Source of the DNA: Sorex araneus
Lineage: Eukaryota > Chordata > Mammalia > Eulipotyphla > Soricidae
Assembly (NCBI RefSeq): GCF_027595985.1
Contig: NC_073306.1
Span: 99,083,426 to 99,147,425, forward strand
DNA: 64,000 bases
Direction of reading: 5' to 3'
The translations under genes were made by a program, and so were the position numbers. Numbering within the stretch: position 1 is the first letter of the stretch; the number at the start of each line of letters is the position of its first letter. Below the pieces are notes generated by a model, which had not been told where the DNA came from, searched no databases, and was given only the letters and a program-made list of their open reading frames with translations. Below, piece after piece: positions 1-64,000 of this stretch.

Positions 1-17
1 AAATAAAATTAAGCCTA

Positions 18-176
18 GAGGTGAGAGAGATAGTACAGTGGGGAGGGCGATTGCCTTGCATATCGCTGACCCAGGTTAGATTTCCTGGCTCTAGCTCAGT
101 CAGCAGTGATTCCTGAGTGCAGAGTCAGGAGAAAGCCCCGAGCACTGTTGGGTATGGCCCACAAATAAAAACAAAA
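18..176 (+). mobile_element. SOR-type SINE, old
   Basis: A head resembling GAGAGATAGTACAGTG, a B-box-like GGTTAGATTTCC, then the TGAGTGCAGAG body block and a degenerate GTATGGCCCAC end with an A-rich tail. Diverged. Confidence 0.75.
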
Positions 177-180
177 TAAA

Positions 181-1150
181 TAAATAAAATGAGTCCTTTT
201 AAGGGTGCAGACAGACCCCAGAGTTCTTATTTTCTTTGGACTAAGGTAGAATTGAGAGCCATAGTCAAAGAGTTTCCTCAACTAAACTCTGAGGACCACC
301 ATAAGTTTGCTGAAGAATTGACTTGGTTTTTCTGACAATACAAATACATTCACATGCTTGTTGGTAGGTTCAAGCTGGACACTGGATGAAATTTGACAGA
401 TGGGAAATCCTGAAAAATATTAAGAAAACAAGTAAAGTTTGCTAAGAAACTTGTTGAAAGCTTCATTCAATCTATTCCTGTGGCTTTTCCTTAACCTCTT
501 GATTAGAAAAAAATTTATGCATGTACACAAAAGCTTGATGAGTCTGTTTGTGATTATTATAATCAACTTCAAAATTTTTAAAAGAAAAGAACAGGTTTAC
601 CTTATGATGTCTGAGAAAGTGACTTAATTCTGTTACCAAATTTTTCTCATTGTAGTTAAAAAATGTATAATAGAATGAGAGATTGCGTTTACTTTCTCAA
701 TCTAGAAGATGTGGCAAATCAGCTCATTTGCACAGATAAGTTATCCAAAAAAAATCACAAAAATCCTTAATTTTTCATCCACACAAAATGAAGACCTTGA
801 TGTAGAACCTATGACCTTCTAATAACATAAAAACTAGGACATTGGAAAAGATATTGATACAAGTCTAATAATTTCCAACATTGCCGATCTTCAAAGCAGC
901 TTCTCCAAAGTCCTTCTAATTCCAGTGATGGGGCTTCTGAGAAATACAATACTGTTTCTAACAGGCTTGGGATGGCAACTCTCCAAATTAAGTCTTTTAT
1001 TTTAATAACACCAGAACTATAGAGTCAATGCTTAACCCCATGACTATAAGTAACCCTTAGTTCAAGTACTAAAATAGTTTAAGTACTGGGGGTTTCTAAC
1101 AAACTGCCAAGGCCTCTGAACCCATTTCCTTGAAAGATGTCCATCTTTTC
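181..1150. other. AT-rich upstream DNA without recognisable gene
   Basis: Apart from short random ORFs I see no exon, repeat family or structural RNA in this stretch. Confidence 0.5.
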
Positions 1151-1159
1151 TCCTTAGTT

Positions 1160-1306
1160 CCTTTCTTTCACTTTTGGGACACACATGGTGATTGCCAGAG
1201 GAAACTCCTGGCTCAGTGCTCAGGAATTGGCCCTTGTGGTGCCGAATCTAACCCAGGTCTCTCAACACAAAGCGTGAGCTACAGACTGCTGAGCTACCTC
1301 TGGTCC
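1160..1306 (-). mobile_element. SOR-type SINE, old
   Basis: Complement order is kept: GGGACACACATGG end, CTCCTGGCTC body, then CTAACCCAGGTCTC B-box region. The head is badly eroded. Confidence 0.6.
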
Positions 1307-1742
1307 TATATCTGAGCGTACTCAAGTTGGTTCTAGAGACAATGATTATTTGTCCCTATTGAATCCTCTATCTGTACTTTACGGACAAATTCATGTTTAC
1401 AAAATTTGTTAATGTAACTTTTGTCAAGGTTCAAATAGAGAGAGCTATTTAATTAGAATTAATCATTACCCTATCTCCTCAAGGCAGAAAAAAAAACCTA
1501 TCATGGAAGATCCAAGGCTAAAAATATTATTATTTTCTGCTTTACCCTATATAATACTCTAATTTTACCTATGAGGAAACCCACAAGTTGAAGGTGGAGG
1601 TATCGAGGACTTCTGAACAAGCATTGTCAGACAAGATCATTTCTAGGCGTCTAGTTGTGTCCAAACCTCATAAAGGAGAACTACTACCATCACAACTTTG
1701 AAGTCAGCCACCTTAGCTTTTATGAAATTCTTTAACATTTTC

Positions 1743-1833
1743 TCATATGGTCCCCTGAGCACCGCCAGGAGTAATTCTTGAGTGCAGAGCCAGGAGTAAG
1801 CCCTGTGCATCACCAGATCAAAAAGCCAAAAAA
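1743..1833 (+). mobile_element. SOR SINE, 5'-truncated
   Basis: Begins inside the element at CATATGGTCCCCTGAGCACC and keeps the body to CACCAGATCAAAAAGCC. It abuts a minus-strand copy, forming a head-out inverted pair. Confidence 0.8.
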
Positions 1834-2004
1834 ATTTTTTTTTTGGTTTTTAGGTTACACTCTGCAGTACTCTGAGCTTACTCCTGACTCTATACTCAGG
1901 GATCACTCCTGGCAGAGTTCAAGGGACCAAGAGGGGGCTGGGGATTGATATTGGCTCCATGCAAGGTAAGTGCCTTACCTGCTCTGCCTTACCTCTCTAG
2001 CCCC
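1834..2004 (-). mobile_element. SOR-type SINE
   Basis: T-run, GGTTACACTCTGCAGTACTC end, CTCCTGGCAGAG body and a head ending CTCTCTAGCCCC. Confidence 0.8.
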
Positions 2005-2814
2005 TCTGATGAAATTCTTTTGCTGCTTGCTGCCTGTAGAATACCACTGTTTTACATAGAAAGAACCTTAACCAGCTACTCTCTCTCATGCTGTTCTGTG
2101 TAAGTTCCTCAGGACTATCTGACACTCACAAATCATCTCCAGACTCCCTGTAATTCATGAGCTGTAAGAAACTCCTTTGGATAATCTTACTGGTCACTGC
2201 TAGATCATGTTTGAAAGTGGTAAATATTGTGCTAGATATGCAATATTAGCTGTTTAATCTATTTGAAACAGCTCTTTTGCCTTTGAATTCTACATCTCAG
2301 CCAGTCAAATTATGCACACAAACATTGACTTGCATAGTAGGAAGATGCCAATATTGGTACTGAGAGCAGATGTGCTTTCAGAGTGTGATTTGTGGAAGCA
2401 ATGTGATTCCCTTGTTTCCAGTGGAGACAAAATTAAAAGTGGCTCTTACAGTCAGGAACTGTTGGACACTAAGCCTTTACTTGTTGCCTTACATATTATT
2501 AAATCCCAGGGTATTCTGAAATAGACTCCTTGGAAGCTTAAAGGAAACTAGTTTGCTTATATTTCCATGAGGAATAGTGCTGTAAAAAGAATCAATAGCA
2601 GCCCAACTTTCATCATTATCTAAAGCTGGTAGGACAGGGAGGCTGAGCAGGCCTCATTGAAATCCCTGAACGTCTGCAGTGCATAAACATTCCCAGGGAG
2701 GGGGTCCCGAGCTGTGCCATCAACGTCTCGCAAAGCCAAATAACTCTCAAAGGTGTGCATTTCCTTAGGGCTCCGAACAGCAAACGCAGAAGGGTCGTTT
2801 GGCTGTAAGACGCT
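2005..2814. other. Unique-looking DNA upstream of the CpG island
   Basis: No repeat family recognised. The minus strand is open from the CpG island down to a stop near 2620, but I recognise no protein in it. Confidence 0.4.
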
Positions 2815-3154
2815 TTGCTGGGCGCGGGAACAGCTCTCCGTGCTCTGCTCTTCGGCCCTCACGGGTGCTCTGAGGGTCCCCTCCGCGCGGGCTGCAGCTG
2901 GGCACCGTGGGCGGAACCCGCAGGCCCGTGGCCCCGGAGCTGCGGCCGGGGCGCAGCCGTCAGGAACTGCGCCCCCGGAGGCTCGGCGGACAGCGTCCAC
3001 GTCCGCGGAGGGGGGGGGCCGGGCGGGGCCGGCTCCGAGCGGCGCGGGCACTCCTTTTCCCCGCGGACGGAGCGGCCCGGCGCACGGCGTGCTACGACAC
3101 GCTGACGTCGCGGGCGGCGGGCCGGGCGGGCGCGTGCGCGGGGCGCGGCGGCTC

Positions 3155-3181
3155 GGGCGGGGCGGGGCGGGGCGGGGCGGG
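3155..3181 (+). promoter_or_regulatory. ULK2: Tandem GC boxes
   Basis: GGGCG repeated at a 5-bp step, giving overlapping Sp1/KLF-type GGGCGG sites about 220 bp upstream of the ATG. Confidence 0.7.
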
Positions 3182-3381
3182 CCCGCGGCGCTGCCGGGCG
3201 CGCGCTTTGAGGCGGCCGCGCCGTTTCGCCGGCACCCGCGGCCGCCGGGCCGGGCCTGCGCGCCGCCTAGCCGCCCGTCTCGCCGGCCCCTGGCATGCGC
3301 GCCCGCCCGGGCCCGGGGCCGTGGCCGCCCCGGTGCGCTGGGCCGCGGGCGCGCTCGGGAGCGGGGACCCCGCGGCGCTGA

Positions 3382-3519
<138 letters not shown>

Positions 3520-3596
3520 TGAGCGGGCAGCGCGCCTCCTCCCGGGCGGGCCGCCGGGGCCTCAGCTGCTGCGCCCGCGGCGGCCACCCGCGTCCC

Positions 3597-3851
3597 CGAG
3601 GCCCGGCCCCGGCGTGTCCCGTCCGCTGAGGACCGCGGTGCGCTGGAGCGTCCTGTCCCGCGAAGCCGGGCGCCAGCGTGCCCCGTCTTCCGAGGCCGGG
3701 CCCTGGCGTGCCCTGTCCCGCGAAGCCGGGCGCCGGCGTGTCCTGTCCCCCGAAGCCGGGCGCCGGAGTGTCCTGTGTCCCGAAGCCGGGCGCCGGCGTG
3801 TCCTGCCTTCCGAAGCCGGGCCCCGGCGTGCCCTGTCCCCCGAGGCCGCTG
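3597..3851. repeat. 30-bp GC-rich minisatellite in intron 1
   Basis: Six units of exactly 30 bp at 3661, 3691, 3721, 3751, 3781 and 3811, each starting CGAAGCCGGG or CGAGGCCGGG and ending in a CCTGTCCC-like block. A more diverged unit lies at 3597, another (after a 4-bp insertion) at 3631, and a partial one at 3841. Because the unit is a multiple of three, it creates long spurious ORFs in several frames. Confidence 0.9.
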
Positions 3852-4460
3852 GCGCAGGGCCGCAGACAGCCCGGCTCCCGGTGGCCTGGCCCTGCGGCCG
3901 GGACTGCCGCCCGCGTTGGCCGGATTGGCCCGTCAACGCCCCGCGAGCCCCGTCCCGTCCCCAGTTTCCTGGAAGACGGTCCCCGAGGAGCCGCTGGCCG
4001 CGCAGGGTCAGTCTGTTCCTTTCTTTGGTCAAACGGGTCACGCGAGGTTTTGGAACCCGAAGGCCCCGGCGCGCGGGAGCGGACACCAGGGTTGGCAGCG
4101 GAGTCCTCGGGCTGCGTGCTCCGGGCGGCTCCGCTGCCGCGTCCCCTGTTTGTTCCAGTAGCTCAGTCAAGCAGGCTCGTCCTGCCAAGCCTCAGGTACT
4201 GTTTTCAGTCAACGATACCACCTGCCGGTTTATTAGCCGCATTTCTTGGTAACTTTCTAACCGTTATAAACTATGTTCTTTTCCCGCTAGTAAATGAGCC
4301 GCCTACTTATTTTAATGACTGCTGTGGGATGTGAGCTCTTTACATCGAGATTTATGAAATCTTCCTCCTACCGGGAGTTCAGATGAAACCTCCCAACCCC
4401 ACCCCTGTTCAGTTTACTTATAGCATCTGTCTCCTTGAAGATTTTTTTTTTTTCTGATGA

Positions 4461-4619
<159 letters not shown>

Positions 4620-4964
4620 TGATTTTTTTTTTTTACTCAGTTGGAATTTATGTTTATTGCATGACAAAATCCTTTGCAGTTTTGTAGTTGGACCTAAGTT
4701 TGAGCGTTTTCACCTGTTGCGCTCATTTTTTCTTAATCTTTCAAAACATTGAGTCCTGGAAACTTTAAGAACAGATTTGTGGCACTTAGTCAACATGGAA
4801 GTGACTACAGAGCCTGGCACGTTTTAAGTTGCATTATTTATTGGAAAAAACTTATTCCTCTTTCTCCTGTTGACCTCTTTCACATATAATTTTAGGAGGT
4901 TTAGGTCAATTGGTATCCTATCATCCCTTGAAGAAAGTTATTTTTTTTGTGATTCCTTTTTTGT

Positions 4965-5055
4965 TTTTTGGTACTGGGTATTAAATCCAGGCCGTCTTTC
5001 AAGCAAGGCATGTGGAAGTGTGATTACCACTGAGCCACACCGCTTACCTGAGAAT
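4965..5055 (-). mobile_element. ID-like (tRNA-Ala type) SINE fragment
   Basis: Complement of the minor SINE group: a GTACTGGGTATTAAATCCAG B-box side and CCACTGAGCCACACCGCTT at the head. Confidence 0.5.
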
Positions 5056-5104
5056 GGTGTTTTTGGGTCACTAGTACTTTTCCAAGGGGGGAGATGGGGC
5101 ATAA

Positions 5105-5185
5105 GTAGGGGGGACATATTTAGTGCTGGGGATTGAACCTGGGTTGGCTGTGTGCAAGTAAGTGCCTGACTGCTACATAAGAATG
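5105..5185 (-). mobile_element. SOR-type SINE head fragment
   Basis: Only the GGGATTGAACCTGGGTTGGC B-box side and the AAGTGCCTGACTG segment are left. Confidence 0.5.
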
Positions 5186-5403
5186 TAAAAAATGTGGTGG
5201 TGAAAAAAAGTATTTAGGTCTCATGTGAAGTCTGATGAGGCACATTTCTTACTCCTTGGTATACTAAATTGTTGCAAGTAATAGAAATACTGTGTGGTGG
5301 AAGTAATGTTTGTGTCTGCATATAAAATGATCTTATTTGCCTGTAACTTATTAAAATTATGAGAACAAATATCAATATTTTACATTTTCAATTTCCTTAA
5401 CAG

Positions 5404-5445
5404 GAACTTCAGCATGAAAATATCGTAGCACTCTATGACGTTCAG
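5404..5445 (+). CDS. ULK2: ULK2 exon 3 (codons 62-75)
   Basis: A 42-nt micro-exon encoding ELQHENIVALYDVQ (beta-4 region). The acceptor is TTCCTTAACAG. The donor GTACCT is weak at positions +4 to +6, and it opens the 19.9-kb intron 3, the largest complete intron here. Confidence 0.96.
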
Positions 5446-5604
5446 GTACCTCACATTGAGTTAAAAAAATTGTGCATGTTTATTAATAAAGAACTTATTT
5501 TTCTTGTTTTGTACAAATTTAAGTGAGTCTGATAGAAGTAGAAAATTACCTTTTGAAAAGTTATGTTCCTTGAATAATATGTTTAAAATAGCATAGTACA
5601 GTAG

Positions 5605-5847
5605 CACTGCATTGTAGCACTGTTCTCGTTCGTCGATTTGCTCGAGTGGGCACCAGTAACGTCTCCATAGTGAGACTTGTTACTGTTTCTGGCATATCGA
5701 ATATGTCACAGGTAGCTTTTGGGGCTCTCCTGTGTGGGCAGGATACTCTGGGTAGCTTGCCGGGCTCTCCAGGAGAGATGGAGGAATCGAACCTGGGTCG
5801 GCCGCCTGCAAGGCAAACACCCTTCCTGCTGTGCTATTGCTCCAGTC
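5605..5847 (-). mobile_element. RTE-tailed SINE with SOR head
   Basis: On the minus strand it starts GGACTGGAGCAATAGCACAG, passes the tRNA B box, then switches to a CTCTCCTGGAGAGCCCGGC body and ends in the GAGCAAATCGACGAACGAG tail, not poly(A). Flanked by CATAGTACAGTAG (5592-5604) and CATAGTGCAGTAG (5848-5860), a 12/13 target-site duplication. Confidence 0.88.
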
Positions 5848-5994
5848 CATAGTGCAGTAGGGTAAAACAAAATGTATAGTTTGAGTAAACTTGTTAACTA
5901 TAAGGTACATTGCAATAATATAGTTTTAGATCTAGTTTTAGGAACATTTTTTAAAATTGTAAGAATTTTTGTCATGGATTTATTTACTTTTAAT

Positions 5995-6230
5995 TAAAAT
6001 TTTTTAAAATTTATTAATTGAATCACAGTGAGATACACAGTTCCAAAATTGTTCGTGATTGGACTTCAGTCATATAATTTCCAACACCCATCCCTTCAAC
6101 CCATCCCTTCACCAGTGTACATATCCCATTACCAATGTCCCAAATCCCCCCCTACTCCCCTACCCCTGTCTCTCTGTCTCTGTCTTTCACTCTAGTACAG
6201 GAACATTGATAACACATCTGGCATTTTAGT
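5995..6230 (-). mobile_element. L1 3' end, old
   Basis: Complement of the shrew L1 3' terminus: ATTGAATCACAGTGAGATAC, then CCATCCCTTCACCAGTGTAC, then a C-rich stretch. Confidence 0.75.
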
Positions 6231-6278
6231 GATATGTAAAGGATACGTATTGTGCAGTATTTAAAAATTAGCTTTTCT

Positions 6279-6448
6279 GGGGCTGGAGCAATAGCACAGC
6301 GGGTAGGGCATTTGCCTTGCATGCTGCAGACCTGGGTTCGATTCCCAGCATCCTATATGGTCCCCTGAGCACCGCCAGGAGTAATTCCTGAATGCATGAG
6401 TCAGGAATAACCCCTGTGCATCGCCAGGTGTGACCCAAAAAGAAAAAG
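6279..6448 (+). mobile_element. SOR SINE, full length
   Basis: Complete head, B box GGTTCGATTCC, body and CCAAAAAGAAAAAG tail. Perfect 15-bp target-site duplication AAAATTAGCTTTTCT at 6264-6278 and 6449-6463. Confidence 0.95.
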
Positions 6449-6615
6449 AAAATTAGCTTTTCTTATTTGTTGATTGTAGAGATACTAGAAAGTAAAACTA
6501 ATTAAAATGAAGAAATGGTATATTTATCACTGATATGTATGTGGTATACCTTAGCATACAGTAGAGCTATATATTTTGTTGGTGGATAGACTGGATTCTG
6601 AGTTATTTTCTTTGT

Positions 6616-6777
6616 TTTTTTGGTTTTCAGCCCACATTTGGTGGTGCTCAGGAGCTACTTGATCTCATGGTCAGAGGTTGCTCCTGGTGGTGTTCAGGGG
6701 ACCATGGAGTGCCTGGGAGTGAGCCTGGCCTCCTGCACATCATGCACTCAGCCCATTGAGTGCCCTCTCTGCCCCTG
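6616..6777 (-). mobile_element. SOR-type SINE, diverged
   Basis: TTTTTTTGGTTTTCAGCCCAC end, GGTGTTCAGGGGACCATGG body. The head is much altered but ends TCTCTGCCCC. Confidence 0.6.
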
Positions 6778-6942
6778 AGTTATTTTCCAAGGCAGCAGTT
6801 CAGTATAGTTAAAATTATTCTTGGAAGTTCTTTTGAAAAGCTCAACATTGAAGACAATTACTGCCTTTTTGGGCAGAGCCCTGAATGAAGTAGTTGGCTT
6901 TTATTTAGGGCTCATGTTATATTTTAGAAAACTGCTTCAAAT

Positions 6943-7125
6943 GGGGCTGGAGCGATAGCACAGCGGGTAGGGCGTTTGCCCTGCACGCGCGGCCGACCCG
7001 GGTTCGATTCCCAGCATCCCATATGGTTACCTGAGCACTGCCAGGGGTAGTTCCTGAGTGCAAAACCAGGAGCAACTCCTGAGCATCACTGGGTGTGACC
7101 CAAAAAGAAAAAAAAAACAACAAGA
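6943..7125 (+). mobile_element. SOR SINE, full length
   Basis: Near-consensus head and B box, tail of A-runs with CAACAAG. Flanks CTGCTTCAAAT and ATGCTTCAAAT are the duplication. Confidence 0.92.
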
Positions 7126-7308
7126 AAAATGCTTCAAATCTCAGGATCACCCAGTGAGATCCTGGGAATCTGAAGAATTATTGATTTTGTTTTTTCGTTT
7201 TCTTTTTTTTCCTGAAAGCTATTGAAGGGGTAGCAGACGCAGATTTCACTTCACTTATAGTGTGAACTGTTCTGGGTATGTGACTGATAATATTTCCTCC
7301 TTAAAAAA

Positions 7309-7470
7309 AATTTTTTTTTTTTTAGGTAGGGGGCACAGCTTGTGATACTCAGGGCTTACTCCTGGCTCTATACTCAGGAATCGCTGCTGACGGTGCTCAG
7401 ACTAGGGGATCAAACCTGGGTTGGCTATGTGCAAGATAAATGCCCTACCCACAATACTGTCACTCTAGTA
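7309..7470 (-). mobile_element. SOR-type SINE
   Basis: T-run, GGGCTTACTCCTGGCTC body, GATCAAACCTGGGTTGGC B-box side, head ending TGTCACTCTAG. Confidence 0.8.
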
Positions 7471-7502
7471 AACAACACTGCAGTGAATATGTACTGTCTT
7501 TG

Positions 7503-7674
7503 TTTGATTTTTGTTTGGTTTTTGGGTCACACCCAGTAGTGTTCAGGGCTCACTCCTGGCTCTTTGCTCAAGGATCACTCCTGGTTGGCCTCAGGAGACC
7601 ATATGTGGTCCCTGGGATCTAACCCGGGTTGAGTGTGTACACTGCAAGCTACCTGATGTAATATCACTCGAGCC
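7503..7674 (-). mobile_element. SOR-type SINE
   Basis: TTTTTGGGTCACACCCAGTAG end, GGGATCTAACCCGGGTTGAG B-box side, head ending CACTCGAGCCC. It lies immediately after the previous copy, making a cluster of three. Confidence 0.8.
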
Positions 7675-7732
7675 CAATACAGTATCTTTCAGAATGATTG
7701 TTTTTGTGTTCTTTGATTTTCACGTATTTATT

Positions 7733-7847
7733 TTAGGCCACGCTCAATGGTGCTCAGGGGTTAATCCTGGCTGTGAGCTTGGGGCTTGAACCCAAGTAAG
7801 CTGTGTACAAGGAAAAGCCCTTCCCACTATACTATTGCTCCAGTCTC
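7733..7847 (-). mobile_element. SOR-type SINE, shortened
   Basis: GGCCACGCTCAATGGTGCTC end joined early to the GGCTTGAACCCAAGTAAGC B-box side; the middle body is missing. Confidence 0.7.
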
Positions 7848-8162
7848 TGTTTTTGTATTATTTGAATATTTACATCTGGGAGTTGGATTTCTAGATCATA
7901 TGTTTTTTTGTAGGGGTGGAGCAATTTATATAACCCACAGACAGCGAAAGAAGTTCCTTTTTCAGTGTTTGGGGCCACTTCCAGTCTGTACTCAAGTCAC
8001 ACTGAGTCAGTCAGATGCTAGGCATGCCTTAACCGCTGCACTGTCCTTCTAGCCAGGAGGGTCCCTCTTTTAACCACATACCTGAGTGCTTATCTCTGAC
8101 TTTTTTTTTTTTAACATAGACTATTGCAGTTAAGTCATTGTTTTGATTTGTTTCACTAATTG

Positions 8163-8419
8163 TAAGTAGCACTGCACTGTTGCACTGTTGTCCCATTGTT
8201 CATCAATTTATTCGAGCAGGCACCAGTAACGTCTTTGTTGTGAGACTTGTTGTTACTATTTTCGGCATATCGAATATGCCACAGGTGGTTTGCCAGGCTC
8301 TGCCGTGTAGGCGGGATACTCTCGGTAGCTTGCCAGGCTCTCCGAGGGACGAAGGAATTGAACCCAGGTTGGCTGCATGCAAAGCAAACGCCCTACCCAC
8401 TGTGCTATCGCTCCAGTCC
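8163..8419 (-). mobile_element. RTE-tailed SINE with SOR head
   Basis: Read on the minus strand: SOR head and B box, the GGAGAGCCTGGCAAGCTACC body, a repeat of the CAAGCTACC motif, then an RTE-like tail ending in ACAGTGCAACAGTGCAGTGC, a short degenerate repeat and not poly(A). Confidence 0.88.
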
Positions 8420-8636
8420 TACATGATCTGACTATTGCAGGAGTAAGCCTGAGAGGGGCTGGTGTGACCCCCAAATCAAAATAAAATAAAAGCTCCCCAT
8501 CAAGGGGCTGAGGGACAGGGGCTAAAGCACACACCTTCCAGGAGAGACCAATCAGTTTTGGAACTCTGGCACCGCCAGGCGTGGCTCTACACATACCAGC
8601 CCACTGGGTTGTAAGTGCAGCTCTTTTTTGGTGTTC

Positions 8637-8637
<1 letters not shown>

Positions 8638-8697
<60 letters not shown>

Positions 8698-8720
8698 CCC
8701 CCCTCCCCCCCCCCCCCCCC
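8638..8720. repeat. (TCA)n and poly-C microsatellite
   Basis: About 19 perfect TCA units (8638-8696) followed by a C-rich run to 8720. It sits exactly at the 3' end of the minus-strand RTE-tailed element that follows, so on that strand it is a (TGA)n tail. Confidence 0.95.
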
Positions 8721-9045
8721 GTTGATTGTCGATTTTCTTGAGTGGTCTCAGTAATGTTTCCATTCATCCTAGCCCTGAGATTTTAGCAGTCTCTCTTCAC
8801 TCGCTCTTCCCAATGGTGCCGCATTGGAGGCTCTTTCAGGGTCAGGGGAATGAAACCCATCATTGTTACTGGTTTTGGCATATGAATACGCCATGGAAAG
8901 CTTGCCAGGCTCTCTCATGCAGGCAGGAAACTCTTGGTAGCTTGCTATGCTCTCTGAGAGGGAGAACTAGGCAATAAGATGTCTTGAGGCCGCAAAGTGG
9001 CCACGTGCTTCCGGGAACTTGGTTTTATAGTCTCCGGATGTTGGC
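8721..9045 (-). mobile_element. RTE-tailed element with a different, non-SOR head
   Basis: Shares the GCTTGCCAGGCTCTC and AGGCTCTTTCAGGGTCAGGG blocks and a tail close to CGATTTTCTTGAGTGG with the RTE-tailed SINEs. It lacks the tRNA head and has a CTTGAGGCCGCAAAGTGGCC stretch instead. A relative of the copy at 54268-54462. Confidence 0.65.
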
Positions 9046-9255
9046 CGTCGATGGGATTACATGGTGTTTTTGGTGCTCAGTTCTCCTAATTCTTTGATGA
9101 ATTTTTTGTTGTTCTTTTTATTAATCCTCTACCAGATGTATGCTGCACTGACATTTTCTGACATTAAACTGGATATCTTTCATTTAATGGTAGTTTGTCT
9201 TGCTGTGTGGGAAGCTTTAGTTTGATATAATCCCACTTTTTAAATTTTTTTCTTT

Positions 9256-9395
9256 GAGGGGGGAATTTGGGCCCCCTCTGGCACTGCCCAGGGACTACTA
9301 CTGGTTCTTCTAGGGAGGGAAGGTTGTCTCGGCCTGGGCCCCTTCAATGCGGAGCATGTGCTGAACCCGTTGTACTGTCACCGTGGCTCATCCCT
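9256..9395 (-). mobile_element. SOR-type SINE, very diverged
   Basis: TTTGGGCCCCCTCTGGCACTG end and a weak GTTGTACTGTCACCGTGGC head, inserted in the old L1. Confidence 0.45.
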
Positions 9396-10192
9396 TCTTT
9401 CTGTTTTCTTTCCCAGTAGGGTACTCTCTGAAAGCACCAGTGAAGCCAACAACATGAAGTGTTTTGCCTGATTTTCCCTCTATTTTATGGTTTTGGGTCT
9501 AACATAAAAATCTTTACTCCAGTCGACTTCACTTTTGTGCATGGTGTGAGATGGCCACCCAGCTCTGTCTCTTTGCTGGGTGTCTGTCTAGTTTTTTCCT
9601 ATTGCCATCTGTTGAAGAGATTTTCCTTTCTCCGTTTATGCTCTTTGCTTTCTTTGTCATGCCTGGTCATATATAGGTGTTCATTTTTAGATTCTCAATT
9701 CTCTTTATTGTTCCGTGTATGTTTTTATCCTGACCATACTGTTTTGGTTACCATAGGTTTGTATTAAAGTTGGGAAATAATGATGTCTCCCATTTCACCC
9801 CTCAGGATTGCTTTGACTGTTCAGTTTTTTTGTGGTTGTATACAAATTTCAATAGTATTCTTCTCTTGGTGAATACTTTCAAAATAACACTGGAACTTTC
9901 TGTTGTCTAGTGAAGTTTGTGGGTTTTCTTTCTCATGTCATCTGTACTTATAGTTTCACTTCCTTTCTAATATTGGTCCCTTTTATTTATTTGTCTTTCT
10001 TATTTAAAAGATGTGGCTTGAACTTCAAATATTATGTTAAATATGTTGAGTAGTAGTGGATATCCTTGTCTTAATGCCAAATCTAGGAGGGAAAATTTCA
10101 GTTTTTGCCATTGAGTATGATGTTAGTGTGGCTTTTGACATTATTTGGCATTTTTATGTTGAGGTCCTTCTAACCCCTCCATTTTGTTCAGG

Positions 10193-10361
10193 TTTTTTTT
10201 TGTTGTTGGTGGTGGTGGTGGGGAGGTAGTTGAGCCAAACCCAGCAGTGCTAAGGGCTTACTCCTAGCTCTGTTCAGGGATCACTCCTGGCAGGGCTTGG
10301 GTGAATCTAGGTCAGACGCATGCAAAGCAAGTGCTTACCTTCTGTACTATCTCTCTGGCCC
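10193..10361 (-). mobile_element. SOR-type SINE in old L1
   Basis: T-run, CCAAACCCAGCAGTGCTAAG end, CACTCCTGGCAGGGC body, head ending ATCTCTCTGGCCC. Confidence 0.8.
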
Positions 10362-10799
10362 TTTTTTTTAAAAAAGAAATTTTGTTCTGTTTTTGCCAGT
10401 GCTAGGGATCAAATCCAGGTTATTAGTGGTGCCAGCCAAACGTTTGGCTGCTGAACTCGATCCCTGACCTCTGTTCTTTTCTTGATGTGTGTGCCTTGAA
10501 GGAATGTTGAATCTTTTCAAAAGTTTACTTTGCAACTATGGATATGATTATGTGGTTTTTAGCTTTCCTTTTGTTGGTGTGTGGCATATTACATTAATTA
10601 ATATGGTGAGCTATTCTTGCATCTCCCAAATAAGTCCTGTTTGGCCATTTAGTAGGACCTCTATTGCATGTATTTTGTTACACTTGTTGATGATCTTTGC
10701 ATCTATATTTATTTTTTTTTATTGTGCAGTTTTGTTTCTTTGTATGATGGCCATGTTTGCTTTAGGTAATATTTGTCTCATAAAAAGTGTTTGAGGAAA

Positions 10800-10920
10800 A
10801 GGTAGCTCAAAAGCTGCAGCACACACATTTTATGTAGGAAGCCTGAGTTTGCTCTCCAGATCTGCATGGTCACTGAGCACTGAGGGGTGTGCCCCAGCAG
10901 CAGTGACAGCAGTAACAACT
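10800..10920 (+). mobile_element. Old tRNA-type SINE
   Basis: A head-like GGTAGCTCAAAAGCTGCAGC and a CATGGTCACTGAGCACTGAG body block. Weak but consistent order. Confidence 0.45.
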
Positions 10921-11029
10921 AAGTGCTTGGAAGTAATCTGTTTTCTTCTTGTTTTTGAATAGTGTAAGTGATAGGCAAAAGGTCATCACTTTAGAAAAAT
11001 TATATATATGTTATATATTAAACATAAAT

Positions 11030-11105
11030 CACTTGTTGTCCCGTTGCTCATCTTTTTGCTTAAGTGGGCACCAGTAACGTCTCCATCTGTCCCAATGGCG
11101 TCTGC
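11030..11105 (-). mobile_element. RTE-tail fragment
   Basis: Only the tail is present: TTGTCCCGTTGCTCATC, then GTGGGCACCAGTAACGTCTC. Confidence 0.7.
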
Positions 11106-11215
11106 TTAATATATTTATAAATATATTTATATTTATAAAAACATAATTAACACGATAATATAATTTATAAATAAGATATAATTTTATTAGATATTAAATA
11201 TATATTTTTAGTGAT
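11106..11215. repeat. AT-rich low-complexity tract
   Basis: Runs of ATATTTATAAATATA type, with almost no G or C. Confidence 0.7.
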
Positions 11216-11635
11216 TCTGGGACTTAAGCCCACTTGAGCACATGTGGGGCAAGTGTCTAATACTGAACCACATCCCCAGCCCTTAGTAGGTCATTTTTGA
11301 AGGTTTGATAGTAAACCATCTGGTCCTGGGATTTTGTTTGGGTAGAATTTTGATTACTTATGCCAGTTTCCTATTGTTTTTTTTTTTTTTTTCTGTTTAC
11401 TCCTGATTTAATCTTGGGAGGTTATAGGTTTTAAACATTTGTCCAGTCTTTTAGGTTCTCCAGCAGTGGTATAAAGTTGTTCATTAGTTTTATTGATACT
11501 TTGTTTTGTCTTAAGTAGAATTTTATCTTTTTATTTGTTTATTTTTGGCTTTGGGACTATTTCTGGTTTAGTGCTTAGGTGACCATCTAGTGTGGGGATT
11601 GGACCGGGCTTTGTGCTCAATGAGACCTTTTTTTT

Positions 11636-12138
11636 TTTTTTTTTTTAAACTGAATCACTGTGAGATACAGTTTCAGGCTACAAACTTTCATGATTACATT
11701 TCAGTCATACAATGATTGAGCACCCATCCCTCCACCAGTGTCCATTCTCCACCACCAATGTTCCCAGTATCACTCCCGCCACCCCCACCCCTTCCCACCC
11801 ACTGCCTCTGTGGCAGGGACATTCCCTCTTACTCTCTTCTTTTGGGTGGGTACTAAGCGGCCATCATATTTGGTCCTTGGTCTACTTTCAGCACGCATGT
11901 ACTATCCCGAATGAGCCCTTCAACCATCATTTACTTAGTACTTTCTTTATCCCAGCTGCCTTTTCCCCCAGCATGTGAGACCGGCTTCCAAGCTGTGGAG
12001 CCATCCTCTTGGCCCTTGTCTTTACTATCTTTAGGTGTTAGTCTCCCTTTGTGTTATTTTATACTCCACAACTGAGTGCAGTCCTCCTATGTCTGTCCCT
12101 CTCCTTCTGATTGTTTTCACTTAGCATGGTGCTCTCCA
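11636..12138 (-). mobile_element. L1 3' end
   Basis: CTGAATCACTGTGAGATACA, CATCCCTCCACCAGTGTCC and, further on, TCACTTAGCATGGTGCTCTC, colinear with the younger L1 at 44136-47093. Confidence 0.8.
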
Positions 12139-12242
12139 AGGGGAACTCTTGGTGGTGCTCAGGAACCCACTTGTGGTGCTGGGGATTGAACTGGGTTGGT
12201 TGTATAAGTCAAGCCCTTTAATCTCTTTGATCTCTAGTCCCT
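12139..12242 (-). mobile_element. SOR-type SINE, partial
   Basis: Body GTGGTGCTCAGGAACCCAC and GGGGATTGAACTGGGTTGG B-box side remain, directly after the L1 fragment. Confidence 0.65.
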
Positions 12243-12267
12243 GAATATTACTAAAAACCCCACCTTA

Positions 12268-12392
12268 AGGATGGGGAGATGACTTGGGCTGGCATGTTTG
12301 GTTTGTGTGCTGATGGTCCACTTCTGGCGCCACCTCATGCCCAAAGCACTGACCTGGGGGTTGTATCCCCAAGTGTGACCTCAAATAAAAAT
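12268..12392 (+). mobile_element. Old tRNA-type SINE
   Basis: GATGGGGAGATGACTTGGGC head and CCCAAGTGTGACCTCAAATA end. Confidence 0.55.
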
Positions 12393-12694
12393 CGCGTCAT
12401 CACATAGGTATTCCGAATATATATGAAATTTTTAGTGTTCGCTATATACCACTCTAGTACTTTTTAATGATACCACTAAAATCTTCAACATATTTGAAAC
12501 TTTTATTGGTATTATTCAGATTAAGAAAAAGAGTTTTTTTATAAGCCCGTAAATTTGTGTCAGTTCAGTGAGCTAGAACTAGTTTTCATATTTTATACTT
12601 TGCATCACTAGGGTTTTTAGAATGTGATCTAAATAACAATATGAAAACCTGAAATTAGAGCACAGTTTTTCTGTTGTTAAAAATACTAAAATTC

Positions 12695-12815
12695 ACGACC
12701 ATAGAGAAAGGTAGTAGGGTGCTTGCCGTGCACACAGCAAATTGGGTTAGATTCTGGTACCCGCTACCCTAAGCATCGCCAAGTGTGGCCCCAAAACAAA
12801 ATAAACAAATCCAAA
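12695..12815 (+). mobile_element. Old SOR-type SINE
   Basis: AGGGTGCTTGCCGTGCACAC head, TTGGGTTAGATTCTGG B-box remnant and GCATCGCCAAGTGTGGCCCC end. Confidence 0.65.
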
Positions 12816-13907
12816 GTCTCTGTTTCCCTACTTCCTGCAATTTTTGGAATCTGTGGTCTCAGGCAGGGTTGAGGGTTTGATTTTTTTCTTTTTTTTTTGC
12901 AGGGAAAGAAAACTCAGTCCCAACCTTTACCCAGGTTTCCCAGGTATATGTAGACTCACAGAAAGGAACTTAAGGAAGAGACAAACAGTGGACTTAGGAG
13001 ATTTTGTTAAAAAGGAAAGGAAAGAAGCTCAGAGAGAATTCGAGCTTGGATGAGAAATGGGAGAACCGCACAAGGTACAGGAAAAGCATCACACCCCAGC
13101 TTGGGTGCAAGCAAGTGATTCCAGAGTGCGATAGACTTCTGACTGTTGCAAAGTTGATTTTGGGGGTTTCTAAGAGTCAGCTGTGAGAATGATGTCAAGG
13201 AGAAATTTGGAGTCTTTTATCAGGCCTAATTTCTTGCTACTTGTCTCCATACAGGGCTCCTGTCTCTGAGTTCGAACTGGGTTCTAGGTCTGTTGAGCTG
13301 GTCTCTAATAGCCTGGGTCAGGGCAAGGTAACTTCTTTCTAGACCCCTTTCTTGGTTTTATTACTTTCTGAAACTTATTGCCGGGGGGACCCTTTACCTG
13401 ATTACCTGCCGGCTTTAGGATGAGGAAATCTTTCAGGCAGATTACTTCACTTATGCAAACTAGGAAATTCAAGCTTTCCGAGTTAAAGGTTACATTTCTG
13501 GAAGTGTTGAAGGTATTAACTTTGTTTGCTAATGTGGGCTTTATGATGGGATTCCATTTGGGGCCTGCTGTCTGGCTTTAACTGTATCAGAATCAATTTA
13601 GCATGTCTAATAAGCCAGTTTCCTTGTTTACACCATCCCTGTGGGGATGATCATCCAGCTCTGTTTACTCCTAGGTTGCCATGAGTTTGTCTTGTGTAAG
13701 TTTGAGGGTTACGGAATGGTGTTTCTTTTCCATATGATTTAACCCCTCCATTCTGAAGGGTGGAGACTGAATTAGGAAATACAGCAGAGAACATGGGCCA
13801 GGGTTTTAGAGGAGTCAGGCATTTTGCTTTAATATCTCCTTTGCTGTTAGTTGGTTACTTAGTGTTTCCCTGTTTCTGTTGCTGAGCATATGTTTAGCCT
13901 ATTTATA
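12816..13907. other. Unassigned intron 3 sequence
   Basis: About 1.1 kb of non-SINE, non-L1 DNA of moderate GC. It has the feel of an old LTR or DNA element, but I find no termini or coding motif that would let me name it. No ULK2 exon here. Confidence 0.35.
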
Positions 13908-13919
13908 CCATCAGACTTT

Positions 13920-14100
13920 TTTTTTTTTTTTTGAGGGCGGATACACCCAATGATGCTCAGAGGTTACTCCTGGCTCTGCACTCAGGAATCATTCCTGGTG
14001 GTGCCCTGGGGGACCATATGGGATTTGGGGGGTTGAACCCAGGTTCACAGAGTGCAAGGCAAGTGCCTTACCCACTGTTCTCTTGGTCTGGGAGATTGCC
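13920..14100 (-). mobile_element. SOR-type SINE
   Basis: T-run, ACACCCAATGATGCTCAGAG end, full body, head ending TCTTGGTCTGGGAG. Flanks CCATCAGACTTTT and CCATCTGACTTTT are its duplication. Confidence 0.85.
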
Positions 14101-14129
14101 CCCCCATCTGACTTTTATTTTTATTTAAA

Positions 14130-14985
14130 AAAAAAAACCCTTTTTATTGAATATCCATGAGCTCAACCATGCGTAGCTGTTCGTAATTTGGTTTCAGTCA
14201 TAAAATGATCCAACACCCATTTGTCCACTGGTGTACATTTCCCACCAACAATGACCCCTGTTTCCCTCCCCCATCCCCCATTATTCCCCTCCCAACCTGC
14301 CTTTATGTCTGGCACTTTTCTTCTTTCTCTCTCTCCTTTTGTGCACTGTGGTTTACAGGATAGTACAAAGATGTCACCGTTGTTGAGGGCATTCAGTATT
14401 TTTATCAGGAAGATAAGGCTGCAGTAGCTCTTTTAACTGAGTGGCAGCTTTGGGGTGTGGATGTGACTGCTGAGGCTTCTGGAATAATGGAGGTTGGGGG
14501 AGGTAGCCCAGCCCAACCATGAGAAAGCCTGGAGATTTTAGATTTTAGTCACAAAACTTGCATACCTGAATTTTCGGCAGATTGTTTCTCAGTAGGTCTG
14601 TCTTGAGATGGTGGAGTCCACCTGGGGACATGGTGGTGGTTGTAGGTTGTGGAAGCAAGTGGCTGCCATCTGCTTGGATGGGCTCCAGGCTGACCTGCTC
14701 CCCGCCCCCCATCCATTTTACCCCAGTCTCTTCAGCCTTGCATGGGTCCAGGATTAACTTCGACTTGATCTCTTTCAAGATTTATGGGTCTCTGAAGCAA
14801 GGCCAATAAATGACCTTGTAGCCAGAGATGGTTTATGGGCATGGCTCCTTATATACCTAACTTTTTGTCATTTAATTTCTTGGGAAACGTGGTCACTTTG
14901 TTGGGGTCTGGCCAGAGGCACAGCAGCAATCTTGGGGTATCAGGAAGCCTGATATACCTGAAGCCTGGTATCAGGCTGCTATGCC
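14130..14985 (-). mobile_element. Composite element with L1-like 3' end
   Basis: Starts, on this strand's left side, with the complement of an L1-like tail (TTTATTGAATATCCATGAGC, CACCAACAATGACCCC). It continues into GC-richer sequence that matches 21640-22050: GCAGCTTTGGGGTGTGGATG against CAGCTTTGAGATGTGGACTT, CATACCTGAATTTTC against CATGCCTGAATTTTC, CTTGATCTCTTTCAAGATTT against GTTGATCTCTTTTGAGATTT. No coding frame. Confidence 0.65.
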
Positions 14986-15141
14986 CATTTGTCTGACTTT
15001 TAGAATTCACTTTTAATTCACTTGTTTATTTGCTTAAAATCAACTGTTATTTTAATTTTCACTTGCTTTTATTTTTTTAATTTAAAATTATGGCATAATT
15101 TGCATATAACATTAGTTTTAGGTATAAAACATAATTGCCTT

Positions 15142-15305
15142 TTTTCCCCCCCTTGGGTTTTGGGCCATACCTGGTGGTGCTCAGGGCTTATTTGCGAGTC
15201 TGCTCAGGGATCCCTCCTGGCTGGGCTCCGTGGATCATATTTGGTGTCGGGGATCGAACCAGGCCAGCCATTGGCAAGGAAAGCACCTTACTGTCTTTCC
15301 AGTCC
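15142..15305 (-). mobile_element. SOR-type SINE
   Basis: TTTTGGGCCATACCTGGTGG end, GGGGATCGAACCAGGCCAGC B-box side, head ending CTTTCCAGTCCC. Confidence 0.8.
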
Positions 15306-15589
15306 CTCTTAAGTTGCAAAGACTCTCAGTGGAAGATCAATTCAGATGGCCTAGCAGTAAAGTATGTCAGCTGAAAGTGATGCCTGGATACATGTGCTGC
15401 TCTTTATTATTTCCCTTTCCAGAAGAAATCGCTGTGGAAATCACTTCTAATATACAGCTTCACATTTGCGAGTTGTATGCTGTACTACTGACATTCATCC
15501 ACAGACCCGTATTCAGTGTTTCTAAGAACAAATGTGACTTCTCACTTTATTGACTGTATATTTTAGATTTTTAAGTATATATTTCCCCC

Positions 15590-15990
15590 CTTTCCCTCAC
15601 TTGGCAGCTGTTGTTGAGACACCAGGGGTTCTGCAGTACTTGTGGTTCTTGCATATGTGGTTGTGTTCTCCAGGGGTCACGTTCCAGTGGTGGTTCTTGA
15701 GAATTTCGTTGTTACAGTTTTTACCAGGGGGTTGCATTTCTGGCTGTGGTTGCATCTTTTTAGTTATGGTTTCATGCATACCTGGTTGTGGCGAGAAGTC
15801 ACTTGTACAGTCAAGGATCTCAACCGTTTGCCAGGCACAGACAGAACCTGCTCTGCATATAGGTCACATGAGGGACTGAACTCAATCTCATGTTTGCAAG
15901 GCAGGTTTTTACTACAGATTCAGCATTTATGTCAAGGATGCCTTTTAATGTTTCTTTATATTCCCCCCAATAGTGCCTCCTTGAGTTAAG
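15590..15990. other. Unassigned GTGGTT-rich block in intron 3
   Basis: Repeated GTGGTTCTTG-, GTGGTTGTG- and CTGTGGTTGC-like words give a quasi-periodic texture, then GGGACTGAACTCAATC. Possibly an eroded SINE at the end; otherwise unnamed. Confidence 0.35.
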
Positions 15991-16225
15991 AGTCTAGGTG
16001 TGAGCTATTAAAATGACTTGTTACTCTGGTTTCTCCTTTGCTTCCTCACTTCATTCATCAGTTCTTGATTTGAAATGGATCTTGCGAGGACTAATGAATA
16101 AAAGAGGAATTTCTGTATTCTGGGTAGTGCATAGGCCCAGCTTTAGGAGACACTGGCAGTGTCAGTTTACTTTCGGATACCAGCTTGATTGTCCAAATTG
16201 CTCCACATCCTTGCTGACATTTAAC

Positions 16226-16411
16226 AATTTTTTTTTTTTTTGGTGGGGGGGGTGAGGGAGTCAAACCTGGCGATGCTCAGGGGTTCCTCCTGGCTCTGCA
16301 TTCGAGTTACTCTTGGTGATGCTCAGGGGACCATATAGGATGCTGGGGATTGAACCTGGGTTGGACGCATGCAAGGCAAATTCCCTGCCCACTGTACTAT
16401 CACTCTGGCCT
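16226..16411 (-). mobile_element. SOR SINE
   Basis: T-run, AACCTGGCGATGCTCAGGGG end, full body and B-box side, head ending TATCACTCTGGCC. Confidence 0.85.
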
Positions 16412-16523
16412 CCAGTTTTTGCATTCTGATGAGGTGTCTTGTTATGATATTAATTAACACTTCCTAATGACTACTGAGTTGAGCATCTTTTGCTAGCTTA
16501 TTAGTAATTTGAATATCTTTGTG

Positions 16524-16660
16524 TGCTGGGCTGGGGAGATTGTTGTGGGCTAGAGTGCTTGCTTTACATGTAGGAAACCTGGGTTCAGTGTCTAGCACCC
16601 CAGAGTCACTCCAACAGAGTGATCCCCAGGGTTATAATCAGAAGTTGCTCAGAAACAAAA
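16524..16660 (+). mobile_element. Old tRNA-type SINE
   Basis: GCTGGGCTGGGGAGATTG head, AAACCTGGGTTCAGTGTC B-box region, short body. Confidence 0.6.
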
Positions 16661-16749
16661 TTCTACAGAAATTTCTAGCTGTTCTACTGTTGCATTCTTT
16701 TTGTTTTTAATAAGAGCTTTTTACATATTGGGGACATGTGTCTTTTCTT

Positions 16750-17044
16750 TTTTTTTTATTGTGCAATTTTTTTTTTTTAATTTTTTTTATTAGTTTATTT
16801 TTAGAGAGTCATCGTGAGGGTACAGTTACAGATCCATACATCTTTGTGCTCATGTTTCCCCCATACAAAGTTCGATAACCCATCCCTTCACCAGTGCCCA
16901 TTCTCCACCACCAGTAAACCCAACATCCCTCCCCCCCTCCCCAGTCCCGTCTCCCCCCACCCCACCCTGCCACTATGGCAGGGAATTCCCTTTTGTTCTC
17001 TCTCTCTGATTAGGTGTTGTGGTTTGCAATAAAGGTGTTGAGTG
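16750..17044 (-). mobile_element. Young L1 3' end, 5'-truncated
   Basis: T-rich end then the complement of the L1 3' UTR to GGTTTGCAATAAAGGTGTTG. Flanked by CATGTGTCTTTTCTT (16735-16749) and CATGCGTCTTTTCTT (17045-17059). Only about 295 bp of L1 was inserted. Confidence 0.9.
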
Positions 17045-17198
17045 CATGCGTCTTTTCTTATGTGTTGTAAATTATTTATCCTGTACTGCCTCTTTTTCTT
17101 TTGGCAGTGCTTGGATTGCACCAAAGTTCTCACACATGAAGGGCATGTATGTGTTGTATATCCTTTATCACATAGCTGTCTCTCAGTAGTCCTGCTCT

Positions 17199-17371
17199 TG
17201 GGGCTGGAATGATAGTACAGAGGATGAGTCACTTGAGTTGCACATAGTTAACCTCTTAATTTCTGCCACCTCGTATCCCGTATGGTCCCTGAGCCCCACC
17301 AGGAGTGATCCCTAAGCTTAGTGAGGAGTTAAGTCCTGCTGAGCATGGCTGGGTGTAGCCCCAAATTTAGT
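17199..17371 (+). mobile_element. SOR-type SINE
   Basis: GGGGCTGGAATGATAGTACA head, CGTATGGTCCCTGAGCCCC body, GGCTGGGTGTAGCCCCAAA end. The B box is lost. Confidence 0.75.
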
Positions 17372-17389
17372 CCCTCCACTCTGCCTTTT

Positions 17390-17527
17390 TACTTTTTTCT
17401 TTTCTGATGGTCCATACCAGGAGGGCTTACTCCTGACTAGCTCAGGGAACCATATGGGGTGCTGGGTATTGAATGTGGGTTAGTCACGTGCAAGGCAAGT
17501 GCTTTACCTGCTGTACTTTCTGGCACG
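17390..17527 (-). mobile_element. SOR-type SINE
   Basis: CAGGAGGGCTTACTCCTGAC, CAGGGAACCATATGGGGTGC, and CGTGCAAGGCAAGTGC at the head side. Confidence 0.75.
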
Positions 17528-17856
17528 AATCTTTTTACTATTTTAATGGTTTACTTTGATGAAAAAAATTTAATTTTGATTACAGTCACTGTTTAAAGTC
17601 CAGTTTATTGTTTGTTTTGTATTTAGTGCTTTTATGTCATATTTAAGAATATTTTACCTAAATGAGAATCATGAAGGTACTCATCTTATGTTTTTTGTTT
17701 AGTTTTGGTTGAAACCAGAGCCTCATGCATATAACACATCCACTCTGCCACTAAACTAAATCCTCGGCTAGTCTATGGTACCACTCTTCCCTGGAAGTCT
17801 TTATTGTTTTATCATTAACATTTAAGTCCATAACTACCTGAAATAATTTTTAAAAT

Positions 17857-17952
17857 TTTGGTTAGTTTGGGTGCCACACCCAGCAGGATTGAAGCTGAGT
17901 TGGGTGTGTATAAAGCAAGCACCTTATTCTCTATCCTGTCATTCCAGGTCCT
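17857..17952 (-). mobile_element. SOR-type SINE, body deleted
   Basis: GGTGCCACACCCAGCAGG end joined straight to GAAGCTGAGTTGGGTGTGT and an AAGCAAGCACC head segment. Confidence 0.6.
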
Positions 17953-18130
17953 AGAAATGATCAAAAAAATTTTTTTTTTTAATTAATCACCATGAGATAA
18001 AATTACAAAGTTGTCCATGAGTGGATTTTCAGTCATACAATGTTCCAACACCTGTCCCTTCACCAGTACATTTCCCACCACCAATGTCTCCAGTTTCCCT
18101 TTTTCTACTCAGTACCTCCATTCTGCTTCT

Positions 18131-18136
18131 CCTGTG

Positions 18137-18168
<32 letters not shown>

Positions 18169-18326
18169 TTCTGGGTCACACCCAGCAGTGCACAGGGGTT
18201 ACTCCTGGCTCTGCACTCAAGAATTACTCCTGGCGGTGCTGGGGGACTATATGGGATGCTGGGAATCGAACCCAGGTCAGCCCCGTGCAAGGCAAACGCC
18301 CTACCCTCTGTACTATCACTCTAGCC
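18131..18326 (-). mobile_element. SOR SINE inserted in L1
   Basis: Long T-run, full body, head ending ATCACTCTAGCCCC. Perfect 16-bp duplication CCTCCATTCTGCTTCT at 18115-18130 and 18327-18342. Confidence 0.93.
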
Positions 18327-18351
18327 CCTCCATTCTGCTTCTATGGCAGAC

Positions 18352-18353
<2 letters not shown>

Positions 18354-18390
<37 letters not shown>
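18354..18390. repeat. (TC)n microsatellite
   Basis: About 18 TC units in the pyrimidine-rich part of the L1 3' UTR, next to the SINE insertion. Confidence 0.95.
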
Positions 18391-18392
<2 letters not shown>

Positions 18393-19244
18393 CCCTCTTT
18401 CTCTCCCTCTCTGTCTTTTTCACTCTTTCTCTCTCTTTTGGTCGTTATGGTTTGTGGTACAGGTACTGTAAGGTTACCATGTGTATCCTTTTGCCTACTT
18501 TCAGCACTCAGTTCTTGTCCAGAGTGATCATTTCCAGCTGTCATTGTTATAGTGGTCTCTTCTCTATCCTAACTGGTCTCTCCCCCTTTCCCTCACTTGT
18601 GACAAGCTTCCAGCCACAGGGCTGTCCTCCTGATCCTCATTTCTATTGCCCTCGGGTAATAGTCTTATACTGTGTTTTTATATCTTGCAAAAGAGTGCAA
18701 TCATTTTATGTCTGTCCCTCTCCTTCTGACTCATTTCACCTATCATGATACTCTCCATGTCCATCTATGTATAAACACATTTCATAATTTCATTTTTCCT
18801 GGTAGCTGCATGGTATTTCATTGTGGAGATGTACCATAGTTTCTTCATCCAGTCATCTGTTCTTGGGCACTCAGATGGTTTCAGAATCTGGCTATTGTGA
18901 ATACTGCTGCAAAGAACATAGAAGTGCAGATGGTGTTTCTGCTGTGTGTTTTGGGCCCCAGAGTATTCCCAGAAGGTGCTGGGTCATATGGAAGTTAAAT
19001 TACTAGCTTTTTGAGGAATGCCCATATTGTTTTCCATTTCAAGAATTTTGCTGGTGCAGATGCTGGGAGAAAGGTACTCTCATTCATTGTTGGTAGAAAT
19101 GCTGACTGGCCCAGCCTTTTTGGAAATGATCTTTCTTTCTTTATTTTTAGAAATAATTTTTGTATGTGGTGTTGGAGGGTGTCGAAACTCATTTAGTTTT
19201 ATAAATGAGTGCTAAGTCCTTTGTCATGTATTCAGTATAATTTG

Positions 19245-19402
19245 TTTAGTTTTGGATTTGTGGGCCATACCGGCAATGCTTAGGTTACTCCAGGCTCTGC
19301 ACTCAGAAATCACTCCTGATGGTGCTCGGGTGATCGTATGAGATGCTGGGGGTGTGCAGAGTGAAGGCAGGGCCTTCTCTGCTGTTTTGTCACCTGGCCT
19401 CG
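19245..19402 (-). mobile_element. SOR-type SINE
   Basis: TTTGTGGGCCATACCGGCAA end, CACTCCTGATGGTGCTCGGG body. The B-box side is replaced by a GTGTGCAGAGTGAAGGC variant. Confidence 0.7.
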
Positions 19403-19567
19403 CCTTTGTTGTGTATTGATGGTTGCCCATTTCCTGTCTATACTCTAGTTTCTTCTTTGTCATAAGTTAGTGACCCTCTGTATCTGTTTCTAGACTCTTT
19501 TTCCCCTGAGTCTTCACTTCTCTGTCTTCCTTTTAGCTATGTGACTTTCATTGGAGTGCAGAGAGAT

Positions 19568-19705
19568 TTGGGCCACACTCTGTTGTGCTTACGGCCTGTC
19601 CCGGCTTAGTCCTGGCTCTGTGCTCAGGGGTTGCTCCTGACTCTGGGGAGTCTTGTACGTGGTGCCAGGGGTTGGAGCTGGGAAACCAGCAGACCAGGTG
19701 TCTAT
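19568..19705 (-). mobile_element. SOR-type SINE, eroded
   Basis: TTGGGCCACACTCTGTTGTG end and two TGGCTCTGTGCTCAGGGG-like body blocks. The head is not seen. Confidence 0.55.
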
Positions 19706-19761
19706 TTCAGTCTTAAAGTATGGCTTTTTAAAAAGAATTTGATTAAAAACAACATGATTTA

Positions 19762-19951
19762 GGGGCTGGAGCAATAGCACAGCGGGTGGGGCATTTGCCT
19801 TGCACGCGGCCAACCCGGGTTCGATTCCCAGAATCTCAGATGGTCCCCTGAGCACCTCCAGGGGTAATTCCTGAGTGCAGAGCCAGGAGTAACCCCTGTG
19901 CATTGCCGGGTGTGATCCCAAAAGCAAACAAAACAAAACAAAAGAAAAAAA
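19762..19951 (+). mobile_element. SOR SINE, full length
   Basis: Consensus-like head, GGTTCGATTCC B box and AAACAAAACAAAAC tail. Flanks ACAACATGATTTA and CCAACATGATTTA are its duplication. Confidence 0.93.
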
Positions 19952-19969
19952 CCAACATGATTTAAAAAG

Positions 19970-20170
19970 TTGCCCATTATACAGTTATTTCAGGCATATA
20001 GTATTCCAACACTGCCAGTGTGAGCTTCTTCCCTCCACCTGTGTCCCCAGTTGCCTCCACCTCCAGTCTGTGCTCTTAGGGACATAGCAAATTTATTTTA
20101 CAGTACTGGTTCCAGCAAAACTTTAAGAGATGGTAAATACAATGAACAGAAAGTAAATCAGTAAGAGCCA
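19970..20170 (-). mobile_element. L1-like tail fragment
   Basis: AGTATTCCAACACTGCCAGT, CTGTGTCCCCAGTTGCC and AGCAAATTTATTTTACAGT parallel the left end of the composite elements that follow. No further module is attached. Confidence 0.45.
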
Positions 20171-20454
20171 ATTTGTGATTGATATATGATTTTAACCTAC
20201 GTAAATAAGGAAAATCTTTTAATACAATATAATGCTTACTCTCATTTACATAAGTAAAGTTCTCAACTCTGAAATCTGAAGTGTATTGTACTAAATTTTA
20301 TTTCATATTTGTATCTTACTGTGGTAGTAATCATGCCTTACCTTTCTTTAATAAGACTTTAAAAGAAATTCTGTGCTAATATGTTTTGGACTTTAAATAG
20401 TTGAGGCCTACTTATGTAAAATTTTCTCCCTACACTTTCTACTTTTTCTTAATT
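20171..20454. other. AT-rich intron sequence
   Basis: No repeat or exon recognised. Confidence 0.4.
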
Positions 20455-21214
20455 TTTAAACTTTATTTTCATAAAGTTGTTCATATTAATTGATTACATT
20501 CAATATTTCAACACCAATTCCACCACCATTATTTCAAATTTTCCCACTACCGTTCAAGCCTGCCTGCCTGCCAGGGGCAAATGCTAGATAGTTTATTTTC
20601 TATTGCTTATTATGACTATCATGAGAGGTCACTCCTGGAATTCTACAATTGTAAATGGTTGGGGTCCAGAGACATCTCTGTAGGGAGCTCATCCAGTTTG
20701 AGATTCATTTGGAGTCTCTGGACCAAGGCCAGTGATAAGCTTAAATATGGCATGGAGGCAGTTGGTGCTTGTGACAGCCGGGACTGGGGGGAGGGGGGGC
20801 GTGTGGGGAGACAAGAGGGACAAACATGTGACCTGGAGTCTTCAGTCCCTGCTCCTGCATACCTGGGTTCATTTTCTGGAAGTTTGTGGCCAGTGAGGGT
20901 TCATCTGGAGTGGGCGGAGCTGGGACATCTGCTCCACTGAGGAGCCTCCGTGAAATCGGCTGAGCACGGGGTCTACAGAGATCTCTGGTGAGCTGCTGTC
21001 TTCTGGGATTCATTGCTGGGTCTCTGGCTCAAGGTTGGTGAGTGCTTAGTATGGCCCAGAGACAGTTCGTGGGCATGACAGCCAGGACCCTGAGGGGTGG
21101 GGAGACAGGGTGGAGAGACGGGAGGGATAAACCATCCCCGCTGCTGCCATGTGGCCTGGAGTCTTCAGTCCCGACTCCTGCGTACCTGGCTTTTTCTTCT
21201 GGAAGTTCCTACAC
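20455..21214 (-). mobile_element. Composite element with two tandem ~305-bp modules
   Basis: L1-like tail at the left (AACACCAATTCCACCACCAT), a TTATTTTCTATTGCTTATTA block shared with 23510-23535, then two diverged copies of one module. GTCTCTGGACCAAGGCCAGTG pairs with GTCTCTGGCTCAAGGTTGGTG, and CCTGGAGTCTTCAGTCCCTG pairs with CCTGGAGTCTTCAGTCCCGA. Offset is about 305 bp. Confidence 0.65.
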
Positions 21215-22050
21215 TTTCTGTTGATACTGGTTTGCAAAGTTGTTTATGATGATGTTATGGCAGACAGTATTCCAACCACCATTATCGTCCTCCCTTCACC
21301 ATTGTCTCCAGTTTTCCCAGTCACTCCTCGAGCCCCCATAGCAGACCCATAGTAATTTATTTTATATTGCTTGTTATCAATAAGATGCTGACAGAAGGAT
21401 CAATAAATATTTTCTTAGAAGAAAGTTAGTGTAAATTGTATCTCACCATGGAGACATTAAGTCCTTGTATGAGGGAGTACTAAGTGTTGTTATAAGTTAA
21501 CCCTTCTGTGTTACTAGTTAGTTGAGATTGATAACCTTCTGTGTTATATCTCATCTAATCTGGAGTGCTTCTACTGCATTATCAGTGTCGTAGAGTTTGG
21601 AGAAGCTCCAGGAAGTCCAGATTTTTTAACTGGAGTTAAATTTTTAACTGGGCAACAGCTTTGAGATGTGGACTTGACTGCTAGGGCTTCTGCAAGTACA
21701 GGGAGATGGGGGGAAGTAGTCTGTCCCACCCCCAAGAAGGCCTGGTGATTTCAGTCACAAAGACCTGCATGCCTGAATTTTCAGCAGGTTACCTTATGTG
21801 TGAGACCTTGGTCCTGAGACATGAGACAGTGGAGCCTGGCTAGAGGCATGGTGGCCATTTTGCCAGGGCTCTGTTTGGGTGGGCCAGCCCAGGGCCCACC
21901 CTCTCCGGGTATCTCAGCCATGTGTGGATATGCGAAGAATTTTTGGCATCTGGTTGATCTCTTTTGAGATTTGGAGCAGTACCGGTCCATGAGCTCACAG
22001 GTGTGGGAGGTGGTTCAGGGATGTGACCCCTCGCAGTTACTTTCTATGCA
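21215..22050 (-). mobile_element. Composite element with L1-like 3' end
   Basis: A new tail begins immediately after the previous element (GTATTCCAACCACCATTATC, CACCATTGTCTCCAGTTTTC). The body at 21640-22050 matches 14440-14830, so the two are copies of one family. No frame longer than chance. Confidence 0.6.
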
Positions 22051-22212
22051 TGTGGCGCCACTTTGGCGAACTGGCTGCTCTTTCCATAGTAGAGCGCAGA
22101 AGACATTGCTATTATTTCTAACGTTCCTTTTTCCCTGGGGATAATGTCACACTTCAGAGTCATATCTGGACACAAATGGAGTAAAATTCTTAGAGGACAT
22201 TTTTCTGTTCTT

Positions 22213-22390
22213 TCTTTTGTTTGTTTTTGGGCCACAAGCAGCAGTGCTCAGAACTTGCTCCTGGCTCTATGTAGGCTCAGGAATCACTCCTGGTGGGCGT
22301 GGGGGACCACATGGTGTGCTGAGAATTGAACTTGGGTTGACCGTGTGCAAGACAAATGCCCAACCTGCTGTACTCTATCGCTCTTGCCCC
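22213..22390 (-). mobile_element. SOR-type SINE
   Basis: GTTTTTGGGCCACAAGCAGC end, GAGAATTGAACTTGGGTTGAC B-box side, head ending ATCGCTCTTGCCCC. Confidence 0.8.
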
Positions 22391-22535
22391 ATCATTATTT
22401 TAATTCTTGAGTTGTTTCATCTAGACTGTTGGTGATCATGGTAAACTTATTTGTGGCACTCTCTTATATGAATCCATACTATGTGGAAGTATTCCAGACT
22501 ATCTGTTGAGAGATATCATTAAATTTTTATATTGT

Positions 22536-22678
22536 GTCAGAGAGATGGTACAGTTGGTAGGGTCCTGGCCTTGCATGATTTCCTAGCACCCCATGTGGTC
22601 CCTGAGCCCTCCTGGAGTGATCCATGAACATAGGACCAGGAATAAATCCTGAACATAGCTAGATATGGTCCCCCAAAT
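22536..22678 (+). mobile_element. SOR-type SINE, old
   Basis: TCAGAGAGATGGTACAGTTG head, CACCCCATGTGGTCCCTGAG body and AGATATGGTCCCCCAAAT end. Confidence 0.7.
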
Positions 22679-23019
22679 TCTTTTACTAGCTGTGTGAACT
22701 GCTACTTTTATTAAATTTAATTTGAAATGAACTGTTGTAAAAGGGAGATTTAAAAAGGACCTACAAATGTTTAGAGCTTTATTATTAGGCGCAGTTGTCA
22801 TAAACTGTTGATAAATTGTTTTAACCATTTTTAATTCCTACTTTTAATTTCTTTAATTATCGCTTTGTGTGCCAATAACAATTCTGGTGCTCTGGTTCTT
22901 GAAACCACATTTGGGAGCTCCCTTTCTCCCGTATTGTTCTCTCCTTCCTTGTGTTTTCTATGAAAAATGGTACTATAAAACACTTTGAATTTAAGATGTT
23001 GATAAGACAATTGTTATTT

Positions 23020-23190
23020 ATTTTTTGCTTTTTTGGGTCACACCCAGCGATGCTCAGGGGTTACTCTTGGCTCTGCACTCAGGAAGTACTACAGGCAGTG
23101 CTTGGGGGACCATATGGGATGCCGGGGTCAAACTTGGGTCAGCCATGTGTAAGGCAAATGCCCTACCTGCTGTACTATTGCTCTGGCCCC
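23020..23190 (-). mobile_element. SOR SINE
   Basis: TTTTTTGGGTCACACCCAGCG end, full body, GGGGTCAAACTTGGGTCAGC B-box side, head ending TATTGCTCTGGCCCC. Confidence 0.88.
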
Positions 23191-23214
23191 AATGTTATTT
23201 TTTATTCTTTTTTT

Positions 23215-24455
23215 ATTAATATTTTTTATTTTTTATTGAATCACTGTGAGAAGAACAGTTACAAAGCTTTCAGGTTTAAGTCTCAGTCATACAATGATAA
23301 AACACCCATCACTTCACCAGTGCTCATGTTCCACCACCAAGAACCCCAGTATACCCCCCCCATCCCACCCTGCACCCTGCCTATGTGACAGATGATTTTC
23401 ACTTTACTTTCTCTTTGCTTTGATTACATTCAATTTTCAAAAGAAAACCCACTATTATTATTTGGAATTCCCCCCCAACAATCAGACCTGCTGAAAAGGC
23501 ATCATTAGATCATTTGTTTTCTATTGCTGATAAAGAAGAGCATATGATGTTCGCATGGCCGAGACAGCGGCTGCAAGGTTTTGGAATTCTAGTATTTTAG
23601 TAATTAAGTCTAGAGGTATTTCTGCCAGCTGCTTCTGTGTTCTGAATTGGTTTGTGTGCCTCTGGGATCATGGCCGTTCAGGAGCGGAGGAGCTGTTCAT
23701 GGGTAGTTGCTTGGGGTCCCGTTTGGGCGGGGAGCAGGGCTGGTTCCGCCCTCCCCCATTGCGAGATTTCCTGTGCGCCCCATCACTGCAAGCTCCTACC
23801 TCTCTGTCCAGTTGGCTCTGAAAGGTGGCGGTCGCTATGCTGCCGCAAAGGGGAAAAGGCCGAGGGACAAAAACCCCTCCAGGGGCGGCACAGGGCTGTA
23901 GCATAGTTCACAGTCCAGGAGCATTTCTGCCAGCAGCTGCTGCGTTCTGAGATTGGTTTGTGTGCCTCTGGGATCATGGCCCTTCAGGGGCAAAGGAGCT
24001 GTTCCTGAACTTTTTTTGTATATCAGGAAAGGTCTTTTGAGGCCGCACAGTTTGGAGAAATAGTCCTGGTCCCCACTTAACGGAGCCATGTTATTAGAAG
24101 CTCAGTGTCGGATTTTTTTGGAGGAGGTGGGGAGACTGCACCTTCTCTATCTGGGGCACCTTGGTGTTATCAGCTCGGTCTGGGGTCCGGAGCATTCTCC
24201 AGTGCGTGGTGCCCACTGGCCAGGATTCTTCACTGCTGAGTGCACCAAGATGGCGCCGGGGGCGGGTTGAGGGTGTGCCTTCTGGGGTCAGGGGTGGGTT
24301 GGGAGTTGGGATGGAGCTTCCCAGTTCCAGTGCCCCCATGCGGTTTGGAGAAATAGTCCTTCCTGGTCCCCGCATACCAGAGCCATGTTAGTAGAAGCTC
24401 ATTGATTCCATCTGGAGGAGGTGGGGAGACTGCACTTTCTCCATCTTGGCCCCAA
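23215..24455 (-). mobile_element. Large composite element, L1-like tail and repeated GC-rich modules
   Basis: Left end is the complement of an L1-like 3' terminus (ATTGAATCACTGTGAGAAGA, CACTTCACCAGTGCTCATG). Then come a block shared with 56463-56660 (TTGATTACATTCAATTTTC) and GC-rich sequence with two internal direct repeats. GTGTGCCTCTGGGATCATGG occurs at about 23652 and 23959. GTTTGGAGAAATAGTCCT at about 24050 and 24342 leads in both cases to GGAGGAGGTGGGGAGACTGC. Offsets are about 300 bp. Not coding. Confidence 0.75.
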
Positions 24456-24477
24456 TGTTACGTTTTAAACTAAAACA

Positions 24478-24652
24478 TTTTTTTTTTTTTTTTTTTGCAT
24501 CACGTACTGGCATTACTCAGGGTTTACTCCTGGCATTGTGCTTAGGGATCACTCCTAATAGTGCTCAGGGAACCATCGGGAATGATCGGGAGATTGAATC
24601 TGGGCCTGCAGCATGCAAGGCGAGTGCCTTGCTTCTTACACTGTGGCTCCAG
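24478..24652 (-). mobile_element. SOR-type SINE
   Basis: T-run, ACTGGCATTACTCAGGG end, AGATTGAATCTGGGCCTGC B-box side, head ending ACTGTGGCTCCAG. Confidence 0.78.
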
Positions 24653-24662
24653 TACCAGTTGC

Positions 24663-24831
24663 TATTTATTTTTTGTTCATGGGCCATATCTGCTATGCTC
24701 AGGATTTAATCCTGGCTGTGTGCTTAGGGATCCTGGCAGTGCTCAGGGGACCATATGGGATGATGCATATCGAGCCCAGGTCAGTGACTTGAAAGGCAAA
24801 TGCCTCACCTGCTTTACTATCATGTGGCCTC
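24663..24831 (-). mobile_element. SOR-type SINE
   Basis: CATGGGCCATATCTGCTATG end, CAGGGGACCATATGGGATG body, CATATCGAGCCCAGGTCAG B-box side. Confidence 0.8.
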
Positions 24832-24837
24832 AGTTGC

Positions 24838-24946
24838 TGTTTATTTGTTTGTTTTTGGGATACACCCAGCTGTGTTCAGGGCTTACTCCTGGCTCTGTAC
24901 TTAGGGATCACTCCTGGTGGGCTTGACATCTATATAGGATGCTGAG
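24838..24946 (-). mobile_element. SOR SINE, 5'-truncated
   Basis: TTTTTGGGATACACCCAGCTG end and body to ATATAGGATGCTGAGG. The head is missing; a purine-rich run follows. Confidence 0.75.
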
Positions 24947-24994
24947 GTGGTGGGGGGAGAGGAGACAGAGGGAAAGGGAGGGTGAGGGGGGGAC

Positions 24995-25115
24995 AGAGTA
25001 AAGGCATAAGCCTTGCACTTGACTCATCCCACTTTGATCCCTGGCACCCCATATGGTCCTCTGAGTACCAGGAGTGATCCCTGAGCATCACTGAGTGTAG
25101 CCCAAAGTGTAGAGG
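24995..25115 (+). mobile_element. SOR-type SINE
   Basis: CCTTGCACTTGACTCATCCC head side, CACCCCATATGGTCCTCTGA body, CATCACTGAGTGTAGCCCAA end. Confidence 0.7.
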
Positions 25116-25139
25116 AAAAAATGAATAGTGTGATTTTGT

Positions 25140-25225
25140 TTCATTTACTTTTGGTACCAGGGATTAAGCATAGGCCCTCGTATATGGAAAGAATGCACTC
25201 TACCATGAGCCATTCCCTGGCCTCA
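25140..25225 (-). mobile_element. ID-like SINE
   Basis: TTTGGTACCAGGGATTAAGC then GCACTCTACCATGAGCCATT, complement of a tRNA-Ala-type head. Confidence 0.55.
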
Positions 25226-25391
25226 TTTTACTTTATTAGTAATGAAAATATCAAATGTGCAGAAAGATAATGTAAGCTAATAACCTACAAGATTTAGTAT
25301 TTATGTTTATATGGTGTTTTTGTTAACTATCATTTAAAAATTGCAATAATTTTTTCTATCATTTAAATGATCTTAAATATTTATTTTTCAG

Positions 25392-25424
25392 GAATTACCC
25401 AACTCTGTCTTTCTGGTGATGGAG
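25392..25424 (+). CDS. ULK2: ULK2 exon 4 (codons 76-86)
   Basis: A 33-nt micro-exon encoding ELPNSVFLVME, with gatekeeper M85 and hinge residue E86. Acceptor TATTTTTCAG, donor GTAGGT, phase 0. Its small size and its position after a repeat-filled 19.9-kb intron mean recognition must depend on local enhancers. An ID-like SINE begins about 25 bp after the donor. Confidence 0.95.
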
Positions 25425-25447
25425 GTAGGTGTTACCATACAAACCTC

Positions 25448-25522
25448 TGTTTGGTGTCGGGTTAAACCCAGGCCCCACACAGCTGAAGCATGCACTCTAC
25501 CACTGAGTCATATCCCCGGCCC
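25448..25522 (-). mobile_element. ID-like SINE next to exon 4
   Basis: TGTCGGGTTAAACCCAGGCC and GCACTCTACCACTGAGTCAT, ending CCCCGGCCC. It begins about 25 bp after the exon 4 donor. Confidence 0.6.
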
Positions 25523-25749
25523 TCCAAGCTTCTGTTTTATTTATTTCAATTGCTTTTAATATGAACTTTAAAATGGTAAGTAGACTTAATTAAAATTTTG
25601 AATTATTTTAAAAAGTTGATTCAGGATTTAGCTCTTTACAAGAAATATAAAATTAAAACTTTTTATTTAATTGTGTTCTTCACACTTGATTTATTTATGT
25701 ACAAGTGCTCTTTCACTTAAAATGAACTGATTGTGGATTGCATTAATTT

Positions 25750-25892
25750 GTTTGTTTTTGGGCCACACACTTGGTGGTACTCAGGGCTTACAACTGAGTT
25801 TAGAGCCAGGGCTTGGGGGACCAAATAGGGTGTCAGGAATCAAACCTACATTGGCCGTGTGCAAGGCCCCCTGCATTATCTTTCTGACCCCA
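25750..25892 (-). mobile_element. SOR-type SINE
   Basis: TTTTTGGGCCACACACTTGG end, GGAATCAAACCTACATTGGC B-box side, head ending TTTCTGACCCC. Confidence 0.78.
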
Positions 25893-25917
25893 AGATTATA
25901 TTGAATCTTCAATTTCC

Positions 25918-26747
25918 ACAATATGGACGATTCTTAAGAAATTAGAAGTTGAGCTCCCATTTGACCCAGCAATACCACTTCTGGGAATATATCCCAGAGA
26001 AGCAAAAAAGTATAGTAGAAATGACATCTGCACTTATATGTTCATCGCAGCACTGTTTACAATAGCCAGAATCTGGAAAAAACCCGAGTGCCCTAGAACA
26101 GATGACTGGTTGAAGAAACTTTGGTACATCTATACAATGGAATACTATGCAGCTGTTAGGAAAAATGAGGTCATGAATTTTGCATATAAATGGATCAGCA
26201 TGGAAAGTATCATGCTAAGTGAAATGAGTCAGAAAGAGAAAGACAGACATAGAAAGATTGCACTCATCTGTGGAATATAGAATAACAGAGTAGGAGACTA
26301 ACACCCAAGAATGGTAGAAATAAGTACCAGGAGGTTGGCTCCATGGCTTGGAGGCTGGCCTCACATTCTGGGGAGAGGGCAATTCAGAGAAGGGAACACC
26401 AAGTAAAATGTGGTCGGAGGCCATGTGGGGGAAGGGTGATGCGTGCCGAATGTAGACTAGAGACCGAACACAATGGCCACTCAACACCTTTATAGCAAAC
26501 CACACCACCTAATTAGAGAGAGAGAACAGAAGGGAATACCCTGCCACAGTGGCGGGGTGGGGTGGGGGGAGATGGGACTGGGGAGGTGGGAGGGATGCTG
26601 GGTTTACTGGTGGTAGAGAATGGGCACTGGTGAAGGGATGGGTTCTCGAACTTTGTATGAGGGAAACATGAGCACAAAAATGTATAAATTTGTAACTGTA
26701 CCCTCACGGTGATTCACTAATTAAAAATAAATAAATTTAAAAAAAAA
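25918..26747 (+). mobile_element. Young sense L1, 5'-truncated, beside exon 5
   Basis: Contains the last part of ORF2, open from 26038 to the TAG/TAA region at 26280, with the typical LWYIYTMEYYAAVRKNE stretch. A complete 3' UTR and an A-rich end with two AATAAA signals (26726-26735) follow. Flanked by CTTCAATTTCC at 25907-25917 and 26748-26758. Same sense as ULK2, and its end is 40 bp from the exon 5 acceptor. Confidence 0.95.
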
Positions 26748-26787
26748 CTTCAATTTCCTTATTATAATTACTTTTTCTTTTCTATAG

Positions 26788-26824
26788 TATTGCAATGGTG
26801 GAGACCTCGCAGATTATTTGCAAG
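26788..26824 (+). CDS. ULK2: ULK2 exon 5 (codons 87-98 and first base of 99)
   Basis: A 37-nt exon encoding YCNGGDLADYLQ plus the first base of A99 (hinge and helix D). Acceptor CTTTTCTATAG, donor GTAATT. The acceptor lies only 40 bp past the poly(A) end of a sense L1 (25918-26747), so the branch point and pyrimidine tract are squeezed into that gap. Confidence 0.96.
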
Positions 26825-27112
26825 GTAATTGTGTGAGTGTGTTTGGTTGTGTGTATGTGTGTGTTTAAAAAAATAGAACTGCAATTTGTTAATCCTGAGT
26901 TATTTCAGAAATCTTAATATATATTCTGTACATAAACATTCACAAATAATTGTATATTCGCTTAGTTGTGGTTATTAGGTTGCCTGATACACTTTCATTT
27001 CTTTCAAAATTAAGGGAAAAAATGGAAAAAAGTCAGCCAAGAATATATTAATGTACATTTTTTTTTGGTAAGTTAATAAAACAAAACAGTTTTCAGTTTC
27101 CCAACTACCAAG

Positions 27113-27190
27113 CCAAAAATAGCTCCTGAGCACTGCTGGGTGTGGCCCTAGAACCAAACCAAACAAAAATCCAAAACCAACCTCCAAAAA
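27113..27190 (+). mobile_element. SOR SINE 3' fragment
   Basis: TAGCTCCTGAGCACTGCTGG, then GTGTGGCCCTAGAACC and an A-rich tail. Confidence 0.7.
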
Positions 27191-27344
27191 ACCTCCTGAA
27201 GGATTATAGGTAACACTGAAATTATTTTGAGACATAGACAAGATTTTAGTACTATACTTGAATTTCCATGTTCAAAATGTATATTTGTAGGATAGAAAGC
27301 ATTCAGGTCAGTCGTGGCCTTTCAAAGGTGTTGTTATAGTTGTT

Positions 27345-27508
27345 ATTGGTGCGTGGGGGGGTTGGGTCACAGCTGGTAGTGTTTTGGGCTTCTGGTTTTC
27401 TGTTTGGGGAGCACTTCCAGAGGGACTCAGGGGGCCAAAGACGTTGCTGGGGATAAAACCAGGGTTGACTGTGTGTAAGGCTTAAACTCTGTTATGACTC
27501 AAGCCCCC
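27345..27508 (-). mobile_element. SOR-type SINE, eroded
   Basis: TTGGGTCACAGCTGGTAGTG end, GGGATAAAACCAGGGTTGAC B-box side, head ending GACTCAAGCCCC. Confidence 0.7.
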
Positions 27509-27770
27509 CAAATACCTGTGCAATCACGCTAGGCCATTCAAAGTATTTCAAAAAACCAAATGTTAGATGAGACCTGAATCCACTTGTTTACTGCTTAAAA
27601 ATGTAAAAGGAAATGAGCTGAAAAATTTATAACCGATGATGTAGATGTTGGCAATAAGATGTACACATAATGGGAATATATATAGTTTACAAAAGAGAAA
27701 CAACGTGTTACAAATGTTAAATTTGTAGTTTTCCTAGTAATCTGGGAGTGAAATTTAAAATGAGATATTA

Positions 27771-27861
27771 GGGGCTGGAGTGATAGTACAGTGGGTAGGG
27801 CGTTTACCTTGCACGCGGCCAAACGGGTTCAATTCCCAGCATCCCACATGGTCCCCTGAAA
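27771..27861 (+). mobile_element. Tailless SOR head (5' half only)
   Basis: Consensus head and B box up to CATGGTCCCCTGAA, then stops without the body or poly(A). Perfect duplication TAAAATGAGATAT at 27756-27768 and 27862-27874 shows it was inserted in this form. Confidence 0.9.
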
Positions 27862-27894
27862 TAAAATGAGATATGAAAAATCTCAAAAATAATT

Positions 27895-28160
27895 TATGGG
27901 ACCTTCCAAGTGGAGGGATGGGCTCAGGGGCTAGGGGTAGAGGGACCACTTCCAGCAATTATTGGTTAACTGGGCCGAGGTTTAGGTTCAGTCTGGGGCT
28001 CTAGGATGTGGGGCTGTTTGGGCCCTGCAATCCTGAGGACCACATGGTCCCACTTTAGTACTGTGTGGGGGCCTCTAGGGCTGCACCCCCAAGTGGTTTA
28101 ACCCAGGTGAGGCATGTACCTTGTCTTGCTGCAGTCTAACTCTTGTACTAGCTCATCGAC
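27895..28160. other. Unassigned, possibly very old SINE-derived DNA
   Basis: GGACCACATGGTCCC and GGTTTAACCCAGGTGAGGC hint at eroded SINE blocks, but the order is not clean. Confidence 0.35.
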
Positions 28161-28930
28161 CCTTCTCCCCCCTTTTTTTTTTGCTATTGTTTTGATGAGA
28201 AAAGATTATACTCATAACTGATTATAGTGCTTACACATTAGGTTGTGGTGCCAGGAGCTTCAGCTGGCAGAGCTACGAGCATATATTCATAAGTGGAGGA
28301 CATGGGGATTGAACTCATGTCTTACCCATATACTTACTTACTTTACTTACTGAATCATTCCCCAGGCAATCAAGATATCAAAAGTATTTATTATGTAAAC
28401 TGGTATAAAAGTTTTTTAACGTGCATTATTTATTAGTGAATATAATGCAGTTCAACAGGTACTTTCATTCACTGCTGGTGAAAGAGTTTTAAGTTGAAGA
28501 CAATCAGCTTCTACATTCTTGGCCGGTCTCTGAATCTTGGGTTTCTTGACAGTCATGGTAATCCAGTTAAAATACTGGTCCTCTGGGGTTAGATTGAGTA
28601 ACATGTTATCAGTTTAGATCCCTCATTAGAGTCTCAGTTTCTTTCATTAACAAAAGTCCTCTTCACTTGTTACGAGAACTGTTACTGGTTTTATAGCTGT
28701 AAATTCTCTTCTCTAACAGTTTTGTCCAGGCATTGAGCTCTGTAGTCTGCTTTCCGGAGTAGCAGTTAGGAAACTGGAGTGAGGGGATGAGAAGCTTACA
28801 TGTTGGAGGAAGCGAGCACAGTTTACAGTGAGAATAGTTTGCAGCTACTTACATCAAGTGTAGTATGACTTGCTTAACCTCTTTCTGGCCCTCCTCTGCA
28901 TGAGGGGATCTCTTGGAGTTTAAAAGCATT
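28161..28930. other. Unique-looking intron 5 sequence
   Basis: No repeat family, exon or ORF of note recognised. Confidence 0.45.
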
Positions 28931-28934
28931 TGTA

Positions 28935-29104
28935 GGGGCTGGAGCAATAGTGCAGTGGATAGGGTGTTCGCCTTGTATGCGGGTTTGATTCCCAGCATCC
29001 CATATGGTCCCCCGAACCCTGAGCATCGCCAGGAATAATTCCTGAGTGCAGAGCCAGGAGTAACCCCTGAGCATCGCCAGGTGTGACCCAAAAAGAAAAA
29101 AAAA
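28935..29104 (+). mobile_element. SOR SINE
   Basis: Head with a deletion in the CGGCCGACC region (TGTATGCGGGTTTGATTCCC), full body and A-tail. Confidence 0.9.
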
Positions 29105-29389
29105 AGTCTGATCTGAGAGGTGGTAAATATAAGATTACATGTGGCTTTTGAACTCTTGATAGGAAGAAAAGACTGATTAAAAATTTTTTTTATGAGATTA
29201 AAAGTTGAAATTACATTTTAAATATAATGCTTTGCACAGGGAGTTCTAGGTTCAGTCCCCAACATTGCGTACCTTTCCTAAACACCAAGCTGTTTGTAGT
29301 GAAGAAGTATGGGGTACAACTGAATTGGAGCGCACTGGTCTCCAGTGTCTGAAATATAAAGCTGGGAGTAGGGGGATATCTGGTACATC

Positions 29390-29580
29390 ATCATTATTGT
29401 TATTATTATTATTAGGTTTTTGAGCCACACCTGTTGATGCTCAGGGGCTACTCCTGGCTCTGCACTCAGGAATCAATCCCTGGTGGTGCTCACGGCACCA
29501 TATGGGGTGCTGGGAATCGAACCTATTTTGGGTGTGTGCAAGGCAAATGCCGTATCTGCTTTATGATTTCTCTGGCCCCA
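29390..29580 (-). mobile_element. SOR SINE with (ATT)n at its 3' end
   Basis: (ATT)n at 29390-29416 replaces the usual T-run. Then GAGCCACACCTGTTGATGC, body, GGAATCGAACCTATTTTGG B-box side, head ending TTTCTCTGGCCCC. Confidence 0.85.
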
Positions 29581-29677
29581 TAGGTGCATATTGCAACACC
29601 AGTTCTTTGGTCCTTTTATTTGCTTCAGTAAAGTACCTTTCGCATTTTAAAAATAAAGCATATTCCATCAATTGCAA

Positions 29678-29864
29678 GTTTTTTTTTGTTTTGTATTTTG
29701 CCTTTGGGCTATACCTGGTGGTGCTCAGGAGTTACTCCTAGCTCTACACTCAGGGATCACTGCTCGTGGTGCTTGGGGACCATATGCGATGCTGGGAATC
29801 AAACCTGGGTCAGCTGTGTGTGTAAGGCAAGTGTCTTACCTGCTGTACTATTGCTTTGGCCTCA
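29678..29864 (-). mobile_element. SOR SINE
   Basis: T-rich end, GGGCTATACCTGGTGGTGC, full body, GGAATCAAACCTGGGTCAGC. The ATTGCAAGTTT word occurs on both flanks. Confidence 0.88.
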
Positions 29865-30334
29865 AATTGCAAGTTTAAAATGAAGGAGATTCTGAATTAA
29901 TTATTAAGTGCTACTGTAATGTTTCTAGCAAAATGTCATAATTGTGATAGCTTTTGCTTTGTGGATAGATCTGGAGAACATGGTGTTGACTAAACTCAGT
30001 CTATCAGAGAGTGATAGACACAGAATTAGACACAGAATGATCTCTCATGTGGGTATAGAGAAGCATAGGAGGGAGTAACAAATGCCCAGTGACAAATGCC
30101 TCAGCAGACGCTGAGGACTGATTGGTCTTCGGTAGGAACTACCCCACAACTGCAGGAAGTGGGACACGGTGGCAAGAGGACACGGGAGAGTCATGGGGTG
30201 AAGTGATAACTCTGGTTGATGGTATGGTACTGGGGTGTGTTGTGCATGAATTAGTATGAATAACAGTATTGTAAATCATAGTGCCTGGAATTTAAAAAGT
30301 TTGACAATTTACTCTTAGACTGACTTTCAAGGGT

Positions 30335-30467
30335 ATTTTGTTTGGGGCTATACCTGACAATGCTCAGGGGTTACTTCTAGCTCTGTACTCAGAAATTACT
30401 TCTGGTGGTACTCAGGAGACCATATGGGATGCCTTGGGTCGAACTCCAGTACTATTGCTCCAGCCCC
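30335..30467 (-). mobile_element. SOR-type SINE, head deleted in part
   Basis: GGGGCTATACCTGACAATGC end and body; GGTCGAACTCCAGTACTATT shows loss of the GTGCAAGGCAAACGCC segment. Confidence 0.8.
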
Positions 30468-30505
30468 ATGACTTTAAAGTTTTTATTCATTCAAAAAAAT
30501 TTGGG

Positions 30506-30682
30506 GGGCTGGAGTGATAGCACAGCCGGTAGGGCGTTTGCCTTGCACACGGCTGACCCGGGTTCAAATCCCAACATCTCATATGGTCCCCCGAGCATTG
30601 CCAGGAATAATTCCTGAGTGCAGAGCCAGGAGTAACCCCTGTGCATCGCCGGGTGTGACCCAAAAACCAAAAAAAAAAAAAA
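30506..30682 (+). mobile_element. SOR SINE, full length
   Basis: Consensus-like from GGGGCTGGAGTGATAGCACA to GTGTGACCCAAAAACC. AAAAATTTGG words flank both ends. Confidence 0.93.
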
Positions 30683-30869
30683 TTTGGTATTGGCAGTGCC
30701 TCTAAAATATTGAACTTTTGACATGGGGATATTAATTTTTGGGGTTGTGTTGAAAAGTACATATACTCTATTTGTAGAATTTGTATAGTTGCATCTCCAA
30801 CAGCTGAATCTAGACCCTCTTACCATGGGAATTGGGATTTGGAGTCAATAAAAATTTCAAGTATGTCAA

Positions 30870-31277
30870 AGTGTGTCTTTGGACAGAGGTACAAGTTATG
30901 AGTAGCTACAATCAATAAAATAATATTTTTTAGTCCTAGAATGAAGTAAAATGTTGTTAAATTTACCCTAAAACTATAACACTTGTTCAAAGTATTGATA
31001 CTTTTATTTATACATGAAAAGATAATAAAACATTGTTTTAGAGTTGTATGCAAAAGCACGTTCACAAAGGATTTGAAAGGCTTATGGATATTAAATCCCT
31101 AATGTCGATTCAAGATATTACACTTGTGAATTTTATATCCATTGTAGCAAAAAGTACTTACTAAATTTGAGTACATATTATGTCCTAGGCTTTTGAGCAT
31201 TTAAGAAAAATTTTTGAATGTTAAAAGAATTAAAAAAAATCTTTATTAAATATGCTGTTTAAGTTCACCATTAGAAC
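30870..31277. other. Unique-looking intron 5 sequence
   Basis: AT-rich with no recognised repeat or exon. Confidence 0.4.
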
Positions 31278-31290
31278 AACCCAATGTCAT

Positions 31291-31468
31291 TTTTTTTTTT
31301 TTTTGCTTTTTGGGTCACACCTGGCAATGCACAGGGGTTACTCTTGGCTCTGCACTCAGGAATCTCCCCTGGCGGTGCTCAGAGGACCATATGGGATGCT
31401 GGGAATCGAACCCGGGTCGGCCGCGTGCAAGGCAAACGCCCTACCCGCTGTGCTATCACTCCAGCCCC
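31291..31468 (-). mobile_element. SOR SINE, young
   Basis: T-run, full-length and near-consensus, head ending ATCACTCCAGCCCC. Perfect 13-bp duplication AACCCAATGTCAT at 31278-31290 and 31469-31481. Confidence 0.96.
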
Positions 31469-31674
31469 AACCCAATGTCATTTTTATAGATGAAAAAATG
31501 GGAATAGAGGAGCATTTTCCAGAATCACATATTAAGTGGAGCTGAGATTTAAAAAAAACACAGTCTGACTCTAAACCAGGCTGTTTCATGTTTCAGCATC
31601 CATATAGGAATGCTGTAGAATTTAATAAATAATGACTTCTCTTAAGTAATATTTATGCTATCCCTTAATTTTTT

Positions 31675-31747
31675 TGTGGTTCTAGAGATTGAGCCCAGTT
31701 CTCATGCATGCAAGGTGTGCTTTACAGCTGAGCCACACCACTGGCTC
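31675..31747 (-). mobile_element. ID-like SINE
   Basis: GGTTCTAGAGATTGAGCCCA, then GCTTTACAGCTGAGCCACAC. Confidence 0.55.
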
Positions 31748-32123
31748 TCATACTAACCCTTTACAGTAGTGAAGACAAGCTAGTATTTCCTCAGAAAGGT
31801 CATTTAGTATGAATGATGCCATTCGGGGCCATGGGAGAGACTGAAGAGGAGAAACGTGGTGGCACAGATCCCTGACAAATGGTGGTAAGGTTCAGGGCTC
31901 TCCAAGGATTTCACCTGTTTTTAATTTGTGTGCATGTAAATGACTGAAATTAAATAATTTATCCCAGATAAATTTATCTCAGACTAGTATGAAGAGACAT
32001 TTATTCAAGATATTTTACTTATATAAACTTGTATTTGGGTTGTTGAGAGGCCCTCACATTTGTTTAGTATCTTTTAAGTTCTGAATATTGTGGGTACCGT
32101 TAGCAGTAAAATAGGACAAGAGG

Positions 32124-32276
32124 GGTTGGAGAGATCATACAGAAGGTAGGGCATTTGCTTTGCACGTGGCTGACCTAGGTTTGATCCTCAGCATCCCATT
32201 TGGTTCCCTGAGCACTGCCAGGAGTAACCCCTGAGCACCGCCAGGTGTGGCCCCCAAACAAAGAAAAACAACAAAA
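32124..32276 (+). mobile_element. SOR SINE, short-body form
   Basis: Body reads GCCAGGAGTAACCCCTGAGC, lacking one 25-bp internal repeat. A-rich tail with AACAAAAAAC; AGGACAAG on both flanks. Confidence 0.88.
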
Positions 32277-32362
32277 AACAGGACAAGAAAAATGGAAACT
32301 AATGAAAACAAAAAATGCAAATACAAATCTATTTTCTTTGCAACCGTTAAAAATTTTTGAGA

Positions 32363-32720
32363 AGGGGCTAGAAAGATATTACAGAAGGTAAGGCACTGGC
32401 CTCTCACTCTTCTTGGCACCCCATATGGCCCCTGGAGCCCCACCAGGAGGAATTGCTGGGCAAAGAGCCAAGAGTAACTTTTTTTTTTTTGCTTTTTTTT
32501 TTTGGGGGGGGGTCACACCCAGCGATGCTCAGGGGTTACTCCTGGCTTTGCACTCAGGAGTTACTCCTGGCGGTGCTTGGGGGACCATATGGGATGCCGG
32601 GGATCGAACCCGGGTCGGCCGCGTGCAAGGCAAACGCCCTACCCGCTGTGCTATCGCTCAGGCCCCAACCAAGAGTAACTCTTGTGCATTGCCAGCTGTG
32701 GCCCAAAACGACAAAAGAAA
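32363..32720 (+). mobile_element. Old SOR SINE interrupted by a younger one
   Basis: Head and body to AGAGCCAAGAGTAACT (32479), then, after the insertion, the rest of the body from AAGAGTAACTCTTGTGC to the GTGGCCCAAAACG end (32720). Confidence 0.85.
32480..32668 (-). mobile_element. SOR SINE inserted into a SOR SINE
   Basis: Near-consensus, with a T/G-rich 3' end and head CGCTCAGGCCCC. Duplication CCAAGAGTAACT at 32468-32479 and 32669-32680. Confidence 0.95.
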
Positions 32721-32868
32721 AACGTTTTTAGTTCTAAAATTTTGGGGATATATGCCATTCCATAGTCCCAGCAACACACACACACACACCCAAAGATTTA
32801 AGTTGCTAAAGTAAAAGAATGAGAAGAGGCAAATTCCAGTTTCTATTCTTTCTATGTTGATAACAGTA

Positions 32869-33111
32869 GCACTCTAGCAGTGTCATCCCATTGTTCATCG
32901 ATTTGCTTGAGCGGGCACCACTAATGTCTCCATTGTGAGACTTGTTACTGTTTTTGACATATTGAATATACCATGGGTAGCTTTCCAGGCTTTGCCGTGT
33001 GGGAGGGATACTCTCGGTAGCTTGCCAGGCTCTCCGAGAGGGATGGAGGAATTGAACCCGGATTGGCAGCGTGCAAGGCCAACGCCCTACCCTATGTTCT
33101 ATCGTCCAGTC
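32869..33111 (-). mobile_element. RTE-tailed SINE with SOR head, near exon 6
   Basis: Complement of SOR head, the paired CAAGCTACC-type body and the RTE-like tail. Perfect 14-bp duplication TGTTGATAACAGTA at 32855-32868 and 33112-33125. It ends 69 bp before exon 6. Confidence 0.95.
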
Positions 33112-33140
33112 TGTTGATAACAGTATACAATGATATTTGA

Positions 33141-34257
<1,117 letters not shown>

Positions 34258-34487
34258 TAAGCATTGGAATTGAAATATTATGGTGTTGTTTCCAAGTAAG
34301 GCGCGATTTCGTATATAGCATGACATGAGAGTTAATATGGTATCAGTAAATACATATTACAGACATCCTTTGCTTTAATACAGTAGTATAAAGTAAAAAT
34401 AATTTGTTTTCCCATTGGCTTTTATTTTTTAAAAAGATTAATTACTATAGTAGAAATCCTCAATTAAATTTAATTGAAAAGAAGAAC

Positions 34488-34648
34488 TGAGAGTGTCTGG
34501 GAGGTAGTTCGGTGGCGGAGCATGTGCTTTCTGTGTGGAAGGCCGGGTGACCCTTGCCCTGTGTGGCTGCACTGTTGCCAGGAGCCGTCCCAGAGCACAG
34601 CCAGGAGCATCCCCAAGCAGTAAGGGTTGGCTCCCAAAAACAAAACCA
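34488..34648 (+). mobile_element. Old SOR-type SINE
   Basis: GGGAGGTAGTTCGGTGGCGG head-like start, GTTGCCAGGAGCCGTCCCAG body, CTCCCAAAAACAAAACC end. Confidence 0.6.
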
Positions 34649-34883
34649 TAAAATACAAACAGGGAAGTACAGTCTTGTTATGTTTGATGAGAATGTTAGA
34701 AATACTTAAAAAGTTCTTATGTGGGCACCTTAGCTATAAGATACGCTTAATTTTTGTATATTGTCTCAGGAAGACTTTTTTCACGTAGAAGTTTTTTCAA
34801 TTAGGATAGTGACACACTAAAAGTTGGAAAATCTTAGTTTTTATTTTTTTCTATATCTGTTAGAGTGAAGTTATACATTTCTA

Positions 34884-35036
34884 TTTTTGCTGTTGTTTTG
34901 AGGCCACACGTGGCCGTGCTCATTGCTTTAGTGCTGTGGGGTCTCCAGCGGCCATATCTGGGGAGCCCGTGTGTGCTGGGGTCAGACCTGTGCAAACCAT
35001 GTGCTTTTATCCCGTTGAGACGGCTCCCTGGCCCCA
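34884..35036 (-). mobile_element. Old SOR-type SINE
   Basis: TTTTGAGGCCACACGTGGCC end, GGGGTCAGACCTGTGC B-box side, head ending CTCCCTGGCCCC. Confidence 0.65.
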
Positions 35037-35380
35037 GTTTTCAGAAATGAAATTTCTGAACTATTAAGAAGTAATAAGCCCCAAAACATCTTATTTCAGG
35101 AGCTTTAGAATTCTGCAAAGTAAATGAAATTTACTTTTTTTTTTCAAATCTAGGTTTAAAGTGGATTTTTGGGGCCAAAAAAGAACTCAAAAGAGCTCGA
35201 TATGGCCCCCAAAGAAAAAAATAGCCAAAGTTGTTATTATTTTAAAGAAATGGGGTGGATAGGAAATAGAGAAGAAATTTTAAAAAGTGCTATGTCTGGA
35301 AAATACAATTCTGCCATCTTTAAATATATCTGACGTTTCTGATTTTTTTGGCAGGGTATGTGCATGCATGTGTACACAGG

Positions 35381-35493
35381 GAGGAGGGAGAAAGGGTGGG
35401 GGGAAGGAGAGAGAGTGAGAAAGATCGGGGAGGAGGAGGGAGAGAGAGAGAGGGAGGGTGGGGAGAGGAGAGGAGGGGAAGTGGAGGGGAAGG
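35381..35493. repeat. Purine-rich (GGGA/GAGA) tract
   Basis: About 110 bp almost entirely G and A on the + strand, with GGGAGGAGGGAG, GAGAGAGAGA and GGGGAGAGGAGAGG words. Confidence 0.9.
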
Positions 35494-35524
35494 GTTTTCC
35501 AAATTTTGTGTGAGAACCCAAGGG

Positions 35525-35697
35525 GGAGATGCTGCCCAGGCCTGAGATGCTGGGAATTCCCTGGGTTATCCCTGTGGTACCCAGCGCCTCTGGAGCTTTG
35601 CCCAGTGATGCTCAGGGGACAATGTGGTACAGGGGATCAAACTGCAATTGGCCATGTACAAGCCATCTCTTATCCCCTGTACTATCTCTGCAACCCT
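35525..35697 (-). mobile_element. SOR-type SINE, eroded
   Basis: GCCCAGTGATGCTCAGGGG, GGGGATCAAACTGCAATTGGC and a TATCTCTGCAACCC head. The body is rearranged. Confidence 0.6.
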
Positions 35698-36196
35698 ATT
35701 TTCTTGGTGTTTGTTTTTAAATTAAAAACATCTACTCAGTATCATGAGTAGATAGCAATCAGTGGTATGTGTATACAAAAAAGAAATAAACATTACCACC
35801 CCTTGTTGTAATCTTTTACACGGTTCACAGATCAAAAAGTAAAATAGCCTACAGTATACTGAGTCTCAAATATAGTCCTTGAGTTTTTTTTCCCATACAC
35901 GAGTATTATGGGCATACTCATATATGCCCAAAACATACCTTTCTGTTGGTCATACCACATGGTTTTTGACAGAATTTACACATCTGATAAAACTTAGTTT
36001 CCCTGAAATTTCTTTGGTTGTCTCCTGCTAAGGTTTGTTTCCTGGCAGTGATGAAGACCACCTGCCAATGCCATTGTTGCTACTGTAACTATCAGAGACA
36101 GCTTGGTTTTGTGGTTTGGCAAAGTATTAGGCTCCATCACCACAGAGGTTAGAGCTTTTTCCTCCCAACTGTTCTTCTTGCGTCTAAAATTTGAAG

Positions 36197-36368
36197 ATTG
36201 GACTTGAGAGACAGTACAGGAAGTAACACTCTCGCCTTGCATGCAGCCAACCTCTGTTCGAATCCTGGGCACTTCATATGGTGCCCTGAGCACTGTCAGG
36301 AGCAACCTCTGAGCACAGAGGCAGGAATGGATCCTGAGCATTGCAGGGTATGGCCCTAAGGCCCCAAG
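36197..36368 (+). mobile_element. SOR-type SINE
   Basis: GACTTGAGAGACAGTACAGG head, CTGTTCGAATCCTGGGCAC B box, full-length body, TATGGCCCTAAGGCCCC end without A-tail. Confidence 0.8.
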
Positions 36369-36433
36369 CCTCAGCCTGTCTGATTCATTGTGTTCCTTTT
36401 AGTAGTTTGTTAGGGTGTGATACTACCAGTTAA

Positions 36434-36598
<165 letters not shown>

Positions 36599-37209
36599 TG
36601 ACTTTTCCTTATGTATTCAATTTAACAAAAAATCTCATTTTTCAGTTTTCTTATAAAATGGGGAATATTTGAAAGCAGCGTTTTAGATTCCTTTGTGACT
36701 TACTTTCATTTTGTTGTAGGCAGAAATTGTTGTAGTGAGCCAGGTCATTCTTTGCTTTTCCTTTTTGAGTCTACCTTCCCCTTACAATCAAACTGAACAA
36801 AGCCTATGTGTTTTCCAGATGGTGAAATTTCACCTTTCAGAGTCAGGGCCCAGTAGTTTGGTGAGACGTGGGCAGTGAATAATATTTGCAGCTTTTTCTG
36901 CTGAGCATGATTTGGGGTTCCTGGAATCCAAGCAAAGGCAAAGGCTGGTCTGGGAAGATGAGTGGGAACTGTTGCACAATCTCCATTCCTGTCGCTGCTG
37001 CATGAGAGTTAACTGTTCAGGCTGTGGGGAAGTTACTTTGGGTCTTTTTTTCTCTTCTCTCCATTGATATTCTGTAAAAAAATTGCCTTCAGAACATGAT
37101 CACCATGATTCTTTTTGCATTTATATTGTCCTGTTAGAAAGAGATCTTTGAATCTGAAAACAGGAAGATTGTTTTTACCCAGATTGGTATTTAAGAACCA
37201 ATGACACAG
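36599..37209. other. Intron 8 left part, no repeats
   Basis: Unique-looking; nothing recognised. Confidence 0.4.
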
Positions 37210-37224
37210 CCAAGTTAAACTCTT

Positions 37225-37404
37225 TTTTTTTTTTTTTGGCTTTTTGTGTCACACCCCGCGATGCACAGGGGTTACTCCTGTTTCATGCACTCAGGAATCA
37301 CCCCTGGCAGTACTCAGGGGACCATATGGGATGCTGGGAATCGAACCCGGGTTGGCTGCATGCAAGGCAAATGCCCTAACCACTGTGCTGTTGCTCTAGC
37401 CCCA
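37225..37404 (-). mobile_element. SOR SINE
   Basis: T-run, CACACCCCGCGATGCACAGG, full body, head ending TTGCTCTAGCCCC. Perfect 15-bp duplication CCAAGTTAAACTCTT at 37210-37224 and 37405-37419. Confidence 0.95.
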
Positions 37405-37880
37405 CCAAGTTAAACTCTTAATTTCCAGTTTAGTTTGCATATGGCACAACTTGACTAACACAGCATCTCTCACTGCCCTTTGTTGAAGCACAAGACGCCT
37501 CTTTTTGGTTGGAGAGACTGAAATAGTATGCTCGGTTCTCCTTCTTGAGTCTTTGAAGGTCCCAATTGGAGACCATGAAAAAAGTGTACCTAATAGATAG
37601 CTTAAGTCACTTCCTGAATGTTGGTTCTTAACCTTTCATTAGTTTTAGGGTGCCTAGAATCTGATTTTACAAAAGACATGTTATTCCCAGATATGCCAAA
37701 TTTGTACGTACAATTTTATTTAGAGGTTTTGTAAAGTTTTTAGTACTCATATCTCCTTCAGCAGTCCATGACTTTCAAGTTCACAATCTATGTTTTATAG
37801 TAAGAATATGAATGTTGATAATATAATTTGAAATTTTTCTCCATGCCTTTTTGAAAATTAAACTGCTTTTCCCCCAATAG

Positions 37881-37939
37881 GCCAATAGTCCTCAAGATTT
37901 AAGAATGTTTTATGAGAAAAACAGAAGCCTAATGCCTAG
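37881..37939 (+). CDS. ULK2: ULK2 exon 9 (codons 216-234 and two bases of 235)
   Basis: 59 nt encoding ANSPQDLRMFYEKNRSLMP, the helix G region of the C-lobe. Acceptor CCCCCAATAG, donor GTATGT. The serine codon 235 is split AG/T across intron 9. Confidence 0.96.
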
Positions 37940-38131
37940 GTATGTGTTGTTTACACAATAAATGCTACTTGTTTATAACTGGTTATAGTTCTATTTTAAA
38001 TCATTTTTCCCCCTATTGACAGCAAAGTGAGAGCATTTGTTATAAGAGAAACTGAAAATTCCTAGTGTACCTTTGGTTACCTCTTATGTCCTACATCATA
38101 TTTTCTCCCTTTTTAAAACATAGTATATATT

Positions 38132-38302
38132 TGGGGTGGAGAGATAGTATAGCAGGAAGGCACTTGCCTTGCATATGACTGACCTGGATTCGATCCCTGG
38201 CATCCCATATGGTCTCCCGAGCTTTCCCAGGAGTAATTCCTGAGTCAGAGCCAGAAATAACCCCTGAACATCACTAGGTGTGTCCACCCAAACAAATAAA
38301 CA
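38132..38302 (+). mobile_element. SOR-type SINE
   Basis: GGGGTGGAGAGATAGTATAG head, TGGATTCGATCCCTGGC B box, body, CCAAACAAATAAAC tail. Confidence 0.85.
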
Positions 38303-38525
38303 GAAAACTCCCTGCACTCATGGTCTCTGTTTAAATGAGGCAGATGGCAGGAGCACATGCCTGAGTTTGGTCCCCAGCATCACATGACCTCCTTAGCACT
38401 AGAGAGCACAGTGTAAACGTCTGTGGGCCTTATCTGTGGGCTCTAGCATTGAACTGTCAGGCTTGCAAGGCCCTGCCGAGTATTGCCTCGAGTCCCTCCT
38501 GGACTTCTAAGCATTACTGGGTATG

Positions 38526-38582
38526 ACAGAGGGGAGGGAGACAGGAAGAGGGGGAGGAGGAGGGAGAGGGGATGGGAGATTT
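38526..38582. repeat. Purine-rich tract
   Basis: GAGGGGAGGGAGACAGGAAG followed by more GGA/GGAGG words, nearly all purine. Confidence 0.8.
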
Positions 38583-38681
38583 AAAAGAAAAGCTTTACAT
38601 TCATTCTAAGAGGGGAAGCAAATATAAACAATAGATGAGAATAGTACCTGGACATAAAACAGAAAGTTAGTTCCTCTACTC

Positions 38682-38724
38682 TGTAAAGATAATGTGTCTG
38701 CTTGTAAAGATAATGTGTCTGCTT
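38682..38724. repeat. 21-bp tandem duplication
   Basis: TGTAAAGATAATGTGTCTGCT occurs twice head to tail with no mismatch. Confidence 0.95.
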
Positions 38725-38967
38725 GTGTCTTTCCAAATCTTTCATGCAGATTATTTTACACAGCTTAGTATTTGTGGATACACACTCATACTTCAGTCCA
38801 AATCACATCGCACTTTGTGAATTATTCTACATCTTTGACATTTTTTATTCTGCATTATTACCATAGGCTTTGTTCAGTGTCTATGTAAAAATAATATGGA
38901 GCAGTGACAATGGCTACAGAGAATCTGTCTTTAGGTATATTGAAATACATACAGTCAGATCCTTGTT

Positions 38968-39053
38968 GGTTTTTTCTGTGCTGTGAATTGAATCCAGGGC
39001 TTCACATGTGTAAGATGTGTTCTGTTCTGCCACTGGGCCTCTTGACTAGCCCT
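38968..39053 (-). mobile_element. ID-like SINE
   Basis: GCTGTGAATTGAATCCAGGG, then TCTGCCACTGGGCCTC. Confidence 0.5.
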
Positions 39054-39437
39054 TAGAGCCCAGGGTTTATTTTTTTATTTTGTCAAGCAATATTTAGTGA
39101 AATTCGGTGTGTGTGTGTATGTGCACACAGGCACATGTGCACTTGTATTTTGTTAAGAAGAAATGTAGTTACTGAGCTGAGTTCTCACAGTGGACTGTCC
39201 CCAGTTCGTGTGGCATGTGAGAGTGCTGCTTTCGCTCAGTTCTCACCAGTGTCACAGATGGGAGCAGGCATATTAACTTGCATTACTTACTTGTCAGATC
39301 AGTTCTTTTATTTGTAGCCTTTGTAGCATTTACTCTGTGAATCATGTTTTCCTATTTTTCATTTCTTCATCAGTATCTTTTTCTAATCTGGAATTTCAGA
39401 AAGCTTTATTGTTTTTCAATTGTATTTGCCAAGCTGG

Positions 39438-39548
39438 ATCGATCACTCCTGATAGTGCTTGGAGATGATGTGGGGTGCTGGGAATCAAACCTGGTTGACT
39501 ATGTGTGGCCAGCCTCCTCTCTGCTTGCTGTGCTGTCTCTCTGGCCTC
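39438..39548 (-). mobile_element. SOR-type SINE, 3' end missing
   Basis: Starts in the body at GATCACTCCTGATAGTGC, then GGGAATCAAACCTGGTTGAC and head CTGTCTCTCTGGCCTC. Confidence 0.7.
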
Positions 39549-39636
39549 TGATGACATTCATGAAAGGCAGCTGCGTACTTCCCACCCCTCCTCACACTGT
39601 ACCTCCAGTTAAAGAATGAGTATTATTTTTAAAATT

Positions 39637-39800
39637 GGGGGGTTTTGGGTCACTCCTGGCTGTGCTCAGGGCTAACTCCTGGCTCTTTCCTCAGCAATTA
39701 CCCTGGGCAGGCTGTGGGGACTTTATGGGATGCTGGGGGCCAAATCCCAGGTTGGCTGCATGCCAGAAAAATGCCCCTGCTGCTGTGCTCTTGCCTTTCT
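39637..39800 (-). mobile_element. SOR-type SINE
   Basis: TTTTGGGTCACTCCTGGCTG end, body, GGCCAAATCCCAGGTTGGC B-box side. Confidence 0.75.
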
Positions 39801-39924
39801 CCCACAGACCAGGGAGTAAGTGTTTTATCGTGGTCTTTTGGTGTGGGGTGGAGTTGGTATTTGTGAAACAGCATCTACTTTCTCATTTAGCATAATAAAG
39901 GCAAAAGTTATATAATGTGTATAA

Positions 39925-40047
<123 letters not shown>

Positions 40048-40105
40048 TAATATTTTCAAATTTTTTATGTTTTCTAATTTTGTTATTTTCATTATTAAAA
40101 TTCTT

Positions 40106-40257
40106 TATTTTGATTTTCGGGACATAGCAGAGGTGCTCAGGGGTTACTCCTGGCTCTGTGTTCAGGGATTGCTCTGGCAGGGTTTAGGGAACCATCTGGA
40201 GTACCTGGGATTGAACCCGGGTCAGCCGTGTGCAAGGCAAATATCCTGCCTACTGTA

Positions 40258-40289
<32 letters not shown>

Positions 40290-40296
40290 GACCCCC
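40106..40296 (-). mobile_element. SOR SINE with (TC)n inside its head
   Basis: GGACATAGCAGAGGTGCTC end, body, GGGATTGAACCCGGGTCAGC. At 40258-40290 the head segment that normally reads CTATCGCTCC has become a TC run before GACCCCC. Confidence 0.88.
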
Positions 40297-40391
40297 ATCA
40301 AAGTTTTTTTTTTTTATATTTTATAGAAGTGTCAGAAGAAAAATTAATTTACTTTGATTTCTTTCCCTTTCTTCTTATAATGTTTTAGGGC

Positions 40392-40626
40392 TGTATCACT
40401 GTCATCCTGTTGCTCATAGATTTGCTCGAGCGGGCACCAGTAACGTCTCCATTGTGAGACTTGTTACTGTTTTTGGCATATGAATACGCCACGGGTAGCT
40501 TGCCAGGCTCTGCCATGCGGGCGGGATACTCTTGGTAGCTTGCTGGGCTCTCCAAGAGTGACGGAGGAATCGAACCCGGGTTGGCCACGTGCAAGGCAAA
40601 CGCCCTACCAGCTGTGCTATATGCAA
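40392..40626 (-). mobile_element. RTE-tailed SINE, 5'-truncated
   Basis: Tail and body complete; the head stops at GCTGTGCTATATGC, so the first about 12 bp of the tRNA-like part are absent. Perfect duplication ATAATGTTTTAGGGC at 40377-40391 and 40627-40641. Confidence 0.95.
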
Positions 40627-40737
40627 ATAATGTTTTAGGGCATAGAGTTATAAAATCCCTGTTCTGTAGAACTGTATATTTGAGTGGAAGAGAGATATGA
40701 ACGATTTGTAGATTACAGTTATAAAATCTTGTTTTAT

Positions 40738-40866
40738 TTCTGGTTGGGGGTGCAGGCACCACACACATTCTGGCATGGTGCTCTGGGTCCCTACTATTTC
40801 TGTGTAGGGACCATGTACATGGAATCAAATCTGGGCTTCCCACATGCAAAGCATACACTCTGGCCC
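40738..40866 (-). mobile_element. Old tRNA-type SINE
   Basis: GGGACCATGTACATGGAATC and CACATGCAAAGCATACACTC, ending CTGGCCC. Confidence 0.5.
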
Positions 40867-40933
40867 TTTGCATTTTCTCCCTGGTTCTAGACTAGTAAGT
40901 TTTGTGTGTGGGGTGGGGGAAAAGAGACAAAAG

Positions 40934-40936
<3 letters not shown>

Positions 40937-40967
<31 letters not shown>

Positions 40968-41104
40968 CAGGCCACGTCTGGAAGTACTCAGGGCTTACTC
41001 CTGACTCTGCATTCAGGGATGACTCCTGGAGGGGCTATGGGAACCATGTGGGTGCCAAGTGTAGAACAGGGGTCAGCCCTACCTGTTGTACTGCTGTCCA
41101 GTCC
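40937..41104 (-). mobile_element. SOR-type SINE
   Basis: T-run of about 23, CAGGCCACGTCTGGAAGTAC, body, head ending GCTGTCCAGTCCC. Confidence 0.82.
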
Positions 41105-41239
41105 CTTCCTGACCTTTTGCTACCTTGAATTTCCGTATTGGCACATTGCTAATTGACATAACTTATTCTGTGACATTTAATATCATGCAGGTATTAAGAG
41201 TTAATGGTACATGAGATTATCTTTGTGGCTTTCGTTTGC

Positions 41240-41390
41240 TTGTTTTTTAATTTTGGCCACACTCAGTGGTGCTTAGGGCTTACTTCAGACTCTGGCGGGC
41301 TCAGGGTGACCATATGGGATGCCAGGGATTGAACCCAAGTTGGCCATAGCAAGGCAGGTGCCCTCCCTGCTGCACTGTCTCTCAGGCCCC
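41240..41390 (-). mobile_element. SOR-type SINE
   Basis: TTTTGGCCACACTCAGTGGTG end, GGGATTGAACCCAAGTTGGC B-box side, head ending TCTCTCAGGCCCC. Confidence 0.82.
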
Positions 41391-41454
41391 TAGCCCCTCT
41401 TTGTGGTTTATTTTATTTTATTTATTTCTTAATGTATTGGGGGCTCTTTTGGTG

Positions 41455-41600
41455 ACAGGTGAATGAGGCCAATTGTTGTTACTGTTGTTGGCATATCGAA
41501 TACTCGACGGGTAGCTTGCCAGGCTCTCCAAGAGGGACGGAGGCTTTTAGGGCGGCCTCCAATCGCCCTTAGACGTGTTACCATGGTTCACACTAAATTT
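41455..41600 (-). mobile_element. Body piece of RTE-tailed element, alternative head
   Basis: TTGGCATATCGAATACTCGA, GGGTAGCTTGCCAGGCTCTC and AGGGCGGCCTCCAATCGCCC. The last block is also next to the same body at 59086-59130, marking a head that is not the tRNA one. Confidence 0.65.
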
Positions 41601-41965
41601 GAACCCTATCAAATATGGTATGGGAATAATAGGTATTAAGTGTTTTATGGTGTGTCGCACGGCCTCGAGAGGTCCAGAGAGCAACCTGAAGGGTGGCGGT
41701 GTCTGGGTAGTGGATGTAGTGGGGGTGGGCCAGTGAGGTATTTATCTTGGGTAGGGTGGGGCGTCTGGGTTGGACCCCTCCCTCAGATGCCGGGGATTGG
41801 AGGAGGCAGACAGAGGATCTTGTTTCCAGGTCTCTTTGAACCTAGAGCTAAGGTCGAAAAGTTCTGCTTACCTGGCTTTGCCGGGCTTCACTCATGCGTG
41901 AGGTTCAGCCCAAGTGTCCGGAGAGCAAACTGGAGGGTGGCGATGTCTGGGTAGTGGACACTGGG
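41601..41965. other. Unassigned GC-rich segment with a direct repeat
   Basis: GGGTGGCGGTGTCTGGGTAG at about 41690 returns as GGGTGGCGATGTCTGGGTAG at about 41935, each preceded by GAGAGCAA. It may be part of the RTE element's 5' flank or a separate unit. Confidence 0.4.
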
Positions 41966-42712
41966 TCGTATTGCAGCTGAATCTCAACAAGACGATGTTC
42001 ATGAAAAACGAACTGGTCCCTGAAGCTCCATTTGCTCTCAATGGAACGAACATCTCCGAATGCAGCAGCTATGTGTACCTGGGTCGAGAAATCAACATGA
42101 AGAATGACTTGGTGCCAGAACTGTGCAGGAGGAAGAGAACAGCGTGGAACACATTCAAGAACGTCGAAGAGGTGGTTAAGAGAACGAAGAACCTCCGACT
42201 CCAGGCACATCTTTTTGATTCCACCGTTCTTCCTGCACTAACATATGCCTCAGAGACCTGGGCCCTCTGCATACAGGATGAGAATGCTATTAGGGTGTCC
42301 CAAAGAGGAATTGAAAGAGCTATGCTGGGAATATCATGTCTCACTTAAGTGAGAGAAGGAATCCGGAGTTCTGACCTTCGTCGACGGTCAAAAATCAGGG
42401 ATGCTGTCCCGTTTGCCAAAGCATCAAAGATCAGATGGGCTGGTCATGTAATGCGATTCAGAGACGACCGTTGGACTAGAGCTGTTACAGACTGGATTCC
42501 ACGGGATGTCAGAAGACCTCGTGGCCGCCCTCCAGCTAGATGGTCAGATTTCTTCGTCAAATCTCTGAATGAATGATTTGAGGCTCTTTCTGTTCCTGGA
42601 GCGAGCAGGTATCATTGGGCTATACTAGCTCGAGACAGGGACAAATGGAGATGTTACTGGCGCCCACTCGAGCAAATCGAAGATCAATAGGACTACAAGT
42701 GATACAAGTGAT
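41966..42712 (+). mobile_element. RTE-clade LINE, 3' part of the RT ORF and tail
   Basis: Encodes the C-terminal part of an RTE-type reverse transcriptase: YVYLGREI, LPALTYASETWAL, QRGIERAMLG, KIRWAGHVMRFRDDRW, RGRPPARWSDFF, ending RDRDKWRCYWRPLEQIEDQ. One frame runs throughout with two stops (TAA 42346, TGA 42574) and no frameshift. The element is 5'-truncated and lacks the endonuclease. Its last about 90 bp are the tail found on the RTE-tailed SINEs. The 3' end is an ACAAGTGATACAAGTGATTT-like short repeat, not poly(A). Confidence 0.9.
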
Positions 42713-42828
42713 TTATTTATTTATTTTTATTAAGAAATACTGAAAGACTTTAACATAAAGAAAATTACAGATAGTAATAAATCACCATGTATTCATGCAC
42801 TTGTTTATTTTTAAAATAAAGATAGTGA

Positions 42829-42974
42829 GGGGCTGGAGTGATAGCACAGCGGGTAGAGCGTTTTCCTTGCACGCGGCCGACCCGAGTTCAAATTCCAGCA
42901 TCCCATATGGTCCCCTGGGCACCGCCAGGACCTGTGCATCGCAGGGTGTGACCAAAAAAGCTAAAATAAATAAA
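42829..42974 (+). mobile_element. SOR SINE with internal body deletion
   Basis: Consensus head; the body jumps GCACCGCCAGGACCTGTGCA, losing one internal repeat and more. Flanks AAAGATAGT and AAAGATAGT are the duplication. Confidence 0.93.
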
Positions 42975-43147
42975 AAAGATAGTAGGTTCTTTTTTTTAAT
43001 TTGTTTTTATTTTTTGATGGTTTCAGGGACTGAAGCAGGGTGTGTGTAGGTAGGTATTTAAGTATATGTTTTACTACTGATTCACATTCCTTCTTTTTAG
43101 TGTGTTTTATCTTTTGTGATTAGCTGAGGAAATGAAATAAGATTACT

Positions 43148-43320
43148 GGTTTTTTTTGTATGTTTGTTTTTCAGCGACATTCAGAGGTACTGAGAGGTTC
43201 CTCCTGGCTCAGTGCTCAGAAATCTGGTGGTGCTCAGGGAACCAGGTGGTGCTAGAAATCAAACCTGGGACCTCCCACTTACAAAACATTTTGCTCAGTC
43301 CATTCACCTTATGTTCTAGC
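43148..43320 (-). mobile_element. SOR-type SINE
   Basis: CAGCGACATTCAGAGGTAC end, CTCAGGGAACCAGGTGGTGC body, GAAATCAAACCTGGGACCTC. Confidence 0.72.
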
Positions 43321-43499
43321 CTACCTCCCAGTGCTGCAGATCAAACCTAGGGGACTGAATCAGAGCCAGGCACTCTGAATCTCCTGTGAAGCTAGATTAT
43401 CTTTCTTTTCCCTGCTAGTCTCCCCCCTACCCCCAAGGATTTTTATTGTGAAGCCAGTGATGGGAATGTTTCCTCCTCCCCTTCCTCCCTCCTCTTCTT

Positions 43500-43640
43500 C
43501 CTTTGCCTCCTTTTGGGCCATACCCAGCAGTGCAAGTGGCTTTGTATTCAGAGGTCACTCCTAGTGGGGCTCAGGGGACCATATGGAGTGCTGGGAATCA
43601 AACCGAGGCTGGCCACATGCTAGATGAGTGCCATGTCCTC
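43500..43640 (-). mobile_element. SOR-type SINE
   Basis: TTTTGGGCCATACCCAGCAG end, CAGGGGACCATATGGAGTGC, GGGAATCAAACCGAGGCTGG. Confidence 0.8.
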
Positions 43641-43644
43641 TCTT

Positions 43645-43797
43645 TCTCTTCCTCCCTGGGCTGTACACTGCTTGCTCAGGACTTACTCCTGGCTCTGTGC
43701 TCAGGGACCCCTCCTGACTAGGCTTGGTGGACCATAGGGCTTGAACCTGGATTAGCTGCTTGCAAGTCAAGCCTTACCTGTTGTACAATCTCTCTAG
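43645..43797 (-). mobile_element. SOR-type SINE
   Basis: GGGCTGTACACTGCTTGCTC end, GGCTTGAACCTGGATTAGC, head ending CAATCTCTCTAGC. Lies directly behind the previous copy. Confidence 0.75.
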
Positions 43798-44047
43798 CAT
43801 TTACAGTAATAGTTTGGAATAGAATGATTGAATTTATTATACAAATAGGCTGCTTGTATTTCTTTCTTAAGATAATAATAGTCATATTTCAAATTCTTGC
43901 AAGGACTTGATCGCAGTGCTTCATTGGATTGTATCCTTGAGGATGTCACACATTAGAAAACTGCTTCAGACTCTTCAGATGTGCTATGGATGTTTAGAAA
44001 ATTCACAATTATTACTTTAAATTTTCACTTGTAAAGAATTTATTATA

Positions 44048-44123
44048 GGGGCTAGGGATGGCGCTCAATGGTAGAGTGCTTATTTTGCATTTGTGAGGCC
44101 CTGAGTTGAATCTCTGATACTGC
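44048..44123 (+). mobile_element. ID-like (tRNA-Ala type) SINE
   Basis: GGGGCTAGGGATGGCGCTCA then ATGGTAGAGTGCTTATTTTG and a GAGTTGAATCTCTGATAC B-box side. The best-preserved head of the minor SINE group. Confidence 0.65.
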
Positions 44124-44135
44124 AAAGCAATAATT

Positions 44136-47093
44136 AAAAAAAATTTTTTTTTAATTTTATTGAATCACCGTGAGTTAGTTACAAGCTTTCATGTTTGGGT
44201 TACAATCTCACAATGATCAAACACCCATCCCTCCACCAGTGCACATTCCCCACCACCAATATCTCGAATATACCCCCTCTTTTCCACCCTCCCCCCGCCT
44301 CCATGGCAGACAGTATTCCCCATACTCTCTCTCTACTTTTGGGCATTATAGCTTGCAACACAGACACTCAGAGGTCATCATGTTTGGTCTATTATCTACT
44401 TTCGGCATGCATCTCCCATCCCAACTGGTTCCTCCAGCCATCATTTTCTTTTTTTTTTTTATTTTTATTTTTATTTATTTTTTTATTTTTTTTTTAATTT
44501 TTTTAATTAATTTTTTTTTTTTACAGTTTATTTTTAATTAGTGAGTCAACGTGAGGGTACAGTTACAGATTTATACATTTTTGTGCTCATGTTTCTCCCT
44601 TACAAAGTTTGATAACCCATCCCTTCACCAGTGCCCATTCTCCACCACCAGTAAACCCAACATCCCACCCCCCCTTCCCAGTCCCGTCTCCCCCCACCCC
44701 ACACTGCCACTATGGCAGGGTATTCCCTTTTGTTCTCTCTCTCTGATTAGGTGTTGTGGTTTGCAATAAAGGTGTTGAGTGGCCATTGCGTTCAGTCTCT
44801 AGTCTATATTTGGCCCGCATCATCTTTCCCCCACATGACCAACAACCACATTTTACTTGCTGTTCCCTTCTCTGAGTTGCCCAGGATGAGAGAACAGCCT
44901 CCAAGCCATGGTGACAACCTCCTGGTACTTATTTCTACTATTCTTGGGTGTTCGTCTTATAGTCTATTATTCTATATTCCACAGATGAGTGCAATCTTTC
45001 TATGTCTGTCTCTCTCTTTCTGACTCATTTCACTTAGCATGATACTTTCCATGTAGATCCACTTATATGCAAACGTCATGACCTCATTTTTTCTAACAGC
45101 TGCATAGTATTCCATTGTATATATGTACCAGAGTTTCTTCAACCAGTCATCTGTTCTAGGGCACTCGGGTTTTTTCCAGATTCTGCCTATTGTAAACAGT
45201 GCTGCGGTGAACATATAAGTGCATATGTCACTTCGACTATACTTTTTGGCTTTTCTGGGATATATTCCCAGCAGTGGTATTGCTGGGTCAAATGGGAGCT
45301 CAACCTCAAGTTTTTTGAGAATTGTCCATACTGTTTTCCAAAAGGGCTGAACTAGCCGGCATTCCCACCAGCAGTGTAGAAGGGTCCCTTTCTCCCCACA
45401 TCCTCTCCAACAGCGGTTGCTTTTGTTCTTTTGGATGTGTGCTAGCCTCTGTGGTGTGAGGTGGTATCTCAAAGTTGTTTTGATCTGCATCTCTCTGATG
45501 ATTAGTGATGTAGAGCACTTTTTCATGTGTCTTTTGGCCATTCGTATCTCTTCCTTGGTAAAGTTTCTGTTCATTTCTTCGCCCCATTTTTTGATGGGGT
45601 TGGATGTTTTCTTCTTGTAGAGTTCAACCAGTGCTTTATATACCCTTGATATCAACCCCTTATCTGATGTGTATTGTGTAAATATCCTTTCCCATTCTGT
45701 AGATAGTCTTTGTATTCTGGTCGCTGTTTCTTTTGCTGTGCAGAAGCTTTTTAGTTTAATGTAGTCCCATTTGTTGATCTCTGTTTTTACTAGATTGCTT
45801 AGTTCCGTGTCATCTTTGAAGATACCTTTATCTTCAATATCCTGGAGGGTTTTGCCTACCTTGTCTTCAATGTACCTTATGGTTTGTGGTCTGATGTTGA
45901 GGTCTTTAATCCATTTTGATCTGACTTTTGTGCATTCCAGCCATCATTTTCTTAGTGATCCCTTCTCTATTCCATCTGCCTTCTCCCCTCTGCTCATGAA
46001 GCAGTCTTCCAGCTATGGGGCAATCCCCCTGGCCCTTGTATCTACTGTCCTTGGTGTCAGCCTCATGTGATGTTATTCTTTACTACACAAATGAGTGCAG
46101 TCCCTCTATGTCTGTATCTCTTTTTCTGACTCATTTCACTTAGCATGATACTCTTCATGTCTACCCATTTATAAGCAAATTTCATGACTTCATCTCTCCT
46201 AACAGCTGCATAGCATTCCATTGTGTAGATGTACTAAAGTTTCTTTAACCAGTCGTCTGTTTTAGGGCACTTGGGTTGTTTCCATATTTTGGCTGTTATG
46301 AACAGTGCTGCAATGAATATATAGGTACAGATGTCATTTCTACTGTGCTCTTTTGCATCCTTGATATATATTCCCAGAAGTGGTATTGCAGGGTCATATG
46401 GAAGCTCAATTTCTAGTTTTTGAAGGACTGTCCATATTGTTTTCCAGAAAGTCTGGACCAGTCAGCATTCCCACCAACAGTGAAGGAGCGTTCCTTTTTC
46501 CTCACATCCACTCCAGCATTGGTTGCTTTTGTTCTTTTGAATGTGTGCCAGTCTCTGTGGTGTGAGATGATAGCTCATTGTTGTTTTGATTTGCATCTCC
46601 CTGATGACTAGCATGTGGAGCATTTTTTCATGTGCCTTTTGGCCATCTGTATTTCTTTTTTGGAGAAACTTCTCCCCATTTCTTCTCCCCATTTTTTGAT
46701 GGGGTTGGAGGTTTTTTTCTTACACAATTCTACTAGTGTCTTGTATATCCTTGATATTAATCCCTTATCAGATGGGTATTGGGTAAATATTCTTTCCCAT
46801 TCTGTGGGCTCTTTCTATATTTTGGTCACTGTTTCTTTTGAAGTGCAGAAGCTTCTTAGTTTAATGTAGTCCTATTTGTTTATGTTTGCTTCTACTTGCA
46901 TGGTTAGTGCTGTTTCATCCTTAAAGATGCTTTTAGCTTCAGTGTCATGGAAAGTTCTGCCTACATTTTCTTCTATGAACCTTATAGATTCATGTCTGAT
47001 ATTTAGGTCTTTAATCCACTTTGATCTGACTTTTGTGCCTGGCATTAGACAGAGGTCAGAGTTCTTTTTTTTTTGCAGGTAGCTATCCAGTAC
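44136..47093 (-). mobile_element. L1 (outer), split by a younger L1
   Basis: 3' end at 44136 and 5' truncation at 47093, with AAAGCAATAATT (44124-44135) and AAAACAATAATT (47094-47105) as target-site duplication. Left part 44136-44450, right part 45954-47093. ORF2 C-terminal region with a 1-bp deletion near 46611 and other breaks. Confidence 0.92.
44451..45936 (-). mobile_element. L1 (inner), nested, ORF2 C-terminus open
   Basis: T-rich 3' end, about 0.5 kb of 3' UTR, then the ORF2 C-terminus from the stop at 44972 up to 45936 with no in-frame stop that I can find (about 321 codons). It includes the cysteine-bearing region around [13 protein letters not shown] and the LWYIYTMEYYAAVRKNE stretch. 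Duplication TCCAGCCATCATTTTC at 44433-44448 and 45936-45951. Confidence 0.95.
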
Positions 47094-47189
47094 AAAACAA
47101 TAATTGTGATCATAATGTTAATAGTAATTTAATTTTAAGAGATGATTTATAAAATTAATTTGCTTCTGCTCTAAAAGAGAATAAAGACC

Positions 47190-47325
47190 TTAGGCCAGGG
47201 AATAAGTCATCCAGGATGTAGAACATGGTTTTGCATGTAGGCAGCCTAGGTTCCCTGCTGACAACGAGTTTGAGCACCACAATAGGGAGGCACCCCTGGT
47301 GGGACCCAAATTACACCTCCTCTAA
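47190..47325 (+). mobile_element. Old tRNA-type SINE
   Basis: CCAGGGAATAAGTCATCC head, GCATGTAGGCAGCCTAGG B-box region, GGTGGGACCCAAATTACACC end. Confidence 0.5.
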
Positions 47326-47343
47326 AAAAAAATGGAGGCTTTG

Positions 47344-47514
47344 GGGGCTGGAGCCATAGCACAGTGGGTAGGGTGTTTGCCTTGCACGCAGCCAACCCGG
47401 GTTTGATTCCCAGCATCCCATATTGTCCCCTGAGCACTGCCAAGGGTAGTTCCTGAGAGCAGAGACAGGAGTATCCCCTATGCATTGCTGGGTGTGACCC
47501 AAAAAGAAAAAAAG
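47344..47514 (+). mobile_element. SOR SINE, full length
   Basis: Consensus-like, with CCAAAAAGAAAAAAAG tail. GGAGGCTTT before and after is the duplication. Ends about 130 bp before exon 11. Confidence 0.92.
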
Positions 47515-47645
47515 AGGAGGCTTTATGAAGAAGTCAATAATAAATGTTTACTCTCTCAAAGGTAGTATGTAGATTCTATTGAGATGCTTACCCTAACTTC
47601 AGGTTCACATCAGTTTAATTGCCGCATTCCTGTTTTTCATTACAG

Positions 47646-47693
47646 AAGCATTTTTTAGCCATCCTTTTCTCGAGCAAGTTCCAGTAAAAAAGT
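47646..47693 (+). CDS. ULK2: ULK2 exon 11 (end of codon 263 to first base of 279)
   Basis: 48 nt encoding AFFSHPFLEQVPVKK, which closes the kinase domain (known end near residue 271). V274 stands where I recall Gly in human. Acceptor TTTTTCATTACAG, donor GTGAGT. Intron 11 after it is only 304 bp and has no mobile element. Confidence 0.96.
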
Positions 47694-47997
47694 GTGAGTA
47701 TTCCCACTCTACCCTTCTTTTTTAAGGGTTCTTGTGAACTTAAGGAAATATTAATATCTAGCATTACAAAAATTTGGGGTACTTCTTGAAATGTACTGAA
47801 CTTCTGAAAAAATTGTGTTTATTTAATAGCAGTTTTACCTTCCAAATCCAAGTTGAAATAGTAGCATTTTGTTTGTTTTCTCTGTGGAGCTCTAATAAGC
47901 AGGAACAAGTGTGGCAAACATACAGATGGAGTTTTCTGTAGACTCTGCATGAAGAAGTCACACTCAGAGTGGCCTCTCTCTCTCATGTCTCCTGCAG

Positions 47998-48086
47998 CCT
48001 GTCCTGTCCCCGTGCCCGTGTCGGCTGGCTCTGTCTCCGGAACCCCCTGTGGCAGCTCTCCATCTTGTCGCTTTGCCTCTCCACCA
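47998..48086 (+). CDS. ULK2: ULK2 exon 12 (end of codon 279 to codon 308)
   Basis: 89 nt encoding the start of the Ser/Pro-rich spacer ([20 protein letters not shown] and so on), the same length as human but with several substitutions around residues 286-295. This fits a fast-evolving disordered region that carries regulatory phosphosites in the family. Acceptor CTCCTGCAG, donor GTAAGT. Confidence 0.95.
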
Positions 48087-48174
48087 GTAAGTTCTGGTTT
48101 TAATTCAAATAGCTTCAGAGTTAGTAGCACATCTGTTCAGAAGTAGTCTGCTAAGAATGTTGTGAATAGTTTTT

Positions 48175-48350
48175 CTTTTTTTTTGTGGAGGCCACTCTTG
48201 ATGGTGCTTGGGTCTGAGTGGGCTCAGGAGGTCAGGGGCCACACCTGTGGTGCCCAAGGTCCACCAGGGCCATATCCAGAGTGCTGGGATGTCTGGAACT
48301 AAACCTGAGACCTTGCACTTGGAGGGCTTGTGTTGTATCACTGGACCCCC
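48175..48350 (-). mobile_element. Old SOR-type SINE
   Basis: TTTTTTGTGGAGGCCACTC end, GGAACTAAACCTGAGACC B-box side, ATCACTGGACCCC head. Middle expanded. About 90 bp after the exon 12 donor. Confidence 0.6.
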
Positions 48351-49256
48351 ATTCCTCGATGCTCTTTAAGTATAGGATTTACTAGTGCAACAGAGTCTTA
48401 GGGGAAGGAGCATTGTTGTTGGGTCAAGCAAATTTGTATTGGGATCTTTGCCATTATTTATCTGTGTAAACTTAAGAAATGTTCCCTCTCTGAGGCTTTT
48501 TCTTCTGGATACAAAGGTGAGCACAGTGTTCTTACATCATCACGCCTGATGGGGCTGAGGATGGTATATTTGCAAACGGAGTACTCATTCGAGGTGGGTA
48601 GGTGGTAGTACAACCTGGATGTGATAAACTTCAGTTTGGGTATTTATTTTGCATAGAATTCTTGATGATTATATTAGGTTCTTGTGAACTTAAGGAAATA
48701 TTAAGTTCACTGATCTAGTCAGATTTCATTGATCTAGTCTCAGTTGTGGCTGTTGACCCTTTTTTAGGTCCATTTACGCAGACAATCTCCTTCCCCTGAG
48801 GCTCCCAGGCCATTCCTTCCCTCCAGTGGAAATGCTTCCTTCTGATCTTGAGAAACGCTGGTTGCTGCTCCTTTCTACTCTATTCTCCACCTATTTTACC
48901 TTGCCCTTTTTTTACTTTTCTAGACTACTCCTCTCCTAAATTTTTGTTGTAGTCAGAAGGGTTGTGACTTTGAGAATTTCCTGCAGGTTGAAGGTGTTAG
49001 GGATCCTGTGTCAATTAACTGTTATTTCCCAGATTAACCTGACATACGTGAATTTCTTGAATTCTCTGGCAGATGGTTGGAAGAACCACAAAAAGTGGTG
49101 ATTATATGATTAGCAGGATGAAGCAACTCAGATTTAAGAGCACAGTATCTGGCAGTTTCCAAATCTGTTACTTGTTATATTCTCAATGAAAGGTCTCTTA
49201 ATTTCTCTTAGCCTCTTTCTCATAAGTAAAGTCAGTTTAATACACCTGCTTCAAAA
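48351..49256. other. Unique-looking intron 12 sequence
   Basis: Includes a second GGTTCTTGTGAACTTAAGGA word (48679) that also occurs at 47727, just past exon 11. Nothing else named. Confidence 0.4.
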
Positions 49257-49353
49257 GGTGGTATGTGGGGTATCATATGTGGTGCTCAGGATTGGATGGG
49301 CATTGGCTGCATGTTAGGCAAACACTTTAACTCCTGTTTTATCTTGCCAAGCC
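49257..49353 (-). mobile_element. SOR-type SINE fragment
   Basis: ATCATATGTGGTGCTCAGGA, then GCATGTTAGGCAAACACTTT. Confidence 0.5.
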
Positions 49354-49596
49354 TACTTCCATAGGGATTTTTAGGGAAAAGTCAGGAAACATTTATTAGT
49401 GTCTATCATACAACAAATAGCAAATGATAACTGCTACTATATTTTCCTAATATACCTAACAGCTCATTGTAAAGCCAGATGCTAAAACAGCCTATTTCCA
49501 ATGGATGAGCTGTAAAACCTACACAAACCTTGCCCAGCCCTGCAGACTCAGACCAAATAGATCAAACAGATGGGCTCGTAATTTGGGCTTAAATTG

Positions 49597-49709
49597 TAGG
49601 GCAGGGAGATGGCTTGATGGGCTGAGTGCATGCAAAGCATGCAGAAAGCCTGGGTTTGATCCCCAGCGCTTTGCAGTTACCTGAGCACCATGAATATGGT
49701 CTAAAAAGC
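49597..49709 (+). mobile_element. tRNA-type SINE
   Basis: AGGGCAGGGAGATGGCTTGA head and GCCTGGGTTTGATCCCCAGC B box. Confidence 0.65.
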
Positions 49710-49754
49710 TAACTGAAAAGACTTGCACTCCCATAAATTAGAAAACTCATGAGA

Positions 49755-49865
49755 CAACCAGTGATATAACTCAGTGATAGGAATACATGCTTCGCATGTA
49801 TAAAGCATGTTTTGCATGTATAAAGCTTATGGTTCAATCCTCAACACCAAATCAAACCAAAATCT
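49755..49865 (+). mobile_element. ID-like SINE with inner duplication
   Basis: CAGTGATATAACTCAGTGAT head. GCATGTATAAAGC is present twice in a row before the GGTTCAATCCTCAACACC B box. Confidence 0.55.
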
Positions 49866-50345
49866 TGGGGAAAAATATATATCTTGGTTTTAATCTGGAA
49901 TATAAAATGTGCTGGTTGCTGCTCCTTTCTACTTTGGCTGGTTGTAGAGCAACATGGACGCTTATTTCTAGGAGCTGCTCTAGTGCTGGTCCTCATGCTT
50001 GCTCATCTTCTGTTTGGGTAGGTCAGTTCAAGAACTAAGACATAGTTTTTTATTTACTCTAACCAGAGAGTCTTGTTTTGTTATTGAACTGAGCAGCACT
50101 GAGAGGGGAGATCAGAACAAAACTTGGCCTTCTGGAAAGAGCAGAGAAGAGTGCTAGCAGGACAAGTGAGAAAATGCAACTAAAAAGAGGAGGCATGTTT
50201 AGGTGCAGAATTTTTTTGTGGAAAAAAACATTTTAGAACTTTTTATTGAAAGCAAGTACTTGAAATAAAATGAAGAGCAGGTGAAGAAAAGGAAATTAGA
50301 AATGTTCTGTATAAAATGTAGTGAGATTAGAAAATGGATTATTTT

Positions 50346-50521
50346 GGGCCGGAGCGATAGCACAGTGGGTAGGGTGTTTGCCTTGCACGCGGCCGACCTG
50401 GGTTCGATCCCCGGCATCCCATATGGTACCCCAAGCACCGCCAGGAGTAATTCCTGAGTGCAAAGCCAGGAATAACCCCTGAGCATCGCTGGGTGTGACC
50501 CAAAAAAAGCAAAAAAAAAGC
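50346..50521 (+). mobile_element. SOR SINE, full length
   Basis: GGGCCGGAGCGATAGCACAG head, GGTTCGATCCCCGGC B box, body, AAAAGC tail. Flanks AAATGGATTATTT and AAATGGATGATTT. Confidence 0.93.
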
Positions 50522-50735
50522 AAATGGATGATTTGGAAGGCCTGGCTTTTAACATAATCTCCCAAAAATAAGATTTCACACATGCGCTTTCTTCTTGGAG
50601 TGAGTAGAGATGCATACTAAGGATTGCTTGCATAAACTTATTATCTTACATTGTCATACCCATATCAAGAAAAAGTCTAAATGATACTGGCTATTACGTG
50701 TTATTTATATAGTGTCTCTTCAATGTCTGTTTCTT

Positions 50736-50818
50736 GGGGCCAGGGATGCGGTTTAGTGGTAGGCACCTTCCTTGTGTATGTGAGGCCCCGGGTCTGAGCC
50801 CCGCACTGCAAAAAATAA
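50736..50818 (+). mobile_element. ID-like SINE
   Basis: GGGGCCAGGGATGCGGTTTA, GTGAGGCCCCGGGTCTGAGC, GCACTGCAAAAAATAAA end. Confidence 0.6.
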
Positions 50819-51584
50819 ATGACATGTTTCATAATTTATTTACATGCATATTTTTTGTTTGAGTATTTGGTTTATTCTAATTAATAAGATAAGGGTTCCT
50901 TTATTATTTGGGTGTATAGAGAAAAGACATAATTTAATTGTTCACTGAAGCATTTATTTACATAGATGCATTGCTTGTGTGTTATTGGGAGTGAGGGGAT
51001 GAAATCAGACCAAGGGCTCAGGAAGATCACTAGAGGTGGATGAACTTGTTTTGAAGAAAGAGCATGGTGAATTCATAGAGGAGTGTATTGTAGGCAAGGG
51101 AGTACCCTCTGATGAGGTCATGAAATTATGGTTGAAGGAAAAGTTGAAGGGAACGTTTAGCCCTCCATGTCCACTTAATTTGTTAGAATTAAAGGAAAGG
51201 TAAAATTTCTTAGTTACTGGACACATCTGCATCCACATATATCAAGTGCTTACTTACCATATTGGACAGCTTAGCTGTAAAAGTTCGGTGCATTTTTCAG
51301 GAGGTTGTTTGATGGTTCTCCAGATAGTGTGGTAGTTGTCGAAAGCAAGAGGGGAAAGCAAAATAAAGTTAGAAGGAGGGAGAGACTTCGACTTGCCAGA
51401 ATTTTAAGCACAATGAGGAGAGCAGTTAATTTGATTTTAAGTGGAGGCAAGTAAAATTCACTCTGTCTTTAGTTAGTTTTTGCTAAAAGCAGGCTAGAAC
51501 TAAGTGTAGAAATAAGATGAATCTTTTCATCTCTGCTAGATGAAAGAGAACATTCGAAAACTATTGTAGCTATTTTATTTTATT
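50819..51584. other. Unique-looking intron 12 sequence
   Basis: No exon or repeat recognised. Confidence 0.4.
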
Positions 51585-51660
51585 TTTTTTGAGTGTGAGT
51601 GGGTAGGGCACTTACCTTACACACGGCTGCCTGGGTTCAGATGGTCCCCCAAGTCCACGG
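51585..51660 (+). mobile_element. SOR SINE head fragment
   Basis: GTGGGTAGGGCACTTACCTT, ACACGGCTGCCTGGGTTCAG, then GATGGTCCCCCAAG, after which similarity stops. Confidence 0.65.
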
Positions 51661-51841
51661 AAGGTCTGCTTGGAGTCTAAAGATGCTGAGTCAGGCCTGG
51701 CGGTGTATCGGCGAGTGAACGGAGAGGTTGAACATCACTGATAACTGAGGAGAATATGGAATATCAGCTGCAGAGTCACTTCAGGTAGTTGTAGTTGAAT
51801 AAGGGAGAGTGAAACTGGATATTAAGTATGAAAACTGTGAG

Positions 51842-51990
51842 GGGGCTATTGCGACAGCTCAGAGGATAGAAGCACATAATTTGCAAGTAGGAGCCCCATG
51901 TTTGATCCCTGGTACTGCATGGTCACTCCGCCAGGAGTGATCCCTGAGCTCAAAGCCCAGGAGTAAGATCCCAAAAAAAACCCAAAACAA
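51842..51990 (+). mobile_element. SOR-type SINE
   Basis: GGGGCTATTGCGACAGCTCA head, GTTTGATCCCTGGTACTGC, GCCAGGAGTGATCCCTGAGC body, A-rich tail. Confidence 0.78.
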
Positions 51991-52190
51991 AAAAAGCAAC
52001 AATTGTCAGTGCAAAACAAGACATTAGCATTGAGTTTGAGGTTGTTGTTGACTCTCATCATTTTGTAGAGAAAGAGTGTTCTGTTGCTGTTGTTTTTGTT
52101 GTTGCTGTTTTCCCTTGCATAAAAGTTAACTCTTACCTTCATTTAACCAACCTCGGCTTGTTGATGCATTGATTAAAAAAAACCTATTTA

Positions 52191-52346
52191 GGGGCTGGAG
52201 CAATAGTACAGTGGGTAGGGCATTTGCCTTGCACGTGGCCGACCTGGGTTCAATTCCCAGCATCCCATATGGTCCCCTGAATACTGCCCGGAGTAACCCC
52301 TGTGCGTCATCGCCAGGTAATATGACCCAAAAAGAAAAAAAAAACC
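52191..52346 (+). mobile_element. SOR SINE, short-body form
   Basis: Consensus head; the body reads CCCGGAGTAACCCCTGTGCG, lacking one 25-bp internal repeat. Full GTAATATGACCCAAAAAG end. Confidence 0.92.
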
Positions 52347-52349
52347 TAA

Positions 52350-52695
52350 ACAAAAAAACCCTTTTTATTAGTCATTGTGAATTACAAAGTTATTCGTGAT
52401 TGGGTTTCAGGCATGCATTCTTTCAGGATCAGTACCTTCACCAGTGCCCACTTCCCATCACCCCTTCCCTTCCTTCACTCATTTGCCTCTCACCCACCTG
52501 TCTGCCTCTCTGAGGGGCACTTTTTAGAAATACTGTTTAAAAAGTTTTTGCATTGTGGTTTGCATCACCACCATCCTTGGTCTTTCGGCTTCTGTAGTGG
52601 CCCCTCCCCAGCCTTTCGGGGACATGTTTCCTTCTACCAGTTCTCCTGTTCTTTGATTCCATTGTGTTTGGGTATTCATTATTTCTCTATTGTAA
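52350..52695 (-). mobile_element. L1 3' end, old
   Basis: TATTAGTCATTGTGAATTAC, CCTTCACCAGTGCCCACTTC, then a C-rich stretch. Confidence 0.7.
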
Positions 52696-52703
52696 AGAAA
52701 GAT

Positions 52704-52854
52704 TTTTGTTTATTTGTTTTTTGGGCTTCTGCCCCCAAGCACTCAGGGGGTCACTCTGAGGGTGCTCAGGGGAGAGTATAAGATGCTGGGGATTGAACCT
52801 GGGTTGGCTATGTGCAAGGCAAGCATCCTACCCACTGTACTGTAGCTCTAATCC
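52704..52854 (-). mobile_element. SOR-type SINE
   Basis: TTTTTGGGCTTCTGCCCCC end, GGGGATTGAACCTGGGTTGGC B-box side, head ending TGTAGCTCTAATCC. Confidence 0.78.
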
Positions 52855-52909
52855 TGACAGTTCTTAAACTAATGGGAAGAAATTTAGTGTTAAATATCTC
52901 AACTTGATT

Positions 52910-53088
52910 TTTTTCTTTTTTTTTCTTTTGGGTCACACCTGGTGATGCACAGTGGTCTCTCCTGGCTCTGCACTCAGGAACCACCCCTGGTGGTGCTTAG
53001 GGGACCATATGAGATTCTGGGAATCAAACACAGGTTGGCCGTGTGCAAGGCAAACGCCCTACCTGCTGTGCTCCTCTACTCTAGCCCT
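52910..53088 (-). mobile_element. SOR SINE
   Basis: TTTTGGGTCACACCTGGTGA end, full body and B-box side. TCAACTTGATTTTTTT on both flanks. Confidence 0.92.
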
Positions 53089-53099
53089 TCAACTTGATT

Positions 53100-53905
53100 T
53101 TTTTAAAATTATGTGACCGCATACAATTTTTTAAATCTGAAGTTTTGTTACTTGTATATAAAATTTTTCTTGGAATAGAACTGAAGTTAGATAATTCATG
53201 GAAGATTCTTAATTCATGGAAGCATATTTAATCATTCCTTGCTTTTATTACCTGAGACATACAATCTTTTCAAAAAGATATTTTATTTCATGTGCAAACA
53301 GTTGCACAAAGAAATGATAAAGGAGTATTCTTGATGTTTAAGATTGGGGTTTTAAGAGTGGTAACACATGATAACACATTTTATATTTTTTGAAAACAAA
53401 GGTTAAACATGGTAATATGGGACACAAATAGTAATGAAGTGCTTTGTTTTAGAAAGCCATTGTAAATCAAAACACTTAGAACTCTTATTAGAACTTTGAT
53501 TTAACCAAATGCCTAAAGACACACACACACTTAAGTGTTTTTAAAAATCCTTGTGTGGTATTATTCTCTTCTTCTCTCTGACAAGCTATTTCCCCCATCC
53601 CTCAGCTAAAAAAAAAAAAACCCAAAACAGAACACACCCACACCTGTAAGGCTTTTCAAATCTTTCTGTGAATACAAGTAAATTTCTAGGTTTTTATGCA
53701 GTTTAATTTTTTTTTCTATTTTTCAGTATAACATGGGTCTCTTGCTTTTCCATTTATTTTCATCATTAGTGATTTAAAACATTTTTTGTATGTAGAATGT
53801 CATAACTTGCATTCTCTGAAGGTTTTATTCATTAAATGAACATTATTGAGTATCTTATTTGCTAGACTATAAGCTGGAATATAATATAAGCTGGAGAATG
53901 TTTTG
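53100..53905. other. AT-rich unique-looking intron 12 sequence
   Basis: No exon or repeat recognised beyond short A- and T-runs. Confidence 0.4.
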
Positions 53906-53909
53906 ATTT

Positions 53910-54021
53910 GAAACCACAGCCTGAGGTATTGGGGGCTCCTGTCTCTGGGCTCAGGGTGACGTGCAGTTTTAAGGATTGAACCTGGGTCTTTTGCGTGCAT
54001 TCAGGTCATTGAACTCTGGCC
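53910..54021 (-). mobile_element. Old tRNA-type SINE
   Basis: GGATTGAACCTGGGTCTTTT B-box side and GAACTCTGGCCC head. Confidence 0.55.
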
Positions 54022-54267
54022 CTTGAACCTGAGGATGCTGAGATGATAAAAATTCACCTTTAAAGTATTTCAAGAGAGGCAGACATGTATATACAAGTGG
54101 TATGATATTTTAAAATCATAAACCAAGGTCCCTTTCTGCTGCCATGCTTTATCTTTTGAATATTGTAACATTTCTTGAAAGTAGATTAGAATGGGTGTTA
54201 ATGTCATTACTTAGGTAAGAAGAATGATGTTAAAGATTTGGTCAATATCACATAGTATTTTAATTAG

Positions 54268-54462
54268 TATCACTGTATCACTATCATCTTGTTGTTTGTC
54301 GATTTACTCGAGCGGGCACCAGTAACGTCTCTGTTACACTCAGCCCTGAGATTATTATAGCAGCCTCTCCTTACTCGTCTTTCCTAATGATTGGAGGCTC
54401 TTTCAGGGTCAGGGGAATGAGACCTATCGTTACTGTTTTTCGCATATTGAATACATTTTACA
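54268..54462 (-). mobile_element. RTE-tailed element, variant body, truncated
   Basis: TTTACTCGAGCGGGCACCAG tail, then CAGCCCTGAGATTATTATAG and GGAGGCTCTTTCAGGGTCAG. The same variant body is in 8721-9045; no head. Confidence 0.8.
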
Positions 54463-54639
54463 TTTTAATTAGTAAAATCAGGAACTGATCCCAGCTCATC
54501 CAATCATGAGTCCAGGATCCTTTTCTGAATTCTTAGGGATTTCTGCTATCTCTTATATTCATATTGCTTAGACTAGCATGTTATTTTTGCATGACATTTG
54601 ACCAAATGTAATAAAATTAAAGCTTTATTATTATTAACT

Positions 54640-54806
54640 TTCTTTTGGTTTTGGGTTATACCTACTACACAAAGGCCTTACTTATGGCTCTGCATATAGG
54701 GGTCCCTTCTGGAAGGGCACAAGGAACCATATGTAGTACCAGGGGTGAGTCCTAGATCAGCTGTGTACAAGACAAGCAGCTTACCTCTATACTGTTGTTT
54801 CGGCCC
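54640..54806 (-). mobile_element. SOR-type SINE
   Basis: TTTTGGGTTATACCTACTAC end, GGAACCATATGTAGTACC body, head ending TTGTTTCGGCCC. Confidence 0.72.
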
Positions 54807-54847
54807 AAAGCTTAGTTTTTAATATTTTAATGTATTAATATAAACTC

Positions 54848-55098
54848 GGACTGGAGCGATAGCACAGCAGGTAGGGTGTTTGCCTTGCACGCAGCTGACC
54901 CGGGTTCAATTCCTCCATCCCTCTTGGAGAGCCCGGCAAGCTACCGAGGGTATCCTGCTCGCATGGCAGACAGAGCCTGGCAAGCTACCTGTGGTGTATT
55001 GGATATGCCAAAAACAGTTAGAACAAGTCTCACAATGGAGACGTTACTGGTGCCCATTCAAGCAAATCGATGAACAATGGGACGACAGTGCTGCTATA
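54848..55098 (+). mobile_element. RTE-tailed SINE with SOR head, + strand reference copy
   Basis: Head GGACTGGAGCGATAGCACAG and B box GGGTTCAATTCC as in SOR. After the B box it changes to CATCCCTCTTGGAGAGCCCG, contains two CTGGCAAGCTACC-like words, then ATGGAGACGTTACTGGTGCC and GCAAATCGATGAACAATGGG, the RTE-type tail. No poly(A). Confidence 0.93.
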
Positions 55099-55230
55099 GT
55101 TAAAAAATATTTGAAAAAAAATTTGGAAAACATTTTAAAAGTTTTTATGCAAACATACTTTTTTCCAGATTTTTTTGGGGGGTAGTGTTATAAGACATTC
55201 CCTACCCATTTTCCATGAAATCATAGAGGG

Positions 55231-55231
<1 letters not shown>

Positions 55232-55270
<39 letters not shown>
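55232..55270. repeat. (AT)n microsatellite
   Basis: About 19 AT units, 127 bp before exon 13. Confidence 0.95.
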
Positions 55271-55279
<9 letters not shown>

Positions 55280-55397
55280 AATTTTGGTTGGAATTGAACT
55301 TTCTGCCCACTTTTATGAGAAAATAAAGTTTCTTAGTCTAGTAAATATTCAGACTTGCATTTAATTATCAGTTTTAATTTTATGTTGTTAATTTTAG

Positions 55398-55583
<186 letters not shown>

Positions 55584-56062
55584 TAATTTACACATTATAT
55601 TTATTAATTTACTAGATTAGTATTTTTCAAAGTTATATCACGTTCTCATGTAAGGAACCTTTTCAAATGAACCTTTCATTTAGTTGCTTGAACTTCAAAA
55701 TTATATTTTTACCTTTTAAAATTGGTTCAGTTATCTTCCAGAAAATAGTAATTTGGAATTCTGAAGGTAGATGAAAATTTTATGGGAAATTATCTCAAAC
55801 TCTGTACCGAAAATGTAGTAGAGAAGCCAGGAGTAAGTTGAATTAATTTTAAGGAAAACCTTATTTGGAAAAAAACTAAGAGTAAAGGAGTCTTGAAAGT
55901 ATTCTATATATTTACTTGCTTAAGTTCAAGAATAAACTTTATAAGTATATAGAAAGAATGTTTATAAGGGACATAAAATCTAAGTTAACTAAATACAGTT
56001 GGCTTTCTCTGAAATTGTGGCGAATGGTAACTGAAAACCCACATCAAAAAAAAACATGTTAG

Positions 56063-56880
56063 CAGTCGGGGCCCGTGCTCGGCTCCGGCCGGCCGGGTTT
56101 TCGGCCCCGGCGCCCATGCCCCTGCAGAGCCGGTGGATGTGGAACAAGCGGGAACCAGAGACAGCTTTAGGAATTGGGGTTCCAGCAAGTGCTTGCACCC
56201 ATGTATGGAGACTGTGAACTAAGCTTTTGCCCCACGCCGGCTAACGGAGGAAATAACCTTCCTTCTTGGTCTCTCTCCCCTCCGGGAGAAGGCGTGGTGT
56301 CCGACATTTTGTGGGTCCGTTGAGAAGGTATGAACTTTGGCGCGGAAAAAAAAAAAAAATGTGTGCTTTGAACTTGAAACAGCCGCGGGATACAGGGCCA
56401 GCCCCAGTCGGGGCCGCGTGGCCGCTACCGCGGCCGCGCGACATTTTATCTCTTCATTCACATCAATGGAAAACTTATTATCAAATATTTCCCTATTAAT
56501 AGAGCTGTATTCTTGGGGGATAAATTCCAACAAGAATAGTGAGTCTGTTTTGAAACTCTAAGAACAATAGTGAGTTATGTGTTGAAATCTGGAATGTAAT
56601 CAAGGTAAAGAGAAAAGGAAGTGAAATTATCACTCACCTATGGGGTGGGTTGGGGGGTGAGGGGTGGTGTGTATACTGTTTTTTCTTTTGTTTGTTTGTC
56701 TGTTTTGTTTTTGCTTTTGTTTTTGTTTATATTGGTGGTGGAATATGGGCACTGGTTAAGGGATGGGTGTTTGAGCATTGTGTAACTGAGATATAAGCCT
56801 GAGAAGTTTGTAACTTTCCACTTGGTGATTCAATAAAATAAAAAAAAATAATAATAATAAAAAAATAAAAAGTAAAAAAA
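56063..56880 (+). mobile_element. Complete composite retroelement, CpG-rich 5' end and L1-like 3' end
   Basis: About 818 bp bounded by AAAAAACATGTTAG on both sides (56049-56062 and 56881-56894). The 5' 400 bp are CpG-rich (GGCTCCGGCCGGCCGGGTTT; CCGCTACCGCGGCCGCGCGA). The middle shares TGGAATGTAATCAAGGTAAA with 23215-24455. The last 130 bp resemble the L1 3' end (ATGGGCACTGGTTAAGGGAT; GGTGATTCAATAAAAT). An A-rich tail closes it. No convincing ORF. Confidence 0.85.
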
Positions 56881-56894
56881 AAAAAACATGTTAG

Positions 56895-57938
56895 ATAAAA
56901 CCTTTTAGAAGGAAGGAATCCTTACTTAGGTGTAAAGAAACATGATAAGAGTAGAAAATTAGTTACTTTCTGCATTGTTGTTAGGACCAGATGGACATTG
57001 CTGGGGATCAGAACCAGGCCTCTTAAATATGAAACATGTACTTGAAGTGGGTTATTTTAGCAGTAGCAAGTTGATCCCATGTGGGTACAGTTGAAGAAGA
57101 AATTTGTATTTCTTCATGCCTGGAGAAGTTTGTATTCAATGCCTGTGTAATTGTTTGTCAAGTGCTTATTTAATAGCTGCTTGTTCTAGGTACTATATTA
57201 GTTATATGTAGGACTGTGGCCACAGTACTCAGACCAAACACTTCAGGATTTGTTAACTATGAAAGGAAAAACATAAATAACATGGCAGTAGTAGGTAACA
57301 ATTTATAGTTAGTATGGTGAAATGGAGACTTAACTTTAAAAACTTTAAAAATCATTTAAGATAAAGTTTTATTCTGTTAAAAAAAAGTAAGTATAAAATT
57401 GCAAGCATTTTAAATAGGAAACAATACATCATTACTCAAGTCATCCACCGTACTAACTTTATGTCAATATTTTGTTACCCTTTTATTGTTTTATTGGATA
57501 TTTTGCTCCTTTTTCACTGATATATACAGTTCCAGATTTGTCATATGAGACTTATATAAAGGATTGGGTTTGGTTCAGGTTTCTTTATTTAATTCCATTG
57601 GTTGTTTTTCTAATTATAATAGTTTTTAAATTCTACCCAAAAAAATATAACCAAAAAAAATTTTTTTTAAATTCTCATGTGTTTGTATGTGTGTATGAAA
57701 GGAATTGGGAGTTTGGTGGAGAAAAACTCCATATTCATTAGTAGCACCCTAAATCCAGTACTTTATTAGATGTGAAAATACTATTCTTGTGAATGCCCTC
57801 CCCTACCATTTAATCATGTTACAAATGATTTGACAGATCCTACAAATAATCATTTGGGGATTCGGATAGGCATGTATTGATTCTGAAAGACCTGTTCAGG
57901 GACAGCTAGATCTGTACAATAATAATTGTTGACTTAAG
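56895..57938. other. AT-rich unique-looking intron 13 sequence
   Basis: No exon or mobile element recognised. Confidence 0.4.
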
Positions 57939-57954
57939 AATGTTTCTGTGTTCT

Positions 57955-58136
57955 GGGGCTGGAGTGATAGTATAGCAGGTAGAGCATTTGCCTTGCACGT
58001 GGTCACCCGGGTTCAATCCTTTGCATCCCATATGGTCCCCCAAGCACCACCAGAAGTAATTTCTGAGTGTAGAGCCAGGAGTAACCCCTGAACATCCATG
58101 GGTGTCACCTCTCCCACAAAAAAAAAGCAAAAAAAA
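57955..58136 (+). mobile_element. SOR SINE
   Basis: GGGGCTGGAGTGATAGTATA head, GGTTCAATCCTTTGC B box, body, AAAGC tail. AATGTTTCTGTGTTCT and AATGTTTCTATGTTCT flank it. Confidence 0.92.
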
Positions 58137-58164
58137 AATGTTTCTATGTTCTTTAATAATTTGT

Positions 58165-58782
58165 TTTCTTTATTATGACATGGCCCCTATAACCATGCCA
58201 CCAGACTCCATGCCAGGCTGTTTTTACTTGGGGACCCTCATAACCATGCCATCATATGGCCCCCATAACATGTCACCAGACTCTGTGCCAGGCTGTTTTC
58301 ACTCGGGGCGCCCCAGAGTGGGGCAGGTGAGAGCCCTCCCCACCCCAAGGAACTCAGCCCTGGCAGCTGACCTCCACAACCCAACCACCACTCACACTCC
58401 AGGTCACTTTCCACACGCTCGGACCGAGCTTCACGTGTGAGTGAATATACTTCTAAACCACGTGGCCAGACACTCTCTACTCATTTTCCGTAATTACCAT
58501 ACCATACTTGATTGGAGGCAAGATGACGCCAACACTGGCCGAACCCCTCACGGTCTTCTGAACCCGGCTCACCATCTCGCCTTAGACAACGTGCGACTCA
58601 GCACGCCAGGCATGGAACTCTACGCGTGATCCCTGCTGGAATCTACTCGTCATTCCTGATGGGCATCGTGGCTGTTTTGCAAGATTAGGACAGAATGGCA
58701 AAGATGGGGCACGGAGAAACCGCGGCGGTGGCCACAGCATTGCCGCCTGCTCTGACTGGGCCGTTGGACAGTGCCGTCGGAC
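58165..58782. other. Unassigned segment with a direct repeat, upstream of the VAV3 copy
   Basis: CCACCAGACTCCATGCCAGG at 58199 and TCACCAGACTCTGTGCCAGG at 58272 are two units of a repeat of about 73 bp. The rest (58330-58782) is moderately GC-rich, non-coding in my reading, and may hold the VAV3 5' UTR at its right end. Confidence 0.4.
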
Positions 58783-58986
58783 ATAGAGCTGTGGCAGCGG
58801 TGCCAGCAGTGGCTCATCCACTGTGGGGTGCTGTCAGCCAACCACCAGATGACCTGGCACTTGGCGCAGGTGTTCGACCTGACAAAGACCCTCCTCGATA
58901 GGGTCCTGCTCTGCCAGCTGCTCAACAATCTCCGGGCGCACTCCATCAACCTCAAGGAGATCAACCTAAGGCTGCAGATTTCCCAG
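58783..58986 (+). pseudogene. VAV3: Copy of VAV3 exon 1 (calponin-homology domain N-terminus)
   Basis: 204 nt in one open frame encode 68 residues ending in QLLNNLRAHSINLKEINLR and then LQISQ. This is closest to the VAV3 N-terminal CH domain; VAV1 and VAV2 differ in the NNLRAHSINLKEINLR stretch as I recall. The start codon is ATA instead of ATG. The match ends exactly where exon 1 of VAV genes ends, followed by GTGCTG, so exon 2 is absent and this is not a spliced mRNA copy. Several substitutions, no frameshift. VAV3 is a Rho/Rac exchange factor; this fragment cannot encode it. Confidence 0.85.
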
Positions 58987-59040
58987 GTGCTGCCCAGAGA
59001 CGCAGGCAGTGTATGTTTGTCACTGTGCAGATTATTACTA

Positions 59041-59345
59041 AATGCCAGTCGACCAAAAGCTACGTTGGGTAAACTGGGAACGCCTGTAAAGGTGATTAGA
59101 GGCCGCCCCAAAAGCCTCTGTCCCTCTGGAGAGCCCGGCAAGCTGCTGCTTGGCAGAGCCTGGCAAGCCATCTGTGGCGTACTCGATACTATGGCCAAAA
59201 ACAGTAACAACGACTTTCCCCTGACCCTGAAAGAACCCCCAGTATGCCATTGGGCTACACTAGTACGAGACAGGGACAGGTGGAGACGTTACTGGCGCCC
59301 GCTCGAACATATCAATGAACAATGGGATGACAATGATACAGTTAT
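59041..59345 (+). mobile_element. RTE-tailed element with alternative head
   Basis: GATTAGAGGCCGCCCCAAAA head side (compare 41540-41570), GGAGAGCCCGGCAAGCTGC body, CCCCTGACCCTGAAAGAACC, then CATTGGGCTACACTAGTACG and GGAGACGTTACTGGCGCCCG. The last two blocks are nearly identical to the RTE LINE at 42613-42680. Confidence 0.85.
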
Positions 59346-59561
59346 TATGTTTTGGTACATTTTTATACTTTTCGCATAATGGACTTTGCATCTTGTTTAA
59401 TTTGTTACCTATATGTTTTGTTTTTGTGTATTTTTATCAAATTTTTTCTCAAAATTGCTTCTTTGTTCTTTGTGTTGCCTGTTCCCAGGTGTTAATTACT
59501 TTCAGTACTGTCTCTCCTGTCCATCTCCCCATTCATTCTTTTTTTAAAAAAAATTTATTAA

Positions 59562-59745
59562 TCGGGGCTGGAGTGATAGCACAACAGGTAGGGCGTAACC
59601 CAGCGATGCTCAGAGGTTACTCCTGGCTTTGCACTCAGGAATTACTCCTGACAGTGCTTGGGGGACCATATGGGATGCTGGGGATCGAACCCAGGTCGGC
59701 TGTGTACAAGGCAAACACCCTACCTGCTGTGCTATCGCTCCAGCC
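59562..59745 (-). mobile_element. SOR SINE with inverted fold-back head
   Basis: 59562-59593 is a + strand head (GGGGCTGGAGTGATAGCACA and ACAGGTAGGGCG). It is joined directly to a minus-strand SINE running 59594-59745 that ends in the complementary CTATCGCTCCAGCCCC. The two heads form an inverted repeat of about 32 bp. Confidence 0.9.
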
Positions 59746-59757
59746 CCTGAAAAGTTT

Positions 59758-59825
59758 TTTTTACAGTGTTGGGAATTGAGCTCCAGAGCCTCACACATGC
59801 AGGGCCAAGTTCTCTACCAGTGAGT
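59758..59825 (-). mobile_element. ID-like SINE fragment
   Basis: GTTGGGAATTGAGCTCCAGA and TTCTCTACCAGTGAGTTATA. Confidence 0.5.
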
Positions 59826-59829
59826 TATA

Positions 59830-60000
59830 GTTTTTTGTTTGTTGATTGGGTTTTGGGGCTATACCCAGCAGTGATGACTCTTGTCTCTGAGCTCAGGGAT
59901 CACACCTGACTGGCTCAGGTCCTGTGGAGAGTGCCAGTGACTGAACCTGGGTGGGCTTTGTGAAGTCATGTGCCCTACCTGCTATACTATTGCTCTGACC
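59830..60000 (-). mobile_element. SOR-type SINE
   Basis: TTTTGGGGCTATACCCAGC end, GTGACTGAACCTGGGTGGGC B-box side, head ending TATTGCTCTGACC. Confidence 0.78.
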
Positions 60001-60033
60001 TTGAGCTATGTATTTTTTAGAGGTTTTATTTTT

Positions 60034-60217
60034 TTATTTTATTTTATTTTTTTGGTTTTTGGGTTACACCCGGTGATGCACAGGGGTTACTCCTGGCTCT
60101 TCACTCAGGAATCACCCCTGGTGGTGCTCAGGGGACCATATGGGACGCTGGGATTAGAACCCGGGTCGGCCGCGTGCAAGGCAAACGCCCTACCCGCTGT
60201 GCTATCGCTCCAGCCCC
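60034..60217 (-). mobile_element. SOR SINE, young
   Basis: T-rich end, TTTGGGTTACACCCGGTGAT, full near-consensus body and head ending TATCGCTCCAGCCCC. GAGGTTTTATTTTTTTA is found on both flanks. Confidence 0.95.
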
Positions 60218-60511
60218 GAGGTTTTATTTTTTTAAAGAAATTTTAGGTTTACAGTATATTTGAAAGGAAGGCACAGAGATTTTTCATAGCCCCTTGACAT
60301 TCCACTTGTATAGTCTAACCAGTAGTCAATATCATTTGCCAGAATTATGTATAATAATTATTACCAAGGATGGGCCTATATTGACATCTCATAATTTTCC
60401 AAAATCTTTAGTTTACGTTAACATTCATTCTTGGTGTACATTTATGGTTTGGACAAATGTATCACCATGTATATGTGTCCTTACAGTATGTATACCAGGC
60501 AGAGTATTTTC

Positions 60512-61672
60512 TTTTTTTTTTTTTTAATTTTAAAAAATTTTATTGAATCACCGTGAGATGGTTACAAGCTTTCATGTTTGGGTTACAATCTCACAATGAT
60601 CAAATACCTATCGCTCCACCAGTGCACATTCCCCAACACCAATATCCCGGGTATACCCCCTCTTTTCCACCCTCCCCCTGCCTCCATGGCAGACAATATT
60701 CCCCATACTCTCTCTCTACTTTTCGGCATTATGGCTTGCAACACAGATACTGAGAGGTCATCATGTTTGGTCCATTATCTACTTTCGGCATGAATCTCCC
60801 AACTGGTTCCTCCAGCCATCATTTTCTTAGTGATCCCTTCTCTATTCCATCTGCCTTCTCCCCTCTGCTCATGAAGCAGGCTTCCAGCTATGGGGCAATC
60901 CCCCTGGTCCTTGTATCTACTGTCCTTGGGTGTCAGCCTCATGTGATGTTATTCTATACTCACGAATGAGTGCACTTCTTCTGTTGTGCTTTTTTGGATC
61001 CTCGGGATATATTCCCAGAAGTGGTATTGCAGGGTCATATGGAAGTTCAATTTCTACTGTGCTTTTTTGCCTCCTCAGGACACATTCCCAGAAGTGGTAT
61101 TGTGGGGTCATATGGAAGCTCAATTTCTAGTTTTTGAAGGACTGTCCATATTGTTTTCCAGAAAGTCTGGACCAGTCGGCATTCCCACCAACAGTGAAGG
61201 AGCGTTCCTTTTTCCTCACATCCACTCCAGCATTGGTTGCTTTTGTTCTTTTGAATGTGTGCCAGTCTCTGTGGTGTGAGATGATAGCTCATTGTTGCTT
61301 TGATTTGCATCTCCCTGATGACTAGCATGTGGAGCATTTTTTCATGTGCCTTTTGGCCATCTGTATTTCTTTTTTGGGGAAACTTCTCCCCATTTCTTCT
61401 CCCCATTTTTTGATGGGGTTGGAGGTTTTTTTCTTACACAATTCTACTAGTGTCTTGTATATCCTTGATATTAATCCCTTATCAGATGGGTATTGGGTAA
61501 ATATTCTTTCCCATTCTGTGGGATTTTTCTGTATTTTGGTCACTGTTTCTTTTGAAGTGCAGAAGCTTCTTAGTTTAATGTAGTCCCATTTGTTTATGCT
61601 TGCTTCCACTTGCATGGTTAGTGCTGTTTCATCCTTAAAGATGCTTTTAGCTTCAATGTTATGGAGAGTTCT
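60512..61672 (-). mobile_element. L1, 5'-truncated, with clean duplication
   Basis: Perfect 16-bp duplication CAGGCAGAGTATTTTC at 60496-60511 and 61673-61688. Closely related to the outer L1 at 44136-47093, with the same 1-bp ORF2 deletion. It also has a head-to-tail duplication of about 75 bp near 60985-61130 and lacks some sequence before it. Confidence 0.95.
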
Positions 61673-62467
61673 CAGGCAGAGTATTTTCACTGCCCTAAAA
61701 ATTTTCTGTTTTCTTGTATTTCTCTATACCTGCTAACTCCTGCAAATGTACTAATCATTTTATTGTCTTTGCAGTTTTGCTTTTTCCAAAATGTTGTATG
61801 ATTTGAATTACGTAGTTTGTAGCCTTTTAAATTTGGCTTCTTTCAACACAGTAATAAGTATTTAAGATTCCTCCATATTTTTTTGTGGTTTGATATTTCT
61901 TTTAAGTGCTAATAATATTTTATTGTTTGAGCATATCACAGTTAATTTATCTACCCACCACGTGAAGGACATTTTTTTTTGGTAAGTTAAAGAAGTTATA
62001 AATAAACATCCAAATGCAGGATTTTGTATGGACACAGATTTTTACTAGGGTGTATGTTTAAATACACCCATGTTCAATCCCTGGCACTGTACGGCTTCTC
62101 TCACACTGCTGGGTACATCCCTGGGGGGTATCCAGTACACTGGAGTCCTCCTCCCCCTAAAAAATGAACCCAGCCGTTTTTGCTCCTTTAAGTAAATATC
62201 ATGGAGCACAACTGCTAGATGGCATAGTATTATCATGTTTCTTTATTAAGAAACCCACCAGACTGTCTTTCTAAGTGATTGTGCTGATTTGTAATGCTAC
62301 CAGTAGAGTAGTTTTCATCTGCATTTGCTCCATAACATATATAAAGCATCTAAATCTTTTTGCAGGAGGTCCAAGGACCCCTTCTGGTGATTCTCAGCTA
62401 AACCGAACCAGTGGTTCAATGCAAAGGCTTGAGGAACCGGTGCTCTTCAGATTCTGCAGTGCAGAGG

Positions 62468-62600
62468 ATTTCTTGGGCCACACCTGGTGATGCTTGGGGC
62501 TTCCAGGACACCTGGTGATTGGTAGGGGTCCAGTTGGTATTGAGGATTGAACCAGGCCTGGCATCAAGCAAAGCATGCCCCTTAGCCCTGTGCTATTTTG
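62468..62600 (-). mobile_element. SOR-type SINE
   Basis: TTGGGCCACACCTGGTGATG end, GAGGATTGAACCAGGCCTGG B-box side. Confidence 0.65.
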
Positions 62601-63058
62601 GTGGACTCTATATGAAACACCTGTTATATGCTGTTTTTCATTCATACATCTCCTTGGGAAGAATTCTTTAATGATCAGTTTTTAATTTAATTTTCAACCC
62701 CCCACCATTCTCCTCACCCCCCCCCCCAACTTCTGTTGATGACCAAAGGATGCACACACTTGGTCATGTTGCTCAGCTATCCGGGTGTGCTACTTGCACT
62801 CCTCTAGTTTTGGCACAAGTGCATGTGCTCTCCAGGGTTGTACTCATTAGTAGTTCCAAGACATAAGTGGCTGCAGGTGTGTCTGGAAGTTGCCGTGGAA
62901 CCAGAAGTTAGAGACAGTGGAGTTACCAGGACAACACTAGGTGCATACTGGTGTACTGGGATGGAGGGAGCTCTTTGGGCTCATATTTGCAAGATAGGTG
63001 CTTTAGCCCAGAGCCATGTTGAAAATCCTGAGGCCCATTTTAAAATACCAGACTGTTG
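62601..63058. other. Unassigned intron 13 sequence
   Basis: C-rich run at 62696-62730, then DNA without a recognised family. Confidence 0.4.
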
Positions 63059-63245
63059 GGGCTGGAGTGATAGCACAGTGGGTAGAGCATTTGCCTTGCA
63101 CAAGGCTAACCCCAGGTTCAATTCCCAGCATCCCATATGGTCCCCTGAGCACCTCCAGGAGTAATTCCTGAGTGCAGAGCCAGGAGTAACCCCTGAGCAT
63201 CGCTTGGTATGACCCAAAAAGCAAAAAAAAACCAAAAACCAAACA
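63059..63245 (+). mobile_element. SOR SINE, full length
   Basis: GGGGCTGGAGTGATAGCACA head, AGGTTCAATTCCC B box, body, AAAAACC-rich tail. CAGACTGTT on both flanks. Confidence 0.93.
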
Positions 63246-63439
63246 AAAAACCCCACAAAACACAACAGACTGTTCTTGTTGAATTTTAAGAGTTCTTTCT
63301 AGTCGATTAGATTCCAACACTGTTTTATCAGATGTAACTTTTGCAAATATTTTTTCAGTCTGTGACTTATTTGTTAATTCATTTGCAGTTCTCTTTCATA
63401 GATCAAACTATAGGATAACATTGGATTTGTCCTTTCAGC

Positions 63440-64000
63440 CTTACCACAGGGAACTTAGTTTATCTTAGAGCAAAGGCCTTTCTGTGTGGACACAGGAAGA
63501 CAGTTAATGTTATGCTTTGTAACTTGGGAGCCGATTGACTCCAATAATATTTACTCCTGGGCATCTGCTTTCTCAACTCAGTTGCTCTTAGTTCCTAGCA
63601 CCCCAAAAGCAGGTCACGACGAGGGACAGAATGGACCCGGGGCAAGCTGTGAGCTACCCTGGCATCGAAATGGGCCAGACCAAAGCACCACAATACTCAA
63701 CTATAAGTTGAGAACATGATCATAGACAAATACTGTCATGATCCAAAAGTAACAACGAGACTAGGACCCTGCTGGGGTTAGGAAAACTAACCTGACCTGA
63801 GGACTGTGGTCTGGAAAATACAGTGAGATGTCCTCAGAAAGAACCAAACTTTAAGTTTGGACTACAGATACATCTTTTACTGTGCTCATACAAAATGACA
63901 TTGCTAGAAATATTAGAAGTAGATTTACTACAACTATTTAAGTGTATGACTAGCTGAGGAAGGAAGAAAGGGGCACACCGTGACACACCCTTGTTTGGAC
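63440..64000. other. Unassigned block, possibly the start of another mobile element
   Basis: About 560 bp of moderate GC with no exon features. Texture (short oligopurine and ACAACGAGACTAGGACCC type words) differs from the AT-rich intron before it. Runs off the window. Confidence 0.3.

Follow-up and report, generated by a model that had tools for sequence, protein, structure and literature searches.

The stretch analysed here (the window, 64,000 nucleotides of the genome of the shrew Sorex araneus) carries two kinds of tRNA-type SINE that begin alike and end differently, and the question it raises is whether a single promoter head has come to serve SINEs of two unrelated LINEs in one genome, as a sequence-only reading of this DNA had proposed. 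The SINE copies on which the question turns, and the parts of the complete plus-strand copy, are the following.

54848 to 55098, plus strand: complete RTE-tailed SINE (nhmmer match 54849-55094, model positions 2-240, 280.5 bits)
54848 to 54913, plus strand: its SOR-type tRNA-derived head with A box and B box (84.8% over 66 bp against the SOR copy at 6280)
54912 to 55026, plus strand: its RTE LINE 5′ UTR piece (81.7% over 115 bp against the 5′ UTR of LINE copy L038)
55034 to 55087, plus strand: its RTE LINE 3′ end, comprising the last codons and the start of the short 3′ UTR (85.2% over 54 bp against the window LINE)
5614 to 5848, minus strand: RTE-tailed SINE (nhmmer model positions 1-240, 247.4 bits)
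8180 to 8419, minus strand: RTE-tailed SINE (nhmmer model positions 1-239, 255.4 bits)
32875 to 33110, minus strand: RTE-tailed SINE (profile match; perfect 14-bp TSD TACTGTTATCAACA)
40393 to 40620, minus strand: RTE-tailed SINE, head 5′-truncated by 11 model positions (perfect 15-bp TSD GCCCTAAAACATTAT)
6278 to 6450, plus strand: full SOR SINE with A-rich tail (TSD AAAATTAGCTTTTCT after TATTTA)

BLAST and profile searches recovered all five RTE-tailed SINEs at the places named earlier, four on the minus strand and one on the plus strand, and the SOR SINE that had been put at 6279-6448 proved to be a full copy at 6278-6450. By eye, the copy at 5614-5848 has 13-bp flanking repeats that differ at one base and fall below the TSD cut used, and no TSD was found around the copy at 8180-8419. 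The window is full of SOR SINEs; two primer strings from the excerpted text of a paper with a shrew SINE assay (PMC8608897), the second reverse-complemented and trimmed, match it exactly four and seven times. ARAGORN called five tRNAs in the window (6948-7022, 8344-8415, 31391-31463, 59670-59742 and 60140-60212), but all of them fall on SINE heads, four SOR and one RTE-tailed, and they are therefore not likely to be tRNA genes.

It is highly probable that the RTE-tailed SINE is one family with two parents, an SOR head having been combined with both ends of an RTE LINE. Because its middle and its tail both match that LINE, the element can be read as an SOR head followed by a LINE 5′ UTR piece and a LINE 3′ end. 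Over its first 66 positions its consensus agrees with that of SOR at 62 without a gap, a likeness far above chance; for positions 65-172 the counterpart is the 5′ UTR of LINE copy L029 (96 of 108 identical), and for positions 180-233 it is the 3′ end of that copy (51 of 54). The CC at positions 65-66 fits SOR and the LINE 5′ UTR alike and forms the overlap at the first junction, and GTCTCAC (positions 173-179) is a 7-nt filler between the 5′ UTR piece and the 3′ end. Similarity to SOR ends directly after the B box. The A and B boxes of the RTE-tailed consensus, TAGCACAGCGGG and GGTTCGATTCC, are motifs that we take to be pol III boxes. Past position 66 the two consensus sequences agree at only 26 of 94 positions, about the level of unrelated DNA. 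The description of a head common to both groups up to the B box and of divergence beyond it thus stands, and the heads are not distant relatives, but that description had missed that the middle of the SINE is LINE 5′ UTR. We had also treated the middle segment as a possible novel body, a candidate that was dropped, the same segment being carried by L029 as LINE 5′ UTR.

At the 3′ end, neither the SOR body (26 of 94, as above) nor its A-rich terminus is present in the RTE-tailed SINE. Where a TSD fixes the 3′ end, AAAA is the terminus of 22 of 45 SOR copies but of 0 of 15 RTE-tailed copies; the latter carry short repeats without poly(A), such as CAGTGACAGTG and TGCTACAGTGC, and this agrees with the earlier distinction between an A-rich group and a group lacking poly(A). 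A LINE tail is indeed shared, but over a shorter and less similar stretch than the 75-90 nearly identical base pairs first described: the five window copies match the window LINE over 39-63 bp at 78-92%. Since the SINE tail takes in the C-terminal end of the LINE coding sequence (..DKWRRYWCPLKQIDEQ.. in L029 and ..DKWRCYWRPLEQIEDQ in the window LINE), the end common to SINE and LINE is partly coding. The bipartite body, 5′ UTR piece and then 3′ end, matches a single LINE copy that has both ends, L029.

The LINE itself is represented in the window by three adjoining features.

41435 to 41664, minus strand: inverted RTE LINE 5′ UTR preceding the 3′ part (80% over 270 bp against the L038 5′ UTR, minus strand)
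41672 to 41965, unstranded: tandem repeats, period about 244, belonging to the LINE 5′ region (41672-41714 and 41916-41958 are 90.7% alike)
41966 to 42712, plus strand: RTE LINE 3′ part, from C-terminal RT codons to the 3′ end (92.6-94.1% against eight genome copies)

Eight LINE copies with their flanks (L029 to L036) were fetched from the genome, most of them 5′-truncated. L029 spans the LINE from the 5′ UTR to the 3′ end near 4340 and carries the SINE middle segment in sense, within 1137-1491, leading directly into the ORF start MIVCTFNARSLASEAS; the sequence directly 3′ of the segment is KTKMIVCTFNARSLASEASIEDLMVQ. Its coding part has stops and frame breaks, with a 449-aa open stretch containing an RT domain (RVT_1, E 2.5e-31), and the endonuclease match in the LINE (Exo_endo_phos, PF03372, E 0.0016) is below the Pfam curated cut-off. 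A search of the genome contig collection found no relatives of the 449-aa stretch, and a search of viral contigs (two exact patterns, 75-aa LINE piece) found no relatives of the LINE.

In L038 tandem repeats separate the ORF from an inverted 5′ UTR that precedes it, so that L029 1137-1511 matches its minus strand and L029 1508-2662 its plus strand. The window LINE has a similar arrangement of inverted 5′ UTR, tandem repeats and then the 3′ part. Twin priming yields such a layout, in which an inverted 5′ part stands upstream of a sense part, and the window LINE may accordingly be described, from its arrangement, as twin-priming-like. An initial assignment of 41435-41664 to an unrelated repeat was dropped, L038 showing the same inversion. 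The tandem repeats of about 244 bp (window 41672-41965) also occur in L029 (about 663-1131), L038 and L043, and their orientation relative to the LINE 5′ UTR differs between L029 on the one hand and L038 and L043 on the other. A palindrome, GTGCGGC..GCGGCCGCAC, lies at the border in L038. L043 (1496-2100, LINE orientation) is a LINE copy with an internal deletion, in which the beginning of the 5′ UTR leads directly, in sense, into mid-ORF sequence (L029 position 2513).

We take the LINE to belong to the RTE clade on features typical of that clade. It is probably RTE1_Sar, a name that we derive from host and clade. The excerpted text of PMC6542046 describes RTE1_Sar as an RTE LINE that is abundant in the shrew and also present in nine parasitic nematodes, a distribution read there as horizontal transfer; a word count of that paper gave zero occurrences of 'sine'. 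RTE1_Sar is thus the presumed source of both parts of the SINE other than the head.

We scanned the window and, at fixed genome positions, 20 further regions of 10 kb each, of which 19 were usable because L014 (G000:C2:30000001-30010000) consists wholly of N. The scan yielded 23 RTE-tailed copies with head and tail, five of them in the window. The other 18, from 189,845 known bases, lie in 10 of the 20 regions and scale to about 228,000 head-bearing copies in the assembly of 2.41 Gb and 65 contigs (Poisson 135,000-361,000); as the samples are clustered, this estimate is rough. The fixed-position sample also contained 149 SOR pieces and two pieces of the last 750 bp of the LINE, the latter both in one region. 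Near-full SOR copies number 88 in the 189,845 bases, about one per 2 kb. Genome searches returned at least 5,886 candidates for the SINE and at least 9,805 for the LINE, 40 of each being scored; these counts are lower bounds and not comparable between SINE and LINE, since very common words were skipped in the search. For the same reason, the lack of any hit when the genome was queried with the SINE consensus does not speak for rarity. Scans of all loci left out L001, which is the place of the window copy, and L037. RTE-tailed copies were excluded if the model match began after position 14 or ended before 230, and SOR copies if it began after 6 or ended before 155. The 66 RTE-tailed copies so assembled comprise five from the window, 18 from the fixed positions, 7 + 32 best matches to the window copy and four chance finds, so that 39 of the 66 were picked non-randomly, by likeness to the window copy. 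The SOR site set comprised 138 copies, two of 140 having been dropped for incomplete flanks.

We used the insertion sites of these copies to compare the two groups, calling a TSD at a score of at least 9 and pairing 5′ and 3′ flanks from different copies as a control. TSDs were called in 15 of 66 RTE-tailed copies (mismatched pairs 0 of 330) and 45 of 138 SOR copies (mismatched pairs 5 of 690), and the site evidence therefore comes from a minority of copies, a TSD being missing in 51 of 66 and 93 of 138, respectively. In SOR, 30 of the 45 TSDs start with AA, and A has frequencies of 0.78, 0.84, 0.69 and 0.67 at TSD positions +1 to +4, after T; SOR sites thus have the T|AAAA pattern of L1. Only one of the 15 RTE-tailed TSDs starts with AA (Fisher p 5e-5), as expected under the earlier proposal that this group is free of the L1 preference, and a smaller first set, with TSDs in 8 of 34 RTE-tailed copies, gave 0 of 8 versus 31 of 46 for SOR. 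The RTE-tailed sites are marked instead by T at positions −11, −10 and −9, with a frequency of 0.73 at each in the 15 copies versus 0.18-0.22 in SOR. The T window of −13 to −7 was chosen after the first eight sites and the published signature had been viewed. In the seven TSD copies from loci fetched later, T occupies 17 of 21 bases from −11 to −9 (SOR, 28 of 135), a count made after those sites had been viewed.

A run of Ts located roughly 10 nt before the start of the TSD is given, in the excerpted text of PMC13295347, as the signature of Bov-B, of plant RTE LINEs and of their SINEs, and the RTE-tailed sites match it, although the TA step of the published signature is not clear in them. The cut itself separates the two groups poorly, because the base before it is mostly T in both (0.67 in RTE-tailed, 0.60 in SOR) and the commonest first TSD base is A in both (0.47 and 0.78); what distinguishes them is the A run and the distant Ts. 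For the LINE, seven of the eight copies L029 to L036 were searched, and three have clear TSDs, starting with AG (L030), GT (L031) and TT (L035). The search found none in L032 and matches at control level only in L034 and L036, and copy L033 lies in an AT repeat.

From sites and tails together we infer that the RTE-tailed SINE would be mobilised by the RTE enzyme and SOR by L1. The former appears to have changed its mobilising machinery while keeping its promoter. The proposal that one head serves SINEs of two unrelated LINEs is thus supported by the heads and sites of the sampled copies, mobilisation being read from these features. Mammalian SINEs are usually mobilised by L1, and it might be argued that L1 still moves the RTE-tailed SINE as well, the LINE-like tail being a passenger; in both groups the cut mostly follows T and the TSD most often opens with A, which is in keeping with that. 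We regard this explanation as barely credible, given the lack of AAAA at all 15 defined 3′ ends, the single AA start among 15 TSDs and a T stretch about 10 nt upstream like that of RTE-clade elements (PMC13295347, as excerpted). Another possibility is that SOR was not the donor and that one tRNA gene supplied each head on a separate occasion. Both heads are tRNA-like, and ARAGORN reports tRNA-Ala on one RTE-tailed and two SOR heads, but the gap-free agreement of the consensus pair at 62 of 66 positions makes independent capture very unlikely, as do two further observations. With CpG left out, the mean K2P distance from the consensus is 0.071 in RTE-tailed copies (0.017-0.116, n = 23) versus 0.180 in SOR (0.027-0.462, n = 126), and SOR is thus the older and more diverse group, from which the head most likely moved. 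At head site 16, in addition, 20 of 23 RTE-tailed copies have C, and so do 27 of the 30 SOR copies that are youngest, versus 52 C and 67 T among all 126 SOR copies, so that the head looks as if taken from younger SOR stock, on the strength of one site only. SOR is therefore most likely the donor, the direction of the move being deduced from age and diversity.

The most likely origin of the chimera is a template switch on an internally deleted LINE RNA. RTE reverse transcriptase would have started at the 3′ end of an RNA in which the 5′ UTR was joined to the 3′ end, and would have copied the LINE 3′ end and then part of the 5′ UTR. At the CC common to LINE and SOR RNA it may have jumped template, a switch at the RNA level, and the 5′ 66 nt of the SOR RNA would have been copied last, finishing at the SOR 5′ end. 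The product would combine a putative pol III promoter from the SOR boxes, presumably transcribed, with an RTE recognition end, and would then have multiplied to the estimated 228,000 head-bearing copies. Alternatively, the join might have arisen by DNA recombination without any template switch, a SOR copy having inserted beside or inside a headless RTE element and a deletion having followed. SOR is dense, with about one near-full copy per 2 kb, and nested SOR insertions must consequently be common; moreover, a single founder suffices under either route, and the data fit both. This route needs an exact deletion, however, as the join lies at the end of the B box with only the CC as overlap, and we consider it unlikely, if the strongest of the three alternatives. 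We think it reasonably probable that an L1-dependent resident SINE lent its promoter to a LINE derived from a parasitic nematode and that the chimera became far commoner than the LINE; the 20 sampled regions contain 18 head-bearing chimeras versus two LINE pieces, both in one region.

Elements that join the LINE 5′ UTR to the 3′ end without a tRNA head also occur in the window.

8721 to 8985, minus strand: headless RTE derivative, 5′ UTR joined to 3′ end
54291 to 54454, minus strand: fragment of a headless RTE derivative (75.9% against the element at 8721-8985)
59075 to 59345, plus strand: headless RTE derivative with another junction of 5′ UTR and 3′ end (83.0% over 94 bp against the LINE 3′ end)

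The element at 59075-59345 also matches window 41513-41583 at 84.5% over 71 bp. The junctions of these elements, and of others in L009, L017 and L018, differ from that of the SINE. The RTE parent of the SINE is naturally sought among such elements. A diverged headless family in which the ORF is missing was observed in L009 (430-900), L018 (980-1450 and 9500-10000), L017 (2800-3500) and the window (8721-8985), its main alignments being about 72-86% alike, and it is apparently older than the tRNA-headed SINE. Elements with a LINE '5′-end' (RTE or BovB) as head are entered in Table 1 of PMC3747384, as excerpted, for ruminants, opossum and wallaby, and elephant. Those named there, Bov-A2, RTE1-N1_LA, MAR4 and RTESINE1, resemble the shrew headless elements in having such a head.

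The kind of element described here is already known from Ped-2 and the AviRTE SINEs, and the shrew SINE is a further case, which unites the head feature of Ped-2 with the architecture of the AviRTE SINEs; the comparisons that follow rest on excerpts of the cited papers. Ped-2 of the springhare (Gogolevsky et al. 2008; PMC3747384, Table 1) has an ID head and a Bov-B tail. Like the shrew SINE, it places the tRNA-type head of another SINE family on the tail of an RTE-clade LINE, but host, head and LINE differ, Bov-B standing in place of the shrew RTE. The AviRTE SINEs of birds, such as ManaSINE1, have heads of tRNA-Glu, 5S, 28S or GC-rich type, and AviRTE is itself an RTE that birds share with nematodes through horizontal transfer (PMC4844689). 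They share with the shrew SINE a promoter head followed by a bipartite tail, a LINE 5′ UTR part and then 3′ UTR, whereas in the shrew SINE the head is that of a resident A-tailed SINE and the 3′ piece reaches into the ORF. AfroSINE (RTE1), Bov-tA and Bov-A2 (Bov-B) and Sauria SINE (Bov-B) likewise end in an RTE-clade LINE end, in other hosts and with other LINEs (PMC3747384, PMC13295347). SOR has been described from shrews (PMC11240701, PMC7279448) and resembles the RTE-tailed SINE in the head only, having its own body of about 100 bp past the B box, an A-rich tail and, in our data, L1-type sites. No paper among the matches listed by our literature search, which most subscription papers lie outside, describes an RTE-tailed shrew SINE, and a text search of PMC3747384 found neither 'shrew' nor 'Sorex'. 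Given its size, the family could well have an entry in Repbase, Dfam or SINEBase already.

These relationships suggest that a SINE can switch its mobilising LINE while retaining the promoter alone. If the LINE is RTE1_Sar, a horizontally acquired LINE would have been taken over by host sequence. If our reading is correct, a single pol III promoter would serve a pair of unrelated reverse transcriptases within the same germ line, a natural experiment in which the switch could be dated against the horizontal transfer. Since the shrew genome holds a single head with either of two tails, one could measure directly how the tail influences copy number, choice of target and silencing. The reading would also explain seemingly unrelated repeats, the SINE middle and several headless repeats being parts of the 5′ UTR of one LINE.

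Two further observations concern possible coding sequence in the window. Just upstream of the headless RTE element at 59075-59345, window 58786-58983 (plus strand) has an open frame of 66 codons in which Pfam recognises a calponin-homology domain (CAMSAP_CH, 3.5e-9; the CH match, 0.0002, misses its cut-off). We take it to resemble the first exon of a VAV gene, as an exon or a retrocopy. At window 5402-5446 we noted by eye QELQHENIVALYDVQ, which presumably resembles an exon of a ULK-type kinase, and the window may lie in that gene.
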